63,193 nt of DNA. It comes from Candidatus Saccharimonadota bacterium. Its GTDB lineage: Bacteria; Patescibacteriota; Saccharimonadia; Saccharimonadales; UBA4665. The DNA lies in assembly GCA_018062785.1 (NCBI GenBank), contig JAGORO010000005.1:1-63193 (forward strand). The letters run 5' to 3'. The notes beneath the pieces were generated by a model, which was not told the origin of the DNA, searched no databases, and saw nothing but the letters and a program-made list of their open reading frames with translations. Below are positions 1-63,193 of this stretch, piece by piece (position 1 is the first letter of the stretch; every line of letters starts with the position of its first letter). The position numbers were made by a program, and so were the translations under genes.

Positions 1-1545
1 AATGATTTACGTGATATGGCTCGAGTCGAGAATGTAGGCGATGCACACGATATGGCTCTTGTCGAGAATGAGCGCAGAATGAATCAAGGTCGTATCCACG
101 ATGTTGGCGAAGCGCAAGAGGCAGCTATTGCCGAAAACGAAGCGTACAACCAAGATGCAGCAGCAAATGCTGCTGAAGAAGAGGCTAGACAGGCCGAGGC
201 AGAAGCTGTACGTATCGCCGAAGAGGGGCGAATTGAAGGTATTCGTGCTCAACGCGAAGCGCTAGTAGCCGCCATGGAAGGTCCACGAGACGAGTACTTG
301 CGTCGTGTAGCTGGCAACGCCCGCCGTGGTATCCACTGGAAGAAAGAATTTCGTAAGAGCGGCGTCGAAGAGGCTCGCAAAGAGTACGAAGAAGCCCGAA
401 GTAGACTACTTGGCTTCGAGGCCGCTCAGATTCGCGCAATTGGTGCAGGTGCCGAGGGCGACATGGGCGAAGAAGCAATCCAGACAGAGATCAACGACGT
501 TGCGACTCGATTGTCATTTAGCGAGGAACGCGATATGGCTAGGGCATTGCTTGGCCATAGACTTGTAGCAACAGGACAATATGTTCGTGAAGATGATGGT
601 ACGGTGACTAAGATTGAGCGTACTGGTATGCGCAAGGTCATGAACAAGTTCTACGACTGGTACGCCCGCAATAATGCTGGCGGTAAGTACGGCAAGCTCG
701 GTATGTTCGTCAAGCACGCTACCGTCGGTGCGGCTTTTGGTGCCGTTGGTCTCGCCGCCGGAGCCGTCCTAGCCCCAACATCAGTCGGACTGCTAGGTGC
801 CTTGGGCGGTGCAGAAGTTGTACGTCGCTTAACCAGAGGCTACATGGTAGCGCATGCCCGCAAGAGTAGCACAGAACTAAGCGATACCTTTGCCGCACGA
901 CAAACCCAAGAACTCTTAAACCGCATAGGTTCTGGTACGAGTGGCAAGAGTGCGGTCGAGCATGTCGGCTCTATGCGTCGCCGTGAAGTGTTCCGCAATA
1001 ATGCGCGCAATATCATAACAGTCGGCTCTGCTGCTCTGTTTGGTTCTGGCGGTGCTGCACTATCAGAGCACATTAACCTAGGCGACAAGGTAGTTGCAGG
1101 GTACGATCGAGTCAAGGACTGGTTTGCCGATAAAGAAGTCGGCAAGACTGCCGTGGCACCAAACATTTCTGGAGATACAACAAACGGTACTCCTTACGGA
1201 ACCGACTATGTGCCACCGAAGCCCGAAAGCCCAGTCGATGTAGGCGTCGATACAGACAATGGTCCAGACTTTACCCCTACGGTGAATGTTGAGGCAGGTC
1301 ATGGATATACTCAAGAGTTACAAGATCTGTTTGCTCAGAAGGATATTAATCTTGATGGAGATCAATCATATGCCCTCTACGAGCATCTCGAGAAACAGTT
1401 CCCCGGTGGGCGATTCTTTACCGACAATCCTTCCTACAATATGAACGGCGACTTCGGTATTCAGCACCCCGGTGAGTCGACATGGAGGCCTGAAGTTCTC
1501 CGTGCTATCGACCAATGGGCCGAGGACAATGACGTCCGTAACTAG
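1..1545 (+). CDS. Large alanine-rich coiled-coil/membrane protein, 5' end outside the window
   Basis: The reading frame is open from base 1, so the true start lies upstream and 514 residues are visible. The first ~130 residues are rich in Ala, Glu, Arg and Asn with imperfect short repeats (DMARVEN, DMALVEN, DVGEAQE), suggesting a charged coiled coil. A Gly/Ala-rich hydrophobic stretch near 235-270 and another near 335-350 could be membrane segments. A Pro/Thr/Asp-rich linker follows, then a compact C-terminal segment from about residue 430. I recognise no enzyme motif. A surface or envelope role is inferred only from composition. Ends in TAG about 45 nt before the next gene. Confidence 0.75.
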   Translation, partial: NDLRDMARVENVGDAHDMALVENERRMNQGRIHDVGEAQEAAIAENEAYNQDAAANAAEEEARQAEAEAVRIAEEGRIEGIRAQREALVAAMEGPRDEYLRRVAGNARRGIHWKKEFRKSGVEEARKEYEEARSRLLGFEAAQIRAIGAGAEGDMGEEAIQTEINDVATRLSFSEERDMARALLGHRLVATGQYVREDDGTVTKIERTGMRKVMNKFYDWYARNNAGGKYGKLGMFVKHATVGAAFGAVGLAAGAVLAPTSVGLLGALGGAEVVRRLTRGYMVAHARKSSTELSDTFAARQTQELLNRIGSGTSGKSAVEHVGSMRRREVFRNNARNIITVGSAALFGSGGAALSEHINLGDKVVAGYDRVKDWFADKEVGKTAVAPNISGDTTNGTPYGTDYVPPKPESPVDVGVDTDNGPDFTPTVNVEAGHGYTQELQDLFAQKDINLDGDQSYALYEHLEKQFPGGRFFTDNPSYNMNGDFGIQHPGESTWRPEVLRAIDQWAEDNDVRN

Positions 1546-1591
1546 CATTGTATAATGCAAGCATACTAACAAGACAAAAAGGAATACAGGT

Positions 1592-1918
1592 ATGAATGAA
1601 GCACAGAAACAACTCGTCGAAGAACTAGGTATAGCCACTATGCCGCAAGAAGATCAGCTGGCTATGCTACAGGATTTTGTAGAGACACTAAATATGAGGC
1701 TGGCGATGGCCGTCGAAGATCAGCTCGACGATGAGCAGATGAAACAGTTTGCCGCTGTCGAGGCAAAAGGTGATGATAGCGCCACCGAGGAGTGGCTGCA
1801 CCAACAGTTGCCAAACTACGATGAAATCGTTGAGGCTGAGGCGCAGAAGCTTAAGCAAGATATTTTGCGTACCAAACAGCAAATACATGATGCCGTTCAG
1901 CCACCCGACAGTGAGTAG
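1592..1918 (+). CDS. DUF5663-like acidic small protein
   Basis: 108 residues, strongly acidic and helical. The pattern LVEELGI near the start, then TLNMRLAMAV and LPNYDEIVEAE, resembles the DUF5663 family common in Patescibacteria, whose function is unknown. No signal peptide or membrane segment. A TATAAT box lies at 1550-1555 and a weak AAGGAA ribosome site precedes the ATG. An intrinsic terminator follows directly. Family assignment is from memory of the pattern, not from a search. Confidence 0.75.
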   Translation: MNEAQKQLVEELGIATMPQEDQLAMLQDFVETLNMRLAMAVEDQLDDEQMKQFAAVEAKGDDSATEEWLHQQLPNYDEIVEAEAQKLKQDILRTKQQIHDAVQPPDSE

Positions 1919-1930
1919 CAGGTGTGATCG

Positions 1931-1962
1931 CAAAAAGAGCATCGATAGCGGTGCTCTTTTTG
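1931..1962 (+). terminator. Intrinsic terminator after the DUF5663-like gene
   Basis: The stem AAGAGCA/TGCTCTT with a ten-base loop is followed by a run of T. The T-run merges directly into the TATACT box (1963-1968) used by the next gene, so termination and initiation are packed into about 40 bases. Confidence 0.8.
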
Positions 1963-1976
1963 TATACTAGTGGTAT

Positions 1977-3293
1977 ATGAGCGTTCGTAAATTTGTGAAG
2001 GCCTTGGTGCCTCGTAGTGCATTTGATCGAGTAGAGCCTGTTGGGCATTTGCTCGAGGCAGTGTTTTGGAATGTATTGTATGGGTTTCCGGCGAGAGGCA
2101 TGAAAGTTATTGGTGTCACGGGTACGAATGGCAAAACAACCACGACATTCCTTATCCACCGTATGCTTGTGGAGTCGGGTATACATGCGGGTATCATGAC
2201 GACGGTTGGTTACGGAGTCGGGCATAGTATCGAGCCTCAGGTGCACCATATGACGAATGTAGGACCGCGTGAGCTTATGAAGCGACTGCGAGAGATGAAA
2301 GGGCAGGGTATGGACTGGCTGGTGCTCGAAACAACGTCTCATGCTCTGGCGCAACACCGGACGTGGGGGGTGCCCTATAGCGTAGCCGTACTGACGAACA
2401 TAACGCATGAGCATCTGGACTATCACAAGACATTCGAGCGATATGCGGTCGCCAAAAAGAAGCTATTCATATTGGTTGGGCGCAATACAGGAGGTTTGAA
2501 TATTGGGATAGCGAATGCCGATGACCCCGTGGGTGAAGAGTTTGCAGGCGAGACTAAACATCCTATGCTCTATGGTGTGTCGGCAGGGGGTGTGCGCGCA
2601 ACAGACATTACGCTAGCCACTAATGGTCTGAACTACACGGTTACTATTGATGATGAAGAGGCCTACAAAATCCATACGAGCTTGCCAGGTAGTTTTAACG
2701 TCTATAACACGCTTGCAGCTGTCTGCGTTGGCCGAGCGCTAGGATTGACCAGACGACAGGTAGAACATGGCATACGTGCCCTAGAGGGCGTAGAAGGACG
2801 TATGACGACCATTAATCAAGGCCAAAAGTTTAATGTTGTGGTCGATTTTGCTCACACCCCAGATAGTTTTGAGAAACTACTCAAAGATATCCGGCCAGTT
2901 GTGTCCGGAAAATTAATTGTTTTGTTTGGCTCGGCGGGTCGCCGCGACGAGGCAAAACGCGCCATTCAGGGGCGATTGGCTGGTTCGTATGCAGATGAGG
3001 TCATTGTGACCGAAGAAGATGATCGCGACTGCGACGGTGTGGCGATTATGGGTCAGATTGCAGCTGGCGCCGAAGAGTTTGGCAAGATCCGAGATACAGA
3101 CTTGTTTTTGGTTCACGACCGTACCCGAGCCATCGAATTTGCTATGACTCGAGCTTCTGGCGCGGATGATACGATCCTACTCCTCGGCAAGGGCCACGAA
3201 AAAACCATCGAGCGCGCCAACGGCGAGGAGCCATGGGACGAAATCCACACCGCCAACACCGCTCTCATCAAACTACTCGGCACGCACAAATAA
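1977..3293 (+). CDS. murE: MurE-type Mur ligase (UDP-MurNAc-tripeptide synthetase family)
   Basis: Should add the third peptide residue (diaminopimelate or lysine) to UDP-MurNAc-Ala-Glu in the cytoplasm during peptidoglycan synthesis. The ATP-binding motif TGTNGKTTTT is at residues 48-57, the central-domain motif LETTSHAL follows, and the C-terminal domain has FAHTPDSF and LLLGKGHEK. The usual substrate-specificity motif DNPR is replaced by EEDDRD. At 438 residues it is shorter than typical MurE, and only about 40 residues precede the central domain, so the UDP-sugar-binding domain is reduced or absent. TATACT at 1963-1968 ends 8 nt before the ATG: probably leaderless. An extra copy of its 3' end lies downstream. 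Confidence 0.85.
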   Translation: MSVRKFVKALVPRSAFDRVEPVGHLLEAVFWNVLYGFPARGMKVIGVTGTNGKTTTTFLIHRMLVESGIHAGIMTTVGYGVGHSIEPQVHHMTNVGPRELMKRLREMKGQGMDWLVLETTSHALAQHRTWGVPYSVAVLTNITHEHLDYHKTFERYAVAKKKLFILVGRNTGGLNIGIANADDPVGEEFAGETKHPMLYGVSAGGVRATDITLATNGLNYTVTIDDEEAYKIHTSLPGSFNVYNTLAAVCVGRALGLTRRQVEHGIRALEGVEGRMTTINQGQKFNVVVDFAHTPDSFEKLLKDIRPVVSGKLIVLFGSAGRRDEAKRAIQGRLAGSYADEVIVTEEDDRDCDGVAIMGQIAAGAEEFGKIRDTDLFLVHDRTRAIEFAMTRASGADDTILLLGKGHEKTIERANGEEPWDEIHTANTALIKLLGTHK

Positions 3294-3310
3294 TACTTGC
3301 GAACGATACA

Positions 3311-3370
3311 GGCAGCGCAGCTGCCGTGCTTTAGGTGGGGGAGTGAACCTTTCGAATTTACTTCGAAAGG
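3311..3370. other. Hairpin-rich spacer between murE and its duplicated end
   Basis: Two inverted repeats are visible. GGCAG/CTGCC at 3311-3325 has a 5-base loop; CCTTTCGAA/TTCGAAAGG at 3348-3370 is a perfect 9-bp stem with a 5-base loop. A third possible stem (GGGGA/TCCCC) lies near 3378-3395. No long T-run follows any of them on either strand, so these are not canonical terminators. They sit inside the segment that separates murE from its end copy. Confidence 0.55.
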
Positions 3371-3404
3371 TGAAATGGGGGAGCGAGCTTCCCCTAAAAA
3401 ACTA

Positions 3405-3460
3405 ACGAAATCCACACCGCCAACACCGCTCTCATTACGCTCCTCGACACACGCAAATAA
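3405..3460 (+). pseudogene. Displaced, diverged copy of the murE 3' end
   Basis: Reads NEIHTANTALITLLDTRK-stop, against DEIHTANTALIKLLGTHK-stop at the end of murE: 14 of 18 residues agree and the stop codon falls at the same place. The offset between copies is 167 nt, not a multiple of three. Similarity continues weakly past both stop codons (GATACAGGCAG against GATACGGTCAG). The copies differ at nucleotide level, so this is not a recent tandem duplication. It looks like the native end of murE left behind after a foreign allele was inserted upstream. Confidence 0.8.
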
Positions 3461-3594
3461 CCCTTACCTACGATACGGTCAGGGTAGTAAAAGTCTAATT
3501 TGTTTCGATTTTGCGACCATGTGCACATTCCACTTCAGAAATACACGAAATTACCTACCGTGCACTCATAAAGAACCAGCACTACATACATATA

Positions 3595-3623
3595 TTGACA
3601 CAATAGCAATAGTATGATAAAAT
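3595..3623 (+). promoter_or_regulatory. Strong sigma-70-type promoter with extended -10 for the EndoU gene
   Basis: TTGACA (3595-3600), a 17-base spacer, then TGATAAAAT with the -10 at 3618-3623. The predicted leader to the ATG at 3661 is about 31 nt, A-rich and lacks a Shine-Dalgarno sequence. The same architecture precedes the genes at 38260, 46861 and 53952. Confidence 0.75.
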
Positions 3624-3660
3624 CCAAACACTATCTCATCAAAAATAAAAATAACATCAA

Positions 3661-4500
3661 ATGAAACAGCAACCAAAGTACACCGGCTCGGAATCGTCCG
3701 CACAAGGATACAGCCACGAACAGCCGAAAACAGTCGACCCAGCTGGCGTAGGGCTTGTTCATGCGAATGCTGTGAACGGAGGCATTGAACAAACAGGTCT
3801 GCCGAACGATGATCGTGATCCGTCGAAGCTCTCGCGCCAAGAATTTGTAGATCTTCTGGTAGAAAAAAATTGCATAAGCCAAGAGCTTGCAGACTCAGGG
3901 AGGCTTGAGAGATTTGCTGTATGGGGTAGCGGCGATACTGAATTTGACTCATTGAAGCATATTTTTATAGGAGATAGTGATAAAGGATTGCACCACTTGC
4001 CAACTATGCTTGCTCTTGGGCAGCCAAATAGAGCAGTTGCCTCTAGGCTTTATCATCCCGATGAGCGTCGCCAACAGGGCAAAGAGCAGATAGCGGGAAT
4101 TATCGACCGAGAACAAGAACAAATCAAAAAAACTGGCGACAACACGTTTAGTCGGGAGCGAAATAATTACCGCAAGCTACAACGAGTAAGGGAAGACGGC
4201 ATTTTTAGGGCGTGCGATATAGTCATTGACGGAGTAATATCAGTTGCTCGGCTTAGAGATACTACTATCCCGAGCCCAAATCCCGCCGAAGACGGCTCTA
4301 GCTTTTTTCCGAGTGAATGGTCGACTCAAGAGGTTATCGAAGCGATATTACGTGTCGACGCTCAGGACGATGGCACTAACAATCCTAATTACGAAGACAA
4401 GTATGTACTTGACTATACTATTGACAATATATCAATAAGAGTAGTAAAATATAAAGACGGAACAATAGTCTCAGCCTATCCTTGCATTGCGCTGCGGTAA
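3661..4500 (+). CDS. Probable bacterial EndoU-type ribonuclease toxin
   Basis: 279 residues. The C-terminal half carries a pattern I recognise from bacterial EndoU nucleases (CdiA-CT/polymorphic toxin type): HIFIGDSDKGLHHLP with a candidate catalytic His pair near residues 109-110, then SFFPSEWSTQEVIEAI, then IRVVKYKDGTIVSAYP. EndoU enzymes cleave RNA, often tRNA anticodon loops. The first ~75 residues are polar and low-complexity, with no signal peptide or transmembrane helix, so export, if any, would need another route. The neighbour at 4542 is a candidate immunity gene. Codon use and AT content differ from murE, and the gene sits next to the murE end copy, suggesting acquisition. Domain call is from motif memory. 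Confidence 0.7.
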   Translation: MKQQPKYTGSESSAQGYSHEQPKTVDPAGVGLVHANAVNGGIEQTGLPNDDRDPSKLSRQEFVDLLVEKNCISQELADSGRLERFAVWGSGDTEFDSLKHIFIGDSDKGLHHLPTMLALGQPNRAVASRLYHPDERRQQGKEQIAGIIDREQEQIKKTGDNTFSRERNNYRKLQRVREDGIFRACDIVIDGVISVARLRDTTIPSPNPAEDGSSFFPSEWSTQEVIEAILRVDAQDDGTNNPNYEDKYVLDYTIDNISIRVVKYKDGTIVSAYPCIALR

Positions 4501-4521
4501 GATACGGAAGCGGTAAGATAC
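4494..4521 (+). repeat. 12-bp direct repeat spanning the EndoU stop codon
   Basis: GCGGTAAGATAC occurs at 4494-4505 and again at 4510-4521. The first copy contains the TAA stop of the EndoU gene in frame; the second is a short echo just before the next gene. It may be a slippage or recombination trace at the toxin/immunity junction. Confidence 0.75.
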
Positions 4522-4541
4522 AGAACGAGAGCAAAAGTATA

Positions 4542-4943
4542 ATGAACCAGATCAACAACCAGCAAAATTTTGTATTTGAAACGCTCTCGCATGGTGTTGA
4601 GGGTGGTTCGTTTGCGGTCCCTCTGTATCTAGACCGAGAAACAGGTTTGAACAATCCCCATACGCAAGCACTGCTTCGTTTCGCGGAAGTAATTATCGGA
4701 GATTCAATCAAGGTGGACGCTAGTATACCCGAAGCAGCTCAGACAGTCCTTGATCTTGCTGAAAAGACGGAACCAGGAAGGGGCTTCAATTTATCAGATG
4801 GTCCTGTCGGAACCCGACTTATACTCGAAACAGAGACCGTAACTTTCCGTGAAGTAGGCGGCCCAAATAAGTATATGCCAACTAATATTGTGAAGGCTAT
4901 GCTTCGGGAGCTCATTGCTCTGCATAGTTCCGCTTCGTCATAG
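4542..4943 (+). CDS. Small acidic protein, candidate immunity protein to the EndoU toxin
   Basis: 133 residues from the ATG at 4542; an upstream TTG at 4482 would overlap the toxin gene and is less likely. The protein is acidic with no membrane segment, signal peptide or recognised motif. Position alone (41 nt after a probable EndoU nuclease, same strand, no clear promoter between them) suggests an immunity role, because toxin-domain nucleases are normally followed by a small cytoplasmic inhibitor. It could equally be unrelated. No Shine-Dalgarno sequence is obvious; AGAACGAGAGC lies upstream. Confidence 0.6.
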   Translation: MNQINNQQNFVFETLSHGVEGGSFAVPLYLDRETGLNNPHTQALLRFAEVIIGDSIKVDASIPEAAQTVLDLAEKTEPGRGFNLSDGPVGTRLILETETVTFREVGGPNKYMPTNIVKAMLRELIALHSSASS

Positions 4944-5010
4944 AGCTCATACGAGGTCGTACGTGCCCTTCGTTTAGGGTCCTACAAGAAACGTTCCTTT
5001 CGCTGTATTG

Positions 5011-5586
5011 TTAAGGCCTGCATTCTTTACACTTGCATGCGCCAGACCTTATTTCGTTTAATTGATCGTTAAGTGCGCCCGCCAGTCGCTCTTCGTGGAA
5101 GGCGTAATCTTTGTTAAGCGTACCATCTTCGTTGAATGTCACACCAGCCATGCCAGGCAGATAGACTACCGTTGGGACGGTGGTGGCTAATACTGCAGGG
5201 ATGATCCCCCGTAGGTGCGATACGGCTTGCGCCCCACCGGTAGAGCCGTGAGCGACAATGCCGACGGGCTTGCCCTTTAACTCATATGCAACAGTGTCGA
5301 TGGCATTTTTGAGTATGCCGGGGATTGATCGGTTGTATTCTGGGGTCACGATAATCAGACCATCGGCGTCCGAAAGCTTATCGAGCCATTGTTTGACGAC
5401 GCCTGCTGGCTTGCGGTCGGGGTTGTACTGTGGAGACACGGCTTCTTCCATGAAGGGGAGGGGGTAGTCTTTTAAGTCGAGTACCTCCACTTCGGCTTTG
5501 CCCTCGAGGTTGCTTACGACCCATTTTGCTGCCTTGTCCGAGCCACGACCCTGTCTTGTGCTACCAATGATTACCTTGAGTTTCAT
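5011..5586 (-). CDS. NADPH-dependent FMN reductase family flavoprotein
   Basis: 191 residues from the ATG at 5586, which has AGGAGAC as ribosome site; the longer frame to 5637 would run into the divergent promoter. VIIGSTRQGRGSDKAA is the phosphate-binding loop of the flavodoxin-like FMN reductase family, and TPEYNRSIPGILKNAID is its second signature. It probably reduces FMN, quinones or azo compounds in the cytoplasm. A cysteine-rich tail (CKCKEC) at the end is unusual and could bind metal. It is divergently transcribed from an HxlR regulator over a shared operator. Confidence 0.88.
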   Translation of the reverse strand: MKLKVIIGSTRQGRGSDKAAKWVVSNLEGKAEVEVLDLKDYPLPFMEEAVSPQYNPDRKPAGVVKQWLDKLSDADGLIIVTPEYNRSIPGILKNAIDTVAYELKGKPVGIVAHGSTGGAQAVSHLRGIIPAVLATTVPTVVYLPGMAGVTFNEDGTLNKDYAFHEERLAGALNDQLNEIRSGACKCKECRP

Positions 5587-5606
5587 ATTTTGTCTCCTTA
5601 TGCTAT

Positions 5607-5647
5607 ACTTTGTATAGTATCTATTGTACAGGAACACTATACAAAGT
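5607..5647. promoter_or_regulatory. Inverted-repeat operator between the FMN reductase and HxlR genes
   Basis: ACTTTGTATAGT (5607-5618) and ACTATACAAAGT (5636-5647) are perfect inverted copies with a 17-base gap, lying over the divergent promoters. The layout is typical of an HxlR-family regulator controlling itself and the neighbouring redox enzyme. Confidence 0.8.
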
Positions 5648-5657
5648 AAAGTATTTT

Positions 5658-6020
5658 ATGAATAATTCGCCCATCACCAATGCTACAGCCTCACAAACGT
5701 CAACACGAATTGGCTGTATTGCTGGTGCTATGGAGGTACTTAGTCAGAAATGGACGCCGCTTATCATCAAACAGCTCGCTGAGCACCCGTGCAGGTTTAG
5801 CGAACTACAGCGTGAAATTACCGGCATAAATCCTCGGATCTTGACGCAGCGAATCGACATGCTCGAAGAGAAGGGTGTTATTGCTATTATCTGCGGTTGT
5901 ACGCCACAGCGACCTGTGTACGAACTAACAGAGAAGGGTACAGACTTACTGCCCGTCCTGAACCAGATGGCCGAATGGGGCAAGAAGCACGAATGCTGCT
6001 CCCACACCACCAAGGTCTAA
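5658..6020 (+). CDS. HxlR-family winged-helix transcriptional regulator
   Basis: 120 residues from the ATG at 5658. The HxlR pattern is clear: CIAGAMEVLSQKWTPLIIKQL, then FSELQREI, INPRILTQRIDMLEEKGVI and VYELTEKGTDLLPVL. HxlR proteins are dimeric DNA-binding regulators that sense electrophiles or redox stress, often through cysteine; here there is an N-terminal Cys (CIAG), a CGC in the wing and a CC near the C terminus. It most likely represses the divergent flavoprotein gene through the inverted repeat at 5607-5647. Confidence 0.9.
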   Translation: MNNSPITNATASQTSTRIGCIAGAMEVLSQKWTPLIIKQLAEHPCRFSELQREITGINPRILTQRIDMLEEKGVIAIICGCTPQRPVYELTEKGTDLLPVLNQMAEWGKKHECCSHTTKV

Positions 6021-6104
6021 AAAACGGAAGCAAGATGAATAGGGTAGTTGTTATAAAAACTACAGTATCACCATATGAAATAAAAAAACTTCCAGATACA
6101 AAAA

Positions 6105-6136
6105 CCTCTTTTGGGAGGTCAGTCCTCCCGGAAATC
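6105..6136. terminator. Hairpin between the HxlR gene and the convergent amidinotransferase-fold gene
   Basis: GGGAGG and CCTCCC pair over a short loop (TCAGT). It lies between two convergent genes, and T-rich sequence is found beyond the stem on the minus strand, so it may stop minus-strand transcription best. Strength is uncertain because the T-run is interrupted. Confidence 0.5.
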
Positions 6137-6144
6137 TCACAAGA

Positions 6145-7029
6145 TTAGTTATTGTCGAGGGTGAGGGTAGTGCAGCGGATATAGCCACCACCTTTTAGAA
6201 GTTCTCGAACGGTTGGGGTGATGACTTTTAGGCCGCGCATCTCGAGTTGAGTGTGGAGCTCTGGGCAATTATCGCCCATTATCACCGTCTGGCCGGTACT
6301 TACAAGGTTGCAGGCAAAGGTGTTTTTGGCTTCCTCTAGGCTAACTTCTATTTTCTCGACGCCATCAAAATCTCGCAAGACCTGCTGGCTTTCTTTGGTA
6401 AACGCCTCGGGGCACCACGCAATAATCCCCTTTTGCTTACCCTCTGGTCCGCGGATGACGGACAGCGCTAAGTCGATATCGTAAAAGAAACTATCCGGCC
6501 AACCCGAATGAGCGTTTGTGACGGGTTTGCCAAGCCATGTCTTTTGCGGAACTGTCTGGAGCTGAATACGTTCAAATCCGAGCGTGTCTGCGGCAAAGGC
6601 CTGCGAGGCGGCATCGGAGCGGTACCGCGAGCCACAAAATAAAAAGTCACCACAGGGCAGGGCATCGCCTTGGCCAGAAAAGCGCAAATCCTCCGGTACA
6701 TATACTGGCTTTTTGCCGAGATCGGAGAGTATTTGGGCGGCATAGGACTCCTCGCCCTTGCGGGCATTTGGCAGGCAAGCCATGACAGCCTTGCCGTTGC
6801 GTACCAGCGCCCAATTTGCGGTGTATACGCCATCTTGGCAATCTGCCGGAGGCGGGACTTGCACAATATTCACGCCGGCGGTTTGCAGGGCCTGCTTGAT
6901 GGCGCTGTGCTCTTCGGCGGCCTTTTGACGATCTATGGCGACCGAACTATCCATAAACGGATTGATAGCGGCCGAATCGTCGAAATAGTCTACCCCAGAC
7001 ATAAGGACTGTTTGATTAATGGTTCTCAT
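6145..7029 (-). CDS. Amidinotransferase/dimethylargininase-fold protein
   Basis: 294 residues. The pattern matches the guanidino-group-modifying superfamily (arginine deiminase, DDAH): an Asn-containing start (MSGVDYF), then NWALVRNGKAV, SGQGDALP and a C-terminal GGGYIRCTTLTL with the expected catalytic Cys near residue 285. The usual His motif (HLD or HLK) reads FFYDIDLAL here, so the catalytic His appears replaced by Tyr and the substrate cannot be assigned. Proteins of this fold release ammonia or amines from arginine-like substrates. Transcribed alone, convergent to the HxlR gene. Confidence 0.75.
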   Translation of the reverse strand: MRTINQTVLMSGVDYFDDSAAINPFMDSSVAIDRQKAAEEHSAIKQALQTAGVNIVQVPPPADCQDGVYTANWALVRNGKAVMACLPNARKGEESYAAQILSDLGKKPVYVPEDLRFSGQGDALPCGDFLFCGSRYRSDAASQAFAADTLGFERIQLQTVPQKTWLGKPVTNAHSGWPDSFFYDIDLALSVIRGPEGKQKGIIAWCPEAFTKESQQVLRDFDGVEKIEVSLEEAKNTFACNLVSTGQTVIMGDNCPELHTQLEMRGLKVITPTVRELLKGGGYIRCTTLTLDNN

Positions 7030-7091
7030 ACCCTGTTACTAGTGTACCAAAGCTTGCAATTATAGTATAAAAAATGGTATAATATTACAAT

Positions 7092-7670
7092 ATGACAACT
7101 AGAACCGAAATATCTGAGCGCGTGAGACTAACTAACAATGAGGTTTGTCGTCAGTTTGGCATGGAAGAGGTATATGATCAGGAGCTAAGCTCTAGAATGA
7201 TTGTAGTCGAGAATAATGAGTTAATTCACGTGCATGGCATACTATCCGCTGCACGCGTGGCTGTATTGTCAGCTATCGCAGAGGTAGAGACTGGTGAGCA
7301 TGGGACTAGGCTGGATCTTCTTGTGCCAAAGGGGATGCAGCCACTTCGTCGGGTTATACCTTCGATCGCGCGATTCCCCAAACAATACAGTCCAATATTC
7401 GGCTCATTAGGCAAACAAATCGCGCTCATCGAAAAATCTGGCCTCGGAACATTCGATTCACACAGTGTTTTATCAGAAGTGGCTTTTAACCCTCGGCGTC
7501 CCGAAGAGGTCGTCGTTGTGCCTCCATATAGAATGACGTCTGCCATTCAGCCCACCGATATGTTTTTGAAGATTGAAGAAGAGTTGCTACAGACTCAATA
7601 CCTTACACACGATGGCGCAAATATTCTAAAGAGTGCTTTAGTCGAGCAGTATAAGGCCCATGCATTATAA
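7092..7670 (+). CDS. Hypothetical protein paired with the kinase-like gene
   Basis: 192 residues, soluble, no recognised domain. TATAAT at 7078-7083 ends 8 nt before the ATG and there is no Shine-Dalgarno sequence, so the mRNA is probably leaderless. Its last 11 bases overlap the start of the kinase-like gene in another frame, which suggests translational coupling and a joint function. Confidence 0.7.
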   Translation: MTTRTEISERVRLTNNEVCRQFGMEEVYDQELSSRMIVVENNELIHVHGILSAARVAVLSAIAEVETGEHGTRLDLLVPKGMQPLRRVIPSIARFPKQYSPIFGSLGKQIALIEKSGLGTFDSHSVLSEVAFNPRRPEEVVVVPPYRMTSAIQPTDMFLKIEEELLQTQYLTHDGANILKSALVEQYKAHAL

Positions 7671-8658
7671 GAAGCAGGACGCCGCGCAAATAGCAGGTTT
7701 CTGCGAAGCGCTTGAACGGATAGATCCAAAGACTGTGGTCGAGATACCATTCTTGGGGGACTGCACCAGAGGTGATGGTAAGTATCTTACGGTTACGGTG
7801 GAAGATGCCAAAAGAATTGCTGAGATACCGATGGCAAACGTGCTGATGGACTCAAAATTCTTTGAACCGGACACGTCACAAGAGCCGAGTGGACGATTTC
7901 ATTTTACCCAAGACTCCCTAAGGCGAATATCCAGAGAGGATTCTCGGCACGCTGTTTTTTTCGGAAGTTTGTATGATCCAGACGGGGCAAAGGCCGAGAT
8001 TGCAGTCAAGGCGAGTCCTAAAATAAATCTTGCTGAGATTGCTTGGTATCAAAATCTCGCCGAGTGCGGCCTTATGACCTATGCGCCGATCGGATATATT
8101 GCGCTCGAAGGGTCACAGGTCGGTTACACCATGACGGCCTACAATCAGGAGGTTACGACCCTCGACAGTTACGACTGGCGCTCGTTTTCTGAGGACGAGA
8201 AAATTGGTAAACTTGAGCTTGTAATTGACACCGCGATTGCGCTGCATAAACACGCACTTTTGCATTCCGACCTCGAATTTAGAAATGTTGCAAGCGATGA
8301 TCTCGATGACCCATTTATTATCGATCCCGAGTTTATGGTAGATATTTCTGGCAAATTCCGCGAATTGGAGCAAAGCCGTGACTTGCGCGAGCGAAGCAGA
8401 TTAAGGCAGGGCCTAGTGAATACTATGTCTGCAGAATTTACGGGTATCGTAAAGTCAATCAGTGATTACATTCTCCCTACGATGAAGCATCCGCCCAAAA
8501 AATCAATGGATAAGTTCTCGTTTCTTCAGGAGGTTTTGTACGATCCGTATATGGCGAAGCTTATGCAACAGCCCGGAGAGCACATCTTAGATATTATTGA
8601 CTTGTATGAGCGTATGTATGACAAGAAGATGAACGATGCTAAAAATGAGCTTTTATGA
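7660..8658 (+). CDS. Protein-kinase-like/aminoglycoside-phosphotransferase-like protein
   Basis: 332 residues. Visible kinase-fold landmarks: AEIAVKASP with a candidate ATP-binding Lys near residue 112, EIAWYQNL as the helix-C glutamate region, LHSDLEFRNV near 205 as the catalytic loop (HxDxxxxN) and FIIDPEF as the metal-binding Asp. This resembles APH/choline-kinase and atypical Ser/Thr kinases more than eukaryotic-type kinases with a DFG loop. The substrate is unknown. It overlaps the preceding gene and probably depends on it for translation. The C-terminal ~90 residues are helical and unassigned. Confidence 0.65.
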   Translation: MHYKKQDAAQIAGFCEALERIDPKTVVEIPFLGDCTRGDGKYLTVTVEDAKRIAEIPMANVLMDSKFFEPDTSQEPSGRFHFTQDSLRRISREDSRHAVFFGSLYDPDGAKAEIAVKASPKINLAEIAWYQNLAECGLMTYAPIGYIALEGSQVGYTMTAYNQEVTTLDSYDWRSFSEDEKIGKLELVIDTAIALHKHALLHSDLEFRNVASDDLDDPFIIDPEFMVDISGKFRELEQSRDLRERSRLRQGLVNTMSAEFTGIVKSISDYILPTMKHPPKKSMDKFSFLQEVLYDPYMAKLMQQPGEHILDIIDLYERMYDKKMNDAKNELL

Positions 8659-8678
8659 ACATCGGTAAGCAGGGCAAG

Positions 8679-8707
8679 TTGACGGTATATTAGCACTCGT
8701 GTATAGT
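8679..8707 (+). promoter_or_regulatory. groESL promoter
   Basis: TTGACG (8679-8684), a 17-base spacer, and TATAGT (8702-8707). The first CIRCE operator covers the spacer and the -10 box, and a second lies just downstream, so repressor binding would block polymerase access. Confidence 0.85.
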
Positions 8708-8716
8708 GAGTGCTAG
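8690..8716. promoter_or_regulatory. CIRCE operator 1 (HrcA binding site)
   Basis: TTAGCACTC, nine bases, GAGTGCTAG: one mismatch from the CIRCE consensus. HrcA binds CIRCE and represses chaperonin genes until heat shock. No hrcA gene lies in this window. Confidence 0.95.
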
Positions 8717-8720
8717 TTCA

Positions 8721-8747
8721 TTGGCACTCTATTGCGAGAAGTGCTAA
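8721..8747. promoter_or_regulatory. CIRCE operator 2 (HrcA binding site)
   Basis: TTGGCACTC, nine bases, AAGTGCTAA: each arm deviates by one base from the CIRCE consensus. It starts 4 bases after the first operator, in the 5' untranslated region of groES. Tandem operators should tighten repression. Confidence 0.92.
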
Positions 8748-8784
8748 TGCGTATACATAACTTTTGTAAATAGGAGGGAGTTGT

Positions 8785-9057
8785 ATGGGTGCAAAGGTAC
8801 CAATTCGGCCACTGGCAGACTACATTGTTGCTCAGTCAGAAGAGGCTAGTAATAAAACGGCTGGCGGTTTATATCTACCGAGTAGTAGCCAAGAAAAACC
8901 AAAAGTAGCTAAAGTCGTAGCTGTCGCGGGCGGCGTTTTGCACGTAAAAGTGGGCGACAAAATTATCTACAAGAGCTATAGCAACACCGATATTAAGGTT
9001 GACGGCGAAGAGTTCATTTTGGTCAAAGAAGAAGACATACTAGCTACCGTAGCGTAA
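8785..9057 (+). CDS. groES: Co-chaperonin GroES
   Basis: 90 residues, normal GroES length. It forms the heptameric lid that caps GroEL during ATP-driven folding. Family features: IRPLADYIV at the start, TAGGLYLP before the mobile loop, and the C-terminal GEEFILVKEEDILA. Start at ATG 8785 with a strong AGGAGGG ribosome site. First gene of the CIRCE-controlled groESL operon, 10 nt before groEL. Confidence 0.97.
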   Translation: MGAKVPIRPLADYIVAQSEEASNKTAGGLYLPSSSQEKPKVAKVVAVAGGVLHVKVGDKIIYKSYSNTDIKVDGEEFILVKEEDILATVA

Positions 9058-9067
9058 AGGGGTAACA

Positions 9068-10699
9068 ATGGGAAAAAAAGTTTTTTATGATGACGAAGCA
9101 CGGCGACGAGTACTCGCCGGTGCCGAGATTTTATACAACGCAGTCAAGACAACGATGGGTCCAAAGGGCCGTAACGTCGTTATAAGCAAAAGCTATGGAG
9201 CGCCCAGCGTTACACACGATGGCGTAACGGTTGCTAAGGGTGTTGAGATTGCTGATGTCGATGACGAGACACTCGGCTATAAGGTGGGCGCCGAACTCAT
9301 CAAACAGGCTGCTAATAAGATGAATGATGTTGCGGGTGACGGTACGACGACCGTGACGGTACTGACCTACCACATCCTAAACGAGGCCAATAAGCTGATC
9401 GCTGCTGGCCATAATCCGATGTTGCTGCGAAAGGGCCTTGAGGCTGCTGCTACAGAGGTACAGAAGAAGCTACAGACACTGGCAGAGGACATCAAGAACG
9501 ACAAGAAGCGCGTCGCCGAAGTTGCAACTATATCAGCAGGCGACGAAGAAATTGGCGCTCTCATCGCCGAGATTATGCACACAGTCGGTAGCGACGGCGT
9601 GGTGACCGTAGAAGAGGGTCAGGGGTTGGCGCTCGAAAGCGAAGTTGTCGAAGGCTTCACCTTCGATAAGGGTTTTGTAAGTCCCTACATGGTCACCGAC
9701 ACTACACGGATGGAGGCTGCGTATAGCAAGCCGGCAATCGTGGTGACAGATAAGAAAGTTTCAAGCATTCAAGAGGTTGCACCACTGCTCGAAAAGCTGA
9801 TGCAAGCTGGCAAAAAAGAGTTGATACTTATCGCCGAAGATGTTGAGGGCGATGCGCTCGGTGGGCTTATATTGAACAGACTTAAGGGTGTGTTTAACAC
9901 AGTGGCCGTTAAGGCGCCAGCATTTGGCGACAGGCGCAAGGACATGCTCGAAGATATTGCCGTTCTGACGGGTGCGCAGGTGATTACGGATGATCGGGGC
10001 ATGACTTTTGAAAATGTCGATCTGGATGTCGTCGGGTCGGCTCGAAAGGTTATCGTCGGCAAAGACGAAACCACGATTATCGAGGGTGCGGCACCAGCTG
10101 CCGCAGTCAAGACTCGCTTGGACCACATTTCGGCACAAATTGCCTCCGCTTCGAAGTACGAAAAGGATTTTCTGGAGAAACGACGAGCAGCGTTGGGCGG
10201 TAAGGTGGCCGTGATCAAAGTTGGTGGGGCAACCGAAACCGAGATTGAGGAGAAGAAATACCGAGTAGATGATGCGGTTGCCGCCGTAAAGGCAGCTTTG
10301 GCTGAAGGAGTTGTGCCTGGTGGTGGTGTTACGTTGGTGAACTTAGGCGACGAGCTCAAGCTAAAGGGCGACGATGAAGTAACGGCAGGCTATCAGTTAC
10401 TGAAACGAGCGCTCGAGAAGCCGTTTAGAATTCTGATGGAAAATAGCGGCCTTAATGCCGACGAGTGGTTGCCTCAGGTCCGTAAAGGAACGGCGGGTCA
10501 TGGCGTGAATGTCCAGAAGCCGGACAAACTTGTCGACATGAAAAAGGCTGGCGTGGTTGATCCAGCTCGAGTTACCAAAGAAGCCTTGCAAAACGCGGTT
10601 TCTATTGCTGGCACTGCCATGACTATGGGCGCGCTGGTTGTTGAGGTGCCGAAACCGGAGCCTGCCGGTCCAGATCAGGCATCGATGATGGGCATGTAG
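9068..10699 (+). CDS. groEL: Chaperonin GroEL
   Basis: 543 residues, full length. Cytoplasmic 60-kDa chaperonin that folds proteins with GroES. Typical motifs are present: TMGPKGRNVV near 32, DGVTVAKGVE, VAGDGTTTVTVL near 86-97 (ATP binding), and VVPGGGVTLVN near 412. The C terminus ends MMGM, a short version of the GGM-rich tail. The ribosome site is AGGGG just after the groES stop. Translated from the CIRCE-controlled operon. Confidence 0.98.
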   Translation: MGKKVFYDDEARRRVLAGAEILYNAVKTTMGPKGRNVVISKSYGAPSVTHDGVTVAKGVEIADVDDETLGYKVGAELIKQAANKMNDVAGDGTTTVTVLTYHILNEANKLIAAGHNPMLLRKGLEAAATEVQKKLQTLAEDIKNDKKRVAEVATISAGDEEIGALIAEIMHTVGSDGVVTVEEGQGLALESEVVEGFTFDKGFVSPYMVTDTTRMEAAYSKPAIVVTDKKVSSIQEVAPLLEKLMQAGKKELILIAEDVEGDALGGLILNRLKGVFNTVAVKAPAFGDRRKDMLEDIAVLTGAQVITDDRGMTFENVDLDVVGSARKVIVGKDETTIIEGAAPAAAVKTRLDHISAQIASASKYEKDFLEKRRAALGGKVAVIKVGGATETEIEEKKYRVDDAVAAVKAALAEGVVPGGGVTLVNLGDELKLKGDDEVTAGYQLLKRALEKPFRILMENSGLNADEWLPQVRKGTAGHGVNVQKPDKLVDMKKAGVVDPARVTKEALQNAVSIAGTAMTMGALVVEVPKPEPAGPDQASMMGM

Positions 10700-10786
10700 G
10701 CTCGTAGGCGTACGACAATTCCAAGCCAAATGGTCAAAAAAATTTGACACCATACTAAGCAGACACGGTAGTGTATACTTATATTC

Positions 10787-11527
10787 ATGCTAGATTTTGG
10801 ACTTATTGGCCTTGAGAATCGTGACAGAAGAGTATATGAAGCCCTCCTGACGCTGCCGCGCTCCAGTGTGCGAAAAATCGCTGAACAAACGGGGATAAAT
10901 CGCGGAAGTGTGTTTGAGTCTATCAAGGCGCTTACGGTTGTGGGCTTGGTGGCGCATGTCGAAGAAGGCAAGCGTCGTCGCTATGTAGCGCAGAGTCCGG
11001 AATTACTCCATGAGGTTATTGCTGAACGTCGGCGTGATTTACGTATTTTGCAGAGTGAGGTTGATGCGTATGTAGCATCACTTGCTCCGCCCATAGAGAC
11101 GGTGGATGATCGTCAATTTGCGATGTTTTACGAAGGTGACGAAGGCCTCGCGACAATTTTGCGCGACGTGCTGTCAACTTGCCGGCAACAGGGTGTGAGT
11201 GAGTATTGTGTGATGCCCTCGGAACGGGTGAGCGCGTACCTGTACACGAATTTTCCGCACTACACACAAGAACGGATAAACCAAGGATTGTTCGTTAGGA
11301 GTTTGCGCTTGAGTGGCAAGCCAATCCAAGCCGCCGAACTTTCGGAGGCGCGTATTCTGAAGGCGCCACGCGACACGGGATGCTACAGTATTGTTTATGG
11401 CAGCAAGGTAGCCACAATAAGCGTTGATACGTTCAATGTAGCCAGTGGTATTGTGGTAGATAACGAAGGCGTGGCAGCGGCTCAGCAAGCACTGTTTGAT
11501 GCTGCGTGGGAGGTTTCTGCCGAGTAG
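10787..11527 (+). CDS. TrmB-like transcriptional regulator
   Basis: 246 residues. N-terminal winged helix: RRVYEALLTLP, VRKIAEQTGINRGSVFESIKAL, VEEGKRRRYVA, followed by a helix and a ~150-residue sensor domain, as in TrmB-like regulators. Ligand and targets are unknown; the sortase genes lie convergent, so the context does not reveal a regulon. TATACT at 10774-10779 ends 7 nt before the ATG, with no Shine-Dalgarno sequence: probably leaderless. TTGACA at 10744-10749 is 24 bases upstream of that box, too far to be its -35. Confidence 0.8.
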   Translation: MLDFGLIGLENRDRRVYEALLTLPRSSVRKIAEQTGINRGSVFESIKALTVVGLVAHVEEGKRRRYVAQSPELLHEVIAERRRDLRILQSEVDAYVASLAPPIETVDDRQFAMFYEGDEGLATILRDVLSTCRQQGVSEYCVMPSERVSAYLYTNFPHYTQERINQGLFVRSLRLSGKPIQAAELSEARILKAPRDTGCYSIVYGSKVATISVDTFNVASGIVVDNEGVAAAQQALFDAAWEVSAE

Positions 11528-11528
11528 T

Positions 11529-11633
11529 TTAGCCAATCAGGGTACTACCGAGGCGGCTATTGAGGAGCCAGAGCAGGGCAAGGCTACACAAAAACAAGAA
11601 TAGTAGAACAAAAAACTTCTTCTTTTCGGTCAT
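11529..11633 (-). CDS. 34-residue single-span membrane peptide coupled to the sortase
   Basis: Its ATG overlaps the sortase TGA stop as ATGA (11630-11633), a classic coupling arrangement. The peptide starts MTEKKKFF, runs into a hydrophobic span (VLLFLFLCSLALLWLL) and ends after a short polar tail, so one membrane helix with the positive end inside is expected. No family is recognised. It could be a small subunit or regulator of the sortase. The evidence is the overlap plus the strongly membrane-like composition. Confidence 0.55.
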   Translation of the reverse strand: MTEKKKFFVLLFLFLCSLALLWLLNSRLGSTLIG

Positions 11634-12271
11634 GGTGACGGTTCTCCCAAAGGTTTTGCGACAACAACAAGGCGATTGACGGGATTCCAGAGTGGAGTAC
11701 AGGTGTAGAGAGTAAGACGAGCGTCAGTGGTTGGCTGCTGTATGGAGACTTCCGTAGCCGGTACGGTTCGGACTGACTCGACAGCATAGCGGTACATGAC
11801 GCCATCTTCGCGGTAGCCGATCTCATCACCAATCTTCAATTTATCTAGGTAGTAGAAGATACCTCTTGGCCCAGTATATGAGAACCGGTGGCCAGCTATA
11901 ACCGTATTGCCGCCTTCGGCTGGTGTGCTGCCGATGGGTAGCCGCCAAGCGCCCTTGTTGAGGTTAGCGTACGAATTACTCATTTTCCCCTCCACGACAG
12001 ACGTATCAAGAACCATGCGTGGGATAATTAGGGCATCGCCAGAGGTTTTACTCGCTGTACCACCTTGCTCGGCTTCGGCAACAATCTTATGGGCAAGTTT
12101 GATCTGCGGATTACTTTGGCTACTTCCACCGCGTGTCTGCCATGCAAACATAAGATTTGGCAGCATGGGCGCAAGTATAATGTAGCCGTTGATAAGCAAA
12201 ATTGCGGTCAAAAGTAGCCGATTGGCGTTTCTCCAGCGGTTATTCTTGATGACTTTGGTTACTTTTGCCAT
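11630..12271 (-). CDS. Sortase (TLxTC type, class D/E-like)
   Basis: 213 residues: basic N-terminal tail, one membrane helix near residues 18-40, then an extracellular sortase domain. Catalytic residues are visible: His in VIAGHRFSY, Cys in TLYTCTP and Arg in NPVNRLVV. Sortases cleave a sorting motif and link surface proteins to peptidoglycan or pilus subunits. No clear LPxTG protein is present in the window; the surface protein at 17226-19292 ends in a membrane helix and basic tail but lacks an obvious LPxTG. Translationally coupled to a 34-residue membrane peptide. Confidence 0.93.
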   Translation of the reverse strand: MAKVTKVIKNNRWRNANRLLLTAILLINGYIILAPMLPNLMFAWQTRGGSSQSNPQIKLAHKIVAEAEQGGTASKTSGDALIIPRMVLDTSVVEGKMSNSYANLNKGAWRLPIGSTPAEGGNTVIAGHRFSYTGPRGIFYYLDKLKIGDEIGYREDGVMYRYAVESVRTVPATEVSIQQPTTDARLTLYTCTPLWNPVNRLVVVAKPLGEPSP

Positions 12272-12355
12272 ATGTATAGTGTATACGACTCTGTGGTTAC
12301 CGAGGTATCGTTGGTAGTCATGGATGCGAGACGTCGAGAGGTACTAGCGGGCAAT

Positions 12356-12976
12356 CTATGATTTTTTCTGAGTGAAGTAGTTAATTTCATTAATGACGTC
12401 TAATAGCGCTTGGGCTCGGATTTTATCGTCTTGGATCTCCTTTGCAGCAGCAAACGCGTCTTTTATGAGTTCGTGGTTATCAGTGCTTTGGATCATCATC
12501 ATTGTAGTTCGGAACTTTTCCTCTGGGGTTTGGTCGAGGTGGCTCACTAGAGGAGTGAGGTGGTCGATGGCTTCTTGCTTTAGGTCTGAGAGTGGTGCCG
12601 TAGAGGCGTCAGACGTGATTGCTCCCAAACTTGGGGTGGTATCATCCTCTGATTGGGCTGGGGAGTCTTGTTCGGGGTGAGTAGTAGCCGTCTCTTCTGT
12701 AGTAGACTGCGTGCTACCTTGGCCTTCAACTGCCAGAGCCGATGTTATGACCCCTGTGGTTGTAGAGGTCTCGTCCGAAGACTCCGGAGTTACTGGATTT
12801 GGGGTCCCTGAAGGCTCTGAAGGCTTAAAAATACTGTTGTCCGGAGGAAGAGCAGGGTTTTGCGTAGATTGGTTTGCAGGTTGGCCATCTGTGCCAATAG
12901 CGGACAAATAGTCGCTTTGCGCACCATCGGTTTTTGTCTGCGCGTTATCATCACTGTCTTGACGTCCAAATAACAT
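12356..12976 (-). CDS. Disordered Ser/Thr/Pro-rich protein with helical C terminus
   Basis: 206 residues. The first ~130 are low-complexity, rich in Ser, Thr, Pro, Gln and acidic residues. The last ~75 form a likely helical domain (LKQEAIDHLTPLV, FAAAKEIQDDKIRAQALLDVI). No signal peptide or membrane span and no recognised family. It lies upstream of the sortase on the same strand with an 84-nt gap, so co-transcription is possible. Confidence 0.65.
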   Translation of the reverse strand: MLFGRQDSDDNAQTKTDGAQSDYLSAIGTDGQPANQSTQNPALPPDNSIFKPSEPSGTPNPVTPESSDETSTTTGVITSALAVEGQGSTQSTTEETATTHPEQDSPAQSEDDTTPSLGAITSDASTAPLSDLKQEAIDHLTPLVSHLDQTPEEKFRTTMMMIQSTDNHELIKDAFAAAKEIQDDKIRAQALLDVINEINYFTQKKS

Positions 12977-13077
12977 TCCACCCCCTCATTGCATCACTAT
13001 TACAATTCTCAATTACGAGCTTTCAATCTACAATAGATACTATAGCAAACATAAGCGACAACATCTAGGAGGGTCGG

Positions 13078-13722
13078 GTGGCATTTGACGACATTAAGGC
13101 AATACATATGCGGGACAGCAACGATGCTTTAGGACAGATACTAAAGGTTCCCAAGACGCTTGTACTTGAGCTTGTGACGCACCTTGGTGAGGAAGACATT
13201 AACCAAGCCGAAGAGCTTGCAGCTGATGTCCGTAAGCTTGCTAGCGCATGGTCTCCAGAGGTGCCTTCGGCCAAAAACTTAGCCAAACGGCTTGCGAAGG
13301 AGTGTATAGGTGGCTCACTTGTAGTGTACGCTGGTCCAGAGCTTGGCCATGCTGCTTACATCTGGCGTCGATCATTTAATCGAATCGCAAAGGTGCCGGC
13401 ATGGCAGATAAACTACCCTCATGATGCCGAAGATGATATGTTGGCGTGGTCGGGGGAGCGGGGGGTCCGCCCATATACGATTGTGCATCTCAGGTCCGGT
13501 CACGAATCCAAAGAGGTGCAGAGCCTCTTTGAGCGGACCAATAGACTGCTGTCTGGCAAGCGACCACATGTGCACAGAGTCGATGTGCCTAGCGACACTA
13601 GGGTAGAACAGCTTATCTGGGCATCTGTGCTTGGACAGTGTGTTGCTGCATATATGGCGGTTGCAAGTGGGCTGGACCCATCAGACAGGGGAATTATCGA
13701 AAAATTTATGCGAGCAAAATGA
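13078..13722 (+). CDS. Phosphoglucose/phosphomannose isomerase C-terminal-like SIS protein
   Basis: 214 residues from GTG 13078 with TAGGAGGG as ribosome site. The pattern NLAKRLAKECIGGSLVVYAG, HAAYIWRRSFNRIAKVPAW and the C-terminal ILGQ-like VLGQCVAAYMAVASGLDP resembles the C-terminal SIS half of archaeal-type bifunctional phosphoglucose/phosphomannose isomerase. The N-terminal SIS half is missing (full enzymes are about 300-350 residues), so activity is uncertain. The next gene is a mannose-6-phosphate-isomerase-type cupin, consistent with fructose/mannose-6-phosphate metabolism. Confidence 0.65.
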   Translation: MAFDDIKAIHMRDSNDALGQILKVPKTLVLELVTHLGEEDINQAEELAADVRKLASAWSPEVPSAKNLAKRLAKECIGGSLVVYAGPELGHAAYIWRRSFNRIAKVPAWQINYPHDAEDDMLAWSGERGVRPYTIVHLRSGHESKEVQSLFERTNRLLSGKRPHVHRVDVPSDTRVEQLIWASVLGQCVAAYMAVASGLDPSDRGIIEKFMRAK

Positions 13723-13734
13723 TATAGTAGTGCC

Positions 13735-14172
13735 ATGCAAGACCAACCACCACGATACGACCCCAAAGATTTCGACACTTCTGCTTATGTGAAAAGAGTT
13801 GAGAAACCATGGGGCTGGGAGCTTCACTGGGTACACGAAAATGCGCCGTATATGGGTAAGATACTACATATAAATGCAGGAAAACGTCTCAGTCTTCAGA
13901 TTCATGACGAGAAGCAAGATAGCTGGTTTTTGATTCGTGGCAAGGCAGCAGCTATCTGGGAGGATAATTGTGGTGAACTAGTCGAAACCATCCTCGAAGC
14001 AGGCAAGGGGTATAGCACGAAGGTTGGCCAGAAGCATCGTTTAGTCGGTATAACCGATGCTGATGTTGTAGAGGTTTCGACACCAGAACTCGGCACAACA
14101 TGGCGGCTGGAAGATGACTTTTCTCGTCCACACGAGACGCCCAAACAGCGAAAAATCGAGCGCGGCGAATAA
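13735..14172 (+). CDS. Cupin protein of the mannose-6-phosphate isomerase/GDP-mannose pyrophosphorylase C-terminal type
   Basis: 145 residues, one cupin fold. KPWGWELHWVHENAPYMGKILHI, then RLSLQIHDEKQDSWFLI (metal-binding HxxxxxxE-type motif), and GQKHRLVGITDADVVEVSTPEL are typical of type II phosphomannose isomerase cupins. It probably interconverts fructose-6-phosphate and mannose-6-phosphate or related sugars. TATAGT at 13723-13728 ends 6 nt before the ATG and there is no Shine-Dalgarno sequence: probably leaderless. Confidence 0.8.
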   Translation: MQDQPPRYDPKDFDTSAYVKRVEKPWGWELHWVHENAPYMGKILHINAGKRLSLQIHDEKQDSWFLIRGKAAAIWEDNCGELVETILEAGKGYSTKVGQKHRLVGITDADVVEVSTPELGTTWRLEDDFSRPHETPKQRKIERGE

Positions 14173-14226
14173 GGATTCTTAGGCCCACTACAGACACTGA
14201 ACTACAGAGGTGATATACTGATTGTA

Positions 14227-15918
14227 ATGATTGGTGAGTTACAAAGCAGAATTGCTTCTTTGGTTTTAGCGGTATACAAAGAGACTGTTGTAGTGGAGCT
14301 AACACGGCCCGAGCCGCAGTTTGGTGACTTTTCGACCAATGTTGCGCTGCAACTTGCAAAAAAAATCGGGCGAAACCCGCGTGAAGTTGCCCAAGAGATT
14401 GCTAATGGCCTTACTCAAGATGAAAAAATTGCTAGTGTTGAAGTTGCTGGCCCAGGGTTTATAAACATTTGTCTTAGCGACGGGGCATTACTGGCGGAGT
14501 CAGAGCAGCCATTCCCGCAAGTTTTCAACGAAAACTTTGTCATTGAATACAGCTGCCCAAATGCGTTCAAAGAGCTACACACCGGACACTTATACCAAAC
14601 GATTGTTGGCGATATTCTAGCCCGTTTGCTCGAGAGAACAGGGGCAAAAGTCTATCGTACAAGCTTTGGTGGGGACGTTGGGCTGCACGTTGCAAAGTGT
14701 GTGTGGGGAATGGTGGCAGAGCTTGGTGGTGAAGATCCAGAAAAACTGGCCGATGTCGAACCAACGCCATTCGGTAGGGCGCAGTGGATTAGTGCTTGCT
14801 ATGTGCGCGGTGCAGCTGCATACGAGGAAGATGCAGCAACAAAAGAAGCCATCGATGAGCTAAATAAGACCATTTATGGCCTGCACGAAATGGATGATAG
14901 AGAATCACCTCTGGCACAAATCTACTGGATGACGCGTCAATGGAGCTACGACTATTTTGAGGCTTTTTATGCACTGATCGATGTTGACCAAATGCGCTAC
15001 TACCCAGAGAGCTCGACAATGCCGACAGGCATGAAAGTCGTCGACGAACAATTAAAACTAGGTAACCTGCAAAAGTCAGAAGGAGCGGTGGTTTTCCCAG
15101 AAGACAAAGAGCGGCATCTGCACACCCGTGTTTTTGTGACGAGCAAGGGTTTGCCGACCTACGAAACCAAAGACATCGGCGTTATTTGGCTCGAGAAGGC
15201 CGATTACGACTTTCAGAAGCGTATTCTCATAACCGGTAACGACCAGAAAGAGTACATGCGAGTGGTATTTGCCGCCACAGAGCTATTCCGGCCAGAGTTG
15301 GCTGGAACTATGACGCACATTACAAACGGCACTGTTCGCTTTGCAGATGGCCAAAAAATGAGTTCACGACTCGGCAATGTTTCGCGCGCAGCCGATGTTA
15401 TCGAGGTCGTCAAAGAAAAGGTAGCTGCGCTCGTTAAGGACGATACGCTCGTACATCCGGTTGCCCTCGGGGCGATCAAGTATGCCTTTGCCAAAAACCG
15501 CCTTGGTGGAGACATCGCCTTCGATATCGATGAGACAGTGAGCTTGCAGGGCAATAGTGGCCCGTATCTTCAGTACGCTCACGCTCGAGCCCGAAGTATC
15601 TTAAGCAAGGCTGATCCGGCAGACCAAATTGTGATCGCCGATGGCACAGAAGCCACTTTCACTCCCGACGAACGATTATTGCTCCAAAAACTGTCTGAAT
15701 ATAACGAAGTCATCACTAAATCTGCTAGGCAGTATGCCCAGCACCACATTTGCACGTATTTATACGAGCTCGCTCAAGAATTTAACCGATTTTACGAGAA
15801 AAACCGTGTCATTGGCGACGAGCGTGAAGGCTTGCGTGTTGCTTTGGTTCAAAAATATGCAGACACCCTCCAGAATGGTCTACATATCTTGGGTATAACA
15901 ACCCCCGAAAGGATGTAG
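14227..15918 (+). CDS. argS: Arginyl-tRNA synthetase
   Basis: 563 residues, normal length for the class I enzyme that charges tRNA-Arg. It has the N-terminal Add-1 domain (FGDFSTNVALQLAKK), the HIGH-type motif in ELHTGHL (about residue 117), the KMSKS-type motif QKMSSRLGN (about 376) and the helical anticodon-binding domain ending GITTPERM. TATACT at 14214-14219 ends 7 nt before the ATG: probably leaderless. Followed 2 nt later by the MBL-fold gene, so these two are likely co-expressed. Confidence 0.97.
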   Translation: MIGELQSRIASLVLAVYKETVVVELTRPEPQFGDFSTNVALQLAKKIGRNPREVAQEIANGLTQDEKIASVEVAGPGFINICLSDGALLAESEQPFPQVFNENFVIEYSCPNAFKELHTGHLYQTIVGDILARLLERTGAKVYRTSFGGDVGLHVAKCVWGMVAELGGEDPEKLADVEPTPFGRAQWISACYVRGAAAYEEDAATKEAIDELNKTIYGLHEMDDRESPLAQIYWMTRQWSYDYFEAFYALIDVDQMRYYPESSTMPTGMKVVDEQLKLGNLQKSEGAVVFPEDKERHLHTRVFVTSKGLPTYETKDIGVIWLEKADYDFQKRILITGNDQKEYMRVVFAATELFRPELAGTMTHITNGTVRFADGQKMSSRLGNVSRAADVIEVVKEKVAALVKDDTLVHPVALGAIKYAFAKNRLGGDIAFDIDETVSLQGNSGPYLQYAHARARSILSKADPADQIVIADGTEATFTPDERLLLQKLSEYNEVITKSARQYAQHHICTYLYELAQEFNRFYEKNRVIGDEREGLRVALVQKYADTLQNGLHILGITTPERM

Positions 15919-15920
15919 CG

Positions 15921-16553
15921 ATGAAGATAACAAAATATGAACACGCATGTCTTGTGGTTGAGGTAGCTGGTAAGAGGCTTGTTATTGATCCGGGCATACT
16001 CGCCAACCTACCTACACTTGAAAGTGTCGTGGCAATTGTACTCACCCATCAACATCCAGACCATCTCAGCACTGAAAATATTAAAAAACTTATGGCAACA
16101 AATCCTTCTGCCAAAGTTTTTGCCCCAGCAGATTGCCTAGAGGAGCTTTCTGCGTATTGCAATCCAGCGGAGTCGTCAACAAGCGGGGCAGTGCAGATTG
16201 GACCATTCTCTTTAGAATTCTTTGGCGGTGACCACGAAACTATCTACAAAACTGTCCCATGCAAGAACGTTGGCATCCTTGTGAATGACACATTGTACTA
16301 CCCGGGCGATTCCTATACACTGCCAAACAAACCGGTAGTTGCGCTCGCCTTACCGGCTGCCGCGCCTTGGCTTAGGGTAAGTGATGCGATTGATTTTGCC
16401 GTTGCAGTCAGAGCTTCAAAAGTATTTCCGACGCACAATGGAACGCTGAGTGAGTTTGGAGAGAGCGTTAACTATCGCTACACTGAGCAAGCAGTAAACG
16501 ATAATGGCGGAGCATTTTTACACCTAGAGGTCGGCGATAGCATCGAAATTTAG
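15921..16553 (+). CDS. MBL-fold metal-dependent hydrolase (UlaG/YtkL-like)
   Basis: 210 residues. The metallo-beta-lactamase motif reads THQHPDHLS near residues 47-55, with further ligands likely in GGDHET, the YYPGDSY aspartate and FPTHNG. Such small MBL proteins act on phosphate esters or lactones; the substrate is unknown. It starts 2 nt after the argS stop with AAGGATG as ribosome site, so it is translated from the argS transcript. Confidence 0.85.
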   Translation: MKITKYEHACLVVEVAGKRLVIDPGILANLPTLESVVAIVLTHQHPDHLSTENIKKLMATNPSAKVFAPADCLEELSAYCNPAESSTSGAVQIGPFSLEFFGGDHETIYKTVPCKNVGILVNDTLYYPGDSYTLPNKPVVALALPAAAPWLRVSDAIDFAVAVRASKVFPTHNGTLSEFGESVNYRYTEQAVNDNGGAFLHLEVGDSIEI

Positions 16554-16569
16554 GCGGTATACTACATAT

Positions 16570-17133
16570 ATGACTGAAATAGATAAAAAAGCAGTACCAA
16601 CGAAGCTACTCTGGGTAGATCTAGAGATGACGGGGCTAGATGTCGAGCAAGATGTAATTTTGGAGGTGGCCGCTGAAATTACGGACATGCATTTCAATAC
16701 GCTCGCGAGCTATGAGGCTATTGTGCAGCAGCCACATGAGACACTCGTCCGACGGTTTGCCAAAAATGCCTGGTGGCAGAACTATCCCGAAAACCGCGAT
16801 GAATTTTTGAAAAAATGTGCCGATGGAAAACCGAGTGGACAAGTCGAAAAAGAGCTCATCGACCTTATTGAACGGCAATTTGGATCTGAGCCAGCAATTT
16901 TGTCTGGAAATAGTATTCACAACGACCGTAACTTCATTAAACAGTGGTGGCCAGCGCTCGACCTCAAGCTGCACTACCGAATGCTAGATGTCAGTGCTTG
17001 GAAGGTATTTATGCAGGGTCGCTATGGGGTGAGCTTCGAGAAAAAGGAAGTCCACCGCGCCTTCGATGACATCCAAGCCTCCATTGCCGAACTACAGCAT
17101 TACCTAGAGTGGTTTGGCCAAGACAGCAGCTAA
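16570..17133 (+). CDS. orn: Oligoribonuclease
   Basis: 187 residues, normal length. DEDDh 3'-5' exonuclease that degrades 2-5-nt RNAs and pGpG. Motifs: WVDLEMTGLD (first Asp and Glu), SGNSIHNDRNF (second Asp) and HRAFDDIQASI (catalytic His and final Asp). TATACT at 16558-16563 ends 6 nt before the ATG: probably leaderless. A 15-bp terminator follows. Presence of Orn with RNase J, PNPase and an RNB protein gives this small genome a varied RNA-decay set. Confidence 0.96.
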   Translation: MTEIDKKAVPTKLLWVDLEMTGLDVEQDVILEVAAEITDMHFNTLASYEAIVQQPHETLVRRFAKNAWWQNYPENRDEFLKKCADGKPSGQVEKELIDLIERQFGSEPAILSGNSIHNDRNFIKQWWPALDLKLHYRMLDVSAWKVFMQGRYGVSFEKKEVHRAFDDIQASIAELQHYLEWFGQDSS

Positions 17134-17167
17134 AGGTCACCATCTATTACTAGTTCACATAAGCTCC

Positions 17168-17205
17168 AAACTAAAACACCCCATCTCTAAGGGGTGTTTT
17201 AGTTT
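17168..17205. terminator. Bidirectional intrinsic terminator
   Basis: AAACTAAAACACCCC and GGGGTGTTTTAGTTT form a perfect 15-bp stem with an 8-base loop. The A- and T-rich lower stem gives T-runs on both strands, so it can end orn (plus) and the surface protein gene (minus). Confidence 0.95.
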
Positions 17206-17225
17206 GGTTGTGTGTGGGCGAGTTG

Positions 17226-19292
17226 CTAGGCTCGTTCTTCGTCGTCTCGTCGGCGGCGAATTGCAGCAATGAACCACCAGAAACCTGCAAGTGCAAGCAG
17301 TACGGGTAACCACCACCAGCCAAGGCCGAGGAAGCGTCCGGAGTTACTTGCTTTCTGTACAGTGTCCGTCTTGGCGGGAGCGGTGAATTTTGTGATTGAC
17401 TCACCCTTTACCTGACCTTGTTGTGCTTGTTGTGCTTCGGGAGCGGTCTCATCAGAGGCAAAACTAGAAGAAGTTGCCACTAGAGGACCTGTGCGTTGCA
17501 CTGAAACAGGCTGCTGAACAGAACTAGACGTATCTGTGCTTGCTCCTGCCACAGTACCAGTATCGGTGCCTGTCCCAGAATTTGTTGTGTCACCAGTTAG
17601 GATTTGTGTATTCTTTACGACCACAGTTTTGAATATGGTTGTTGAGTTGCCAGCTTTGTCTCGGGCGCTAAACTGGAGTTTGTATGTACCATCGGCAACT
17701 TTTGTTGTATCCCAGCTGTAGCTGAGAGTCGAGCCACTGACAGGGCTTTGGTAAGCACCTGGAGTTATGGCTACGGATGCGCCGGTGCTTGTCAAAACAC
17801 GGATGTTGTAGGCGGCAGGGTTTGCCTCGACTACTGTCTCGACAACATTTACCGTACCAGTTAGCTCTTGATTGTCGGTAACATTTGCGGTTACGACTGG
17901 CTTAATACCATCGTAGGTAATTGCAAATGGAGCGGTAAATGCCGAACAGTTACCAGCACTGTCGCAAGCCTTTACGGCAATGTAGTGAGTACCATCACCT
18001 TGGTTAAATACACCTGGCTGTGAGGTGCCGGCAACGGGAGTTTGCCATGCACTTGCTTCGCTGTTGTAGCTAGAACCGGCAATGTTGTTCCAGTATTTGT
18101 AGGTGTAGCTGTCTGCGCCGGCTGCCGCATTCCAGCTTGCAATGACACTCATCGAGTTGGTGAAGCCACCGTTTGTCAGTGTAGCGCCCGCGCCAGTCTT
18201 GAGGCCGAGGTTTGTTGGTGCAGCAGGAGCCGTTTTATCGAATGTAATTGCACATTCAGCAGATACATCAGACTGTAGGCCGTTGCCACCAACAGCGACT
18301 ACCTTAAACTTCCATACGCCTTCAATTCCGTCGGCCGAGCCAAACGAAGTGTTGCCTGTGGTTGGGTTGGTGTAAACGGTCGAGTCATTCTGCCAAGAGC
18401 CGCCAGGCATTTGGTAGCTGTACTTGTAGGATACTGCGCCTGCACTTGCATCCCATGTAGGAGCAACAAGTGGTACATTTGTGGAGCTGCCACAAGCGAG
18501 TGCTGCACCGTTTGCCATCCAGCGAAGGTTTGCTGGGGCATCGGGCGCTGTTATGATGCCAGTTTTGAGGTTTGACCAGACTGTAGTGTACCCTTTGCCT
18601 GCCGTGCCGTCGTTGTAGTTATCGAAGATCACGTGCGAGAGCGGACCAGTTCCATGGGCGGATGAGCTATAGATCTGCATACCATTTAAGTAGTACGAGA
18701 GCGTATTAGTGATGGTGTCCAGCTGAATCTCGAGCTCAATGGTATCGCCGTACTGTACGGTCGTTACACCTTTAATTTCATTGCCGGGGGTGCCGAATGT
18801 GTCCCAGACATCTACCGAGGCAGTGGCGTTGTCGACATTGTTAAATTCGAGGGTTGGCCAAGCAGGGTTGGTAGGGTTTGCTGGGTCGGGTGCTTGCGCC
18901 CACATGCCGGCGATAACGGTTTGGTCTGCCCAAGTTGGATCAACGAAAAGCTTAGCACTCACGTTGTTGGTGTTGGCGGGTAGTGCGCCTTTTACGCCTT
19001 CGAAGGCATAAAAGCCGTTGGCAGGAGCAACATTCCCATCGACAGTCATAGTCAGCGTGTCGCCCGCTACGCTCCATCCACCGGTAGGCAGTTTTCGGTC
19101 GGCGCCCCATGCTACGCTACTAAATCCGGTGTTCGTGTAAGTAACACCCGAGATTGCGTGAGCGATGTTGGTCGCAATGACAGGTAGTGCAGCGCTCAAG
19201 CCCGAAACAAGCATAATCGCAGCAGTTGATAGAGTGATAATTTGTTTTTTTGTTTCTGGGTAGAGCCTATAGACCTTGCTTCGTCTAAACAT
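17226..19292 (-). CDS. Large secreted surface protein with LamG-like and Ig/FN3-like domains and C-terminal membrane anchor
   Basis: 688 residues from ATG 19292, which has AGGGAGG upstream; a start 9 codons earlier is unlikely. N-terminal basic region and signal helix (IITLSTAAIMLVSGLSAALPV), then a ~200-residue concanavalin/LamG-like domain, several Ig/FN3-like repeats containing the phrases GADSYTYKYWN and GAVSYKYSYQ, a Ser/Thr/Gln stalk, and a C-terminal tryptophan-rich membrane helix with a basic tail (RRRRDDEERA). It is likely a cell-surface adhesin, possibly for host attachment. No clear LPxTG motif is seen. Confidence 0.82.
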   Translation of the reverse strand: MFRRSKVYRLYPETKKQIITLSTAAIMLVSGLSAALPVIATNIAHAISGVTYTNTGFSSVAWGADRKLPTGGWSVAGDTLTMTVDGNVAPANGFYAFEGVKGALPANTNNVSAKLFVDPTWADQTVIAGMWAQAPDPANPTNPAWPTLEFNNVDNATASVDVWDTFGTPGNEIKGVTTVQYGDTIELEIQLDTITNTLSYYLNGMQIYSSSAHGTGPLSHVIFDNYNDGTAGKGYTTVWSNLKTGIITAPDAPANLRWMANGAALACGSSTNVPLVAPTWDASAGAVSYKYSYQMPGGSWQNDSTVYTNPTTGNTSFGSADGIEGVWKFKVVAVGGNGLQSDVSAECAITFDKTAPAAPTNLGLKTGAGATLTNGGFTNSMSVIASWNAAAGADSYTYKYWNNIAGSSYNSEASAWQTPVAGTSQPGVFNQGDGTHYIAVKACDSAGNCSAFTAPFAITYDGIKPVVTANVTDNQELTGTVNVVETVVEANPAAYNIRVLTSTGASVAITPGAYQSPVSGSTLSYSWDTTKVADGTYKLQFSARDKAGNSTTIFKTVVVKNTQILTGDTTNSGTGTDTGTVAGASTDTSSSVQQPVSVQRTGPLVATSSSFASDETAPEAQQAQQGQVKGESITKFTAPAKTDTVQKASNSGRFLGLGWWWLPVLLALAGFWWFIAAIRRRRDDEERA

Positions 19293-19410
19293 ACAAACCT
19301 CCCTAAAGATATAAACCAAAACTTACAATTCTCAGTATACGCTCAGTTTTAACTATTGACAAGCACTAATTTTAATTAAGTAAAATATTTTGCTACAATA
19401 GCCAGTACCA

Positions 19411-19752
19411 ATGACACATAAAGAAGTCGAAGAATATATTTTGTCGATGCCAAACAGCTATCTAGACTATCCATTTGGAGAGGGCGTGGCTGTCTATAAG
19501 GTACGCAGCGATCAAGGCAAGGATGGCAACGGCAAGATGTTTGCACTGATTGCCGAAGACTCTGACCCACTACGTCTAAGCCTCAAATGCGACCCGCAAC
19601 TTGCCGAAGTCCTGCGAGAGAGGTACGAGACAGTTCTCCCCGGCTATCATCTCAGCAAAAAGCACTGGAACACCCTCATCCTCAGTGGCCAACTACCCCA
19701 AGAAGAGATTGAAGCCTTCATACGGCATTCATATGAATTAGTTGTAGCCTAG
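19411..19752 (+). CDS. YjbR/MmcQ family protein
   Basis: 113 residues. The pattern KEVEEYILSMPNSYLDYPFG near the start, MFALIAE, LSLKCDPQLAEVLRE and GYHLSKKHWNTLILSG is typical of the YjbR family, small soluble proteins of a double-wing fold with unknown biochemical role. A TACAAT box ends 11 nt before the ATG and there is no Shine-Dalgarno sequence. A diverged copy of its own C-terminal codons begins in the same frame directly after its TAG stop. Confidence 0.9.
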   Translation: MTHKEVEEYILSMPNSYLDYPFGEGVAVYKVRSDQGKDGNGKMFALIAEDSDPLRLSLKCDPQLAEVLRERYETVLPGYHLSKKHWNTLILSGQLPQEEIEAFIRHSYELVVA

Positions 19753-19821
19753 GGAAAAGAGCAGCCCGAAGGAGAAATCAAACACCCCATTCGCCACAGC
19801 TACCTACTCATGTCAAAATAA
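19753..19821 (+). pseudogene. In-frame, diverged copy of the YjbR-like gene 3' end
   Basis: Directly after the TAG stop, in the same frame, the codons read GKEQPEGEIKHPIRHSYLL-MSK-stop. The gene itself ends QLPQEEIEAFIRHSYELVVA-stop. EI, then three residues, IRHSY, then five residues and stop are spaced identically. All five IRHSY codons differ synonymously, so the two ends came from diverged alleles. It reads as the old gene end left behind after allele replacement. Readthrough of the TAG would give a 22-residue extension. Confidence 0.75.
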
Positions 19822-19892
19822 GTAACATCTTTACGAATTTATTTCGGAAGGTGTTTATAATTTTCTTGAAAAGACTTGTCTTATGCTATGCT

Positions 19893-20549
19893 CTATTCGC
19901 TATCGACTTTGTTTTGCTCGACAAGCCCGCCAGCTACCGAAAACGCCTGCCGAAGCACCTGTTTAGCGGAGTCGTCCTGCACTTCTGTGGCAGTTTTCTT
20001 AAGATTTATAGCGTAGGTCATAAGCGCATCATTTAGAATTTTACGCGCCTGAGTATCATAGTCTTGACTCTCCTTCGCACTTGCAAGTGCATCGGTAGCA
20101 TCTTTGTTCGATGTCTGTGAAAGCGCTTTATCGTCCAGTTTCATCTCATTTTTTTTCATGAAATCTTGAGTCTGCGCAAGGCTAGTCTGCAGCGAAAGTT
20201 GCGTATTCAGAGCAAACGCCTTTGCAGAATCTGATTTGGCATTTTGTGTCACAGTGGTCGCTAGCAAAACAATTTGCTGCTGTTCTTTAGCAACGGCCGT
20301 AAAGCGTTCGGTGTCATCCTGCCCACCGTTAATGAGTGATAGCGCTACAGCGATCCCAACAAAAAGCAAAAATATTCCTCCAACCACAACCATTAGGCGC
20401 ACAGCAAACGATGGTCCAGCCTTTGGCGGCTTGGCATTCGCCTGCATAATGAACTCGTATGGATTGTGTCCGTTATTCGGCTGCGCCCCCGTTGTATAGG
20501 GTTGAATATTCGGGTTGTGCTGATACCCGGGCTGATTTTGATCATTCAT
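19893..20549 (-). CDS. Single-span membrane protein with helical extracytoplasmic domain
   Basis: 218 residues from the ATG at 20549. An Asn/Pro/Gln-rich cytoplasmic tail of about 45 residues is followed by a membrane helix (LMVVVGGIFLLFVGIAVALSLI) and a ~150-residue, Gln- and Lys-rich helical region outside. No enzyme motif is seen. Divergent from dnaG. Function unknown. Confidence 0.7.
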   Translation of the reverse strand: MNDQNQPGYQHNPNIQPYTTGAQPNNGHNPYEFIMQANAKPPKAGPSFAVRLMVVVGGIFLLFVGIAVALSLINGGQDDTERFTAVAKEQQQIVLLATTVTQNAKSDSAKAFALNTQLSLQTSLAQTQDFMKKNEMKLDDKALSQTSNKDATDALASAKESQDYDTQARKILNDALMTYAINLKKTATEVQDDSAKQVLRQAFSVAGGLVEQNKVDSE

Positions 20550-20668
20550 CTTATGTTTATCATACCAATTCCAACCTTTACGATCAAAATCCTGATCACT
20601 AAAATTTACGCAAGACAACGCAACGAGTTTAGGATGATTCTATCAGGGGCGGTATACTGTAGGACATA

Positions 20669-22417
20669 GTGGATGCAAAAGAGGAAGTTCGGGCACGATT
20701 AGCCATCGAGGATGTCATAGGCGAGTACGTACAGCTTAAGCGTGCCGGCAGAAACTGGAAGGGCCTTAGCCCTTTTGGCAGCGAGAAGACACCAAGTTTT
20801 GTCGTCAGCCCCGATAAGGGCATTTGGCACGATTTCTCCAGCGGTCGCGGTGGCGATATGTTCAGCTTTATTATGGAGATGGAAGGGCTTGAATTCCGCC
20901 AGGCCCTCGAGCTTTTGGCCCGCAGAGCAGGCGTCGATATTGAGCAGTATCGTGGCAATAGCAACTCGTCCAGCAAGAGCAAGGAACGCCTATACGAATG
21001 TCTAGAGCTGGCGACCAAGTTTTATCAGACGCAGTTTAGCAAAAGCAAAGTTGCCTACGAGTATGTCCTAGGCAAACGAGGATTCAGCAAAGAAACCGCC
21101 CTAACATGGCGGCTCGGCTACTCGCCAAATAACGGCACGGCTTTGGTAGATTTTTTGCAAAAACGAGGATTTACCGAGCAAGAGATCAAACTAGCGGGCT
21201 TGAGCAGCAAAAACTATCGGGGCCTCGGCGATATGTTCCGTGGCAGACTGCAGATCCCACTGTGCGATGGCCAGGGCAGAGTGGTCGGCTTCACGGCTCG
21301 TTTGCTCGCAGATGACCCCAAGGCACCGAAGTATATCAACACACCAAGCACGCCGCTGTACGACAAAAGCCGTCACGTATTTGGCCTGCATTTGGCCAAG
21401 GAAGCTATTCGCAAGACCGGTTTCGTTGTTTTGGCAGAGGGAAACCTCGATGTTATCTCGAGCCACCAAGCAGGGGTGCGCCAAGTGGTCGCCACGGCCG
21501 GCACGGCTCTAACCGAACCACACCTCAAGGCACTCAATCGCCTCACCGGAGACATCCGGCTGTGTTTCGATGCCGATAAAGCTGGCATTGCTGCCACCGA
21601 ACGTGCCATTCCGGTTGCCAGCAAGGTTGGCGTGAGCCTGCAAGTCGTTACCATTCCGGCCGGCAAAGATCCAGACGAGCTAGTCCGCCAAGACGTCGAC
21701 GTGTGGAAGCGGGTCATTGAACAGCCGCAGTATGTTGCCGATTGGCTGATAGATCGATACACGGCGACGCTCGATATCACCACTGCGCAGGGCAAACGCC
21801 AACTGAGTGATGTAGTGCTGGCCGTGATACGCCAGCTGTCAGACTCGGTCGAACGAGACCACTACCTAGGCAAACTAGCCGATTTGCTGCAGGTTAATAA
21901 GGCTGCGCTGGTCGAAAAATTAGCCCAAGGGGGCAGCACGACCGATCGACCACTACGCCGAGCCAAAAAGGACGCTACTCAAGTTACACTAGAGGAGAAT
22001 TCCGCTCGGGAGGCCACAAAAACAGAGGAGAATTTCATCGCATTGGTTCTTATGCAGCCAAAATTACGCGAGTACTTATACCCACTAACACCAGAATTAT
22101 TCCGTGGCGAACACACCAGAGAAGTGTTTGTATTCCTACAAGAACACCCCGACTTCGATGGCAGTAATTCGGATGAGGTGAAAAAAATCGCAGAGTATGG
22201 TAAAATACTCTCATTAATTTATGAGACGCTGTATCAAGACATAGAAGCACTCGAGCTCCACAACGAAGCCGCTCGATTGCAGCATAAACTGATACGCGAA
22301 TATGTACGAACCGAAAAACAAGCCCTCGTGGCGCAACTCCAAAATGCAGACTCAGCGACTGCCTCGAAGCTCCTAGAGCGCGTGGGCGAACTCGACAAGC
22401 TGCTCAAAGATTACTAA
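20669..22417 (+). CDS. dnaG: DNA primase, zinc-site ligands lost
   Basis: 582 residues from GTG 20669. Synthesises RNA primers at the replication fork. The N-terminal zinc-ribbon frame is recognisable (SPFGSEKTPSF near 36-46, then SSGRGGDMF), but the usual Cys-Pro-Phe-His and Cys-x-x-Cys ligands are Ser, Gly, Asp and Ser, so zinc binding seems lost. The TOPRIM core is intact: LAEGNLDVIS with the catalytic Glu and CFDADKAG. The C-terminal helicase-binding domain is weakly conserved. TATACT at 20653-20658 ends 10 nt before the start. Followed 33 nt later by rpoD, the familiar dnaG-rpoD order. Confidence 0.95.
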   Translation: MDAKEEVRARLAIEDVIGEYVQLKRAGRNWKGLSPFGSEKTPSFVVSPDKGIWHDFSSGRGGDMFSFIMEMEGLEFRQALELLARRAGVDIEQYRGNSNSSSKSKERLYECLELATKFYQTQFSKSKVAYEYVLGKRGFSKETALTWRLGYSPNNGTALVDFLQKRGFTEQEIKLAGLSSKNYRGLGDMFRGRLQIPLCDGQGRVVGFTARLLADDPKAPKYINTPSTPLYDKSRHVFGLHLAKEAIRKTGFVVLAEGNLDVISSHQAGVRQVVATAGTALTEPHLKALNRLTGDIRLCFDADKAGIAATERAIPVASKVGVSLQVVTIPAGKDPDELVRQDVDVWKRVIEQPQYVADWLIDRYTATLDITTAQGKRQLSDVVLAVIRQLSDSVERDHYLGKLADLLQVNKAALVEKLAQGGSTTDRPLRRAKKDATQVTLEENSAREATKTEENFIALVLMQPKLREYLYPLTPELFRGEHTREVFVFLQEHPDFDGSNSDEVKKIAEYGKILSLIYETLYQDIEALELHNEAARLQHKLIREYVRTEKQALVAQLQNADSATASKLLERVGELDKLLKDY

Positions 22418-22450
22418 CTAACCTAAACTAACTCCAAAAAGGAGACATCC

Positions 22451-23569
22451 GTGGCCCCAAAGAAAGCCCCCAAAGAGACTAAGAGTCTCGACGAAATCAA
22501 GGCAGAACTACTCGAAGAAGCCAAAAAAACCGGCATGATCGATGCGAAAACCATCGCTTCCAAAATCCCTGACGCCCCCGAGCACGTCGAAACACTCGAC
22601 GCGCTTTACGCCGAGCTAGCCGAGGCTGGTATCGAAGTTACCGCGCCAGAAGAACCAGGCGCAACCGAGCTGACAGACGAATGGCTCATCGAGGACGAGG
22701 AGGAAATTGTCGTCGAAGACCAGACCTACCTCGATGATATCGCCGACGACTCTGTTCGCTTATACCTGCGAGAAATCGGTAAAATCCCACTACTTAACGC
22801 CGAGGAAGAGCTGACGCTTGCCAAGCGCGTCGTGGCAGGCGAAAAAGACGCCAAAGACCAAATGGCAGAAGCCAACATGCGACTCGTGGTGTCCATAGCC
22901 AAGCGTTACGTTGGCCGTGGGCTCGACCTGCTCGACCTTATTCAAGAGGGCAACACCGGTCTGCTCCGCGCGGTCGAGAAGTTTGATCCAGACAAAGGGT
23001 TCAAGTTTTCTACCTACGCGACATGGTGGATTCGCCAAGCGATTACCCGCGCCATTGCCGATCAAGCTCGAACCATCCGTATTCCTGTGCATATGGTCGA
23101 AACCATCAACAAGCTTTTGCGCACGCAGCGTCGCCTGACCCAAGAGTATAATCGCGAGCCAACCAACGACGAGATTGCCAAAGAAATGGAAATCGATGTC
23201 GCCAAAGTCGAGCACATCATGAAGATCAAGCAAGACATCTCGAGCCTCGACGCATCAATCCGCGACGACGAGGAAGAGTCTGTTCTCGCCGACTTCATCG
23301 AAGACGAAGACACCATTACCCCCGAAGAGTCAGCTACCGGCCAATTGCTAAAAGAGCAGGTCAAGGACATGCTGGGTGCGCTCACCGAACGAGAACAAAA
23401 GATACTCAAGCTCCGTTTTGGGCTCGAGGATGGCAAGCAACACACCCTCGAAGAGGTTGGCCAAGAATTTTCAGTCACTCGTGAGCGTATTCGCCAGATC
23501 GAAGCCAAGGCTCTCGCCAAACTCCGCAAGCACAAAGACGCCCGCAAACTCCACGACTACATCAAGTAA
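22451..23569 (+). CDS. rpoD: RNA polymerase primary sigma factor RpoD
   Basis: 372 residues from GTG 22451 with AAAGGAG ribosome site. Visible regions: 1.2 ([16 protein letters not shown]), 2 ([41 protein letters not shown]), 3 ([14 protein letters not shown]) and 4 ([33 protein letters not shown]). An acidic ~95-residue N-terminal part replaces a longer region 1.1. Its intact regions 2.4 and 4.2 fit the TTGACA/TATAAT promoters seen through the window. Likely in one transcript with dnaG. Confidence 0.98.
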
Positions 23570-23745
23570 AAGCCTAGGGCTGACACTAAAAACCTACAGC
23601 CTCGTAGCTCCTTTTAACAGATAGACATTCGTCCGCGACGATCGATGGTGGTTTTAAATGCTAATAGCTAGAATATACCCAGTTGCATATACATTTCGAG
23701 CGTTTTGCTGGAGACATACGTATACTTCGGATCGCCGCCACTATG

Positions 23746-25161
23746 CTACTCGCTCATCAGATAATCATGAAGCATTTTGCGATTTTCTTCTGAAATAACA
23801 AGGTGGCCGAGTTGAACCTCTTGGCGGACAAGAATATTTTCTTCAACATCTTTAATTGTCGACGTACTATGGTGGTGGTCGAATCCCTTTTCTCGCATGG
23901 TACGGAAGAGGGCGGCCGTGATATCCTCGGACATAAAACCGTGGGCCGAGAGGTCCTGCCTTGGCTCAATTTGCTCATGACCTTGGTGTTCAAGAGCCAT
24001 ACGAACTGCTACTAGCTTTGCGCCGTAGCCAAAGAGCCCATCGGCTGCCTCTACGGAAGATTCTTTTAGCTCTTTCAGCTTATTTCTTAGGGCTGTCTCT
24101 AACTTTTCTCGTGCGGCCAAACGGGTATGATATTGCTTGAGGACTGTGTCTCCTAGTTTTGGGCCGTCACTTCTTGTTGCGGTGTCTGCTACCTCTGCAT
24201 TTCCAAGAGCAGCCGAGTAGTGCATCAGGCCTAGCTCGTAATCATTCATTTGTCCGAAAAGCTCGTCGATATCTCTTGGAGTAATGCCTGCATTCTTATA
24301 TCGAACCTCGGCTCCACTAGCAGTGGACTGCACAACTTTGGATGCCCTAGGACGGACGATAACGGCACTTTTTGGTAGCACTAACCCTTGCTTTGGTTGT
24401 GCTTCCCACCAAGTATCAAAGCCGATCAAGGACGAAGGGTCGCCATTGAGCTCGACAGTATCTGTCATGGGAGCGACGATTACGAACGGTGTGTTATTCC
24501 AGCCTCCGGAAGAATGTTGCTCTACAAAGTGGTTAAGTGCAACATGAATGGTATTCCTAGGGCGTCCAGTCGAATCAAAATTAGTACCAATATATAGGGC
24601 TCCATCTTTGTATCTACGAGGTAAATATTTTGTGAAGTGTACCAGAGAGAACTCCTCGTAGCCGAGTGCTTCAACAGTTTCTTCTAGGCCGAATTCCTCA
24701 CGCACTGTTCTGAAGTGCTGGGCTGTCCGTTCAAGCCGTGCCTTATCGTGCGCATCCGCAGCTGCGAGCGCCTTGTCTACGATTTCCTGGGCAGCTTCAT
24801 CGCCTGCAAGGGCGGTACTGACGGCATCTTCAGGGTGCTCGTAGAGATCTGGGTTGTTTTCCTCCATCGCCAGTAGCTTTAAGCCCACCAAGGACTTCCC
24901 GATCGTACGAAGGACTGGCGATGACTCGCCGCGCGAATCTGCCCGCAGCGCTTTACGTACATCCAGTCCTATGTTAGGGTTGAGGGCGACTGCAGCAGAA
25001 ATGATCGCCGAGTAGTCGGGGGGCGACTCTGGTGGGCCAAACGATGCTTCCGCTGCGCTATCAAGCTCTTCAGTACCTACGGTCACCAGCCCGCCAAGAG
25101 TCAGATCGCCGATCTCGTCGTAGGGAACAGTAGTTTGTAGTGGTAATGTTTCGTTTTTCAT
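23746..25161 (-). CDS. Hypothetical protein, 471 residues
   Basis: Soluble, acidic N-terminal half; no signal peptide. The stretch RNTIHVALNHFVEQHSSGGW followed by FVIVAPM and a late helical segment with HHHS suggest a folded catalytic or binding domain, but I cannot name a family. On the minus strand upstream, TTGACA (25235 going down) with a 17-base spacer to TATCAC might be its promoter; leader about 55 nt. Isolated gene between rpoD and a P-loop kinase. Confidence 0.6.
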   Translation of the reverse strand: MKNETLPLQTTVPYDEIGDLTLGGLVTVGTEELDSAAEASFGPPESPPDYSAIISAAVALNPNIGLDVRKALRADSRGESSPVLRTIGKSLVGLKLLAMEENNPDLYEHPEDAVSTALAGDEAAQEIVDKALAAADAHDKARLERTAQHFRTVREEFGLEETVEALGYEEFSLVHFTKYLPRRYKDGALYIGTNFDSTGRPRNTIHVALNHFVEQHSSGGWNNTPFVIVAPMTDTVELNGDPSSLIGFDTWWEAQPKQGLVLPKSAVIVRPRASKVVQSTASGAEVRYKNAGITPRDIDELFGQMNDYELGLMHYSAALGNAEVADTATRSDGPKLGDTVLKQYHTRLAAREKLETALRNKLKELKESSVEAADGLFGYGAKLVAVRMALEHQGHEQIEPRQDLSAHGFMSEDITAALFRTMREKGFDHHHSTSTIKDVEENILVRQEVQLGHLVISEENRKMLHDYLMSE

Positions 25162-25294
25162 AGCTATTCTTTTTGTTTTTTAGCTGTCGAATTCGGCAGC
25201 AACACTCTATGCGTGATAACACTTAGTGTACATTTTGTCAATAATGGTGTTGTTTTTGGCAAATTTCACCCGAGGGATGCTATAATTCATCCCA

Positions 25295-25870
25295 ATGAAA
25301 CTAATTGGGATTTCTGGAACGAACGGCAGTGGCAAGGACACAATCGGTCAGTATTTGGCGGATCAGCACAAGTGGTTGTTTGTATCTGTTACCGACATGC
25401 TCCGCGAGGAGTGTCGCAGGCGCGGTCTAGCGATCGAGCGTGAAAACCTTCGTACCATTAGTGCAGAATGGCGCAGAGAGGGTGGTCTTGGCGTGCTGGT
25501 CGATAAGGCCGTCGAGCTTTTTGGGGAAACTTCCGAAGACTACGCTGGGCTAGCCGTGGCTAGCCTGCGCAATCCTGGCGAGGTAGACCGCGTACACGAG
25601 CTGGGCGGAGTAGTCGTGTGGGTAGACGCCGATGCGCGGATTCGCTACGACAGGATCCAGTCCGTAAGCAGGGGTCGTGGCAGCGAAGACACCAAGACAT
25701 TTGCCGAATTCCTAGCCGAGCAAGAGGCCGAGATGCAATCTTCGGGCGATGCTGCCACGCTCAATATGTCGACCGTTCGCGACAAGGCAGACGAACAGCT
25801 ACTAAACGAAGGTACACCAGAGCAGCTCAAGGACGAGATCGCTATGATTGTTGAGTCTTTTTCCGTGTAG
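25295..25870 (+). CDS. P-loop nucleoside/nucleotide kinase-like protein
   Basis: 191 residues. The N-terminal GISGTNGSGKDTIG is a Walker A loop of the dephospho-CoA kinase/adenylate-kinase type, followed by SVTDMLREECRRRG (nucleotide-monophosphate-binding region) and WVDADARIRYDRI (lid with arginines). It most likely phosphorylates a nucleotide or cofactor precursor; the substrate is not decidable. TATAAT at 25281-25286 ends 8 nt before the ATG, with an extended TGC: probably leaderless. Its 3' end overlaps the convergent membrane-protein gene by 29 nt. Confidence 0.8.
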   Translation: MKLIGISGTNGSGKDTIGQYLADQHKWLFVSVTDMLREECRRRGLAIERENLRTISAEWRREGGLGVLVDKAVELFGETSEDYAGLAVASLRNPGEVDRVHELGGVVVWVDADARIRYDRIQSVSRGRGSEDTKTFAEFLAEQEAEMQSSGDAATLNMSTVRDKADEQLLNEGTPEQLKDEIAMIVESFSV

Positions 25871-26552
25871 TTTTTCTAGGCTTTCTAATTTTTCTAGGTG
25901 GTAGGTGCCTTTTGACCCTCTCGTGGCCATGATGTTCAACCAGCCCGTACCGGTTGTGCCCGATGGTTTGCTCCTGAATTTCGATAACAGACATAAATAC
26001 GACGAGGAGCCCAATGGCGACTAGCCAGTCACCGCCCGACACTTGCCCAAGGTAGGTATGCGCCAAGAACCAAGGTTGCGTCGACATCCACGTTACGAGT
26101 AGTAGGGGCAAGAAGGCTATGAGCAAGTACAGTACTCCCCAAACGGACTTACCGTGCGCGCGCAACACAGGATGTAATCTGGCGATGTAATACCCAAGAC
26201 ACAAGAGCGCAGTAACGAGCGCCGCCGTAAAGGCTTGCTTGGCAATGATGTGCCCATGGTCCACGCCCTCGAGCCCAAGATCGCGCCGCCAGAAGTACAG
26301 CATGTACGCCGTGTAGGCGATGGCCGCAAACCAGACGGCTCGCCAGCGTACTAGGTGTCGCTGTACGGCAGAGTGCCCCCTGTCTCGCAACTGCAAGTAG
26401 AGCAGGAGTGCGACGACGGGCAGGGCGGTCACTAGACCGGCAAGGTGCAGAAACATTGCCACCGCAATGCCATAAACGAAGAATATAAGCGCAACGGTCC
26501 ATACGACGAACCGGAAGATCGAGCGCAGTACTGTGTTGTGATTCTTAACCAT
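25842..26552 (-). CDS. Multi-pass membrane protein
   Basis: 236 residues. I chose the ATG at 26552 because TATACT on the minus strand (26564 to 26559) ends 6 nt before it; the GTG nine codons earlier would be inside the promoter. About six hydrophobic spans are visible (VVWTVALIFFVYGIAV, LVTALPVVALLLYL, FAAIAYTAYMLYF, FTAALVTALLCLGYYI, LYLLIAFLPLLLVTW, WLVAIGLLVVFMSV), with a basic Lys/Arg-rich C-terminal tail. Function unknown. The 3' end overlaps the convergent kinase gene. Confidence 0.72.
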   Translation of the reverse strand: MVKNHNTVLRSIFRFVVWTVALIFFVYGIAVAMFLHLAGLVTALPVVALLLYLQLRDRGHSAVQRHLVRWRAVWFAAIAYTAYMLYFWRRDLGLEGVDHGHIIAKQAFTAALVTALLCLGYYIARLHPVLRAHGKSVWGVLYLLIAFLPLLLVTWMSTQPWFLAHTYLGQVSGGDWLVAIGLLVVFMSVIEIQEQTIGHNRYGLVEHHGHERVKRHLPPRKIRKPRKTTRKKTQQS

Positions 26553-26758
26553 AAGCTTAGTATACGATACTTTTGCCACTCCTAACTATACGAAGTGGAC
26601 TAGGAAATAATAACGTATTGAGTAGAGCGTACCGCACTATACAGCTATACAAAGCCATGTAGGATGTATGCCATCGGATACGGCAGGTCTACAATATGCT
26701 CACGGAGGATTCACAAAAGGCATTGTACACCAGGAGTAATTATGGTGGAAGGACACAA

Positions 26759-26783
26759 AATATTGTAATAAAATTATAATATT
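26759..26783. promoter_or_regulatory. Inverted-repeat operator before the AbrB-Doc module
   Basis: AATATTGTAAT (26759-26769) and ATTATAATATT (26773-26783) are inverted copies with one mispaired position per arm and a 3-base gap. It lies just upstream of TATACT (26786-26791), which ends 7 nt before the antitoxin ATG. The place fits autorepression by the antitoxin. Confidence 0.7.
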
Positions 26784-26798
26784 GTTATACTGTTTGGC

Positions 26799-27020
26799 AT
26801 GGCATTTACGACAACCCAGAAGCTTATCAAGATCGGCTCAAGTAGGGGTGTAATTCTCCCTGCTAGGGAACTTAAGCAACTAGAGATTAGCGGAGATGAT
26901 GAGCTAGAGATAATTGTGCGCAAGAAAAGTGGCGCAAGCTCGAACGAAGAAGTACTTGCTGCTGCCGAAGGTATCATGCACAAGTACCGCGAAGCCTTTC
27001 AGAATCTGGCCGATCGATGA
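26799..27020 (+). CDS. AbrB/MazE-type antitoxin
   Basis: 73 residues. The pattern QKLIKIGSSRGVILPARELK and then GDDELEIIV is the swapped-hairpin AbrB/MazE DNA-binding domain (about residues 7-50). The C-terminal 25 residues would wrap and neutralise the toxin. It overlaps the Doc-like gene by 4 nt (ATGA), as usual for toxin-antitoxin pairs, and has its own inverted-repeat operator upstream. Probably leaderless. Confidence 0.88.
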   Translation: MAFTTTQKLIKIGSSRGVILPARELKQLEISGDDELEIIVRKKSGASSNEEVLAAAEGIMHKYREAFQNLADR

Positions 27021-27412
27021 ACTTCAAAACCATAGATATTGAGCAGTTGCTTATGCTTCACTCGCTCGTACTGGCGAAAACAGGTGGTGGCGATGGTGCC
27101 CGCGATGTCGGGCGTCTAGAATCAGCCGTCGCGACGCAAACCCAAGAAGTGTTTGGGAGCGAGCTATATAGCACAATATTCGAAAAAGCCGCTGCGGTCG
27201 GCAGGGGGATCGTAGCCGATCACCCGTTTGTCGACGGAAATAAACGGACGGCCATGCTTGCCGCGCTTACCATCCTAGGCGTCAATGACTACGAGCTCAT
27301 CGCGACCAATAAACAGCTAGAAGACTTTGCAGTCCAAGCAGCCGTCGACCACCTAGAAGTGGCCGACATCACCACTTGGCTCAAGGCACATTCCCAGCCA
27401 AAAATAGCCTAG
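27017..27412 (+). CDS. doc: Doc/Fic-family toxin
   Basis: 131 residues. The Fic motif reads HPFVDGNKRTA near residues 69-79, matching Doc (HxFxDANKRTA), which phosphorylates EF-Tu. A Doc-type partner upstream is an AbrB/MazE-like antitoxin instead of the usual Phd, a known alternative pairing. Its start codon overlaps the antitoxin stop. The gene ends one base before the end of a convergent cysteine-rich peptide gene. Confidence 0.9.
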   Translation: MNFKTIDIEQLLMLHSLVLAKTGGGDGARDVGRLESAVATQTQEVFGSELYSTIFEKAAAVGRGIVADHPFVDGNKRTAMLAALTILGVNDYELIATNKQLEDFAVQAAVDHLEVADITTWLKAHSQPKIA

Positions 27413-27481
27413 CTAGTTACACTTGCAGCCGTCGGTGCAGGTGCAGCACTGGCAGCAGTTGCAGGTTTTGTCTGAATCCAT
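27413..27481 (-). CDS. 22-residue cysteine-rich, metallothionein-like peptide
   Basis: Eight of the 22 residues are Cys, at positions 7, 9, 10, 12, 13, 15, 19 and 21, in C-x-C-C-x-C-C-x-C patterns; the rest are small or polar, with Asp and Lys. This resembles a metallothionein domain or other soft-metal-binding peptide. A strong ribosome site (AAGGAGGG) sits 7 nt before the ATG, and TACAAT lies 24 nt further up on the same strand, supporting expression. The frame also continues upstream as a longer open frame antisense to polA, which I take as accidental. Confidence 0.6.
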   Translation of the reverse strand: MDSDKTCNCCQCCTCTDGCKCN

Positions 27482-27607
27482 ACGCAAACCCTCCTTACTA
27501 TCATTATTGTAGATCCAGGCAGAGATGTTGTCTGTACGGTTTTGTACAAATCTTGTGCAAATATCGAACAAACGCGAGAATAGCGAGCGTGGGGTATAAT
27601 AACAGAT

Positions 27608-30256
27608 ATGGCAAAAGAGGTGCAGCCCAAGCGACTTGTGGTAATCGACGGTAAAAGCGTGTTTTATCGTGGCTACTATGCCATGGGCAGCTTGGCGACC
27701 AAGGACGGTACGCCAACAGGTGGAGTGTTTGGCTTTGCGACAATGGCGCTCGAAGTCATCCGCAAACTCAAGCCCGACTACGTTGCGGTAGCGTGGGATA
27801 AGCCCAAGACCAACATCCGTAAACGGCTCGAAATCTACCCCGAATACAAAGCTGGGCGCAAGCCGGCTCCCCCTGATTTTTATGAACAAATCCCAGTACT
27901 GCACGAGTTGCTCGGTGCCTTTGGCTGGCCACTGTACGAGCTCGACGACTTCGAAGCCGACGACATTATGGGTACGCTCGCTGTGCAGGCACGCGAGCAG
28001 GGGCTCGAGACGCTACTCGTTACCTCCGATATGGATATGCTGCAGCTCGTAAACGGTAACGTCAAGGTCTACGCACTCAAGAAGGGCCTAAGCAATATCG
28101 AGCTGTACTCGCCCGAGAGCTTTACGGCCAAATACCAGATCGATGTCGATCAATTTTTGGACCTCAAGGCACTCAAAGGCGATAGTTCCGATAACATCCC
28201 AGGCGTGCCGGGCATTGGCGAAAAAACCGCCATCCAACTTTTGCTCGAATACAAAACGCTCGACGGTGTCTACGACAATCTCTGGCAGATAAAAGAAAGT
28301 GTGCGCAAAAAACTTGAGGCTGGCAAGGAGCTAGCTTACATGAGCAAAAAACTTGGTGCCATTTGGTGTGACGCGCCGTTGCCGCTCGACCTCAAGAGCA
28401 TGAACGACCATCGCCCTAATCCAGAAAAGATCATGGAGCTACTCCAAAAGCTAGAATTCAAATCGCTGGTACGCCAAGTGCCAAGTATACTGGGTGTAGA
28501 ATTACAGCCACAAGAAGGGCCGCAAGCTTTGCAAGATTTCTCGGGTGGCAAGACTACGTACATCCAAAATCAAGATGAACTAGCAGGGGTAAAATTAGCC
28601 AATGGCGATGAAATAGTAGTGGTGAGCCGCAACGCAGGTATGGCCGGACGCGACCCATTGACGCTTGTTATCTCCAATAAGCCGAGTAGTGTTTATGCCG
28701 TCGACCTCACAAAAGTTTCGCTCGACGAGGCATTTCTGACCCAGCTCGCGGAGTGCAAGCTTGTAGGGTACGACCTAAAGTCGACGTTCAAAATGCTGCT
28801 CGATTTGGGCATGCAAACACTGCCTACTGTCTCGCACGACGTGCTGTTAACATCGTTTGTCGAAAACAGTTTGCGGCGCGATCTCAGTCTGAGTGAGCTT
28901 GGCGGAGACGTTGGCTATGACGGCAGTTCATTTGCAGACCTAAGCACCGAAGAATTCATCGAAAGAGCGGCGCAGATGGTGGCGATCATTCGCGCACTGA
29001 CAGCCGAGCAGCGTGCGCACATCCACGAAACTCCTACGCTCGAGGCTCTTGTACAAGATGTAGATGGCCCGGTTGTGCCGGTGTTGGCTCGCATGGAATA
29101 CGAAGGCATTTTGCTGGATACGACATATCTAAAAGACTTTGCCGAGCAGATAAATGACAAAATATCAGACCTCGAACAAGAAATTTATGGACACGCAGAT
29201 TCGCAGTTTAATATTGCCAGTCCGGCACAACTGGCTGTCGTACTTTTTGAAGATTTGGGGTTGCCAACCCAAGGTATTAAAAAGGGCAAGACTGGCTACA
29301 GTACGGCCGCAAGTGAGCTCGACAAGCTTCGACATGCGCATCCCATCACCGACCTCATTAGTCAGTACCGCGAAGTCACTAAGCTCAAGAATACCTATAT
29401 CGATACTTTGCCGCGGCAGGTCGATGGACATGGCCGAGTACACACCACTTTTAACATGACCGTCGCGCAGACCGGTCGGCTTAGCAGCGAAGGCCCGAAC
29501 CTTCAGAATATTCCAGTCCGAACCGAGCTGGGCAAGCACATCCGAACAGCCTTTGTAGCCGGCAAAGGTCGCAAGCTAGTGAGCGCAGACTACAGTCAGT
29601 TCGAGCTGCGATTGGCAGCAGCAATGAGTGGCGATACCGAAATGATCGATATGTTCAATCGCGGGGCAGATATTCACATGACCACGGCCGCACAAGTGTA
29701 TGGGCGCGAGCAAGAAGACGTAACTAAGCAGATGCGTTCGGCCGCCAAGACAATTAACTTTGGTGTGCTGTACGGCATGAGTCCGCACGGTCTGGCGGCA
29801 GCGACAGGTATGACATTTACGGCCGCCAAGGAATTTATCGATGAATACTTCAAGCTCCGCGCGCCGCTACTGGGCTACCTCGATGGCCTCAAGGAAAAGG
29901 CACGCACCGATGGTTACGTCGAGACACTACTCGGTAGGCGCCGGCCAATGCCAGATATCAAATCGAGCAATTTTATTGTGCGTAGCGCCGCCGAACGTGC
30001 GGCCATGAATATGCCTATTCAGGGTACCGAGGCGGACTTGATGAAGCTGGCAATGGTGGCGGTCGATAAAGAGCTGGGGCAGTTCGAGGGGGCTAAACAG
30101 CTTCTGCAAATTCACGACTCTATATTGGTCGAGTGTGCGGAGGAAGACGCCGAAGCTATTGCTAAAAGTATGCAGCAAACCATGGAGTCGATCTACGAAC
30201 TGCCGGTAGCGCTTGCCGTCGATACATCCATTGGTGATAACTGGGGAGAATTGTAA
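27608..30256 (+). CDS. polA: DNA polymerase I, proofreading residues missing
   Basis: 882 residues. N-terminal 5'-3' exonuclease/FEN domain (VIDGKSVFYRGYYA, then DDFEADDIMGTLA, VTSDMDMLQLV, GDSSDNIPGVPGIGEKTA), a degenerate 3'-5' exonuclease domain lacking the DxE motif, and a full family A polymerase domain (SADYSQFELRLAAAMSGD, RSAAKTINFGVLYGMSPHG, QIHDSILVE). Repairs gaps and removes RNA primers. TATAAT at 27595-27600 ends 7 nt before the ATG: probably leaderless. Its TAA overlaps the next ATG (TAATG). Confidence 0.97.
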   Translation: MAKEVQPKRLVVIDGKSVFYRGYYAMGSLATKDGTPTGGVFGFATMALEVIRKLKPDYVAVAWDKPKTNIRKRLEIYPEYKAGRKPAPPDFYEQIPVLHELLGAFGWPLYELDDFEADDIMGTLAVQAREQGLETLLVTSDMDMLQLVNGNVKVYALKKGLSNIELYSPESFTAKYQIDVDQFLDLKALKGDSSDNIPGVPGIGEKTAIQLLLEYKTLDGVYDNLWQIKESVRKKLEAGKELAYMSKKLGAIWCDAPLPLDLKSMNDHRPNPEKIMELLQKLEFKSLVRQVPSILGVELQPQEGPQALQDFSGGKTTYIQNQDELAGVKLANGDEIVVVSRNAGMAGRDPLTLVISNKPSSVYAVDLTKVSLDEAFLTQLAECKLVGYDLKSTFKMLLDLGMQTLPTVSHDVLLTSFVENSLRRDLSLSELGGDVGYDGSSFADLSTEEFIERAAQMVAIIRALTAEQRAHIHETPTLEALVQDVDGPVVPVLARMEYEGILLDTTYLKDFAEQINDKISDLEQEIYGHADSQFNIASPAQLAVVLFEDLGLPTQGIKKGKTGYSTAASELDKLRHAHPITDLISQYREVTKLKNTYIDTLPRQVDGHGRVHTTFNMTVAQTGRLSSEGPNLQNIPVRTELGKHIRTAFVAGKGRKLVSADYSQFELRLAAAMSGDTEMIDMFNRGADIHMTTAAQVYGREQEDVTKQMRSAAKTINFGVLYGMSPHGLAAATGMTFTAAKEFIDEYFKLRAPLLGYLDGLKEKARTDGYVETLLGRRRPMPDIKSSNFIVRSAAERAAMNMPIQGTEADLMKLAMVAVDKELGQFEGAKQLLQIHDSILVECAEEDAEAIAKSMQQTMESIYELPVALAVDTSIGDNWGEL

Positions 30257-30810
30257 TGAGCACAAGACAATCGGACACGTACTTCTTATACGTACGGCAT
30301 GGGGAGAGCGAGGCAAATGCAGCAAAAATCGTTGGTACGCCATTTGCCAAGCTGACAGAAAATGGGATTGCCCAAGCGCGCAAAACAGGCGAAGAGCTCC
30401 GCGAAGAAGGCGCAACGTACATTGTATGTTCGCCGTTTATTCGAGCACAGCAAACAGCTGAAATAATTGCTGGAGAACTAGGCATTGAGCTACGGCATAT
30501 TGCACTGATGCACGAGCTTCACGAGCGTCGCATGGGTGCAGCAGAAGGCCAGCCGAAAGTAAACGAAACCGAATGGTTTTATGGACCAACCGATGTAGAA
30601 GGCATGGAGGGACAACAGGAGCTCATTGATAGATCTCATGTCGCTCTGGCGAAGATTAAGCAGTTGAGTCAGACAGGCAAAGTTATTGTAGTAGGGCACG
30701 CCGTGAGTGGATTTTATCTTATCCAAGCAGCAAAGGGTGTTACACGCCCCGAAGAGCTCGAAGATTTTCACCAAATGCCAAACGCAGATTACATACGTGT
30801 CGAGGTGTGA
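30256..30810 (+). CDS. Histidine phosphatase (phosphoglycerate mutase-like)
   Basis: 184 residues. Catalytic motif YVRHGESEAN near residues 12-21, SPFIRAQQTAE near 58, and the second catalytic His in VVGHAVSG. Such proteins remove phosphate from sugars, nucleotides or proteins; the exact substrate is unknown. It overlaps polA by one base (TAATG), so it is translated by reinitiation on the polA message. Confidence 0.9.
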   Translation: MSTRQSDTYFLYVRHGESEANAAKIVGTPFAKLTENGIAQARKTGEELREEGATYIVCSPFIRAQQTAEIIAGELGIELRHIALMHELHERRMGAAEGQPKVNETEWFYGPTDVEGMEGQQELIDRSHVALAKIKQLSQTGKVIVVGHAVSGFYLIQAAKGVTRPEELEDFHQMPNADYIRVEV

Positions 30811-30903
30811 TGCCAGCGGTAACAGCCCCAAAATAGTGACATTCTTTACAGCCTAAAGTCATACATTCTCGTATAGTCTTTGTGGTAATCAGGAGGCATA
30901 TTT

Positions 30904-31272
30904 ATGACATATGAACACACCCCCAAGGTATTGACTGAAGCAGAGGCAGGGCTCATTGCGTACTACAAACGAGGCAGCTCTGACCGTGAACAAAACAGAG
31001 GGGCGTATGCCGCAAGTAGTGCAGATATATTGGGTGTATCGGCCATGTCTGGTGCTGCCGCTATGCCTCCGGGCTCCGTGCAGAGAACCGCATCAAGCCT
31101 ACACGCTGAGCAGCCAGCCGAGCTGGAACAGCCGATGTTGCACGACCCTACTATCGCCAAAGCGACCGAAGGTGGACATGCAATGCCGGCTACGAATCCG
31201 CACGCTGCGAGCACGGCATACAGTCTAGAAAATCGCATACTCAATCCGCCTCCAGCTGACTCTATCGGTTAG
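30904..31272 (+). CDS. Ala/Pro-rich small hypothetical protein
   Basis: 122 residues, low-complexity, rich in Ala, Ser, Pro and Met, with an AEAGLIAYYKRG segment near the N terminus. No signal peptide or membrane span. A good AGGAGGC ribosome site precedes ATG 30904 and TATAGT lies further up. No family recognised. Its frame runs the whole length without rare features, so it is probably real. Confidence 0.6.
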   Translation: MTYEHTPKVLTEAEAGLIAYYKRGSSDREQNRGAYAASSADILGVSAMSGAAAMPPGSVQRTASSLHAEQPAELEQPMLHDPTIAKATEGGHAMPATNPHAASTAYSLENRILNPPPADSIG

Positions 31273-31293
31273 TTTCGTGGTATCATTGCTCGT

Positions 31294-31716
31294 ATGAGCG
31301 AGCAGCAGTTTCAGGTGGGTGTGAAAGCATTGGTGCGCCGTGATGACGGCAAAATTTTGCTGCTGCGCGAGGCTGACCACCCCGACAGTTATTGGGATTT
31401 GCCCGGCGGCAGGGTAGAACTGGGTGAATCATTGGCAGAGACTCTCCAGAGGGAGCTGCGCGAAGAAATCTGCGGTGAGATAGCTGGCGAACCAGAGCTA
31501 ATCACGGCCGTTGTGGCCAAAAAAGTTATTCGCGATGCTCGCGGAGAGTTCGCGCTTCTACTTGCCGTATACAATGTTGCTATCCAAGATCCAGAGTCGG
31601 TGCGCTCCGGCGAAGAGGGCGTCGTGCTTGAGTGGTTTACGCCTATCGAGGGCGCAGAGCGACTAAGAGATAAGTTCCCCGAAGAATTCCAGTCTTACGC
31701 ACGAGGTCTGGTGTAA
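31294..31716 (+). CDS. Nudix hydrolase
   Basis: 140 residues. Nudix box visible from GGRVELGESLAE to REEICGEI, about residues 35-60. Such small enzymes hydrolyse nucleoside diphosphate derivatives such as oxidised or non-canonical nucleotides; the substrate is not predictable. TATCAT at 31281-31286 ends 7 nt before the ATG: probably leaderless. Its stop overlaps the next ATG by one base (TAATG). Confidence 0.92.
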   Translation: MSEQQFQVGVKALVRRDDGKILLLREADHPDSYWDLPGGRVELGESLAETLQRELREEICGEIAGEPELITAVVAKKVIRDARGEFALLLAVYNVAIQDPESVRSGEEGVVLEWFTPIEGAERLRDKFPEEFQSYARGLV

Positions 31717-32663
31717 TGTTCAAGGGTGGGTGGACTGTTGCGCGCGAGCGTGAGTTTGGTCCAAGACGCTGGGCGTACATCACACGAGGCTATAAAAAGC
31801 GTGATTTTGCCGCTGATCATCCGTTCGAGTCATCGAGGGGTGTGTATGGCGATGTCCAAACAGAGCTTCGCAATACCGTACAGAAAACACGTGGTCGGTG
31901 GCGCCAGTATCAAGACGTAGGTTATCTCCGGCCGATTGCCGCTGCCGCCACGACAGAGGCAATTGCGACCAATGACGCAAAAGTCTGGCTCAGGGCTTTG
32001 GTGCTGCGAGCTCCTAGGGCGGCTCAAGCGCAACGACAAATGGACAAGCACCCGCACGGTTTTCGTGGCAAGGAAGAGCGAACACTGGAGCTTATAGACT
32101 TCAATGACGCATTCGTGTCGACGGTACTGTGTCTGCCCAAGGATGAGCTCGGCAAGTTTGCAGACGAGGCAAGGCTGCTGATGGATTGGTTTTGCAAGCG
32201 TGTTGGTGTGGCTGGGTTTAGCAATTTGCAATACGACGGCATCGTTCGAGGCCTGAGTAGGGAGATCGCTGTGTATCATGGCGCAAAAGAGCAGGGTCTA
32301 ACGGCAGAATTAACTGGGAGGCATGCCGACGCTATGGGCATCGACGTGATTGTGAGCGACCCAGCATCAAAAAAATACATAAACATCGATTGCAAAACCC
32401 CCTCGGCATACCGCCATCGTCTTGGTGACTTGGTTTTCGATGGTCGCAAGACAGAGACCGAGCTGCTCGAGGCAGATACGCTCGGCTACTCCATAGAAAT
32501 AAACGGCCACGATAGCGAAAAAGTAGAGGTAGTCTTGCTCCGAATCGACCCCGAAAAATTCGGTGATGTACAAAACTTCGAATTTGCACGCCCCGACGAG
32601 CTCGGTAGTGCGCTCCGCTATCTTATTGAGCATTTTGGCCAAGAAGCGACACTACGAACATAG
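31716..32663 (+). CDS. Hypothetical protein with a possible PD-(D/E)xK-like nuclease motif
   Basis: 315 residues. The C-terminal half reads ADAMGIDVIVSD followed by YINIDCKTPSAYRHR, close to the D...IDxK core of PD-(D/E)xK endonucleases (Mrr/Holliday-like folds). The N-terminal half is basic (REREFGPRRW, KTRGRWRQY) and could contact nucleic acid. No Walker motif. Overlaps the Nudix gene by one base, so it is coupled to it. Nuclease activity is only a suggestion from the motif. Confidence 0.55.
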   Translation: MFKGGWTVAREREFGPRRWAYITRGYKKRDFAADHPFESSRGVYGDVQTELRNTVQKTRGRWRQYQDVGYLRPIAAAATTEAIATNDAKVWLRALVLRAPRAAQAQRQMDKHPHGFRGKEERTLELIDFNDAFVSTVLCLPKDELGKFADEARLLMDWFCKRVGVAGFSNLQYDGIVRGLSREIAVYHGAKEQGLTAELTGRHADAMGIDVIVSDPASKKYINIDCKTPSAYRHRLGDLVFDGRKTETELLEADTLGYSIEINGHDSEKVEVVLLRIDPEKFGDVQNFEFARPDELGSALRYLIEHFGQEATLRT

Positions 32664-32686
32664 ATAATTTGCTATACTCGAAGGTA

Positions 32687-32953
32687 ATGAAAGAGGTACA
32701 AACTATGGATGAACGAGTCGCCAAACAGCTTGCGCGCCAGCTCAAGATAATGAATTTCTGGATTACGTTCTTCGGGACAATAATCGTTATTCTTATGCTC
32801 ACTATTGGCTTTTTTGTATACAAAACGGTCGTATTTGTGCGCACAACCCAAGAGCAAATTGTTCAGATTCAGACCAAAGCTGCCGACACCCTAAATATCA
32901 AGGACGATGTTTGTAAAAACGCGCTTCTTTCTACGACGGAATACTGTAAGTAG
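32687..32953 (+). CDS. Small single-span membrane protein
   Basis: 88 residues from ATG 32687, chosen because TATACT at 32673-32678 ends 8 nt before it. Basic N terminus, membrane helix near FWITFFGTIIVILMLTIGFFVYKTV, then a short tail with two Cys (VCKNALL, EYCK). No family recognised. Confidence 0.65.
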   Translation: MKEVQTMDERVAKQLARQLKIMNFWITFFGTIIVILMLTIGFFVYKTVVFVRTTQEQIVQIQTKAADTLNIKDDVCKNALLSTTEYCK

Positions 32954-33016
32954 CTATGCCACGCAACGGTGTGATAATTGCATAATATTGACGTATATGC
33001 TATAATATAAAGAGTT

Positions 33017-33592
33017 ATGAGAGCTGTACGGTTTATCATGTTTTTACTCGCCTGTATCTTTCTGATATGGATGGTGGTATTCCTGCTGTCTCGCGCATTC
33101 AGTAGCGGCTCTAGCTCTAGGCCAGAAGAACTGAAGCGAGCCGATCTCAGTTCGTACGAAAGCTCAACAGCCTCAGTGTACATAGACGGACCGATCGTCC
33201 TCGACCAAGAGCATCACGCACTTCGAATAACAGTCGATCACAACGAAGCGCGCATACAAAAAATCGTGGGCTATGAGGGCAGGGTAGAGGAAGAACGAAG
33301 CTATCCGAAGACAACAGATTCATACGTAGTGTTTCTCAAGGCTCTCGAGCAAGCAGCATTTATGGATGGCGATACGACATCGAAGGAAACCGAAGTAGGT
33401 AAGTGCCCCCAGAATAACCGGTATGTTTTTGCTTTAGAAAATAGTGGAGAACAAGTCTTTAGGTACTGGAAGACTCCTTGTGGTCAAGGGACGTTTAATG
33501 GCGATGCTGAACAAACAATGTGGCTATTTCGTAGTCAAATCCCCAGCAAGGATTTTAGTGACATCACCAATGACCTACTGATGTCCTACTAG
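33017..33592 (+). CDS. Membrane-anchored hypothetical protein
   Basis: 191 residues. N-terminal basic residues, a membrane helix (FIMFLLACIFLIWMVVFLL), a Ser-rich linker and a ~140-residue extracytoplasmic domain with two Cys (KCPQNN and TPCGQG) that may form a disulfide. Extended -10 TGCTATAAT at 33001-33006 ends 10 nt before the ATG. No family recognised. Confidence 0.7.
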   Translation: MRAVRFIMFLLACIFLIWMVVFLLSRAFSSGSSSRPEELKRADLSSYESSTASVYIDGPIVLDQEHHALRITVDHNEARIQKIVGYEGRVEEERSYPKTTDSYVVFLKALEQAAFMDGDTTSKETEVGKCPQNNRYVFALENSGEQVFRYWKTPCGQGTFNGDAEQTMWLFRSQIPSKDFSDITNDLLMSY

Positions 33593-33607
33593 GGTATACT
33601 TAAGCTC

Positions 33608-34177
33608 ATGATTCGAGCAGTACTCTTCGATTTATACGGTGTAGTTGCATTTACGGGCTGGCAGGACTTTAAGCAAAAATACTTTGCGGATAAGCCAGAA
33701 GCTTGGGAGCGCCTGCGACAAGTTGGCAAGGACGTCGATACTAAGCGAGCAACCTATAATGAGCTTGTATCGGAGGTTGCAAAGGCAACCGGTGTCGGGG
33801 TAGCAGTAGTTAGGAAGAGCCTCGAAGAAGTAGAGGTAAATCGTGAGCTGCTTGGCTGTATCGCGCGCGAGCTAGGTGGCCTCAAGAAAGCTATTTTGAG
33901 CAACGCCAATACAGATATAACGACCAAAATACTTAACGATGACGAAGCAAAGCTGTTCGACGAAATAATCCTGTCTGCCACCGTCGGCTTTGCTAAGCCC
34001 GATGTGCGAATGTTTGAGGCGGCAGTTGCCGCGCTCGATGTAGCCCCGAGCGAGTGTATATTCGTCGATGATAAAATCGAGAACATTCAGGCCGCGGAAG
34101 CATTGGGTATGCGAGGAATACAGTTCGAAACTACCGAGCAGGTCATGCTGGCCATAGCTAAGGAGATAACAGAGTGA
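33608..34177 (+). CDS. HAD-family hydrolase (first of a tandem pair)
   Basis: 189 residues. HAD motifs: LFDLYGVV (nucleophile Asp), ILSNANTD, and AKPDVRMFEAAVAAL with IFVDDKIENI. It resembles sugar- or nucleotide-phosphatase-type HAD proteins. TATACT at 33595-33600 ends 7 nt before the ATG. It overlaps the next HAD gene by 4 nt. About 190 residues each, with similar motif spacing, so the pair probably arose by duplication. Confidence 0.9.
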   Translation: MIRAVLFDLYGVVAFTGWQDFKQKYFADKPEAWERLRQVGKDVDTKRATYNELVSEVAKATGVGVAVVRKSLEEVEVNRELLGCIARELGGLKKAILSNANTDITTKILNDDEAKLFDEIILSATVGFAKPDVRMFEAAVAALDVAPSECIFVDDKIENIQAAEALGMRGIQFETTEQVMLAIAKEITE

Positions 34178-34758
34178 TAAAGGCGATTGTTTTTGACTGT
34201 TTTGGAGTGTTGGTGACGGATAGTTTGCAGCTTATGGTGCAGGATTTGGCCGCGTCGAACCCGAGTGCCGCACAGGAGGTTCGAGATTTGGTCGGATTAT
34301 CCAACAGAGGGATTATTGATCCGGCAGAGGCTCGGCCCAAAATCGCCAAGTTATTCGGCGTAACAACCGAGCAGTATGTACAGGCAATTTTAAAGGGCGA
34401 AGACAAAAATACGCAGCTTCTCGACTATATTCGTGAACTACGCACAACATACAAAATTGGTATGCTGAGCAACATTGGCTCGAATAGTTTGCATAAACGG
34501 TTTAGCGACGAAGAACTCGAGGAACACTTCGATATTGTGGTTGCTTCTGGTGATATTGGCTATGCCAAGCCAGATCGGCAAGCATACGAAATTGTGGCCG
34601 AACGACTCGGTGTTTCTGTAAACGAATGCGTGTTTACTGATGACAGGGAGGGCTTTTGTGAGGCAGCTCGTCTATGCGGTATGCAGGCAATTCTGTTCGA
34701 AGATTTTACGCAGTTCAAGCGTGATCTGGCGCTCCTTCTCGAGCTACACAAACAGTAG
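34174..34758 (+). CDS. HAD-family hydrolase (second of a tandem pair)
   Basis: 194 residues from GTG 34174, overlapping the stop of the previous gene (GTGA). HAD motifs: VFDCFGVL, MLSNIGSN, AKPDRQAYEIVAERL and VFTDDREGF. The cap region differs from the first copy, suggesting a different substrate. Translationally coupled to it. Confidence 0.9.
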   Translation: MIKAIVFDCFGVLVTDSLQLMVQDLAASNPSAAQEVRDLVGLSNRGIIDPAEARPKIAKLFGVTTEQYVQAILKGEDKNTQLLDYIRELRTTYKIGMLSNIGSNSLHKRFSDEELEEHFDIVVASGDIGYAKPDRQAYEIVAERLGVSVNECVFTDDREGFCEAARLCGMQAILFEDFTQFKRDLALLLELHKQ

Positions 34759-34760
34759 GT

Positions 34761-34997
34761 CTACTGGACTCGAAATAGAATGCGTTTTTCGGTGTTCGCG
34801 GCCTTTTGTAATCCGGGTACGTGCATGCGGAGACTACTAATGAGCGCGGAACTGGCCGCTGTAATGATTATGGTATGAGGCTCTACGCGGACGCCAATCT
34901 CTTTGTCGTAGTATCGACGTACATAGTTTTTGATAGCCACTGTCTCTGACGGCAAATCGAAATCTTTGCGGCTGAGTATGTCGGAAAGGTTGTCCAT
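34761..34997 (-). CDS. Small protein with weak DciA/DUF721-like character
   Basis: 78 residues. The end (VRVEPHTIIITAASSALISSLR then ILFRVQ) has the alternating hydrophobic pattern of the DUF721/DciA KH-like domain, which loads the replicative helicase. The resemblance is weak and based on pattern only. Convergent with the HAD pair. Confidence 0.45.
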   Translation of the reverse strand: MDNLSDILSRKDFDLPSETVAIKNYVRRYYDKEIGVRVEPHTIIITAASSALISSLRMHVPGLQKAANTEKRILFRVQ

Positions 34998-35047
34998 AGG
35001 GGTATAGTATATAGAAGTAGGGTAGAAGGTAGAAGATCAGGAGTTGT

Positions 35048-35917
35048 ATGCCGGAGTTGCCAGAAGTCGAAACAGTTCGTAGGGGTTTAGAGAGTCTTAT
35101 AGTTGGTCGATGTATTCGTGAGGTGACATGCATCGAGTCGCCAAAGAGTTTTCCGAACGACGCTGCAATCGTGCGGCAATTTGTCCAAGGTGCCACCGTT
35201 ACAGATGTGCGTCGACGCGCAAAAGTGCTACTGATTGATTTGTCGACCGAATACACTCTTGTTATTCATCTGAAAATGACTGGCCAGCTCGTCTATCGTG
35301 GTACGGTACGGTTTGGGGCGGGTCACCCGAACGACTCACTCATTGGCGAGCTACCAGACAGGTCTACGCGAGTCATGATTGGCTTTCAGGACGGAAGCAC
35401 GCTGTACTTTAACGATCAGCGCAAATTCGGCTGGATCAAAGCCTATCCGAGCGTGGAGGTACCAAACATAGATTTTATGAAAAAGGTTGGTCCGGAACCC
35501 CTCGAAGATAGCTTTACTGCCGAGCAATTTACGCCGCGCATGCGACGACGAAACGGTACGACTATAAAGGCGGCACTGCTCGACCAGACGGTATTAGCAG
35601 GCGTTGGTAATATTTACGCCGACGAGGCGCTATGGGGCGCCCAAATCCATCCGGCGATGAGAGTAGCTGATGTATCAGACGAAAAACTAACAATTTTGCT
35701 AAACGAAATAAAATACGTCATGAATCTGTCGATCGAAAAGGGTGGCAGTACCGACCGAAACTACGTGAATGCCGAGGGCAAGAAAGGTAGCTACATAGAT
35801 TTTGCCCGTGTGTTTCGCCGCGAAGGATTGCCATGCCCGCGGTGCGGATCGGTTATAGAAAAATCTCGCGTCGCTGGTCGAGGGACGCATACCTGTCCAG
35901 TATGCCAGCTGCAATAG
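35048..35917 (+). CDS. mutM: Formamidopyrimidine-DNA glycosylase (Fpg/MutM)
   Basis: 289 residues, slightly longer than usual. Base-excision repair enzyme that removes 8-oxoguanine and formamidopyrimidines. MPELPEVETVRRGL gives the catalytic N-terminal Pro and Glu, LKMTGQLVYRG and AGVGNIYADEALWGA are internal signatures, and the C-terminal zinc finger has four Cys (CPRCG, CPVCQ). Starts at ATG 35048. Ends 13 nt before the convergent otsAB stop. Confidence 0.97.
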   Translation: MPELPEVETVRRGLESLIVGRCIREVTCIESPKSFPNDAAIVRQFVQGATVTDVRRRAKVLLIDLSTEYTLVIHLKMTGQLVYRGTVRFGAGHPNDSLIGELPDRSTRVMIGFQDGSTLYFNDQRKFGWIKAYPSVEVPNIDFMKKVGPEPLEDSFTAEQFTPRMRRRNGTTIKAALLDQTVLAGVGNIYADEALWGAQIHPAMRVADVSDEKLTILLNEIKYVMNLSIEKGGSTDRNYVNAEGKKGSYIDFARVFRREGLPCPRCGSVIEKSRVAGRGTHTCPVCQLQ

Positions 35918-35930
35918 AAGGGCTCGCAAA

Positions 35931-38111
35931 CTAGTCGGTGAGCTGGTGCAAGAGAGTGTGCACCGCAGATACGCTAGGCAGACGATAGGCTGCTGCAGTT
36001 GCGCCTGGGCCGACCTTGATACTGTAACTACCCGGAGGCACCTCCTTAAACATAGCTTCATCGGTTTGGTCGTCGCCGATACACAGGACAAAATCGTGAT
36101 TATGTATCAGCCACTCTCGGACAATAGTGCCCTTACTGACGTCCCCAGGAATGACCTCGAGGACTTTATGCCCCTCTCGAAGCTGTAGGCCATACCGAGC
36201 AATAATCGGCTTCAGTAGTCGTTTCAGGCCGACGAGGTTCTTCTGTGCAAAAAAGGGTGATGCGCCTCTGTAATGCCAAGCGATACACCACTCTTTTTGT
36301 TCGATAAACGAACCCGGTGTCTCGAGAGCGTAGTACCTAAAAAGTGCGTTCACTTTTTTGCGCCATTCCTGATCGCTGTAGGTTGTTTTGGTCCACTTTT
36401 TTTGGCCATTTTTGCGGAACAGTGCGCCGTGTTCGGCCGCCAGTGTAATGGGCAGTGTGCCGAACCACTCTGTCATATCAATCCTATCCCGACCGCTAAT
36501 GATAATGACATTATTGCGTGGGTCATCCGACAGCTTGGAGAGCAGATCAGTTACGGTTTTGTCGGGTTTTGCCTCGTGTGGTCGCCGTGCAAACTGCTTC
36601 AAAACACCGTCGTAGTCGAGTATGACCAGTCGCCGCCGAGCCTGAGCGTAGTTAGCAAGTAAGTGCCGCAACGACGAACCTGCTAGTCGGCTAGCGATGT
36701 TTGGTAGTCTAACTGGCACCGGAGTCTGTAGTGTATCCATGAAAGTTTCGGCCCATTTCTCTACGGTGTTTACCTCGAGATATTTCTGCATACCTTTTAC
36801 GCGCCGCTTGAGATCTTTTGGCGACATTGTCAGTGCATCAGTTAGCCCTTTGACGAGTGTCCGAGGTTTTTTGGGATTTACGAGAATCGCATCTTTAAGC
36901 TCCTGGGCTGCCCCAGCTGTTTCGCTGAGAACAAGTATGCCATCATGCTTTGGCTTGCTCGCGAGGTACTCTTTGGCAACTAGGTTCATACCATCCCGAA
37001 TTGGGGCGATAAAGGCGATATCGGCCCGTTTATAGAGCGGAATAATCTGTTCGAGTTGCAGGGTTTGGTACATATATTCCACTGGTGTCCAGCGTGTTGT
37101 GCCGTATGTGGTATTGATATCTTCCACTAGGCGTTCGACGCGTTCTTTAAGTACCTGATAGGCTTTTATTTCCGTGCGAGATGGTGTTGCAAGCATAATA
37201 AAGACAACTTTTTCACGGAGATGAGGGGTTTCTTTGAGTAATGTCTGGTAGGCCTTAAGACGCTCGACAAGACCCTTTGTTGGGTCGAGACGGTCGACGG
37301 TAAGAATGACTTTTTTGCCGCGATATTTCCAGAGTAACTTTTGATGCTCGAGTATAGTTTCGGGGCTCTTGGCACCCAAAGAAAACTTCTGGTAGTTGAT
37401 GCCCATCGGAAAGTCAGAAACTCGAACAGTGCGATAGCTTAGCGAAACTTGCTTGAGGCCAACCACACCGACATTGAGCGCTCGGCAGCAGGCGAGGAAA
37501 TTATCGATATAACTTGCGGTGTGAAGACCAATGAGGTCAGCCCCCAGTACGCCGCGCAGTAGCTTTGCGGCGTGCTTACTTGTCTGCAAGACACGAGGTT
37601 CGGGGAAGGGTATGTGCAAAAAGAAACCAATTTTATCATTCGGACGTTTGACGCGAAGCATCTCTGGCAGCAAAAACAACTGGTAATCATGCACCCAGAT
37701 GGTATTGTTGGACTTTGAGTTTTGCAGTACGGCGTCGGCGAACAGCGCATTTGCTTGCTTATAGGCGCGCCACAGTGCATCGGTTTCTACGCGGTCTACG
37801 GGCAAGGTGTGGAGCAGTGGCCACAACACATCATTACTGTAGTCGTTATAGAAACTATTGAGCAACTTTTTAGACAAAAACACAGGGAAGCAGCGGTGTT
37901 TTTTGAGTTCGCGCGTGATGTCCTTTTTGTCGTCTTCGGTGAGTTCTTCGTTGGGTATGCCAGGCCAGCCGATCCAGAGGCCAGAGCCGGTTTGCGTGTA
38001 CGAGGCGAGCCCAGTTGCAAGGCCGCCAATGCTCGGTGAATACTCCAGCTTGCCGTCTACTTTTTTGATGCTTACCGGCAGGCGGTTGGATACAATGATT
38101 GTTTTTCCCAT
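35931..38111 (-). CDS. otsAB: Bifunctional trehalose-6-phosphate synthase/phosphatase (OtsA-OtsB fusion)
   Basis: 726 residues. Residues ~1-465 are GT20 trehalose-6-phosphate synthase (VSNRLPVS, WIGWPG, WVHDYQLFLLPEMLR, FFLHIPFPEPRV, DRLDPTKGL); residues ~485-726 are a HAD-type trehalose phosphatase (ILDYDGVLKQF, IISGRDR, AEHGALFR, VLCIGDDQTDEAMF). Together they make trehalose from UDP-glucose and glucose-6-phosphate, probably for osmotic or desiccation tolerance. The fusion order matches fused enzymes known in eukaryotes and some bacteria. The upstream region has only a weak CATACT and a weak GGTAAGAG. Confidence 0.95.
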   Translation of the reverse strand: MGKTIIVSNRLPVSIKKVDGKLEYSPSIGGLATGLASYTQTGSGLWIGWPGIPNEELTEDDKKDITRELKKHRCFPVFLSKKLLNSFYNDYSNDVLWPLLHTLPVDRVETDALWRAYKQANALFADAVLQNSKSNNTIWVHDYQLFLLPEMLRVKRPNDKIGFFLHIPFPEPRVLQTSKHAAKLLRGVLGADLIGLHTASYIDNFLACCRALNVGVVGLKQVSLSYRTVRVSDFPMGINYQKFSLGAKSPETILEHQKLLWKYRGKKVILTVDRLDPTKGLVERLKAYQTLLKETPHLREKVVFIMLATPSRTEIKAYQVLKERVERLVEDINTTYGTTRWTPVEYMYQTLQLEQIIPLYKRADIAFIAPIRDGMNLVAKEYLASKPKHDGILVLSETAGAAQELKDAILVNPKKPRTLVKGLTDALTMSPKDLKRRVKGMQKYLEVNTVEKWAETFMDTLQTPVPVRLPNIASRLAGSSLRHLLANYAQARRRLVILDYDGVLKQFARRPHEAKPDKTVTDLLSKLSDDPRNNVIIISGRDRIDMTEWFGTLPITLAAEHGALFRKNGQKKWTKTTYSDQEWRKKVNALFRYYALETPGSFIEQKEWCIAWHYRGASPFFAQKNLVGLKRLLKPIIARYGLQLREGHKVLEVIPGDVSKGTIVREWLIHNHDFVLCIGDDQTDEAMFKEVPPGSYSIKVGPGATAAAYRLPSVSAVHTLLHQLTD

Positions 38112-38209
38112 ATCTCTTACCTACTAGTATGACACAACAGGGGCCACTATCTGTAATATAACCTACAAAAGCCCCGCTCTGCTTACGTCGTAATGCAATG
38201 ACACAAATA

Positions 38210-38238
38210 TTGACAAAACACAAGCATATTGCTATAAT
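38210..38238 (+). promoter_or_regulatory. Strong promoter with extended -10 for the HD-domain gene
   Basis: TTGACA (38210-38215), 17-base spacer, TGCTATAAT with -10 at 38233-38238. Leader to ATG about 14 nt, A-rich without Shine-Dalgarno. Same type as at 3595, 46801 and 53917. Confidence 0.85.
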
Positions 38239-38259
38239 ACTAAGAGCAAGTATTAAAAT

Positions 38260-40362
38260 ATGAACAAGCAACTAGGAACTCACATTACACAAGGTGGCCA
38301 TACTTTAAGCGAGCAAACATTTCGTGCAGCCGATAGCTCTCAGGTGCTAGGCATGGTGGCGATTGCTCCAAGTGGCGTTCGCTCCGAAACCTTTAGGGAT
38401 GTTGAAAGAGCAGAGTACTATAAGGCGATAGACACTTTGGTCGACCTTGGAGTGTTCAAAAGGCTAGAGGATGCCAATACATACCATGGTAGAGTTGGAG
38501 ACAAAAATGAGGTGTGGCGAGTTGACCCCAGCTTTAAGAATGGCAGCAACGACTCTGGTAATTATAATGTAAATAGTAGATCAACGTTGTATGCAACAGA
38601 TGAGGAAAACGCAAAAAAATTCGCGGGTGCCCGTGCCGAACAAGAGGTAAGCCGTGCTTTCGGGGATTCGATAGAGCAGCAAATCAAAGATCAGTCCTCG
38701 GCAGACATCAGAAAGACTTTTTACGAAGCCGACGTGAAGTCTATGCTGCAAACATATGAAAGCCTTTCATCCGAGGACAAAATTAGATTCTTGGATCCAT
38801 CTATTACTTATTTTCTTTTTGGTGATGAGGCAAGGCTTACGTTCATAAAAAGCCGGATTGAGCGAACCCCACCAGAGTATACCAATGAACCATTAAGCCA
38901 ACCAGAATTGAGGCGCGCAAGACGGGAGCTTGAAAATTCACTAACTGACCAGCAAAGGGCAGAAATGAAGGAAGAAGTTGTAGCTGGTCTAAATCAAAGA
39001 AAAGGCGTGTATGTCCATAAAATACTATCCGAAGACCTCGATGCAGTCGTGCTTACTCAAGATTTCGAAGGCTCCAAGCTTGAGGGTGAGCAGGCCGTAC
39101 GGTACTGGTCAGCGATAAAGATGCTGATGGAAGAAATACCGTACTCAATTGGCCATCCTGCAAAACTCGGACAAGAAGAACATTTCTCAGTTGTGCTACC
39201 CAGAATCAAAGAACTTTTTCAAGGTAAATATACTCAAGATCCTATAAACTGCCTTATCACAAAAAATGAAGCTGAAAAGATTGCCGCAGATGCAGGGGTG
39301 AGTGCAGATGTTGCCGTACAGCTCGCGGGCGTTCGAAATGCTAGGACCATGCTCGCCCAGAATATGCGACACGCAGTGAAACTCATCCTCAATTCAACAG
39401 AAGAACTATATTTTGCCGGCGAAGACAAAACACCAATCTCTGTTGAATACATTGAGAACTTTATGAGAATGAATCATATCGTTGGACTAGAGTCGTTAGT
39501 TATATCTGCAACAATAAACAGACAGCTAGCCGTAACATCGCTCATAAACTTACAAGAGGTGAATAGCCAAGAAGCATTGGCGTCTAGTAAAGATCAGCGT
39601 CGAAGTATCGAGCTTATGGGCGAGCTTATATGGTCGAAGCTAGGGTCTATTGCACAATCTGAACTAGGCAACGAAGTCCTGCGGGCAGAGATACATCCTA
39701 TTCGTACTATTAAAACTGCCCAAAAAGTACGCGGATTTGGAGAGATATTTACGGGTAGAACGGGTGTTTGGGAAGGGTATACACTCGACCAGCACACTAT
39801 GAGTGTTCTGGATAACTTCGAAAATAATTTTGTAGATGATATGCCTTTCTCGACGGTTCCTTTTATGCGGCTACTTGCAATCGTACACGATATTGGTAAG
39901 CCGGTAGCTGTAGCCAAGGGTCAAAAGTACAGACAAAAAGAATACAATAGCCACTATGCGCCCACGTTTTTGAAGGAAATCGGCGCTGGAGACGACGTCA
40001 TAAAATTAATGGTTGGGATGATAACCGATGGTGCAGAGTTTGCGAGTAGTGCTGCAGTATTTGGAGCCGACAGTAACCTCGGTGATTTTAGAAGATTTGC
40101 CAAGCAGGAGCTCGAAGAATTCAAAGGCTCCGAAGTTTCGGAGGAAGAAGTCGACGGCTATCTACAGATGTGCGAAATTCTCGTAACTTGCGATGGTGGC
40201 GCCTATACGGACAGAGCAATCACTCCTACAAAAAGTCGAATCGCCGTTAAGAATCACGCCTCATTTAATAGTAGCTTTGAAGAGTCTGTGGGGCTGGGCG
40301 GCCGAGATTTGCGACTGAGGAATCGCGGAATAGTTCAACGATCTAAACAATCTCCTCGATAA
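38260..40362 (+). CDS. Large protein with an HD phosphohydrolase-like domain
   Basis: 700 residues, soluble. A C-terminal HD domain is visible: DQHTMSVLDN, LLAIVHDIGKP (the HD pair, near residue 547) and NSHYAPTFLKEIG. The N-terminal 120 residues include VDPSFKNG, NVNSRSTLYATDEENAKKFA, which weakly recalls ADP-ribosyltransferase-type folds; I do not rely on this. The middle is helical. HD domains hydrolyse phosphate bonds in nucleotides or cyclic dinucleotides. The gene has an isolated strong promoter and a base composition more AT-rich than neighbours, and could be an accessory effector. Confidence 0.6.
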   Translation: MNKQLGTHITQGGHTLSEQTFRAADSSQVLGMVAIAPSGVRSETFRDVERAEYYKAIDTLVDLGVFKRLEDANTYHGRVGDKNEVWRVDPSFKNGSNDSGNYNVNSRSTLYATDEENAKKFAGARAEQEVSRAFGDSIEQQIKDQSSADIRKTFYEADVKSMLQTYESLSSEDKIRFLDPSITYFLFGDEARLTFIKSRIERTPPEYTNEPLSQPELRRARRELENSLTDQQRAEMKEEVVAGLNQRKGVYVHKILSEDLDAVVLTQDFEGSKLEGEQAVRYWSAIKMLMEEIPYSIGHPAKLGQEEHFSVVLPRIKELFQGKYTQDPINCLITKNEAEKIAADAGVSADVAVQLAGVRNARTMLAQNMRHAVKLILNSTEELYFAGEDKTPISVEYIENFMRMNHIVGLESLVISATINRQLAVTSLINLQEVNSQEALASSKDQRRSIELMGELIWSKLGSIAQSELGNEVLRAEIHPIRTIKTAQKVRGFGEIFTGRTGVWEGYTLDQHTMSVLDNFENNFVDDMPFSTVPFMRLLAIVHDIGKPVAVAKGQKYRQKEYNSHYAPTFLKEIGAGDDVIKLMVGMITDGAEFASSAAVFGADSNLGDFRRFAKQELEEFKGSEVSEEEVDGYLQMCEILVTCDGGAYTDRAITPTKSRIAVKNHASFNSSFEESVGLGGRDLRLRNRGIVQRSKQSPR

Positions 40363-40376
40363 CGTATACTTAAAGG

Positions 40377-41300
40377 GTGATTACTGCAGTAGTTGGGGAA
40401 AATGATGCGGAGCGACAGGCGGCCATGCAAAAAATGGTGGCTGGTTTTGTGGCGGAGCATGGCGATATGGCTGTCGAAAAAATCGATGGCGAGGAAGCTT
40501 CGTACCAAGCAATGTTGGCCGCTGCGCAGAGCTTGCCTTTTTTGGCGAGCAAAAAACTTGTTCTATTGCGCAACCCCAGTGCCAGCAAGGAATTTACCGA
40601 GAATTTTGAACAATTTGTTGGCGACATTGCTGAGACCAACGACGTTATAATCGTCGAATCGAAGCTGGATAAGCGGCTTGCATACTACAAAAACCTCAAG
40701 AAACTCACGGATTTTCATGAGTTCCGTGTCCTAGACGCAAATGGGCTGGCACGCTACGCTGTCGAAGTAGCAAAGGAGCAAGGGGCAGTGCTCAGTAGTG
40801 CAGATGCGCGCTATCTCGTAGAGAGAGTAGGCACAAACCAACTGATGATCCAACACGAAGTGCAAAAGCTGGCACTTGCAGACACCAAGATTACACGCGC
40901 AACCATCGAGCTTCTAACCGATAAAACGCCCCAGAGCACCGTATTTGACTTGCTCGAGGTGGCATTTGCGGGCAATGCCCCACGAATGACAGAATTGTAT
41001 GAAGAGCAACGAGCGCTTAAGGTAGAGCCGCAGCAAGTTATTGCGATGCTTGCGTGGCAACTACATATTTTGTTGCTGGTGAAGGCGGCGGGGCAGAAGA
41101 CTGCCGAAACAATTGCTACGGACGCTAAGATTAGCCCGTATGTGGTGCGCAAAACGATGCAGCTTGCGAGGGGCTTATCCTACAAAAAACTCCAAGAGTG
41201 CACCGTGAATCTCCGAGAGCTAGACGAACGGACGAAGACAGACGGCACAAATGCCGACGAAGCCGTCCGGTACTTCTTGCTTTTGTTGGCTCAAAAATAA
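40377..41300 (+). CDS. holA: DNA polymerase III delta subunit
   Basis: 307 residues from GTG 40377. Clamp-loader delta subunit that opens the sliding clamp. Family features: LPFLASKKLVLLRNP, VIIVESKLDKRLAYYKNLKK, TPQSTVFDLLEVAFAGN and an all-helical C-terminal collar. TATACT at 40365-40370 ends 6 nt before the GTG: probably leaderless. A hairpin follows the stop. Confidence 0.9.
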   Translation: MITAVVGENDAERQAAMQKMVAGFVAEHGDMAVEKIDGEEASYQAMLAAAQSLPFLASKKLVLLRNPSASKEFTENFEQFVGDIAETNDVIIVESKLDKRLAYYKNLKKLTDFHEFRVLDANGLARYAVEVAKEQGAVLSSADARYLVERVGTNQLMIQHEVQKLALADTKITRATIELLTDKTPQSTVFDLLEVAFAGNAPRMTELYEEQRALKVEPQQVIAMLAWQLHILLLVKAAGQKTAETIATDAKISPYVVRKTMQLARGLSYKKLQECTVNLRELDERTKTDGTNADEAVRYFLLLLAQK

Positions 41301-41324
41301 CAGCAGCCGGTGTATCGGCTGCTG
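41301..41324. terminator. Hairpin between holA and convergent rpsT
   Basis: CAGCAGCCG/CGGCTGCTG is a perfect 9-bp stem with a 6-base loop, immediately after the holA stop and before the convergent rpsT end. No T-run follows on the plus strand, so it may end transcripts weakly or protect 3' ends. Confidence 0.65.
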
Positions 41325-41346
41325 AGATGTACAGAATGCGTAGTAG

Positions 41347-41766
41347 CTACTTTTTTGTGGCGGGCTTTTTGGCTGGAGTTCTCTTGGCTGCTGGTTTCTT
41401 TGCAGCTGCAGGTTTTTTCGCTGGCGTAGCCTTCTTGGCAGCAGTTTTTGGCTTGGTAGCTACCTTTGGCTTTGTCGTTTTGGCTGGGGCAGCCTTGGTG
41501 ACGCCAGCGGCTTGCTTGGCGTTGCGGGCAGCCTGAGCTTTTTTGCGTGCAGCCTTGTTTTTGTGCATGATACCTTTTTTGGTGGCTTTGTCGAGTTCGC
41601 TCTGAACTTTGTCGAGGGCCTTAAGGGCCTTTTTCTTATCTGTTGCACCGAGAGCAACGCCAAAAGCTTTGACAGCGCTCTTGAGGCTTCGCTTGGTTTT
41701 GCTGTTGCGGATGGCTGCCTTATTGGCTACGCGGACTCGCTTTTTTGCAGATTTGATAATGGGCAT
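41347..41766 (-). CDS. rpsT: Ribosomal protein S20 with histone-H1-like C-terminal tail
   Basis: 139 residues, against about 87 for typical S20. The first ~85 residues are S20 (SAKKRVRVANKAAIRNSKT, GIMHKNKAARKKAQAAR); the last ~50 are Lys/Ala/Pro/Thr repeats (AKKPAAAKKPAAKRT), like histone H1 tails and bacterial AKP-repeat proteins. S20 binds 16S rRNA at the body of the 30S subunit. AAGGAAG ribosome site before the ATG. Encoded alone, convergent to holA. Confidence 0.95.
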   Translation of the reverse strand: MPIIKSAKKRVRVANKAAIRNSKTKRSLKSAVKAFGVALGATDKKKALKALDKVQSELDKATKKGIMHKNKAARKKAQAARNAKQAAGVTKAAPAKTTKPKVATKPKTAAKKATPAKKPAAAKKPAAKRTPAKKPATKK

Positions 41767-41981
41767 ATAAATTGACTTCCTTACTTACTACGTAAAAGTT
41801 TACTAATTGTTTCCGCACTACTATACAACAGAGTAGGGCTCTCTGTAAAGGGCGCTCTAGCAAACGATCGTAGGAGATGTGAACAGACTGTTGTAATAAA
41901 ATCTATAATGATATCTTGCAGTGGCTATGTGCTTATGGTATCATGACCTATGAAACTCTAAAAATAAAGATCAAGCAAACA

Positions 41982-44003
41982 ATGAATCAACAACTATCAC
42001 CACTAGTAGACAAGCTCAAGTCAATCCAGAACATTCTGGTGGCTGTGAGTAAAAGTCCATCGGTAGACCAGCTTTCGGCGGCAATTGGGCTAGCTGCTGG
42101 CCTCAATAACATCGGCAAGCACGCAACGGTTGTGTACAGTGGTGAGACACCGAGTACCATTGAATTTTTGAAGCCAGAGGAAACGATCGAGAAAAACACT
42201 GACTCCCTCAGGGATTTCATTATTGCGCTCGACAAATCCAAAGCCGATAAGTTGCGATATAAAGTCGAAGACGAAGTGGTGCGAATTTACGTAACTCCAT
42301 TTAAGACATCGCTGTCTTCCGAAGACCTAGAATTTGGGCAGGGAGACTTTAATATAGAGGCAGTGATTGCACTTGGGGTACGAGAGCAGTCCGACCTAGA
42401 TGAGTCAATTCGAGCCCACGGACGTATTTTCCATAGCGCTACAGTTATGTCGATCGATTTGCATGAAACAACCGATCTAGGGACACTCAACTGGTTTGAT
42501 TCCAGTGCAAGCAGCCTTAGTGAAATGGCCGCTGATCTTCTTGGTAAGCTAGACAAAAAGTCGCTTGATTCTCAGGTTGCTACCGCATTACTGACCGGCA
42601 TTGTTTCGGAAACGGAACGGTTTAGCAATGAAAAAACTAGCCCGCGGACGATGAGCACTAGTGCAGCGCTCATGGCACTCGGTGCAAACCAGCAATTAAT
42701 TTCGGCCGAACTGACACGTATCTCGGAAGAGGTCGAAGAGGTACCCGAAAATACAGAGGAAGATCAAGACGCAGTCCAAGACAGTGACGAAACGACGCTA
42801 GAACTGTCACACGACGAAGACTCGGGGGAGTCCTCGGCTGAAGAACCTGAACCAGAACAGCAAGAAGAGCCTGTCGCGGATGAGCATCCCGAAGAAGCAC
42901 AAGAGCCCGAGCAAGTCGATGAGGCCAAGGGAGACGTAGTAGAACAACTTTCGTCAGAGGAAGAGACAGTTAGCTCAGATAACGATACTAAAGCCAGTGA
43001 ATCTGACGGACCTGTAGAGATTACGGTAGATGAAGATGGACATCTACGTTTGGCCGATGAGTCACTCGCCGATGTGCAGCCAAAGAAAAAGGCCTCAGAA
43101 CTAAAACTTCCAAAACCATCTCTAGATAACAAAGAGGGATTACCGGATGGCATCGAAAGCAGTAAGCCTAAGCAAGAAGATACGGCAAAGCCTGAGCAGT
43201 CAGATTTTCTAGCTCAACCAGACACATCCGTTGCCGAACAGCCCTCTCCATTTAATCCACCTATACCACCTCTGCCTCCAGCCATACCAAAGCGTACCAT
43301 TGTGGAGGCGCCGGCACCACCGTCCAGCGATACTCTGGCTGACTTAGAAAGTAGAGTACAGTCAACAAACACAAACGGGCCAGTTATGCCCAAGGCAGTG
43401 GCGCCACCAAGTCAGGCTCATCAACCTGCGGGCAGATACATGACCCCAGCATCGGTCGATGATGCCCGAGATGCTGTAGAGGCTGCGCTCCAAGGGGGAG
43501 AACCGACCTTGCCGGACGGTACAGAAGAGCATGGAGATGCTTTGAACCATCATGCACCAACTTTGGTTCCGCCACCACCGCCGAAACCACTCTTTATGCC
43601 CGACGACGTTCCGGGCGAACCGAAGATGACACCTCCACCCCAACCAAGTACACCACCACCTCCACTCGGTTTTGTGCCACCCCAACCTGCCGCACCGCCA
43701 CCACCTCCACCGGTAGGTAGTGTTCCGTCTTTGCCGCCAATGCCAAACCCAGCCCCGTCAATCGTCCCAGCGGTACCGTCGGGTAATTTTGCCCCACCAC
43801 CAATGCCTCAGCCACCAATGCCTAGTGCCATGCCACAACCTCCAATGCCGCCAATACCACCTCAACCTCCGCAGCAACCATCCATGATGCCACCACAGCT
43901 AGGACAACCTATGCCACCCAGTCCGATGATGCCACCACCACCTCCACCCAGTGCTCCGCCAGCAATGGCACCGCCAATCCCACCGCCAGTCCTGCCCCAG
44001 TAG
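41982..44003 (+). CDS. DHH-phosphoesterase-like protein with acidic and proline-rich tail
   Basis: 673 residues if the ATG at 41982 is used; ATG 41943 is in frame as an alternative, but a TATCAT box at 41939-41944 favours the later start. The first ~240 residues resemble NrnA-type DHH phosphoesterases (SPSVDQLSAAIGLAAGLNNIGK, SMEM-like ASSLSEMAADLLG), but the DHH signature is degenerate (IDLHETTDLG), so catalysis is doubtful. A ~190-residue Glu-rich acidic region and a ~200-residue Pro/Met-rich low-complexity tail follow. Function unknown. Confidence 0.6.
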   Translation: MNQQLSPLVDKLKSIQNILVAVSKSPSVDQLSAAIGLAAGLNNIGKHATVVYSGETPSTIEFLKPEETIEKNTDSLRDFIIALDKSKADKLRYKVEDEVVRIYVTPFKTSLSSEDLEFGQGDFNIEAVIALGVREQSDLDESIRAHGRIFHSATVMSIDLHETTDLGTLNWFDSSASSLSEMAADLLGKLDKKSLDSQVATALLTGIVSETERFSNEKTSPRTMSTSAALMALGANQQLISAELTRISEEVEEVPENTEEDQDAVQDSDETTLELSHDEDSGESSAEEPEPEQQEEPVADEHPEEAQEPEQVDEAKGDVVEQLSSEEETVSSDNDTKASESDGPVEITVDEDGHLRLADESLADVQPKKKASELKLPKPSLDNKEGLPDGIESSKPKQEDTAKPEQSDFLAQPDTSVAEQPSPFNPPIPPLPPAIPKRTIVEAPAPPSSDTLADLESRVQSTNTNGPVMPKAVAPPSQAHQPAGRYMTPASVDDARDAVEAALQGGEPTLPDGTEEHGDALNHHAPTLVPPPPPKPLFMPDDVPGEPKMTPPPQPSTPPPPLGFVPPQPAAPPPPPPVGSVPSLPPMPNPAPSIVPAVPSGNFAPPPMPQPPMPSAMPQPPMPPIPPQPPQQPSMMPPQLGQPMPPSPMMPPPPPPSAPPAMAPPIPPPVLPQ

Positions 44004-44022
44004 CAACTGGTACAATAGCTGT

Positions 44023-44733
44023 ATGCAAGGGATACTGCTCGTAGATAAGCCAAAAGACTGGACTTCTTTTGATGTGGTGAATTATGTGCGGAAAATCGTC
44101 GCGCAAGAAGAAGGTAAAAAGCCCAAAAACTGCAAAGTTGGCCATACGGGCACGCTCGATCCTGCTGCTACGGGGCTGCTCGTACTCTTGGTTGGTAAGG
44201 ACTACACGCGAAAAGCTCAAGAGCTTACCAAGCTCGATAAAACATACGAGGTCACAATGAAACTCGGGGAGGTTTCGACAACTGGAGACTCAGAGGGCGA
44301 TATCACACCATACGTACATGAGGATGAACTCACAGGGGTAAAAATGCCATCTCAGGACGAGGCCTGCGCCATAGTGCAGAGCTTTGTGGGTGAGATCATG
44401 CAGGTGCCGCCAGCCTATTCTGCCATAAAAATTAATGGCCAGAAGGCGTATGATTTGGCTCGAAAGGGCCAAGAGGTAGTACTCGAGTCACGTAGCGTAA
44501 TAATCAGTGCTATTCACGATATAACATACAATGTTCCGTACATCACATTCACTTGTGATGTCAGCAGTGGTACCTATATTCGTTCGCTGGTCCAAGACAT
44601 TGGTTTATCTCTAGAAACCGGAGCGTACATGAGCGGATTGCGCCGAACTAGAGTAGGCAAGTACGATATTAGCAACTCGCTCGAAGTTACTCAACTTACC
44701 CCAAAAATGATTACCGAATCGCTGCGGACCTAG
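44023..44733 (+). CDS. truB: tRNA pseudouridine-55 synthase
   Basis: 236 residues from ATG 44023, a bit shorter than average. Makes pseudouridine 55 in the T-loop of tRNAs. Motifs: LLVDKPKDWTSFDVVN, KVGHTGTLDPAATGLLVLL with the catalytic Asp, and SGTYIRSLVQDIG. TACAAT at 44011-44016 ends 6 nt before the ATG: probably leaderless. The frame also runs upstream into the proline-rich tail of the previous gene, which I exclude. Confidence 0.95.
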   Translation: MQGILLVDKPKDWTSFDVVNYVRKIVAQEEGKKPKNCKVGHTGTLDPAATGLLVLLVGKDYTRKAQELTKLDKTYEVTMKLGEVSTTGDSEGDITPYVHEDELTGVKMPSQDEACAIVQSFVGEIMQVPPAYSAIKINGQKAYDLARKGQEVVLESRSVIISAIHDITYNVPYITFTCDVSSGTYIRSLVQDIGLSLETGAYMSGLRRTRVGKYDISNSLEVTQLTPKMITESLRT

Positions 44734-44818
44734 AAGTACTTTGATGCCGCTTCGCTTGACTTATACGGTCACGCTTTATACCTTATAGGAGCACTCCTTA
44801 TACCAACACCATTACAGT

Positions 44819-46768
44819 TTGAGGTCTTTGATAATAAATAGAAGTAAAAAATATAAACTATTTTTGCTAGGCGCAGTTTTTTCCTGTGGCGTATTCTTGG
44901 TGGATGCTCCCAAGGCGTACATGGCCGAAAATCTCTGGCAGTTGAGTGAAAGCTACAATTTCCGATACAAGGGCGTGAACACCGAGGGTATCAACGAAAT
45001 TGAGAACTGGGCAATAACGACCGACCCCATTACTGTGCCGAAACAGGATGAGCATATCGCCTCGCGGAATTCCAGTTACGGTATATCTGTAGACGCCGGC
45101 AAACTTAAGGTGATTACACGTCGGCACTGTATTGCGCAGTATACAGAGCCACTCAACGATACAAATGTTACGACAAAAGTCTGCCCCGAGGGTAAAATAA
45201 CCACCTATAGCAGCGGGAGAATTGAGTCGAGCAAGTACTACCAAGGTGATATTAAGGTCGAGGGCATGATTCTTTTACCGGCAAACCCTGCTGCCGGCAC
45301 GCGGCAGGCATTTTGGCTTAAAAATACGCAAAGCTACTGCGGAGTCACTGGTGGCAAGACGATCCAGAGCTCACTGCTCGGCGAGCTGGATATTCTAGAG
45401 TGGTATGGTTCGCAGCCTGAAGTAGGCGATGCAACCACGTATATTACCTGCAAGATGAAGGGGAAGGAGGTTGTTAATCCGTACAGCCGCCACCAGACAG
45501 TGAGTGATACGAGCTATGGCGGCGTGTGGCATAAGTGGTCGGCGAAAATTCATAACAACACTGTCACCTACTATCTAGATAACAAGGAAATTCCAATGAC
45601 GGAGTCGTCGGTACTCACTCAGGCGGTGGACACTGCGACAACCTTTACCTCCAAGAAGGAGGGAATTACATCGGCACGGTATACTACATCGCTGAATACT
45701 GGCATGCAGATTCGCATAAATGGGTATACCTTCGGTAACTTGCCGGGGGAAGTTGCGTCTGCCTTTGATCGTCCAGATCCAACGATAGATTTCCCAGCTC
45801 AGATCATGGAAGTCAAGGATGTCAAAATCTTTACGCGTTTAGCAAAACCAAGTATAGTCGTCTCGACTCCGGTGCAAAGTGCTGTGCTGAAGGCAGGAAG
45901 TGCCATCCCGATTACCCTCGATGCGTCATCACCAAGGGGGATAGCAAAGCTTAAGGTCTATCAAGTAGTTGGTAGCAAGAAAACGCTGATTAAGGCAGTA
46001 AAAAATCCGCCCAGCCATTCTATCGTCAAATGGAAGCCGAAGCTGGACCCAAACCAAGAATCGCAGAAGATGAAGGTACGTATTGAAATGTACGAAAAGG
46101 GTAAAGCGCAGCCAATACTATCCGATCCGATAGCAATACGTGTGCTGCAAAAAATCCCCAAGCCATCAATAAGCCTAACTAGCGATTCGGTACCCGGGGG
46201 CGAAAGGGTAGTCATGCGATCTGAGTCGATGGCTGGCGTTATCAAGATCGACGTAGTCGAGTGGCATGGTAAAACTAAAAAGAGCACGGTAAAGACTTTT
46301 GCTAAAGATGGAGTAGCCAAGTTTACTTGGTCGAGTAAGGGCAAAAAGGCCGGCACCTATAACCTCCAAGCAAACCTCTTTGCAAGCTACGGAGGGAAGG
46401 TCAGCTCGAACAAGATCGAAATGCGCGTAAAGGGTGGCACAAAAAAATCATCCAAAACTAGCGTGCTACCATCGGTAATGATAGTAGGGCTTGCAGATAC
46501 CCAAGAAGTTGCACTGGGCAAAAAAGTGCGTGTTAAGGTAAAGTCTACCACGCCGGCAGGTCTTGATAGAGTTGAGCTTGTTTCGGGCGGTAAGATTCTG
46601 AAGGTTTCTCGTAAAAACAACATAAACTATTCACTATCGACTGCTGGAGTTAAGATCCCGAGAGGTGCGAGCTCTAAAAAGATAGTAATTAGGGCGGTTG
46701 TCTATGCCAAAGACGGCAGGACCGCTCGCTCTCAGCCCGTGACTATAGTCGTCAAAAAAGTTGAATAG
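44819..46768 (+). CDS. Secreted GH16-like protein with Ig-like C-terminal repeats
   Basis: 649 residues from TTG 44819; no ATG lies before the signal peptide and TTG 44828 is an alternative. Basic N terminus, signal helix (LFLLGAVFSCGVFLV), then a ~290-residue concanavalin-like domain with GELDILEWYG, the GH16 active-site pattern ExDxxE (near residues 200-205). Three Ig-like domains with KIDVVEWHGK and similar phrases follow; the Lys-rich C terminus has no membrane anchor. It may cleave beta-glucans or act as a surface lectin. Two Cys pairs could form disulfides. Confidence 0.7.
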   Translation: MRSLIINRSKKYKLFLLGAVFSCGVFLVDAPKAYMAENLWQLSESYNFRYKGVNTEGINEIENWAITTDPITVPKQDEHIASRNSSYGISVDAGKLKVITRRHCIAQYTEPLNDTNVTTKVCPEGKITTYSSGRIESSKYYQGDIKVEGMILLPANPAAGTRQAFWLKNTQSYCGVTGGKTIQSSLLGELDILEWYGSQPEVGDATTYITCKMKGKEVVNPYSRHQTVSDTSYGGVWHKWSAKIHNNTVTYYLDNKEIPMTESSVLTQAVDTATTFTSKKEGITSARYTTSLNTGMQIRINGYTFGNLPGEVASAFDRPDPTIDFPAQIMEVKDVKIFTRLAKPSIVVSTPVQSAVLKAGSAIPITLDASSPRGIAKLKVYQVVGSKKTLIKAVKNPPSHSIVKWKPKLDPNQESQKMKVRIEMYEKGKAQPILSDPIAIRVLQKIPKPSISLTSDSVPGGERVVMRSESMAGVIKIDVVEWHGKTKKSTVKTFAKDGVAKFTWSSKGKKAGTYNLQANLFASYGGKVSSNKIEMRVKGGTKKSSKTSVLPSVMIVGLADTQEVALGKKVRVKVKSTTPAGLDRVELVSGGKILKVSRKNNINYSLSTAGVKIPRGASSKKIVIRAVVYAKDGRTARSQPVTIVVKKVE

Positions 46769-46800
46769 CCCCACACCTTCTAGTGAACACTTCGACTGAA

Positions 46801-46829
46801 TTGACAAAATAGCAAAAATTTGCTAAAAT
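46801..46829 (+). promoter_or_regulatory. Strong promoter with extended -10
   Basis: TTGACA (46801-46806), 17-base spacer, TGCTAAAAT with -10 at 46824-46829. The transcript would start near 46836, so the ATG at 46834 cannot be the start of translation, and ATG 46861 is used. Same promoter type as at 3595, 38210 and 53917. Confidence 0.8.
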
Positions 46830-46860
46830 AGATATGTTATACGAAAATAAACAAACACTC

Positions 46861-48486
46861 ATGTCAGAACAGTCGCAAATACCACCAAGTGATACTCGGC
46901 CACTCCCTCAAGCAGGAGGGGATGGCTATGCGGTGTTTAGTAATCCTGATACCGAAAGTAAGGTGTACGTTATGGGTGTGCCGACCGAAGATGGAATGGC
47001 ATACCTAATTCCTGAGGTCGTTACAGAGGAAAACGAGTATAGGGTGACGGAACGGGTTGGTGCGCTCGCGTTTTATGGTATAGGGGTACGCCGAATCGAC
47101 GGCAGAACCAAAGAGTTAGAGGGCAAGGCAAATGAAGGGCTCGTTGTTGAGCTGAGCTTGGGCGGATATTTAGGCGTGCTAGAGAGGTTTAGTGGTGGAT
47201 CGGAGGTTGTTGCGGAAGCTAGAAGGGCGTTCGATTCTGGCGAGCAATCCGAGCTACTCGATAGCCTGAATATCCTAGCAAGAATGGCGGTGCTCGAGGA
47301 GAAATCGTATGGTTCAGATCAAGACCAAAAGCTATATGATACGTATAAGAATGTATTCAAAATTGAAGCCGAGAGCAGCCATGTACTGACCGAGCTGGCA
47401 GAGAAGGGTCTAGAGGCACACAGCCTAACACTTGTCGCCGACAGGCTTGCCAATGGCGTAGATGGTGGGCTGCTCGAGCAAAGTGTAAAATCGCCCGATG
47501 TGCTAAGAGATGCGGTAATGAGCACCTGGAAAGAGTGTATTGATTTGGCGTTTATGCACAATACAGATCTTGCAGATGATGGCGTGTATACAGAGATACA
47601 CAAGGTCGGGGATGTGTTGATACCAGTTCCTGCCATAAGCTCAGTAGCCTTTACTAGTCGCGACTCTAGCCTTGGCTATGTCGACAAAAGCTCTGGGCAT
47701 ACGCTGGTAGAAATGTACAACATGGGGCCACACCTTTATTCCGACACGAAAGACCTAGATACCATCGTTTTTAACAAAAACTTACTTGAGCTTATTCGTG
47801 GTCTTGGGCTTGAATACTCGGCTGGCAAGACACTACAGCGGCGTTGTGTCACAGTACGGGGCAGTGATGGTGAGCCAGTCGTTGTGCTTACAAAACCCTT
47901 GTATGAGCAGCGAAGTAAGCTGAACGATGAGCAGCTCACCGAAGGCTTGGTAGCAGAGAATATTCAGAGCCAAGTTGACGGCGCACAGCCTAAAACATTG
48001 TCTGGTGAAACACATAAAGAATCATCGATACGCGTCAATGTTACAGAAGTAGAAGTGGCTGGCATGACACTCCCAAATATCGGGGAACTTGGCGTGTTAG
48101 GGCGTTTCGAGTCGCCGGCAGGAGAAGACACAGAGCTTGCATGGTTCTATGGCACTTCCGGTTGGCACGGTGCCGTGAGTCAGGCTGCGGGCGTTGTGGA
48201 TGAAAGAATCCCAATCACGATAGAGGGCAAGCAGTTTAGGATGATTGGTCGATACCAATGGGACCCAATGGAAGGCGTGAGCAAGCACTCGATAGCCCTA
48301 CATGTAGAGGGTAACCCTGATGACTTTGGGGGTGCGCAATCGGTACTGCGCGATATGCTCATTGCCTCGGGCAAAGAATTTCGAGAAGTAATGACACAAA
48401 AAACAGGAAGTTCGGTGCAGCTACCCGCTATGTACATGACTCTCTCGGGCGGGAAGGGCGTGCCAATCCGCATTGATGTGACGTAG
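46861..48486 (+). CDS. Hypothetical protein, 541 residues
   Basis: Start set at ATG 46861 by the promoter at 46801. Soluble, mixed alpha/beta composition, no signal peptide, membrane span or recognised motif. One central region (VGDVLIPVPAISSVAFTSRD, SGHTLVEMYNMGPHLY) and a C-terminal region (MIGRYQWDPM, IALHVEGNPDDFGG) look like folded domains. Belongs to the group of orphan genes with the shared strong promoter and SD-less A-rich leader. Confidence 0.65.
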   Translation: MSEQSQIPPSDTRPLPQAGGDGYAVFSNPDTESKVYVMGVPTEDGMAYLIPEVVTEENEYRVTERVGALAFYGIGVRRIDGRTKELEGKANEGLVVELSLGGYLGVLERFSGGSEVVAEARRAFDSGEQSELLDSLNILARMAVLEEKSYGSDQDQKLYDTYKNVFKIEAESSHVLTELAEKGLEAHSLTLVADRLANGVDGGLLEQSVKSPDVLRDAVMSTWKECIDLAFMHNTDLADDGVYTEIHKVGDVLIPVPAISSVAFTSRDSSLGYVDKSSGHTLVEMYNMGPHLYSDTKDLDTIVFNKNLLELIRGLGLEYSAGKTLQRRCVTVRGSDGEPVVVLTKPLYEQRSKLNDEQLTEGLVAENIQSQVDGAQPKTLSGETHKESSIRVNVTEVEVAGMTLPNIGELGVLGRFESPAGEDTELAWFYGTSGWHGAVSQAAGVVDERIPITIEGKQFRMIGRYQWDPMEGVSKHSIALHVEGNPDDFGGAQSVLRDMLIASGKEFREVMTQKTGSSVQLPAMYMTLSGGKGVPIRIDVT

Positions 48487-48569
48487 GCTTGCATCAGGGG
48501 CCGTAATCTGATAGAATGGTGCCTAACGCCATCATTACTCTCTAATTTTTGGAAGGAAGTTATATACAT

Positions 48570-48836
48570 ATGATTGCTGCTGAGAAAAAAGCGAAGGTCG
48601 TCAAAGACCTACAGGCTAGTAAGAGCGACACTGGTAGTGCTGCTGTTCAGGTCGGTATTTTTACCGAGCGAATCAAGGAGCTTACCGAGCACCTCAAGAT
48701 CAACAAGAAGGACTTTGCTGCTCGCCGTGGGCTGTTGCAGCTCGTTGGTAAGCGCAAGCGACTTTTGCAGTACATTGCCGCCAAGGATGGTCAGGCATAC
48801 TTAGACCTCATCAAAAAACTCGGTATTCGCCGCTAG
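48570..48836 (+). CDS. rpsO: Ribosomal protein S15
   Basis: 88 residues from ATG 48570, normal length. Binds 16S rRNA and nucleates assembly of the 30S platform. Family core: TGSAAVQVGIFTERIKELTEHLKINKKD and RRGLLQLVGKRKRLLQYI. GGAAGGAAG ribosome site, TATAGAAT-like -10 upstream. Followed by pnp, the widespread rpsO-pnp order. Confidence 0.97.
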   Translation: MIAAEKKAKVVKDLQASKSDTGSAAVQVGIFTERIKELTEHLKINKKDFAARRGLLQLVGKRKRLLQYIAAKDGQAYLDLIKKLGIRR

Positions 48837-48851
48837 TTTAGGGATTGGACA

Positions 48852-48987
48852 GTAAGCTGCATGTGTTGCAGCTTACAATCTAGAACCTACATTCTAGAGG
48901 AATTAATAATCGGGGTGGCAAAGCACAGGTTTCCACGTAGAATCGTATGGAAACACATACTCGTGGATGCTTGAACCTTGCGACCCC
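48852..48987 (+). ncRNA. Structured leader between rpsO and pnp
   Basis: Two perfect hairpins come first: GTAAGCTGC/GCAGCTTAC (48852-48876) and TCTAGAA/TTCTAGA (about 48880-48898). Then a larger structure is closed by GGGGTGGCAA (48912-48921) with TTGCGACCCC (48978-48987), one mismatch. Inside, TCCACG pairs with CGTGGA, while GTTTCCA could instead pair with TGGAAAC, and AAGCA/TGCTT competes with GGTT/AACC. The closing stem ends 5 nt before the AGGAGG of pnp, so it could govern pnp translation or RNase processing, as the rpsO-pnp leader does in E. coli. No known riboswitch recognised. Confidence 0.6.
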
Positions 48988-49003
48988 AGAATAGGAGGCT
49001 TAT

Positions 49004-51148
49004 ATGAGCCAAACAACAAATGTTATCAATCCCTTCGGCAAGGGGCTTGTCGTCGTAGAGACTGAATTCTGCGGCCGCACACTCTCACTCGAGGTTAACC
49101 GCGTAGGATTCCGTACAAGTGCAAGTGTGCTGGTACGTTACGGCGACACAGTCGTACTCGGTACAGCTATGGTTGGCAAGCCGATTCTTGGCATGGATTA
49201 CTTCCCGCTCAGCATCGATTACGAAGAGAAATTCTACGCAGCTGGCAAAATCAGCGGTAGTCGATTTATTAAGCGCGAAGGTCGCCCCAGTGACGATGCG
49301 ATTTTGATTGGTCGACTGATTGACCGACCAATTCGACCACTATTCCCTAAGGGGTACCGTAACGAAGTGCAGGGTGTGGCCAGTGTGCTCAGTATGGACC
49401 CGAGCTTCCGCCCAGACATGGTTGCTATGATCGCTATGAGTACAGCATTTATGCTGACGGGCATTCCTTTTGACGGGCCAGTAGCTGGTGTGCGCATTGG
49501 CATGGGCGAAAAGGGCGAGTATAAGGCGTTTATGAGCGCTGAAGAGCTCGACGAAAGTAAGCTCGACCTTGTTGTTGCCGGCCGTGAAGGTGGCATTATG
49601 ATGGTCGAGGCAGGCGCGAATGAAGCCACCGAGGAAGAGGTCGTGAAGGCACTCGAGTTTGCTGCCGAAATTATCAAGCCGGCACTCGAAGCACAAACCG
49701 AGCTCGTCAAGAAAGTTGGCGTCGAGGCACAAGAGTTTGAGCTCATTTTGCCAAACGACGAGGTGCAAAAGGAAGTTGATGCCTGGGTTTCTGGCCAGCT
49801 TGGTGCAGCGCTACACGCGCCATACCCAGAGCGAAACGAAATGATTGGTGTCTTGCGACAGAAAATGCATGACGAGTTTGCGTCTAAAATTGGTGAAGAG
49901 GAATATAAGGCCCATCTGACAGAGTATGATGAAGCACTCACAATGGCTCTTCATAAAGACGTCCGAAACGGCATTGTCGAGCACGGTATTCGCCCAGACG
50001 GCCGTAAGCTAGACGAAATCCGTCCACTCAGCAGTGATGTTGGTCTGCTACCGCGTGCCCACGGTTCAAGTATTTTTACTCGTGGCATGACGCAGGGTAT
50101 GAACATCGTCACCCTAGCTCCACTCAGCTACGCGCAGCTCGTCGATACCATGGAGAAGAATCATGAGCGTCGATACATGCACCACTACAACGCCCCAGGC
50201 TACACTGTTGGTGAAGTTCGACGCCTTGGGTCGCCTGGCCGCCGCGAAATTGGCCACGGTTACTTGGCAGAGCGTGCGCTTACGGCTGTGTTGCCAAGCG
50301 AGGCAGAGTTCCCATACACCATTCGAAGCGTCACAGAGATTATGAGCCAGAACGGCTCGACTTCTATGGCCGCAACCTGTAGTAGTTGTTTGGCATTGAT
50401 GGACGCTGGCGTACCACTAAAGCGACCGGTGAGCGGTATTGCCATGGGCCTAATGGTCGACGGCGATAACTTCTACGTACTGAGCGATATCGCCGATGCC
50501 GAAGACTTCGCTGGTGACATGGACTTTAAGGTGACCGGTACAGAAAACGGCATTACCGCACTCCAAATGGACATGAAAGTACATGGCTTACCAGTATCGA
50601 CGCTTGCAAAGGCACTCGAGCAGGGTAAAGAAGGCCGCGCAGAAATCTTGCGCCACATGATAGGCGTGCTACCAGAGCCTCGGGCCGAGCTGAGCCCGTA
50701 CGCACCGCGCGTCGAAAGCATCACCATTAACCCCGATAAAATCCGCGAAATCATTGGTAAGGGTGGCGAGACAATCCAAAAAATTACTGCCGAAACCGGT
50801 ACCGAAATCGACATTAAAGACGACGGAACTGTCATGATCGCCAGTCCAGACAAAGGTAAGATCGAGGCGGCAAAAGATTGGATCATGTCCATCGTAGAAG
50901 AGCCAGAAGTTGGCAAGATCTACGCTGATAAGCCTGTAGTGAGTGTGCTCGACTTTGGCGCATTTGTGCAGATTCTTCCTGGCAAAGACGGCCTCGTACA
51001 TGTGAGTGAAATGTCCGAAGAGCGCGTAAAGAGCCCAGGCGATGTCGTCAAAGAAGGTGACCGCGTAACGGTCAAGCTGGTCGCTATCGACGATCGTGGC
51101 CGCTTACAGCTGAGCATGAAGGCGGCTGCTCGCGAACAAGGCAAATAA
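49004..51148 (+). CDS. pnp: Polynucleotide phosphorylase
   Basis: 714 residues. Phosphorolytic 3'-5' exoribonuclease of the degradosome-type mRNA decay pathway. Two RNase PH domains (first ~220 residues; second with RPDGRKLDEIRPLSS and GSTSMAATCSS), a KH domain (IREIIGKGGETIQKITAETG) and an S1 domain near residues 625-695. AGGAGG ribosome site before ATG 49004. Its leader is structured. Followed by udg and rnj in the same direction, an RNA-decay/repair group. Confidence 0.98.
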   Translation: MSQTTNVINPFGKGLVVVETEFCGRTLSLEVNRVGFRTSASVLVRYGDTVVLGTAMVGKPILGMDYFPLSIDYEEKFYAAGKISGSRFIKREGRPSDDAILIGRLIDRPIRPLFPKGYRNEVQGVASVLSMDPSFRPDMVAMIAMSTAFMLTGIPFDGPVAGVRIGMGEKGEYKAFMSAEELDESKLDLVVAGREGGIMMVEAGANEATEEEVVKALEFAAEIIKPALEAQTELVKKVGVEAQEFELILPNDEVQKEVDAWVSGQLGAALHAPYPERNEMIGVLRQKMHDEFASKIGEEEYKAHLTEYDEALTMALHKDVRNGIVEHGIRPDGRKLDEIRPLSSDVGLLPRAHGSSIFTRGMTQGMNIVTLAPLSYAQLVDTMEKNHERRYMHHYNAPGYTVGEVRRLGSPGRREIGHGYLAERALTAVLPSEAEFPYTIRSVTEIMSQNGSTSMAATCSSCLALMDAGVPLKRPVSGIAMGLMVDGDNFYVLSDIADAEDFAGDMDFKVTGTENGITALQMDMKVHGLPVSTLAKALEQGKEGRAEILRHMIGVLPEPRAELSPYAPRVESITINPDKIREIIGKGGETIQKITAETGTEIDIKDDGTVMIASPDKGKIEAAKDWIMSIVEEPEVGKIYADKPVVSVLDFGAFVQILPGKDGLVHVSEMSEERVKSPGDVVKEGDRVTVKLVAIDDRGRLQLSMKAAAREQGK

Positions 51149-51164
51149 GTAAACGAGCAATTCA

Positions 51165-51764
51165 ATGGACAAACAACAAAAGCTAGATGAATTGCAGCAG
51201 CAAATTGAGCGGCCAGGTATAACACCTGACTTGGCCGCTCAAGCAACTCAACTGGTTTTTGGGGTTGGGAATCCGGATGCTGACATCGTTTTTATTGGTG
51301 AAGCACCGGGTAAAAAAGAGGATGAGCTCGGCCAACCCTTTGTCGGGGCATCGGGAAAATTTCTCGATGAAATGCTAGCGAGTATTGGGCTTAGGCGAGG
51401 CGATATATACATTACCAATATCGTGAAATATCGCCCGCCAAATAATCGCGATCCACTACCAGAAGAGAAGAAAGAATTTTTACCCTATTTGCAGGCCCAG
51501 CTGGAAATAATTCAGCCAAAACTTGTCGTGACCCTCGGTCGCCACAGTGGGAGTTGTTTCCTGCCGGACCTACACATTAGCTCCGATCATGGCCAGCCCA
51601 AACGGGCAAAACTGGCCTTAAAGCAGGCAAAAGATGATATGCTAGAAGTAGTTATATTGCCTCTCTATCATCCGGCGGCTGCGCTATACAACGGTGGCTT
51701 ACGCGAAACATTACTCGAAGACTTCGCACGAGTCCCCGCAATACTTAAGAAAATCAATCAATAA
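51165..51764 (+). CDS. Family 4 uracil-DNA glycosylase lacking the iron-sulfur cysteines
   Basis: 199 residues. Removes uracil from DNA. Motif A reads GEAPGKKEDELGQPFVG near residues 46-62, then YITNIVKYRPPNNR and the closing motif LYHPAA. The four Cys that bind [4Fe-4S] in family 4 enzymes are absent: the N-terminal CxxC is missing, NVVKC is IVKY and the later Cys is Phe. Only one other Cys is left. The fold may be stabilised in another way. Lies 16 nt after pnp and 26 nt before rnj. Confidence 0.85.
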   Translation: MDKQQKLDELQQQIERPGITPDLAAQATQLVFGVGNPDADIVFIGEAPGKKEDELGQPFVGASGKFLDEMLASIGLRRGDIYITNIVKYRPPNNRDPLPEEKKEFLPYLQAQLEIIQPKLVVTLGRHSGSCFLPDLHISSDHGQPKRAKLALKQAKDDMLEVVILPLYHPAAALYNGGLRETLLEDFARVPAILKKINQ

Positions 51765-51790
51765 CCAACTAAACAAAGGATATCTACTAT

Positions 51791-53884
51791 ATGGATAATC
51801 AAAAATCAAACGGGCCAAAGGGCCCTAGAAGAAACAACAACCAAGCTAATGGCAGGCGATCGAATGGCCGTGGTCGTCAGCAAAATGGAGCCAGCAACCA
51901 AGGCTCTTCAGACCGAAAGCCTGCGGTAAGTCGCGGTGCGGCCGTACGCGCTCAAAAGCGTACACAAATGGATGCACAGCGCATAGCCAACCAGTTTTTG
52001 CCCGCACAAGTCGACGAAAAAAAGCGCGCTAACTTTATCGACGATAGCCCAAGCCTAAAGATCATCGGTCTCGGTGGCATGGATGGCGGTGGAAGTAAAA
52101 ACACCATGCTCGTCGAATATGGCAACGACGCGGTGGTTATCGATTGCGGTAACGATTTGAGCGTTGATCTCCCCGGTATTAACTACGGTATTGCCGACAT
52201 GGCCTACCTCGAGAGCATCCGGCACAAACTTCGTGCCTACGTGATTACACATGGTCACCTCGATCACATTGGCGGTTTGCCACACATTGTGCCACAATTC
52301 CCAGCGCCGATTTATGGCAGTAAGTTCACCATCGGCCGTGTCGAGGAAATCTTTGAAAACTTTGGCTTGCCAATGCCCGAAGGTTTCGAGCTTCAGACCG
52401 TCACCATGAACGAAAACACTCACGAACGACTTAAGGTTGGATCATTTTTTGTAGAGCTTGTGCGCATCACCCACTCAATTCCGGGCAGTACTTGTGTCGT
52501 AGTTGATACGCCAGTAGGGCGAATCATTAACACAGGCGACTTCCGTTTTGATGAAAACCCCCTCGACCACGAACGAAGCGATATCGAGCGGCTCAAGGAG
52601 CTTGGCAATGAGGGTGTGCTGGCGCTTTTGAGTGAGAGTACAACGGTAGAGAGAATGGGCCGAACGCCAAGTGAAAGCACCATCGAACAGAGCTTTATTG
52701 ACATTATGGACCAAGCTCCTGGCCGAATTTTTGTCGGTTTGTTTAGCACCAACATGAACCGAGTTCAAATGATTGTGAATGCAGCTGTGCACCACGGTAA
52801 GAAAGTGGCAATGGATGGCCGAAGTATGGTGAGTACGCTCGAAATGGCCGTACGGCACGGCTTCATGAAGATCCCAAAGGGTACATTCATCCCAATTGCC
52901 CAGGTAGGTGCGATGACCGATCAAAACGTCGTTGTTGTATGTACAGGTAGCCAAGGTGAGCCAAGTAGTGCCTTGCAGCGAATGGCAAATGGTGAACACC
53001 GTCACGTCAAGCTCAAAGAGCAAGACACAGTCATTCTCTCTAGTACACCGATTCCAGAGAGTGGTAACGACGCGCTCATTGGTCAGATGGTCGATGATCT
53101 AACTAAAAAAGGTGTACATATCTTCGAGCACCGCAACCACGAGCTCGACAAGGTAGGCCCACTGCACGTATCTGGACATGCCAGCCAAGACGAGTATGCC
53201 GAGATGATTCGATACACCAAACCAAAGTTTTTCATCCCCATTTACGGAGCGTACCGTGTTAAGCAGCGTCACATCGATCTTGCTATCGAAGAGGGAATTC
53301 CTCGCGATAATACCGTAAACGCCCTTAACGGTGAAGTTATTGCGCTTACGCAGGACAAAATGGAAATTATCGGCACGGTACCAACCGGAACGATTCTTGT
53401 CGACCAGTCTGGTTCGATCGTTAATAACGTTGTTGTGAAGGATCGCGTACTCTTGGCCGAGGAAGGTCTTGTAGCCGTCGTACTTACCGTCGACAAGAAG
53501 TCTGGCTCGCTCATGACTAGCCCCGACATCATTAGCCGTGGATTCATCTACATGCGCGAGCAAGAAGAGCTCATAAATGGCTTGCGCACCGAGATTCGTC
53601 GTGCAGTGCAGCAGCGGTTCAAGCGCATTGACCTCGATCGCTTTAAGGCGGAAATGAAAGACCACATCACGCATTATCTGTTTGAGCACACCGGCCGTAG
53701 CCCAATTGTGATACCAGTGGTAAACATTGTCGGTGGGCGCTCTGAGGGCAGCAAAAACAGTAAAGAACAGCCAGCAAAGCCTGCCGCACCACAGAAAACC
53801 CCCGAAGAGATCGCCGCCGACCAGCAGAAACGATTCCAAGAAATGCGCGAACGTCTGCTCAACCAAGATCCACGCGTTGACTAG
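51791..53884 (+). CDS. rnj: Ribonuclease J
   Basis: 697 residues. Metallo-beta-lactamase/beta-CASP ribonuclease with 5'-3' exo and endo activity in RNA turnover. THGHLDHIGG (metal motif), NTGDFRFDE, GTIFPIAQ-like FIPIAQVG and HVSGHASQDE are visible, and the C-terminal domain ends near residue 650. The first ~75 residues are basic and disordered (NGRRSNGRGRQQNG), longer than usual and possibly an RNA-binding tail. AAAGGATAT lies before the ATG. Confidence 0.95.
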   Translation: MDNQKSNGPKGPRRNNNQANGRRSNGRGRQQNGASNQGSSDRKPAVSRGAAVRAQKRTQMDAQRIANQFLPAQVDEKKRANFIDDSPSLKIIGLGGMDGGGSKNTMLVEYGNDAVVIDCGNDLSVDLPGINYGIADMAYLESIRHKLRAYVITHGHLDHIGGLPHIVPQFPAPIYGSKFTIGRVEEIFENFGLPMPEGFELQTVTMNENTHERLKVGSFFVELVRITHSIPGSTCVVVDTPVGRIINTGDFRFDENPLDHERSDIERLKELGNEGVLALLSESTTVERMGRTPSESTIEQSFIDIMDQAPGRIFVGLFSTNMNRVQMIVNAAVHHGKKVAMDGRSMVSTLEMAVRHGFMKIPKGTFIPIAQVGAMTDQNVVVVCTGSQGEPSSALQRMANGEHRHVKLKEQDTVILSSTPIPESGNDALIGQMVDDLTKKGVHIFEHRNHELDKVGPLHVSGHASQDEYAEMIRYTKPKFFIPIYGAYRVKQRHIDLAIEEGIPRDNTVNALNGEVIALTQDKMEIIGTVPTGTILVDQSGSIVNNVVVKDRVLLAEEGLVAVVLTVDKKSGSLMTSPDIISRGFIYMREQEELINGLRTEIRRAVQQRFKRIDLDRFKAEMKDHITHYLFEHTGRSPIVIPVVNIVGGRSEGSKNSKEQPAKPAAPQKTPEEIAADQQKRFQEMRERLLNQDPRVD

Positions 53885-53916
53885 CCGCACGCCAGAGAGC
53901 GATAACTATAAGCATG

Positions 53917-53945
53917 TTGACAAAAGTTATATATTTTGCTATAAT
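53917..53945 (+). promoter_or_regulatory. Consensus promoter with extended -10
   Basis: TTGACA (53917-53922), 17-base spacer, TGCTATAAT with -10 at 53940-53945: near-perfect consensus. The -10 ends 6 nt before the ATG at 53952, so transcription would start at the start codon. Confidence 0.9.
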
Positions 53946-53951
53946 AAAGTT

Positions 53952-54206
53952 ATGACTAGCTCTACCGCAAAATCAGGCCCAGATAGACTTGTATCTGCGA
54001 GTACTGCTGTTGCCGAAACTGTTATTGGGCTTGCACAGCAAAACCCACTTACATTAGGCGTTGCTATCGGAACAGTACTAGAACAACAAAAGGGCGCTTT
54101 CACTTTGCCTAGTGGCGGTGAGCGTGATCGGATTATCGAAGACACAAATGCAAGACTGACTGGACTTTTGGCAATTTTAGGAGCATATCACCGAGGACAA
54201 CAGTAG
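53952..54206 (+). CDS. Small hypothetical protein from a leaderless consensus promoter
   Basis: 84 residues, with a moderately hydrophobic middle (GLAQQNPLTLGVAIGTVL) but no clear membrane helix. The last third (RDRIIEDTNARLTGLLAIL) is helical. No recognised motif. Its promoter is the strongest match to consensus in the window, so it is probably well expressed. It precedes ftsK by 33 nt. Confidence 0.65.
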   Translation: MTSSTAKSGPDRLVSASTAVAETVIGLAQQNPLTLGVAIGTVLEQQKGAFTLPSGGERDRIIEDTNARLTGLLAILGAYHRGQQ

Positions 54207-54239
54207 ACCATAAGCGTAAAATATCGTAAAATAAATACC

Positions 54240-56507
54240 ATGGCAAAAAAGAAAAAAACCAGAGCAAAGAAGAAGGTCGAAGCACCGGCTCCAGCGCCTT
54301 CACCAATGATTGGATACATCGTAGCGGTAGTGTTTGTGTTGCTCGGCGTATTTATGGTGCTCGGCGGGCTAAATACCGGAGGTTCGCTGCCGAAGGGGCT
54401 ATTTGGGGTGGCGGAATGGCTCTTTGGTTGGGCGGCTTGGTTCGTACCAGTCTCGCTCGTGTACTGGGGCGCATACAAATTCATCAGTGAGGATCACAAA
54501 TTGCCAATGGGGCGAGTAGTGAGCATGTATGCATTTCTTGCTATGGCATCGGCGTGTTTTTATGCAGTGTTTGCTCAGCGAAAGTATGCGGGAAGTGCCG
54601 AATTTATTGGCACCGAGGGCGGTCATGTCGGCAGTACGCTTGGCGATACTATACTGATGGCACTCGATAAAGTACCGGCGAGCTTGTTGTTTTTCGCGTT
54701 TGCACTGTTTGCGTTCTTTTTTGCCTTTGGTATATCGCCGAAAGTATTACTAAGACTAGGCGATATATTTAAGCGTAGTGACGCCGAGGAGCCCGAGGGT
54801 GAGCTGGGGTCGCTCAAGAAGGCCGTAACCGTCAACGAAGGGTTCAAGTTGAATGAGGGCGTGCCGGTCGTACGGCATAATGAAGCAGCCGCACCCTCTG
54901 TGCGCGAGCAGCCTAGGATGAGCAGCCTCAAAAACACCGCGCAAAAACTAACCAAGAATGAAAACCACGAGGCCCTCACCACAGCCAGTGATCCTGACTG
55001 GCAGCTGCCAAGCGTGGCGCTGCTTGACCAGCGGCAAGACAAAGCCGATGCGGGGAATATCGACCACAACGCACAGATTATTCGCGATACGTTCAACAAC
55101 TTCAATATTGCAGTCGATGTAGAAGGGGCGAATGTTGGCCCGCGAGTCACGCAGTATACACTCAAGCCGCCAACAGGGGTAAAGCTGACGAAAATTACTG
55201 CACTAGAAAATAACCTTGCGCTTGATTTGGCCGCTACCAGTATTCGTATGGAAGCGCCAATACCCGGTAAGCGAGCAGTGGGTATTGAAGTGCCAAATGT
55301 GAAGGGTGCGATGGTACGTCTGAGCCAGATATTTACCTCGCGCGAGTGGACAGATAGCAAGGGTGCGCTGACGTTTGCCATCGGTAAGGACATTGCTGGC
55401 AAGCCGGTGGTGGCCGACTTAGCGAAGATGCCGCACCTTTTGGTCGCTGGTCAGACTGGGTCCGGTAAGTCGGTGATGATTAATGATATTTTGACGAGCC
55501 TGTTATACCGAAATAGCCCAAATGAGCTCAAGCTTATTTTGGTCGACCCAAAGCAAGTGGAACTAACGCCGTATAACGATATTCCACATCTCCTGACGCC
55601 AGTTATCAACGAACCAGAGCGTTGTATCTCTGCGCTCAAGTGGGCAGTGGCGGAAATGGAGCGACGACTCCGTACGATGGCGGAAGTAGGCTAGCGTAAT
55701 ATCGAGGAGTACAACAACCTCAAAAAAGAAGAAGGCATGCCGTATGTTGTTATTATGATTGACGAGCTTTCTGACCTGATGATGATGGCGGCACGCGATG
55801 TCGAGGCGCTGATTGTGCGAATCGCCCAGAAGGCTCGAGCGGCCGGCATTCACCTTATCTTGGCAACCCAGCGACCAAGTGTCGATGTTATTACTGGGCT
55901 CATCAAGGCCAATGTACCGGGTCGTATTGCCTTTACGACGCAGAGCCAAGTAGACAGCCGAACTATCATCGACCAAGCTGGCTCCGAGAAGCTGCTGGGT
56001 CGTGGTGATATGCTTTTGCTAACAACCGATATGCCGAAGCCTCGACGTGTCCAAGCGGCATTTATTAGTGACGAAGAGACTAATAAGGTCAATGACTTCC
56101 TGCGCGAGCAGCGCGCTCCGGAATATAACGATGAAGTGGTGAGCCAGCCTGTGCAGATCGGCAGTAATGGGCGCGTGGTTTCCGAGGGGAGTGGCGGCAG
56201 CCACGATAGTGGCAGCGCCGACGACGAGCTATTTCATGATGCCGTACGAGTTGCTATTGAGAACCGCAAAATCAGTACGAGCTTACTGCAGCGCCGTTTG
56301 CGGATTGGTTATGGGCGCGCAGCTCGCGTGATCGAAGAAATGGAAGAGCAGGGTATTATTTCGGGGCAGGACGGCACCAAGCCACGTGAGGTTTTGGTGA
56401 GTAACATGGACCAGGTGTTTGGCGGTACCGTAGACTCAGGTGAGACAGATTTTGACGAAACTCCCTCCCCTCAGGAGGCAGATAAGGACGAGTACCTAGC
56501 GCGATAG
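54240..56507 (+). pseudogene. ftsK: DNA translocase FtsK, interrupted by an in-frame TAG
   Basis: Both halves are one frame: residues 1-484 end at TAG 55692-55694 and the frame resumes at once with RNIEEYNNLKKEEG. The N-terminal part has four membrane helices and a linker; Walker A (GQTGSGKS) is before the stop, while Walker B (IMIDELSDLMM), the QRPSVDVITGLIKAN segment and the gamma winged-helix domain (LLQRRLRIGYGRAARVIEEMEEQ) come after it. FtsK pumps DNA at the septum. No other frameshift is seen. TAAAAT at 54227-54232 ends 7 nt before the ATG. The stop could be a sequencing error, a recent mutation or a readthrough site; the downstream ATG 55737 has GAAGAAGG upstream. Confidence 0.85.
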
Positions 56508-56649
56508 GAGCGACAGAATCGTATCTGATATGTGCGCACTTTGTATAAAAAATGTGTACGATTTTGGAGATAGCATAACTATTTAATGTAGCAATACAAA
56601 CAACAATGATAATTTGAATAACAGATTAGGATAGCAAATTTTACTACAC

Positions 56650-56845
56650 TAAGAGCTTGCCTTTTTGAAAGCTCAGGGCTACCATGGAGTTAAAACAAAC
56701 AGCCGAAATGGGGGAAGAATGGCGACAAAGTTTGTTACATTGAGAGACTGTGGCGAGCATCGCCTTCTACCCTCACTAGGCGTTCAGCCAAACACTCGGA
56801 ACAACGCATATTCAGCTCCTGTCCAACGCGACAGGAGTTTTTTGA
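56650..56845 (+). ncRNA. Candidate structured RNA with intrinsic terminator, upstream of the RNB gene
   Basis: Between ftsK and the RNB-domain gene there is no good ORF, but strong pairing: GGGGAAGAA-T-GGCGA (56711-56725) pairs with TCGCCTTCTACCCTC (56760-56774), GAGCTT/AAGCTC pair near 56652-56673, and GCGTT/AACGC near 56780-56807. A classic terminator follows (CTCCTGTC/GACAGGAG plus six T, 56816-56843). The terminator ends 14 nt before the RNB start codon. It is either a free small RNA or an attenuator/riboswitch-like leader. I recognise no known class (not tmRNA, SRP RNA or RNase P). TACACT at 56645-56650 might be its promoter. Confidence 0.6.
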
Positions 56846-56857
56846 TTGGAGTCAATC

Positions 56858-57838
56858 ATGCCTGAGGTGCGCAAGATTTTTACTGCGGACTGTTCTGGTC
56901 CGAAGGAGATTGATGACGGCATATTCGTGGAACGGCTTGATGAGAATGGCGAGCTGTATAAAGTCGGTGTCTGTGTCGCCGACACATCGAGGTTATATTT
57001 GAACCAAGATATAAAGGCGGATGCGTTCGCCAGAACGACGGCAAGATACTGGGATTTGCCAAACGGCGAGCGTGGCTACGACCCAATGATAGATAGTGGC
57101 CAGATTGCCAAAACAGAGCTACTCGAGGGCACGAGAAGGAGTGTTTTGATTATAAGTTTTTTGGTTGGTGATACTCGTGCACCGAGCGATGTAGATATCT
57201 CGTTTGGCAATGTTGAAATACACAGAAATCTCACCTATAAGGAGCTTGCTAATCAGGCTGTGTACGGACGACTCAAACGGGTAAATCGGGCAAGCGAATG
57301 CATACGACAGCACCTCAAATATGTAGCGTATGGTGACCATGAGGGCACAAAGCCGCAATGGTCCGAAGGCGGAGCCGCGGTGAGTCTGAGTAGCCGAGCT
57401 TGGAAGGTTGGCTCCAAGATGAATGAATCATTCATGGTAGCTGCAAATCATCTTGTGGGTAGGGAATTGGCTGCGGATGGTAGGCCGGCGATCTACAGAG
57501 TACACGATCCGAGCGATGAGCAGTTTCGAGAACTGCTTTCGGCAAGCGCAGCAAGATTTAGCCGCCAGCCCGGCATACATTCGAGCTTGAATCTTGACCC
57601 GTACTGCAGGGTGACGTCACCGTTACGTCGCCTCGACGATTTTGTGATGAATTATCAACTCAGGCGGCGTTTTCTGGGTGAACAGCCTACCCAACAGGAC
57701 GAAAAAGAAGTTGCTTTTGCTATCCGTAGGCTCAATCAGGAACTCGTAGCTGCTGCACCTAAGGAGGCGGGTAAATTCAGCATCAAAGATTTGCTCGGCA
57801 GTGCAGCCACACAAAAAGGCCTACGGGTGATTGCCTAA
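56858..57838 (+). CDS. RNB-domain (RNase II/R-like) protein without S1 or cold-shock domains
   Basis: 326 residues from ATG 56858 with TTGGAG before it; an upstream TTG at 56846 is unlikely. The RNB catalytic motif reads DCSGPKEIDDGI (Asp, Glu, Asp, Asp; RNase II has Asp at the second position), and PYCRVTSPLRRLDDFVMNY is the second signature. Only the catalytic domain is present; the usual cold-shock and S1 domains are missing. It may degrade RNA 3'-5' or act on short substrates. Preceded by a structured RNA ending in a terminator, which suggests attenuation control. Confidence 0.85.
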   Translation: MPEVRKIFTADCSGPKEIDDGIFVERLDENGELYKVGVCVADTSRLYLNQDIKADAFARTTARYWDLPNGERGYDPMIDSGQIAKTELLEGTRRSVLIISFLVGDTRAPSDVDISFGNVEIHRNLTYKELANQAVYGRLKRVNRASECIRQHLKYVAYGDHEGTKPQWSEGGAAVSLSSRAWKVGSKMNESFMVAANHLVGRELAADGRPAIYRVHDPSDEQFRELLSASAARFSRQPGIHSSLNLDPYCRVTSPLRRLDDFVMNYQLRRRFLGEQPTQQDEKEVAFAIRRLNQELVAAAPKEAGKFSIKDLLGSAATQKGLRVIA

Positions 57839-57842
57839 GCGC

Positions 57843-57871
57843 TTGACCAACAGGGGTGTTTGCGGTATATT
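57843..57871 (+). promoter_or_regulatory. rpsF operon promoter
   Basis: TTGACC (57843-57848), 17-base spacer, TATATT (57866-57871). Leader to rpsF about 60 nt, with AAAGGAG as ribosome site. Confidence 0.8.
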
Positions 57872-57937
57872 ACATAGCACTACTAACTCAGCTTGTGTCT
57901 TTTGGAGTGCAGGCTATAACCAAAGGAGTATCCTCGT

Positions 57938-58312
57938 ATGAACCAATACGAAATTGCGATTTTGTTTGATCCAGGTCTCGAGGTAGATATGGACAAAGCG
58001 ACCTCGAAGGTCGAAAAGATCTTTACCGACAATGGCGGCACCATTACCAACACCGATAACTGGGGCAAGAAAAAGCTTGCATACAGCATCAACAAGCACG
58101 ACAGTGCTATCTACGTATTCTATGCGGTAGAGGTACCGGGTGTGAATGTTCGTAAGATCGAAAGTATTTTGAACATTACCGACGAAGTGATTCGTTTTCT
58201 AATTGTTCGTCCTGACCTTAAGAAGATTGCTAGGGCCGAGGCTGCAAAGGCTGTTAAGGCCGAGCAGGCCGCAAAGCGTTCTGAACGCGACGACAAGGAA
58301 GAGGAGGAATAA
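57938..58312 (+). CDS. rpsF: Ribosomal protein S6
   Basis: 124 residues with an acidic tail. Binds S18 and the central domain of 16S rRNA. Family pattern: MNQYEIAILFDPGLE, WGKKKLAYSINKHDSAIYVFY and ILNITDEVIRFLIVR. Strong ribosome site. Usually rpsF-ssb-rpsR; here rpsR follows directly and ssb is displaced by ~370 nt. Confidence 0.97.
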   Translation: MNQYEIAILFDPGLEVDMDKATSKVEKIFTDNGGTITNTDNWGKKKLAYSINKHDSAIYVFYAVEVPGVNVRKIESILNITDEVIRFLIVRPDLKKIARAEAAKAVKAEQAAKRSERDDKEEEE

Positions 58313-58316
58313 CCTT

Positions 58317-58520
58317 ATGGCAAAGATTTTTAAGCACAAGACAGAAGTGCCGTATTTTGACTACAAAGACTTTAAGAACTTACAGCGATACGTCGACCAA
58401 TACGGCCGCATCGAGACTCGCAAGAAGACTGGCCTCACCGAAAGCCAGCAGCGCCACCTAAGTGTTGCGATCAAGCGGGCACGGCATTTGGCTATGCTAC
58501 CTTTTGTTGCCAAGGCGTAG
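58317..58520 (+). CDS. rpsR: Ribosomal protein S18
   Basis: 67 residues from ATG 58317 with GAGGAGG ribosome site overlapping the rpsF end. VPYFDYKDFKNLQRYVDQYGRI and RHLSVAIKRARHLAMLPF are the S18 signature. Heterodimer partner of S6. No zinc-binding CxxC in this copy (N terminus is MAKIFKHKTEV). Confidence 0.96.
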   Translation: MAKIFKHKTEVPYFDYKDFKNLQRYVDQYGRIETRKKTGLTESQQRHLSVAIKRARHLAMLPFVAKA

Positions 58521-58525
58521 GTAGC

Positions 58526-58645
58526 GGCTTGCTTGAAACGCGTTTTGCTCGTTTTTTGCTCCAGTTCGCACTCGCCGTACGTTCCTGCACGGCTCGTTTA
58601 CGGGCTTCATGAGGAAAACGAGCAGCCCATCACTTCAAACAAGCC
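58526..58645. repeat. 120-nt imperfect palindromic element after rpsR
   Basis: Terminal inverted repeats GGCTTGCTTGAA (58526-58537) and TTCAAACAAGCC (58634-58645) match at 11 of 12 positions. Inside, GCTCGTTTT pairs with AAAACGAGC and GCCGT with ACGGC, so the whole piece can fold into one long stem. It begins 5 nt after rpsR. It may be a large terminator or a MITE-like element; no second copy was spotted in the window. Confidence 0.55.
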
Positions 58646-58892
58646 TTTAACACATGCATAGGCTCAAGGAATATAAATATCTTCGGAATGAATCTGAAGA
58701 CATTTTTGATTGTCTGATGGTAAGAGCTTCATCCTAGAAGAGATTGTGGCTTCGAGGAAATACCAATCTTTGCAGAAGCTACTGTCTAAAATGCTGCATT
58801 GTAAGTAATACGCTTGACGTACGGCACGATGTGCGCGTAGTGTGAGAGTACAAACTAATCAAGGACATAGTTCCTACAAGGAGGTAGCCATC
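58646..58892. other. Gene-free leader region before ssb with small stem-loops
   Basis: No ORF with coding character. Three short stems are visible: TCTTC/GAAGA near 58680-58701, AGACA/TGTCT near 58702-58720 and AGATTG/CAATCT near 58740-58768. TTGACG near 58813 and TAGTGT about 18 bases later form a plausible ssb promoter, so most of the stem-loops are outside the predicted ssb transcript. Confidence 0.45.
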
Positions 58893-59366
58893 ATGGCACG
58901 ATCTTTCAACCAAGTAGTATTAATGGGTAACCTCACTCGAGACCCCGAACTTCGCCAAACACCAAACGGGCAGAACGTCTGTAGCTTTAGCCTAGCCCTG
59001 AACCGCTCGTACAAGAGTGCAGACGGAAATTGGCAAGAGGCAACAGACTATATCGATATAGTCGCTTGGGGGCCGCTCGGTGAGCGCGTCGCACAGTATC
59101 TTAGTAAGGGCCGACCATGTTTGGTCAATGGACGTCTGCAGTCTCGGAGCTGGGAGCAAGAGGGGCAGAAACGAAGTAAAGTAGAAGTAGTGGCACAGGA
59201 TGTGACATTCCTTGGCGGTGGCCAGAATAACGAAGGTGGAAGCTATCAAGGTGGTGGTACCTCGTCATCTGGCGGTACCGCGAAACCAGCAGCAAAGAAG
59301 ACCGATGATGTTGTTATCGAAGATATTGGTGACGAACCTATTAACCTAGATGATATTCCTTTCTAA
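58893..59366 (+). CDS. ssb: Single-stranded DNA-binding protein
   Basis: 157 residues from ATG 58893 with AAGGAGG ribosome site; an upstream start is unlikely. OB fold in the first ~110 residues (NQVVLMGNLTRDPELRQTPNG, WGPLGERVAQYLSKG), a Gly/Ser-rich linker and the acidic tip INLDDIPF that recruits repair and replication proteins. Tetrameric DNA coat at the fork. Confidence 0.97.
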   Translation: MARSFNQVVLMGNLTRDPELRQTPNGQNVCSFSLALNRSYKSADGNWQEATDYIDIVAWGPLGERVAQYLSKGRPCLVNGRLQSRSWEQEGQKRSKVEVVAQDVTFLGGGQNNEGGSYQGGGTSSSGGTAKPAAKKTDDVVIEDIGDEPINLDDIPF

Positions 59367-59389
59367 GATCGGACGAAAGGACTAAGGGT

Positions 59390-59584
59390 ATGAATATTGA
59401 GAGATTCCGCACTATGGATGCAGAAGAGCTAGTAGAGGCTGCTCAGCTTCATGTGTGCTTGGGGGTGGCAAAGGCGGCTCTGTGGGCGGTCGAGGGAGTT
59501 ACGTTGGTCACAAGTGCGAAGGAGTCGATATGGGATTCTGGCAAAGCCTACAACGTAACGACAACCTCAGAGGCGGTACTATAG
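59390..59584 (+). CDS. Small hypothetical protein (64 residues)
   Basis: Helical N terminus (ERFRTMDAEELVEAAQLH), moderately hydrophobic middle with one Cys, no membrane helix. GGACGAAAGGAC gives a weak ribosome site. Lies between ssb and a second small gene whose TTG start directly follows its TAG, so the two are likely coupled. Confidence 0.55.
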   Translation: MNIERFRTMDAEELVEAAQLHVCLGVAKAALWAVEGVTLVTSAKESIWDSGKAYNVTTTSEAVL

Positions 59585-59902
59585 TTGTCGGCGTCTAGTA
59601 AGCTTGCGACACTCACGAGGCAGATCAAGATTCATCTTCGTGCAATCGAAGAAAAAGATATAGCAAAAGCCGAAAAAAAGGCGGTCGCGGAGATCAAAAA
59701 GGCCCTTCGTGTGCTTGCGCTAGACATACGAGATTATGAGTATGCGGAGACTCGAGCCGTGCAAACAAAATGGGCTAAAATCGCTCGCAACAACCTGACG
59801 GCACTGGAGCAAAATGTCTTGTTATTGGGCGACCAGCTCGGTCCTACGGACATTGCGGAGCTATCAGCGCATATCGATCTGTTAAAATCTACTATAGAGT
59901 AA
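59585..59902 (+). CDS. Small helical hypothetical protein (105 residues)
   Basis: From TTG 59585, directly after the previous gene's stop. Strongly helical, Lys/Glu-rich coiled-coil-like (AIEEKDIAKAEKKAVAEIKKALRVL). No known family. Co-translation with the previous gene is likely; downstream is efp. Confidence 0.6.
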   Translation: MSASSKLATLTRQIKIHLRAIEEKDIAKAEKKAVAEIKKALRVLALDIRDYEYAETRAVQTKWAKIARNNLTALEQNVLLLGDQLGPTDIAELSAHIDLLKSTIE

Positions 59903-59921
59903 GGAACAATCAAGGAGTACT

Positions 59922-60491
59922 ATGGCGAACCTGAGTATAACCAATCTTAAAAAAGGCACACTTTTTCAGCTCGACGGCGTACCATATCGTGTCGTAGACT
60001 ACAACCAAAAGGTTATGGGACGTGGTGGCTCAATTGTGAACGTTCGCATCAAAAGTGTGCTAGACGGTAAAGTGTTAGAAAAGACCTTTAAGGGTAACGA
60101 AACACTCCAGACGGCAGACGTCAGCACTCAAAGCGTGCAATACCTATACAACGATAGCACGACCTTTTATTTCATGAACCAAGAGACATTCCATCAGTTT
60201 GAGGTTTCGGCCGAGCTCGTCGGTGATGGTGCAGGATATATTAAGGAAGGCGATGTGGTTGGACTACAGTTCTTTAACGAGCTTCCTATTACTGTTGAGC
60301 TGCCCAAAAATGTTCCTCTCGAGGTTACGTACACCGAGAATGCTGTTAAAGGCGATACGAGCAGCGCGATTACCAAGGATGCAACACTCGAAACAGGTAT
60401 TGTTATTAAGGTTCCGGCGTTCATTAAGACGGGTGATGTCATAAGTGTAGATACCGCGACTGGCGCCTACCGCGAGCGTGTGAAGGAGTAG
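59922..60491 (+). CDS. efp: Elongation factor P
   Basis: 189 residues, normal length. Relieves ribosome stalling at polyproline. Starts MANLSITNLKKGTLFQLDG; the tip of the first domain has GRGGSIVNVR, with Arg at position 34 where many EF-P have the modified Lys. Arg at this place is typical of rhamnosylated EF-P in some bacteria; no earP gene is in the window. AAGGAG ribosome site. Genes with many prolines, such as the DHH-like gene at 41982, could need it. Confidence 0.96.
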   Translation: MANLSITNLKKGTLFQLDGVPYRVVDYNQKVMGRGGSIVNVRIKSVLDGKVLEKTFKGNETLQTADVSTQSVQYLYNDSTTFYFMNQETFHQFEVSAELVGDGAGYIKEGDVVGLQFFNELPITVELPKNVPLEVTYTENAVKGDTSSAITKDATLETGIVIKVPAFIKTGDVISVDTATGAYRERVKE

Positions 60492-60494
60492 CGT

Positions 60495-60722
60495 ATGGAA
60501 AACCCAGAAATTCAAAATATCCCGACAGGCTACATTGGTGAAAAGGCGAATGACAGAATCCAGTGTTTGGCCATGGAGCTGGAGATATCACGCGAAGAGT
60601 TAGTTGGGCGCGCTCTCGGGGTTGGCCTGACCATACTTGAAACTACAACAGATATTGAAAACGCAAGAGTATGGGTGTGGGACGGTAGCCTTAACGGTCG
60701 TAGGATTGAGCTGCCGGAATAA
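60495..60722 (+). CDS. Small hypothetical protein (75 residues)
   Basis: Four nt after efp, probably in one transcript. ANDRIQCLAMELEISREELVGRALGVGLTIL is a helix-turn-helix-like amphipathic region of the ribbon-helix-helix kind, which would suggest a small DNA- or RNA-binding protein; the end is acidic. Not recognised. Confidence 0.55.
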   Translation: MENPEIQNIPTGYIGEKANDRIQCLAMELEISREELVGRALGVGLTILETTTDIENARVWVWDGSLNGRRIELPE

Positions 60723-60725
60723 AAT

Positions 60726-60779
60726 ATGAATAACATCGCTATTGATCTCGATAAGACATATGGAGAAGAGCAATTTTGA
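60726..60779 (+). CDS. 17-codon upstream ORF coupled to tlyA
   Basis: ATG at 60726, TGA at 60777-60779, which overlaps the tlyA TTG as TTGA. The peptide (MNNIAIDLDKTYGEEQF) has 17 residues. It contains GGAGAAGAG near its end, which acts as the ribosome site of tlyA. It may be a translation-coupling leader, or a remnant of a gene end. Confidence 0.45.
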   Translation: MNNIAIDLDKTYGEEQF

Positions 60780-61495
60780 AGCAGCGGCTTGATGCAGTTT
60801 TGGTTGCTAAAGGCATGGTGGTTTCACGGAGTCAGGGCGAGAGCTTTGTGCGTATGGGCAAAGTGCTCATAAATGGCAAAGTGGCTAATAAGCCAGGTGC
60901 ACTAGTCGCCGAAACAGACAAAATAGTCATAACCGAGGATGAGCGATATGTCAGCCGAGCGGGGCACAAGCTGGCAAGTGTTGCGAAGGCACTCAAACTG
61001 GACTTTGCGAACAAAACAGTCCTTGACGTGGGCAGTAGTACGGGTGGATTTACAGATTTTGCTCTGCAGCATGGGGCACGCAAGGTTATTGCGGTCGATG
61101 TCGGCACTGACCAGCTGCATCCGAGTTTACGGGGCAACCACAAGATAGAGCTCCACGAAAAAACAGACATTCGGGAGTTCAAAACAACCGAGACTATACA
61201 TATCGTAGTTGCGGACGTAAGCTTTATAAGCCTGCGAGAAATTTTGCCGTCGGTAAGCAAGCTCGTTACACCCAAAACGCAGCTGGCGATCATGGTCAAG
61301 CCGCAGTTTGAGGCAAAGCACTCAAATGTGAAGCACCATGGGGTTATCAAAAACGATCGCATGCGCCGCGACATACTCAAAGACTTCGAGCTGTGGGCAA
61401 AGCAGTTTTTTGTCATTCGCGACAAAGTAGATTCTGACGTGGCAGGCAGCAAAGGCAATCGCGAGCGGTTTTACTTGCTGACGCCGAGCAAATAA
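60776..61495 (+). CDS. tlyA: TlyA-family 16S/23S rRNA 2'-O-methyltransferase
   Basis: 239 residues from TTG 60776. S4 RNA-binding domain (QRLDAVLVAKGMVVSRSQG, residues 1-60) plus an FtsJ-like methyltransferase domain with VLDVGSSTGGFTDFALQHGA and VVADVSFISLREILP (catalytic region). Modifies ribosomal RNA; tlyA is also called hemolysin A. A short coupled ORF overlaps its start. Confidence 0.93.
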   Translation: MKQRLDAVLVAKGMVVSRSQGESFVRMGKVLINGKVANKPGALVAETDKIVITEDERYVSRAGHKLASVAKALKLDFANKTVLDVGSSTGGFTDFALQHGARKVIAVDVGTDQLHPSLRGNHKIELHEKTDIREFKTTETIHIVVADVSFISLREILPSVSKLVTPKTQLAIMVKPQFEAKHSNVKHHGVIKNDRMRRDILKDFELWAKQFFVIRDKVDSDVAGSKGNRERFYLLTPSK

Positions 61496-61513
61496 ATGGC
61501 ATGAAATAGAGAA

Positions 61514-62164
61514 TTATTCGATGTAATTTGCGAGCGAAGAAGGATCGCGAATAGTGATATGCGACTGCTCGTGGGACAAGATGCCTTTGCGGTCTAGGTC
61601 GCTTAGGGTGCGGCTGGTTGTCTCGCGAGTTGCGCTGATGGAACTAGCAATGTCTTGATGGCGTAGTGGAATGTCGATCCGGAGCCCCTTGGGTGTTTTG
61701 TGTCCGAAGCGCTTGCCGGTCGTGAGTAAAAATGATGCTAATCGTTCGCGAACGGTACGATACTCTAGGGTAAGCACGCGCTCACTATGCTGAGCGTACA
61801 TATCAGTTACCATGTCGAGGACGGGCAGGGCAAGTAGCGGATTGTCGTGTATAAATTTGCTGAATACTTCGTGCGGGACGACATAGGCAACAACAGGGGT
61901 CATGGCGGCGTACATAACCTGGCGGTTCGAGCCAGTTATCGCCTTGGTGATGCCCATAATCTCGCCCTTTTTGCGGATAATGAGCAGGTTCTCATCGCCA
62001 TATTTGGTGATGTCATAGGACTTTACGAGGCCCTCGGCGATAAAAAAAACGCCCGGAACGGGCTCGTAGGGGCGAATAACAAACTCACCTTTTTCGTACG
62101 TGCGGCGAGTACCGGTTTGGAAAAAATCGGCCAACTGTTGGTGTTGCTCCTCGTTCGCCAGCAT
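61514..62164 (-). CDS. Crp/Fnr-family transcriptional regulator
   Basis: 216 residues from ATG 62164; AATACT on the minus strand (62176 to 62171) ends 6 nt before it, so a longer start would be in the promoter. N-terminal cyclic-nucleotide-binding-like beta-roll (PGVFFIAEGLVKSY), dimer helix, and HTH (IPLRHQDIASSISATRETTSRTLSDLDRKG). No Fnr-type Cys cluster, so not an oxygen sensor of that kind. Ligand unknown. Confidence 0.88.
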   Translation of the reverse strand: MLANEEQHQQLADFFQTGTRRTYEKGEFVIRPYEPVPGVFFIAEGLVKSYDITKYGDENLLIIRKKGEIMGITKAITGSNRQVMYAAMTPVVAYVVPHEVFSKFIHDNPLLALPVLDMVTDMYAQHSERVLTLEYRTVRERLASFLLTTGKRFGHKTPKGLRIDIPLRHQDIASSISATRETTSRTLSDLDRKGILSHEQSHITIRDPSSLANYIE

Positions 62165-62346
62165 GCTTCTAGTATTCCACACCTGCCTGCGGAATGCTAC
62201 TTAAACTGTGTTTCGGGACGTGATATGTATCACACTCAAACGGTGATGAAAGGTACAGCAACGAATAGCAAGACAAGGGATACTAGTTGGTAGGAAGAGC
62301 CTAGCGCATGTTGCTAGCTTCAGTCTTTTCCAGAAAGAGGGACACG

Positions 62347-62943
62347 ATGGTACGAGTCAAAGATTTGCAGAATGATCTGAGGCAAGTAGGCTGTCGGGTC
62401 GGGCTCTGGGGATTTACGGAGCTGGAGGAGCTTGCTCGGGTACTAACACCAGAAGAGCACATTGCGTCGGTGCTAAACGGCGTATACGATGGTGGTTTCG
62501 CTATGCTCTGCGTAACAGATTGCCGCGTGTTGCTTATCGACAAAAAGCCCTTTTTACTTACGGTAGAAGACTTGCGCTACGACATGATTGCAGAGGTAGA
62601 TTATAAGGCGCACATTATTCTTGCTTCTGTCGAGGTGATAACGCCCACCAAGAATCTTATTTTCAAAAGTTGGAGTAGGCGGAGGTTGCACAACGCTATG
62701 GGGTACATTCAGCAGAGGCTCATGGAAATGCGTAACCGCCAGGGCATAATGCACCATGCGATAGAGACAGCACAGATGGTTGGGTCGACCGGAGCTATGC
62801 CTGTCTCGGGTCCCATTAGAGAGCCGTTTATCGAGCTTAATGCAGTAGACAGAAGTAACCCAGCGAGCATCATCAACCCGTACACAAAAGCTCCAGTGTT
62901 GTCGAGGCGAAGGAGATACCCAAACTTCTACGCTGCGGGCTAG
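62347..62943 (+). CDS. Bacterial PH-like domain protein
   Basis: 198 residues from ATG 62347 with GAGGG upstream. A bPH/YvbH-like pattern is seen: EHIASVLNGVYDGGFAMLCVTDCRVLLIDKKPFLL, followed by SVEVITPTKNLIFKSWSRRR. Such domains bind lipids or proteins at the membrane. The C-terminal ~70 residues are low-complexity. No membrane span. Confidence 0.7.
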   Translation: MVRVKDLQNDLRQVGCRVGLWGFTELEELARVLTPEEHIASVLNGVYDGGFAMLCVTDCRVLLIDKKPFLLTVEDLRYDMIAEVDYKAHIILASVEVITPTKNLIFKSWSRRRLHNAMGYIQQRLMEMRNRQGIMHHAIETAQMVGSTGAMPVSGPIREPFIELNAVDRSNPASIINPYTKAPVLSRRRRYPNFYAAG

Positions 62944-62958
62944 CCTAGACCCTCCTAG

Positions 62959-63012
62959 TTATTTCGTAACGTTGGACCGGAATTCGACCACGTCGTTTGG
63001 TTGCATAACGAA
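62959..63012 (-). pseudogene. Displaced, diverged copy of the ychF 3' end
   Basis: On the minus strand, FVMQPNDVVEFRSNVTK-stop, against [17 protein letters not shown]-stop of the real ychF end: 13 of 17 residues agree and the stop aligns. The offset is 131 nt. The gap between the copies holds an inverted repeat, ATGAGA/TCTCAT, and a GACAAAAAG/CTTTTTGCC hairpin. Third instance of this pattern in the window, again not identical at nucleotide level. Confidence 0.78.
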
Positions 63013-63089
63013 TTATGAGACACCTAACAAGTGGGTTTCTCATCGCGCGGGCAAAAAGGTGTGACTTTTTGTCCGGCTGCTCTCCCCAG

Positions 63090-63193
63090 CTACTTGGTAA
63101 CATTAAAGCGGAATTCAACCACGTCGTCGGGTTGCATGGCGTAGTCTTTGCCTTCGGTGCGGATTTTGCCTGCGGCTTTGGCGGCTTGCTCGG
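63090..63193 (-). CDS. ychF: YchF/Obg-like GTPase, 3' end only
   Basis: The minus-strand end reads [20 protein letters not shown] and then RFNVTK-stop, the C-terminal TGS-domain end of YchF, a ribosome-associated ATPase. The rest lies beyond the window. A diverged copy of this end is 131 nt downstream. Confidence 0.9.

Follow-up and report, generated by a model that had tools for sequence, protein, structure and literature searches.

The window analysed here, a stretch of 63,193 nucleotides from a genome of 862 kb in 22 contigs, contains on its minus strand, from 27481 to 27413, a micro-gene encoding a peptide of 22 aa, MDSDKTCNCCQCCTCTDGCKCN, with ATG at 27481-27479 and TAG at 27415-27413. 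Its eight cysteines, at positions 7, 9, 10, 12, 13, 15, 19 and 21, follow the spacing CxCCxCCxCxxxCxC and account for more than one-third of the residues. The length and cysteine positions given in an earlier note on this DNA are borne out by the minus-strand translation; the strand was absent from that note, and a plus-strand reading of 27413-27481 yields only LVTLAAVGAGAALAAVAGFV*IH. The ribosome site described there also lies at the right distance, as the Shine-Dalgarno sequence AAGGAGGG (27489-27496, minus strand) stands 7 nt before the ATG. A TACAAT box, equally pointed out, is present at 27511-27506 on the minus strand, 24 nt upstream of the ATG, as a possible -10 element, with a weak possible -35 element (CAGACA, 27529-27534, minus strand) 17 nt from it. 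However, as a promoter match this combination is not above chance, about 0.8 such matches being expected per 1 kb, so that the promoter constitutes no evidence by itself.

An intergenic space of 126 bp (27482-27607) is common to the micro-gene and the divergent polA gene (27608-30256, plus strand; PF00476 by Pfam). On its other side, the micro-gene is convergent with a Fic/DOC gene (doc; 27017-27412, plus strand; PF02661 by Pfam), the stops of the two genes abutting each other (27412/27413). An ORF for a MazE-like antitoxin (26799-27020, plus strand; Pfam score under the curated cut-off), of the MazE/AbrB type, overlaps the Fic/DOC gene by 4 bp, the two making up a compact toxin-antitoxin-like pair (26799-27412, plus strand) that polA adjoins. 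The minus strand below the micro-gene is devoid of genes until 26579. No metal genes adjoin the window copy, and its own genome gave no ArsR-family match and one match to a P-type ATPase. RNA structure at the micro-gene stretch is ordinary (z = 0.46), and an Rfam search of the window returned no match.

The frame might be a chance ORF, that is, a TGC-rich stretch that happens to lie downstream of a ribosome site: CxCCxCC patterns are often the shadows of CAG/GCA repeats, and the micro-gene is rare among close relatives. However, among the 89 Shine-Dalgarno-led ORFs of up to 40 aa in the window, every other one has at most four cysteines against the eight of the micro-gene, and six was the maximum among the 18,252 ribosome-site-led ORFs of up to 40 aa that arose when the window was simulated 150 times with a first-order Markov model. 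The cysteine content is far beyond chance. Moreover, the existence of homologues already contradicts a chance origin, since core, tail, ribosome site and stop are all kept in two of them, and a control with altered ribosome sites sets a group of viral peptides apart from repeats (both described below). We therefore consider a chance ORF very unlikely, and the micro-gene to be real with high probability.

The two homologues were recovered from other Saccharimonadales genomes through different halves of the sequence. A pattern that fixed only a GGAG ribosome site, an ATG and CxCCxCC found MDTPPTSENSCNCCKCCTCTDGCDCK in genome G597 (UBA1944), whose TCTDGC tail is independent evidence because it lies outside the search pattern. 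A second pattern, which fixed only CxCxDGCxC, found MNTDNQETPPDSGEVRSCNCCKCCTCNDGCDCK in genome G568; here the CNCCKCC half and the ribosome site are the independent evidence, as neither was fixed. In both genomes, the half that the pattern left free agrees with the other homologue. A GGAGG ribosome site precedes both copies. G597 and G568 belong to one genus, in another family of Saccharimonadales than the window. Between the window and G597 copies, 13 of 16 core residues are identical, and the codon differences comprise three synonymous and three nonsynonymous ones; the N-termini of the three copies differ in both length and sequence. A terminator-like hairpin stands behind each homologue, of 14 bp with a T-rich tail in G597 (-19.1 kcal/mol, z -6.3) and with a 12-bp stem and a T-run in G568. 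The earlier note had named lack of conservation of the frame as grounds for refuting the gene, and had proposed looking in relatives for the cysteine pattern and the ribosome site: the frame, pattern and site all recur in these two genomes. Its claim of a real gene is thus well supported by two homologues with conserved non-cysteine residues and synonymous substitutions, and by ribosome sites in all three copies.

The three loci are not syntenic. The window copy sits at polA/doc, whereas the G597 copy and its hairpin are followed on the same strand by a YitT-family gene, with a gene that we take to be 3-methyladenine-glycosylase-like also among its neighbours. The neighbours of the G568 copy include, by Pfam, Nramp (two genes away) and the small chain of ribonucleotide reductase, along with genes that are presumably NYN-like and CYTH-like; the genes after this copy lie on the opposite strand. 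Such varying neighbours suggest an accessory gene, gained and lost. When exact patterns were run on several hundred genomes, from the order and from the family of G597, no additional clear copy emerged beyond these three; as far as such patterns can tell, each detecting one cysteine spacing only, the micro-gene is therefore rare. As a protein query, the 22-mer matched nothing but the window itself among 99 relatives and among the 93 genomes of its family, a pattern with all eight cysteines fixed returned only repeats apart from the window, and orthologous polA neighbourhoods in relatives are without the micro-gene.

Short peptides of similar make-up, such as MSKCKCCECCSCTCCG and MSNEKCKCCECCSCECENCC, were found in uncultured viral contigs by patterns combining AGGA, an ATG and CxCCxCCxC, and by a GGAGG version of these. 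Once these were restricted to peptides of 13-32 aa with a ribosome site and hydrophilic spacers, and one doubly counted locus was removed, there remained at least 31 contigs or loci (some of the contigs being near-duplicates) with at least 24 distinct peptides of 15-26 aa and 8 or 9 cysteines. Because the searches imposed the CxCCxCC core, finding it conserved in phages carries no independent weight, and a control scan in which TCCT replaced AGGA was run for this reason. Among the matches listed, the in-frame short peptides of the control are polycysteine or repeat-like and none resembles the viral group, and hydrophilic spacers occur in 73 of 93 matches with AGGA versus 6 of 54 with TCCT (Fisher p ~4e-16, with redundancy in both sets). 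A large group of look-alikes that changes in character with the ribosome site thus lends further support to the micro-gene being real.

At least six viral loci (L174, L202, L250, L407, L460 and L504), representing four distinct contexts, carry the peptide gene -1 to 11 bp behind an NfuA-like gene. The NfuA make-up of its product, with Fe-S_biosyn and NifU domains, was established by Pfam on the L250 protein, with which the other five cluster; these phage proteins match phrog_18436, a PHROGs family without assigned function. A phrog_455 gene lies upstream of the peptide gene at no fewer than ten loci, either directly or with nfuA between, and where nfuA is missing the micro-gene is still found behind the phrog_455 gene. 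Since the relatives of the phrog_455 type are found mostly in cyanophages, with a few in Methylophilales and Pelagibacter phages, the viral contigs with phrog_455 are probably marine T4-like phages. No Cys-rich small ORF is present in the 7-kb stretches examined of the cultured cyanophages and the Methylophilales phage related through phrog_455, and a protein search with a phage look-alike peptide found no match among cultured phages. The phage and bacterial versions could be convergent. In a further viral contig (L240), a Cys-rich ORF of 24 aa lies 29 bp behind a gene for a PLP-dependent enzyme resembling cysteine synthase.

Matches in contigs of other cellular genomes were in many cases out of frame or repeats. 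Those retained are looser: L309, L332, L344 and L382, tried as exact members of the group, do not fit CxCCxCCxC with hydrophilic spacers and were either treated as look-alikes or set aside. The Verrucomicrobia look-alikes MSEETKSKCGCCGCCECDSNCCCGK and MSEENDGCARSCKCCCCCRCGCQDG lie 57 and 78 bp downstream of ArsR-family genes, an arrangement of an ArsR-family gene and then a Cys-rich ORF of 25 residues that occurs in two species (L332 and L383) and resembles a miniature smtB-smtA. In Candidatus Berkelbacteria (L382), the 28-aa look-alike MSCCCCCKCCKCDECTCCEEDGKEESDK directly follows a DUF134 gene, 1 bp downstream, and the palindrome ATTATGAACATATGTTCATAAT stands upstream of that gene. Finally, the look-alike MSGTENCGPCCCCCCCKCDCSESTSKPGCCRSA of a Thermoplasmata archaeon overlaps by 4 bp an LMWPc gene, of the low-molecular-weight phosphatase family that includes arsenate reductases. 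Peptides of this sort thus adjoin metal or metalloid genes in these organisms, though not in the window.

Metal binding would be the natural reading of the cysteine pattern, and draws indirect support from the ArsR-type, LMWPc and phage NfuA genes that adjoin look-alikes elsewhere. The reading of the earlier note, an expressed metal-binding micro-protein, is thereby supported in part, with storage of copper or zinc and metal defence as candidate roles. From the thiol pattern and these contexts, we propose with a probability of roughly 0.7 that the micro-gene stands alone and encodes a metallothionein-like peptide made on ribosomes, a putative cytosolic chelator of soft metals. The thiols of the CxC and CC motifs would enclose soft metal ions in a small cluster of thiolates. 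Clusters of this kind usually hold Cu(I) or Zn(II)/Cd(II); the candidate metals here would probably be Cu(I), Zn(II) or Cd(II), possibly also As(III), as some look-alike contexts suggest. The peptide might then chelate or buffer metal in the cytosol, and so be an equivalent of phytochelatin encoded by a gene. In infected cells, phages may use these peptides as metal buffers or in the service of Fe-S assembly, a role that we propose because some copies lie directly behind phage nfuA.

The high thiol content is also compatible with a redox or thiol buffer, or with a partner of NfuA-type scaffolds that donates or accepts Fe-S or sulfur, instead of a store of metal. This would accord with the phage copies directly behind nfuA-like genes on several distinct contigs, and with the one behind the cysteine synthase-like enzyme. 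However, most loci lack NfuA, including those of Saccharibacteria, the micro-gene stays behind the phrog_455 gene without nfuA, and the presence of ArsR-type genes beside look-alikes elsewhere speaks for metals or metalloids; we assign this role a low but appreciable probability. The micro-gene might otherwise encode a Cys-rich leader peptide or uORF, where a gene downstream would respond to translation of the cysteine codons or to metal bound by the growing peptide, through cysteine attenuation or in the manner of Bordetella CruR. The cysteine codons do stand in tandem, the G597 succession of micro-gene, hairpin and YitT-family gene is attenuator-like, and copper-sensing uORFs exist: CruR, a copper-responsive uORF of the DUF2946 family, senses copper through cysteines, is 145 aa long and predicted to be exported, carries CXXC and RAPP motifs, and is the first gene of a copper-regulated operon (PMC9426467). 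Like CruR, the window peptide is a small, cysteine-containing bacterial protein, but it shows none of its hallmarks (DUF2946, CXXC, RAPP), and the window copy leads no operon; it can in fact lead nothing, because the next gene, doc, is convergent and the minus strand holds no gene down to 26579. The strand of the genes after the G568 copy likewise speaks against a leader, so that G597 alone would allow one, while most phage copies lie directly behind a gene, with varying content downstream. In addition, the T-C-x-D-G-C-x-C tail, which is kept, would be superfluous in a mere counter of cysteine codons. A leader-peptide role is therefore unlikely.

The abutting stops of the micro-gene and doc might also suggest a third part of the MazE-like/Doc toxin-antitoxin pair, or else the precursor of an antimicrobial or modified peptide. 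Both are barely plausible: the micro-gene and doc lie on opposite strands, the homologues adjoin YitT/DNA-glycosylase or Nramp/NYN/ribonucleotide-reductase genes and no toxin genes, and a leader sequence is not visible.

The metallothionein-like reading was also compared with known families. MDSDKTCNCCQCCTCTDGCKCN has the features by which metallothioneins are broadly recognised, being very small, Cys-dense and rich in CxC/CC motifs. Pfam gave no family for the 22-mer at E values up to 10, and NCBIfam, PHROGs and the PDB gave no match, all of these searches having low power for such short chains. Phytochelatins, which are likewise short, rich in thiols and of about this size, are synthesised enzymatically from glutathione; unlike them, the window peptide is encoded by a gene with its own ribosome site. 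SmtA-type proteins are longer than 22 residues, and SmtA is under the control of SmtB, an ArsR-family repressor. The Verrucomicrobia look-alikes, which also follow ArsR-family genes, recall in this respect SmtA and BmtA, the cytosolic Cys-rich chelators of Synechococcus and Pseudomonas. However, the SmtA type includes His residues as well as a part folded as a zinc finger (PMC10612145), whereas MDSDKTCNCCQCCTCTDGCKCN has no His, is without a Pfam match and, at 22 residues, is too short for the zinc-finger fold. The fungal Cu-thioneins of Neurospora crassa and Agaricus bisporus (family 8), with 26 aa and 7 cysteines, were once held to be the shortest metallothioneins (PMC4755600). MDSDKTCNCCQCCTCTDGCKCN resembles them in being very short and Cys-dense with CxC motifs, but departs from the family 8 pattern X2-CXC-X5-CXC-X3-CXC-X2-C-X3 in having CC pairs and eight cysteines within 22 aa, and in being bacterial. 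The peptide would thus be read as working like a metallothionein and as a member of no defined metallothionein family among those tested.

More tentatively, such peptides could form an unrecognised class of gene-encoded micro-metallothioneins of phytochelatin size (8-9 cysteines in 15-26 residues), lying below annotation limits and carried by uncultured phages, marine T4-like ones and others, as well as by some Saccharibacteria and by microbes scattered elsewhere; phages might use them as auxiliary genes to control soft metals or Fe-S assembly while infecting. No descriptions of bacterial or phage micro-metallothioneins were found in open-access papers, subscription journals being outside the scope of the search. 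Bacterial and phage peptides of 15-22 residues, with eight cysteines and a ribosome site each, would be smaller still than the fungal copper-thioneins. If metal binding is true, control of metals by thiol peptides would be more widespread than annotation suggests, phages included, and such peptides would be easy to test because they can be synthesised directly.

Apart from these micro-genes, genome G589 (L508, match at about 1501-1527) encodes, behind a strong ribosome site, a glycine-zipper protein of 96 aa that combines a membrane-like N-terminal part with a CDCCDGCKCC cluster and may possibly represent a membrane-anchored relative of the same idea.
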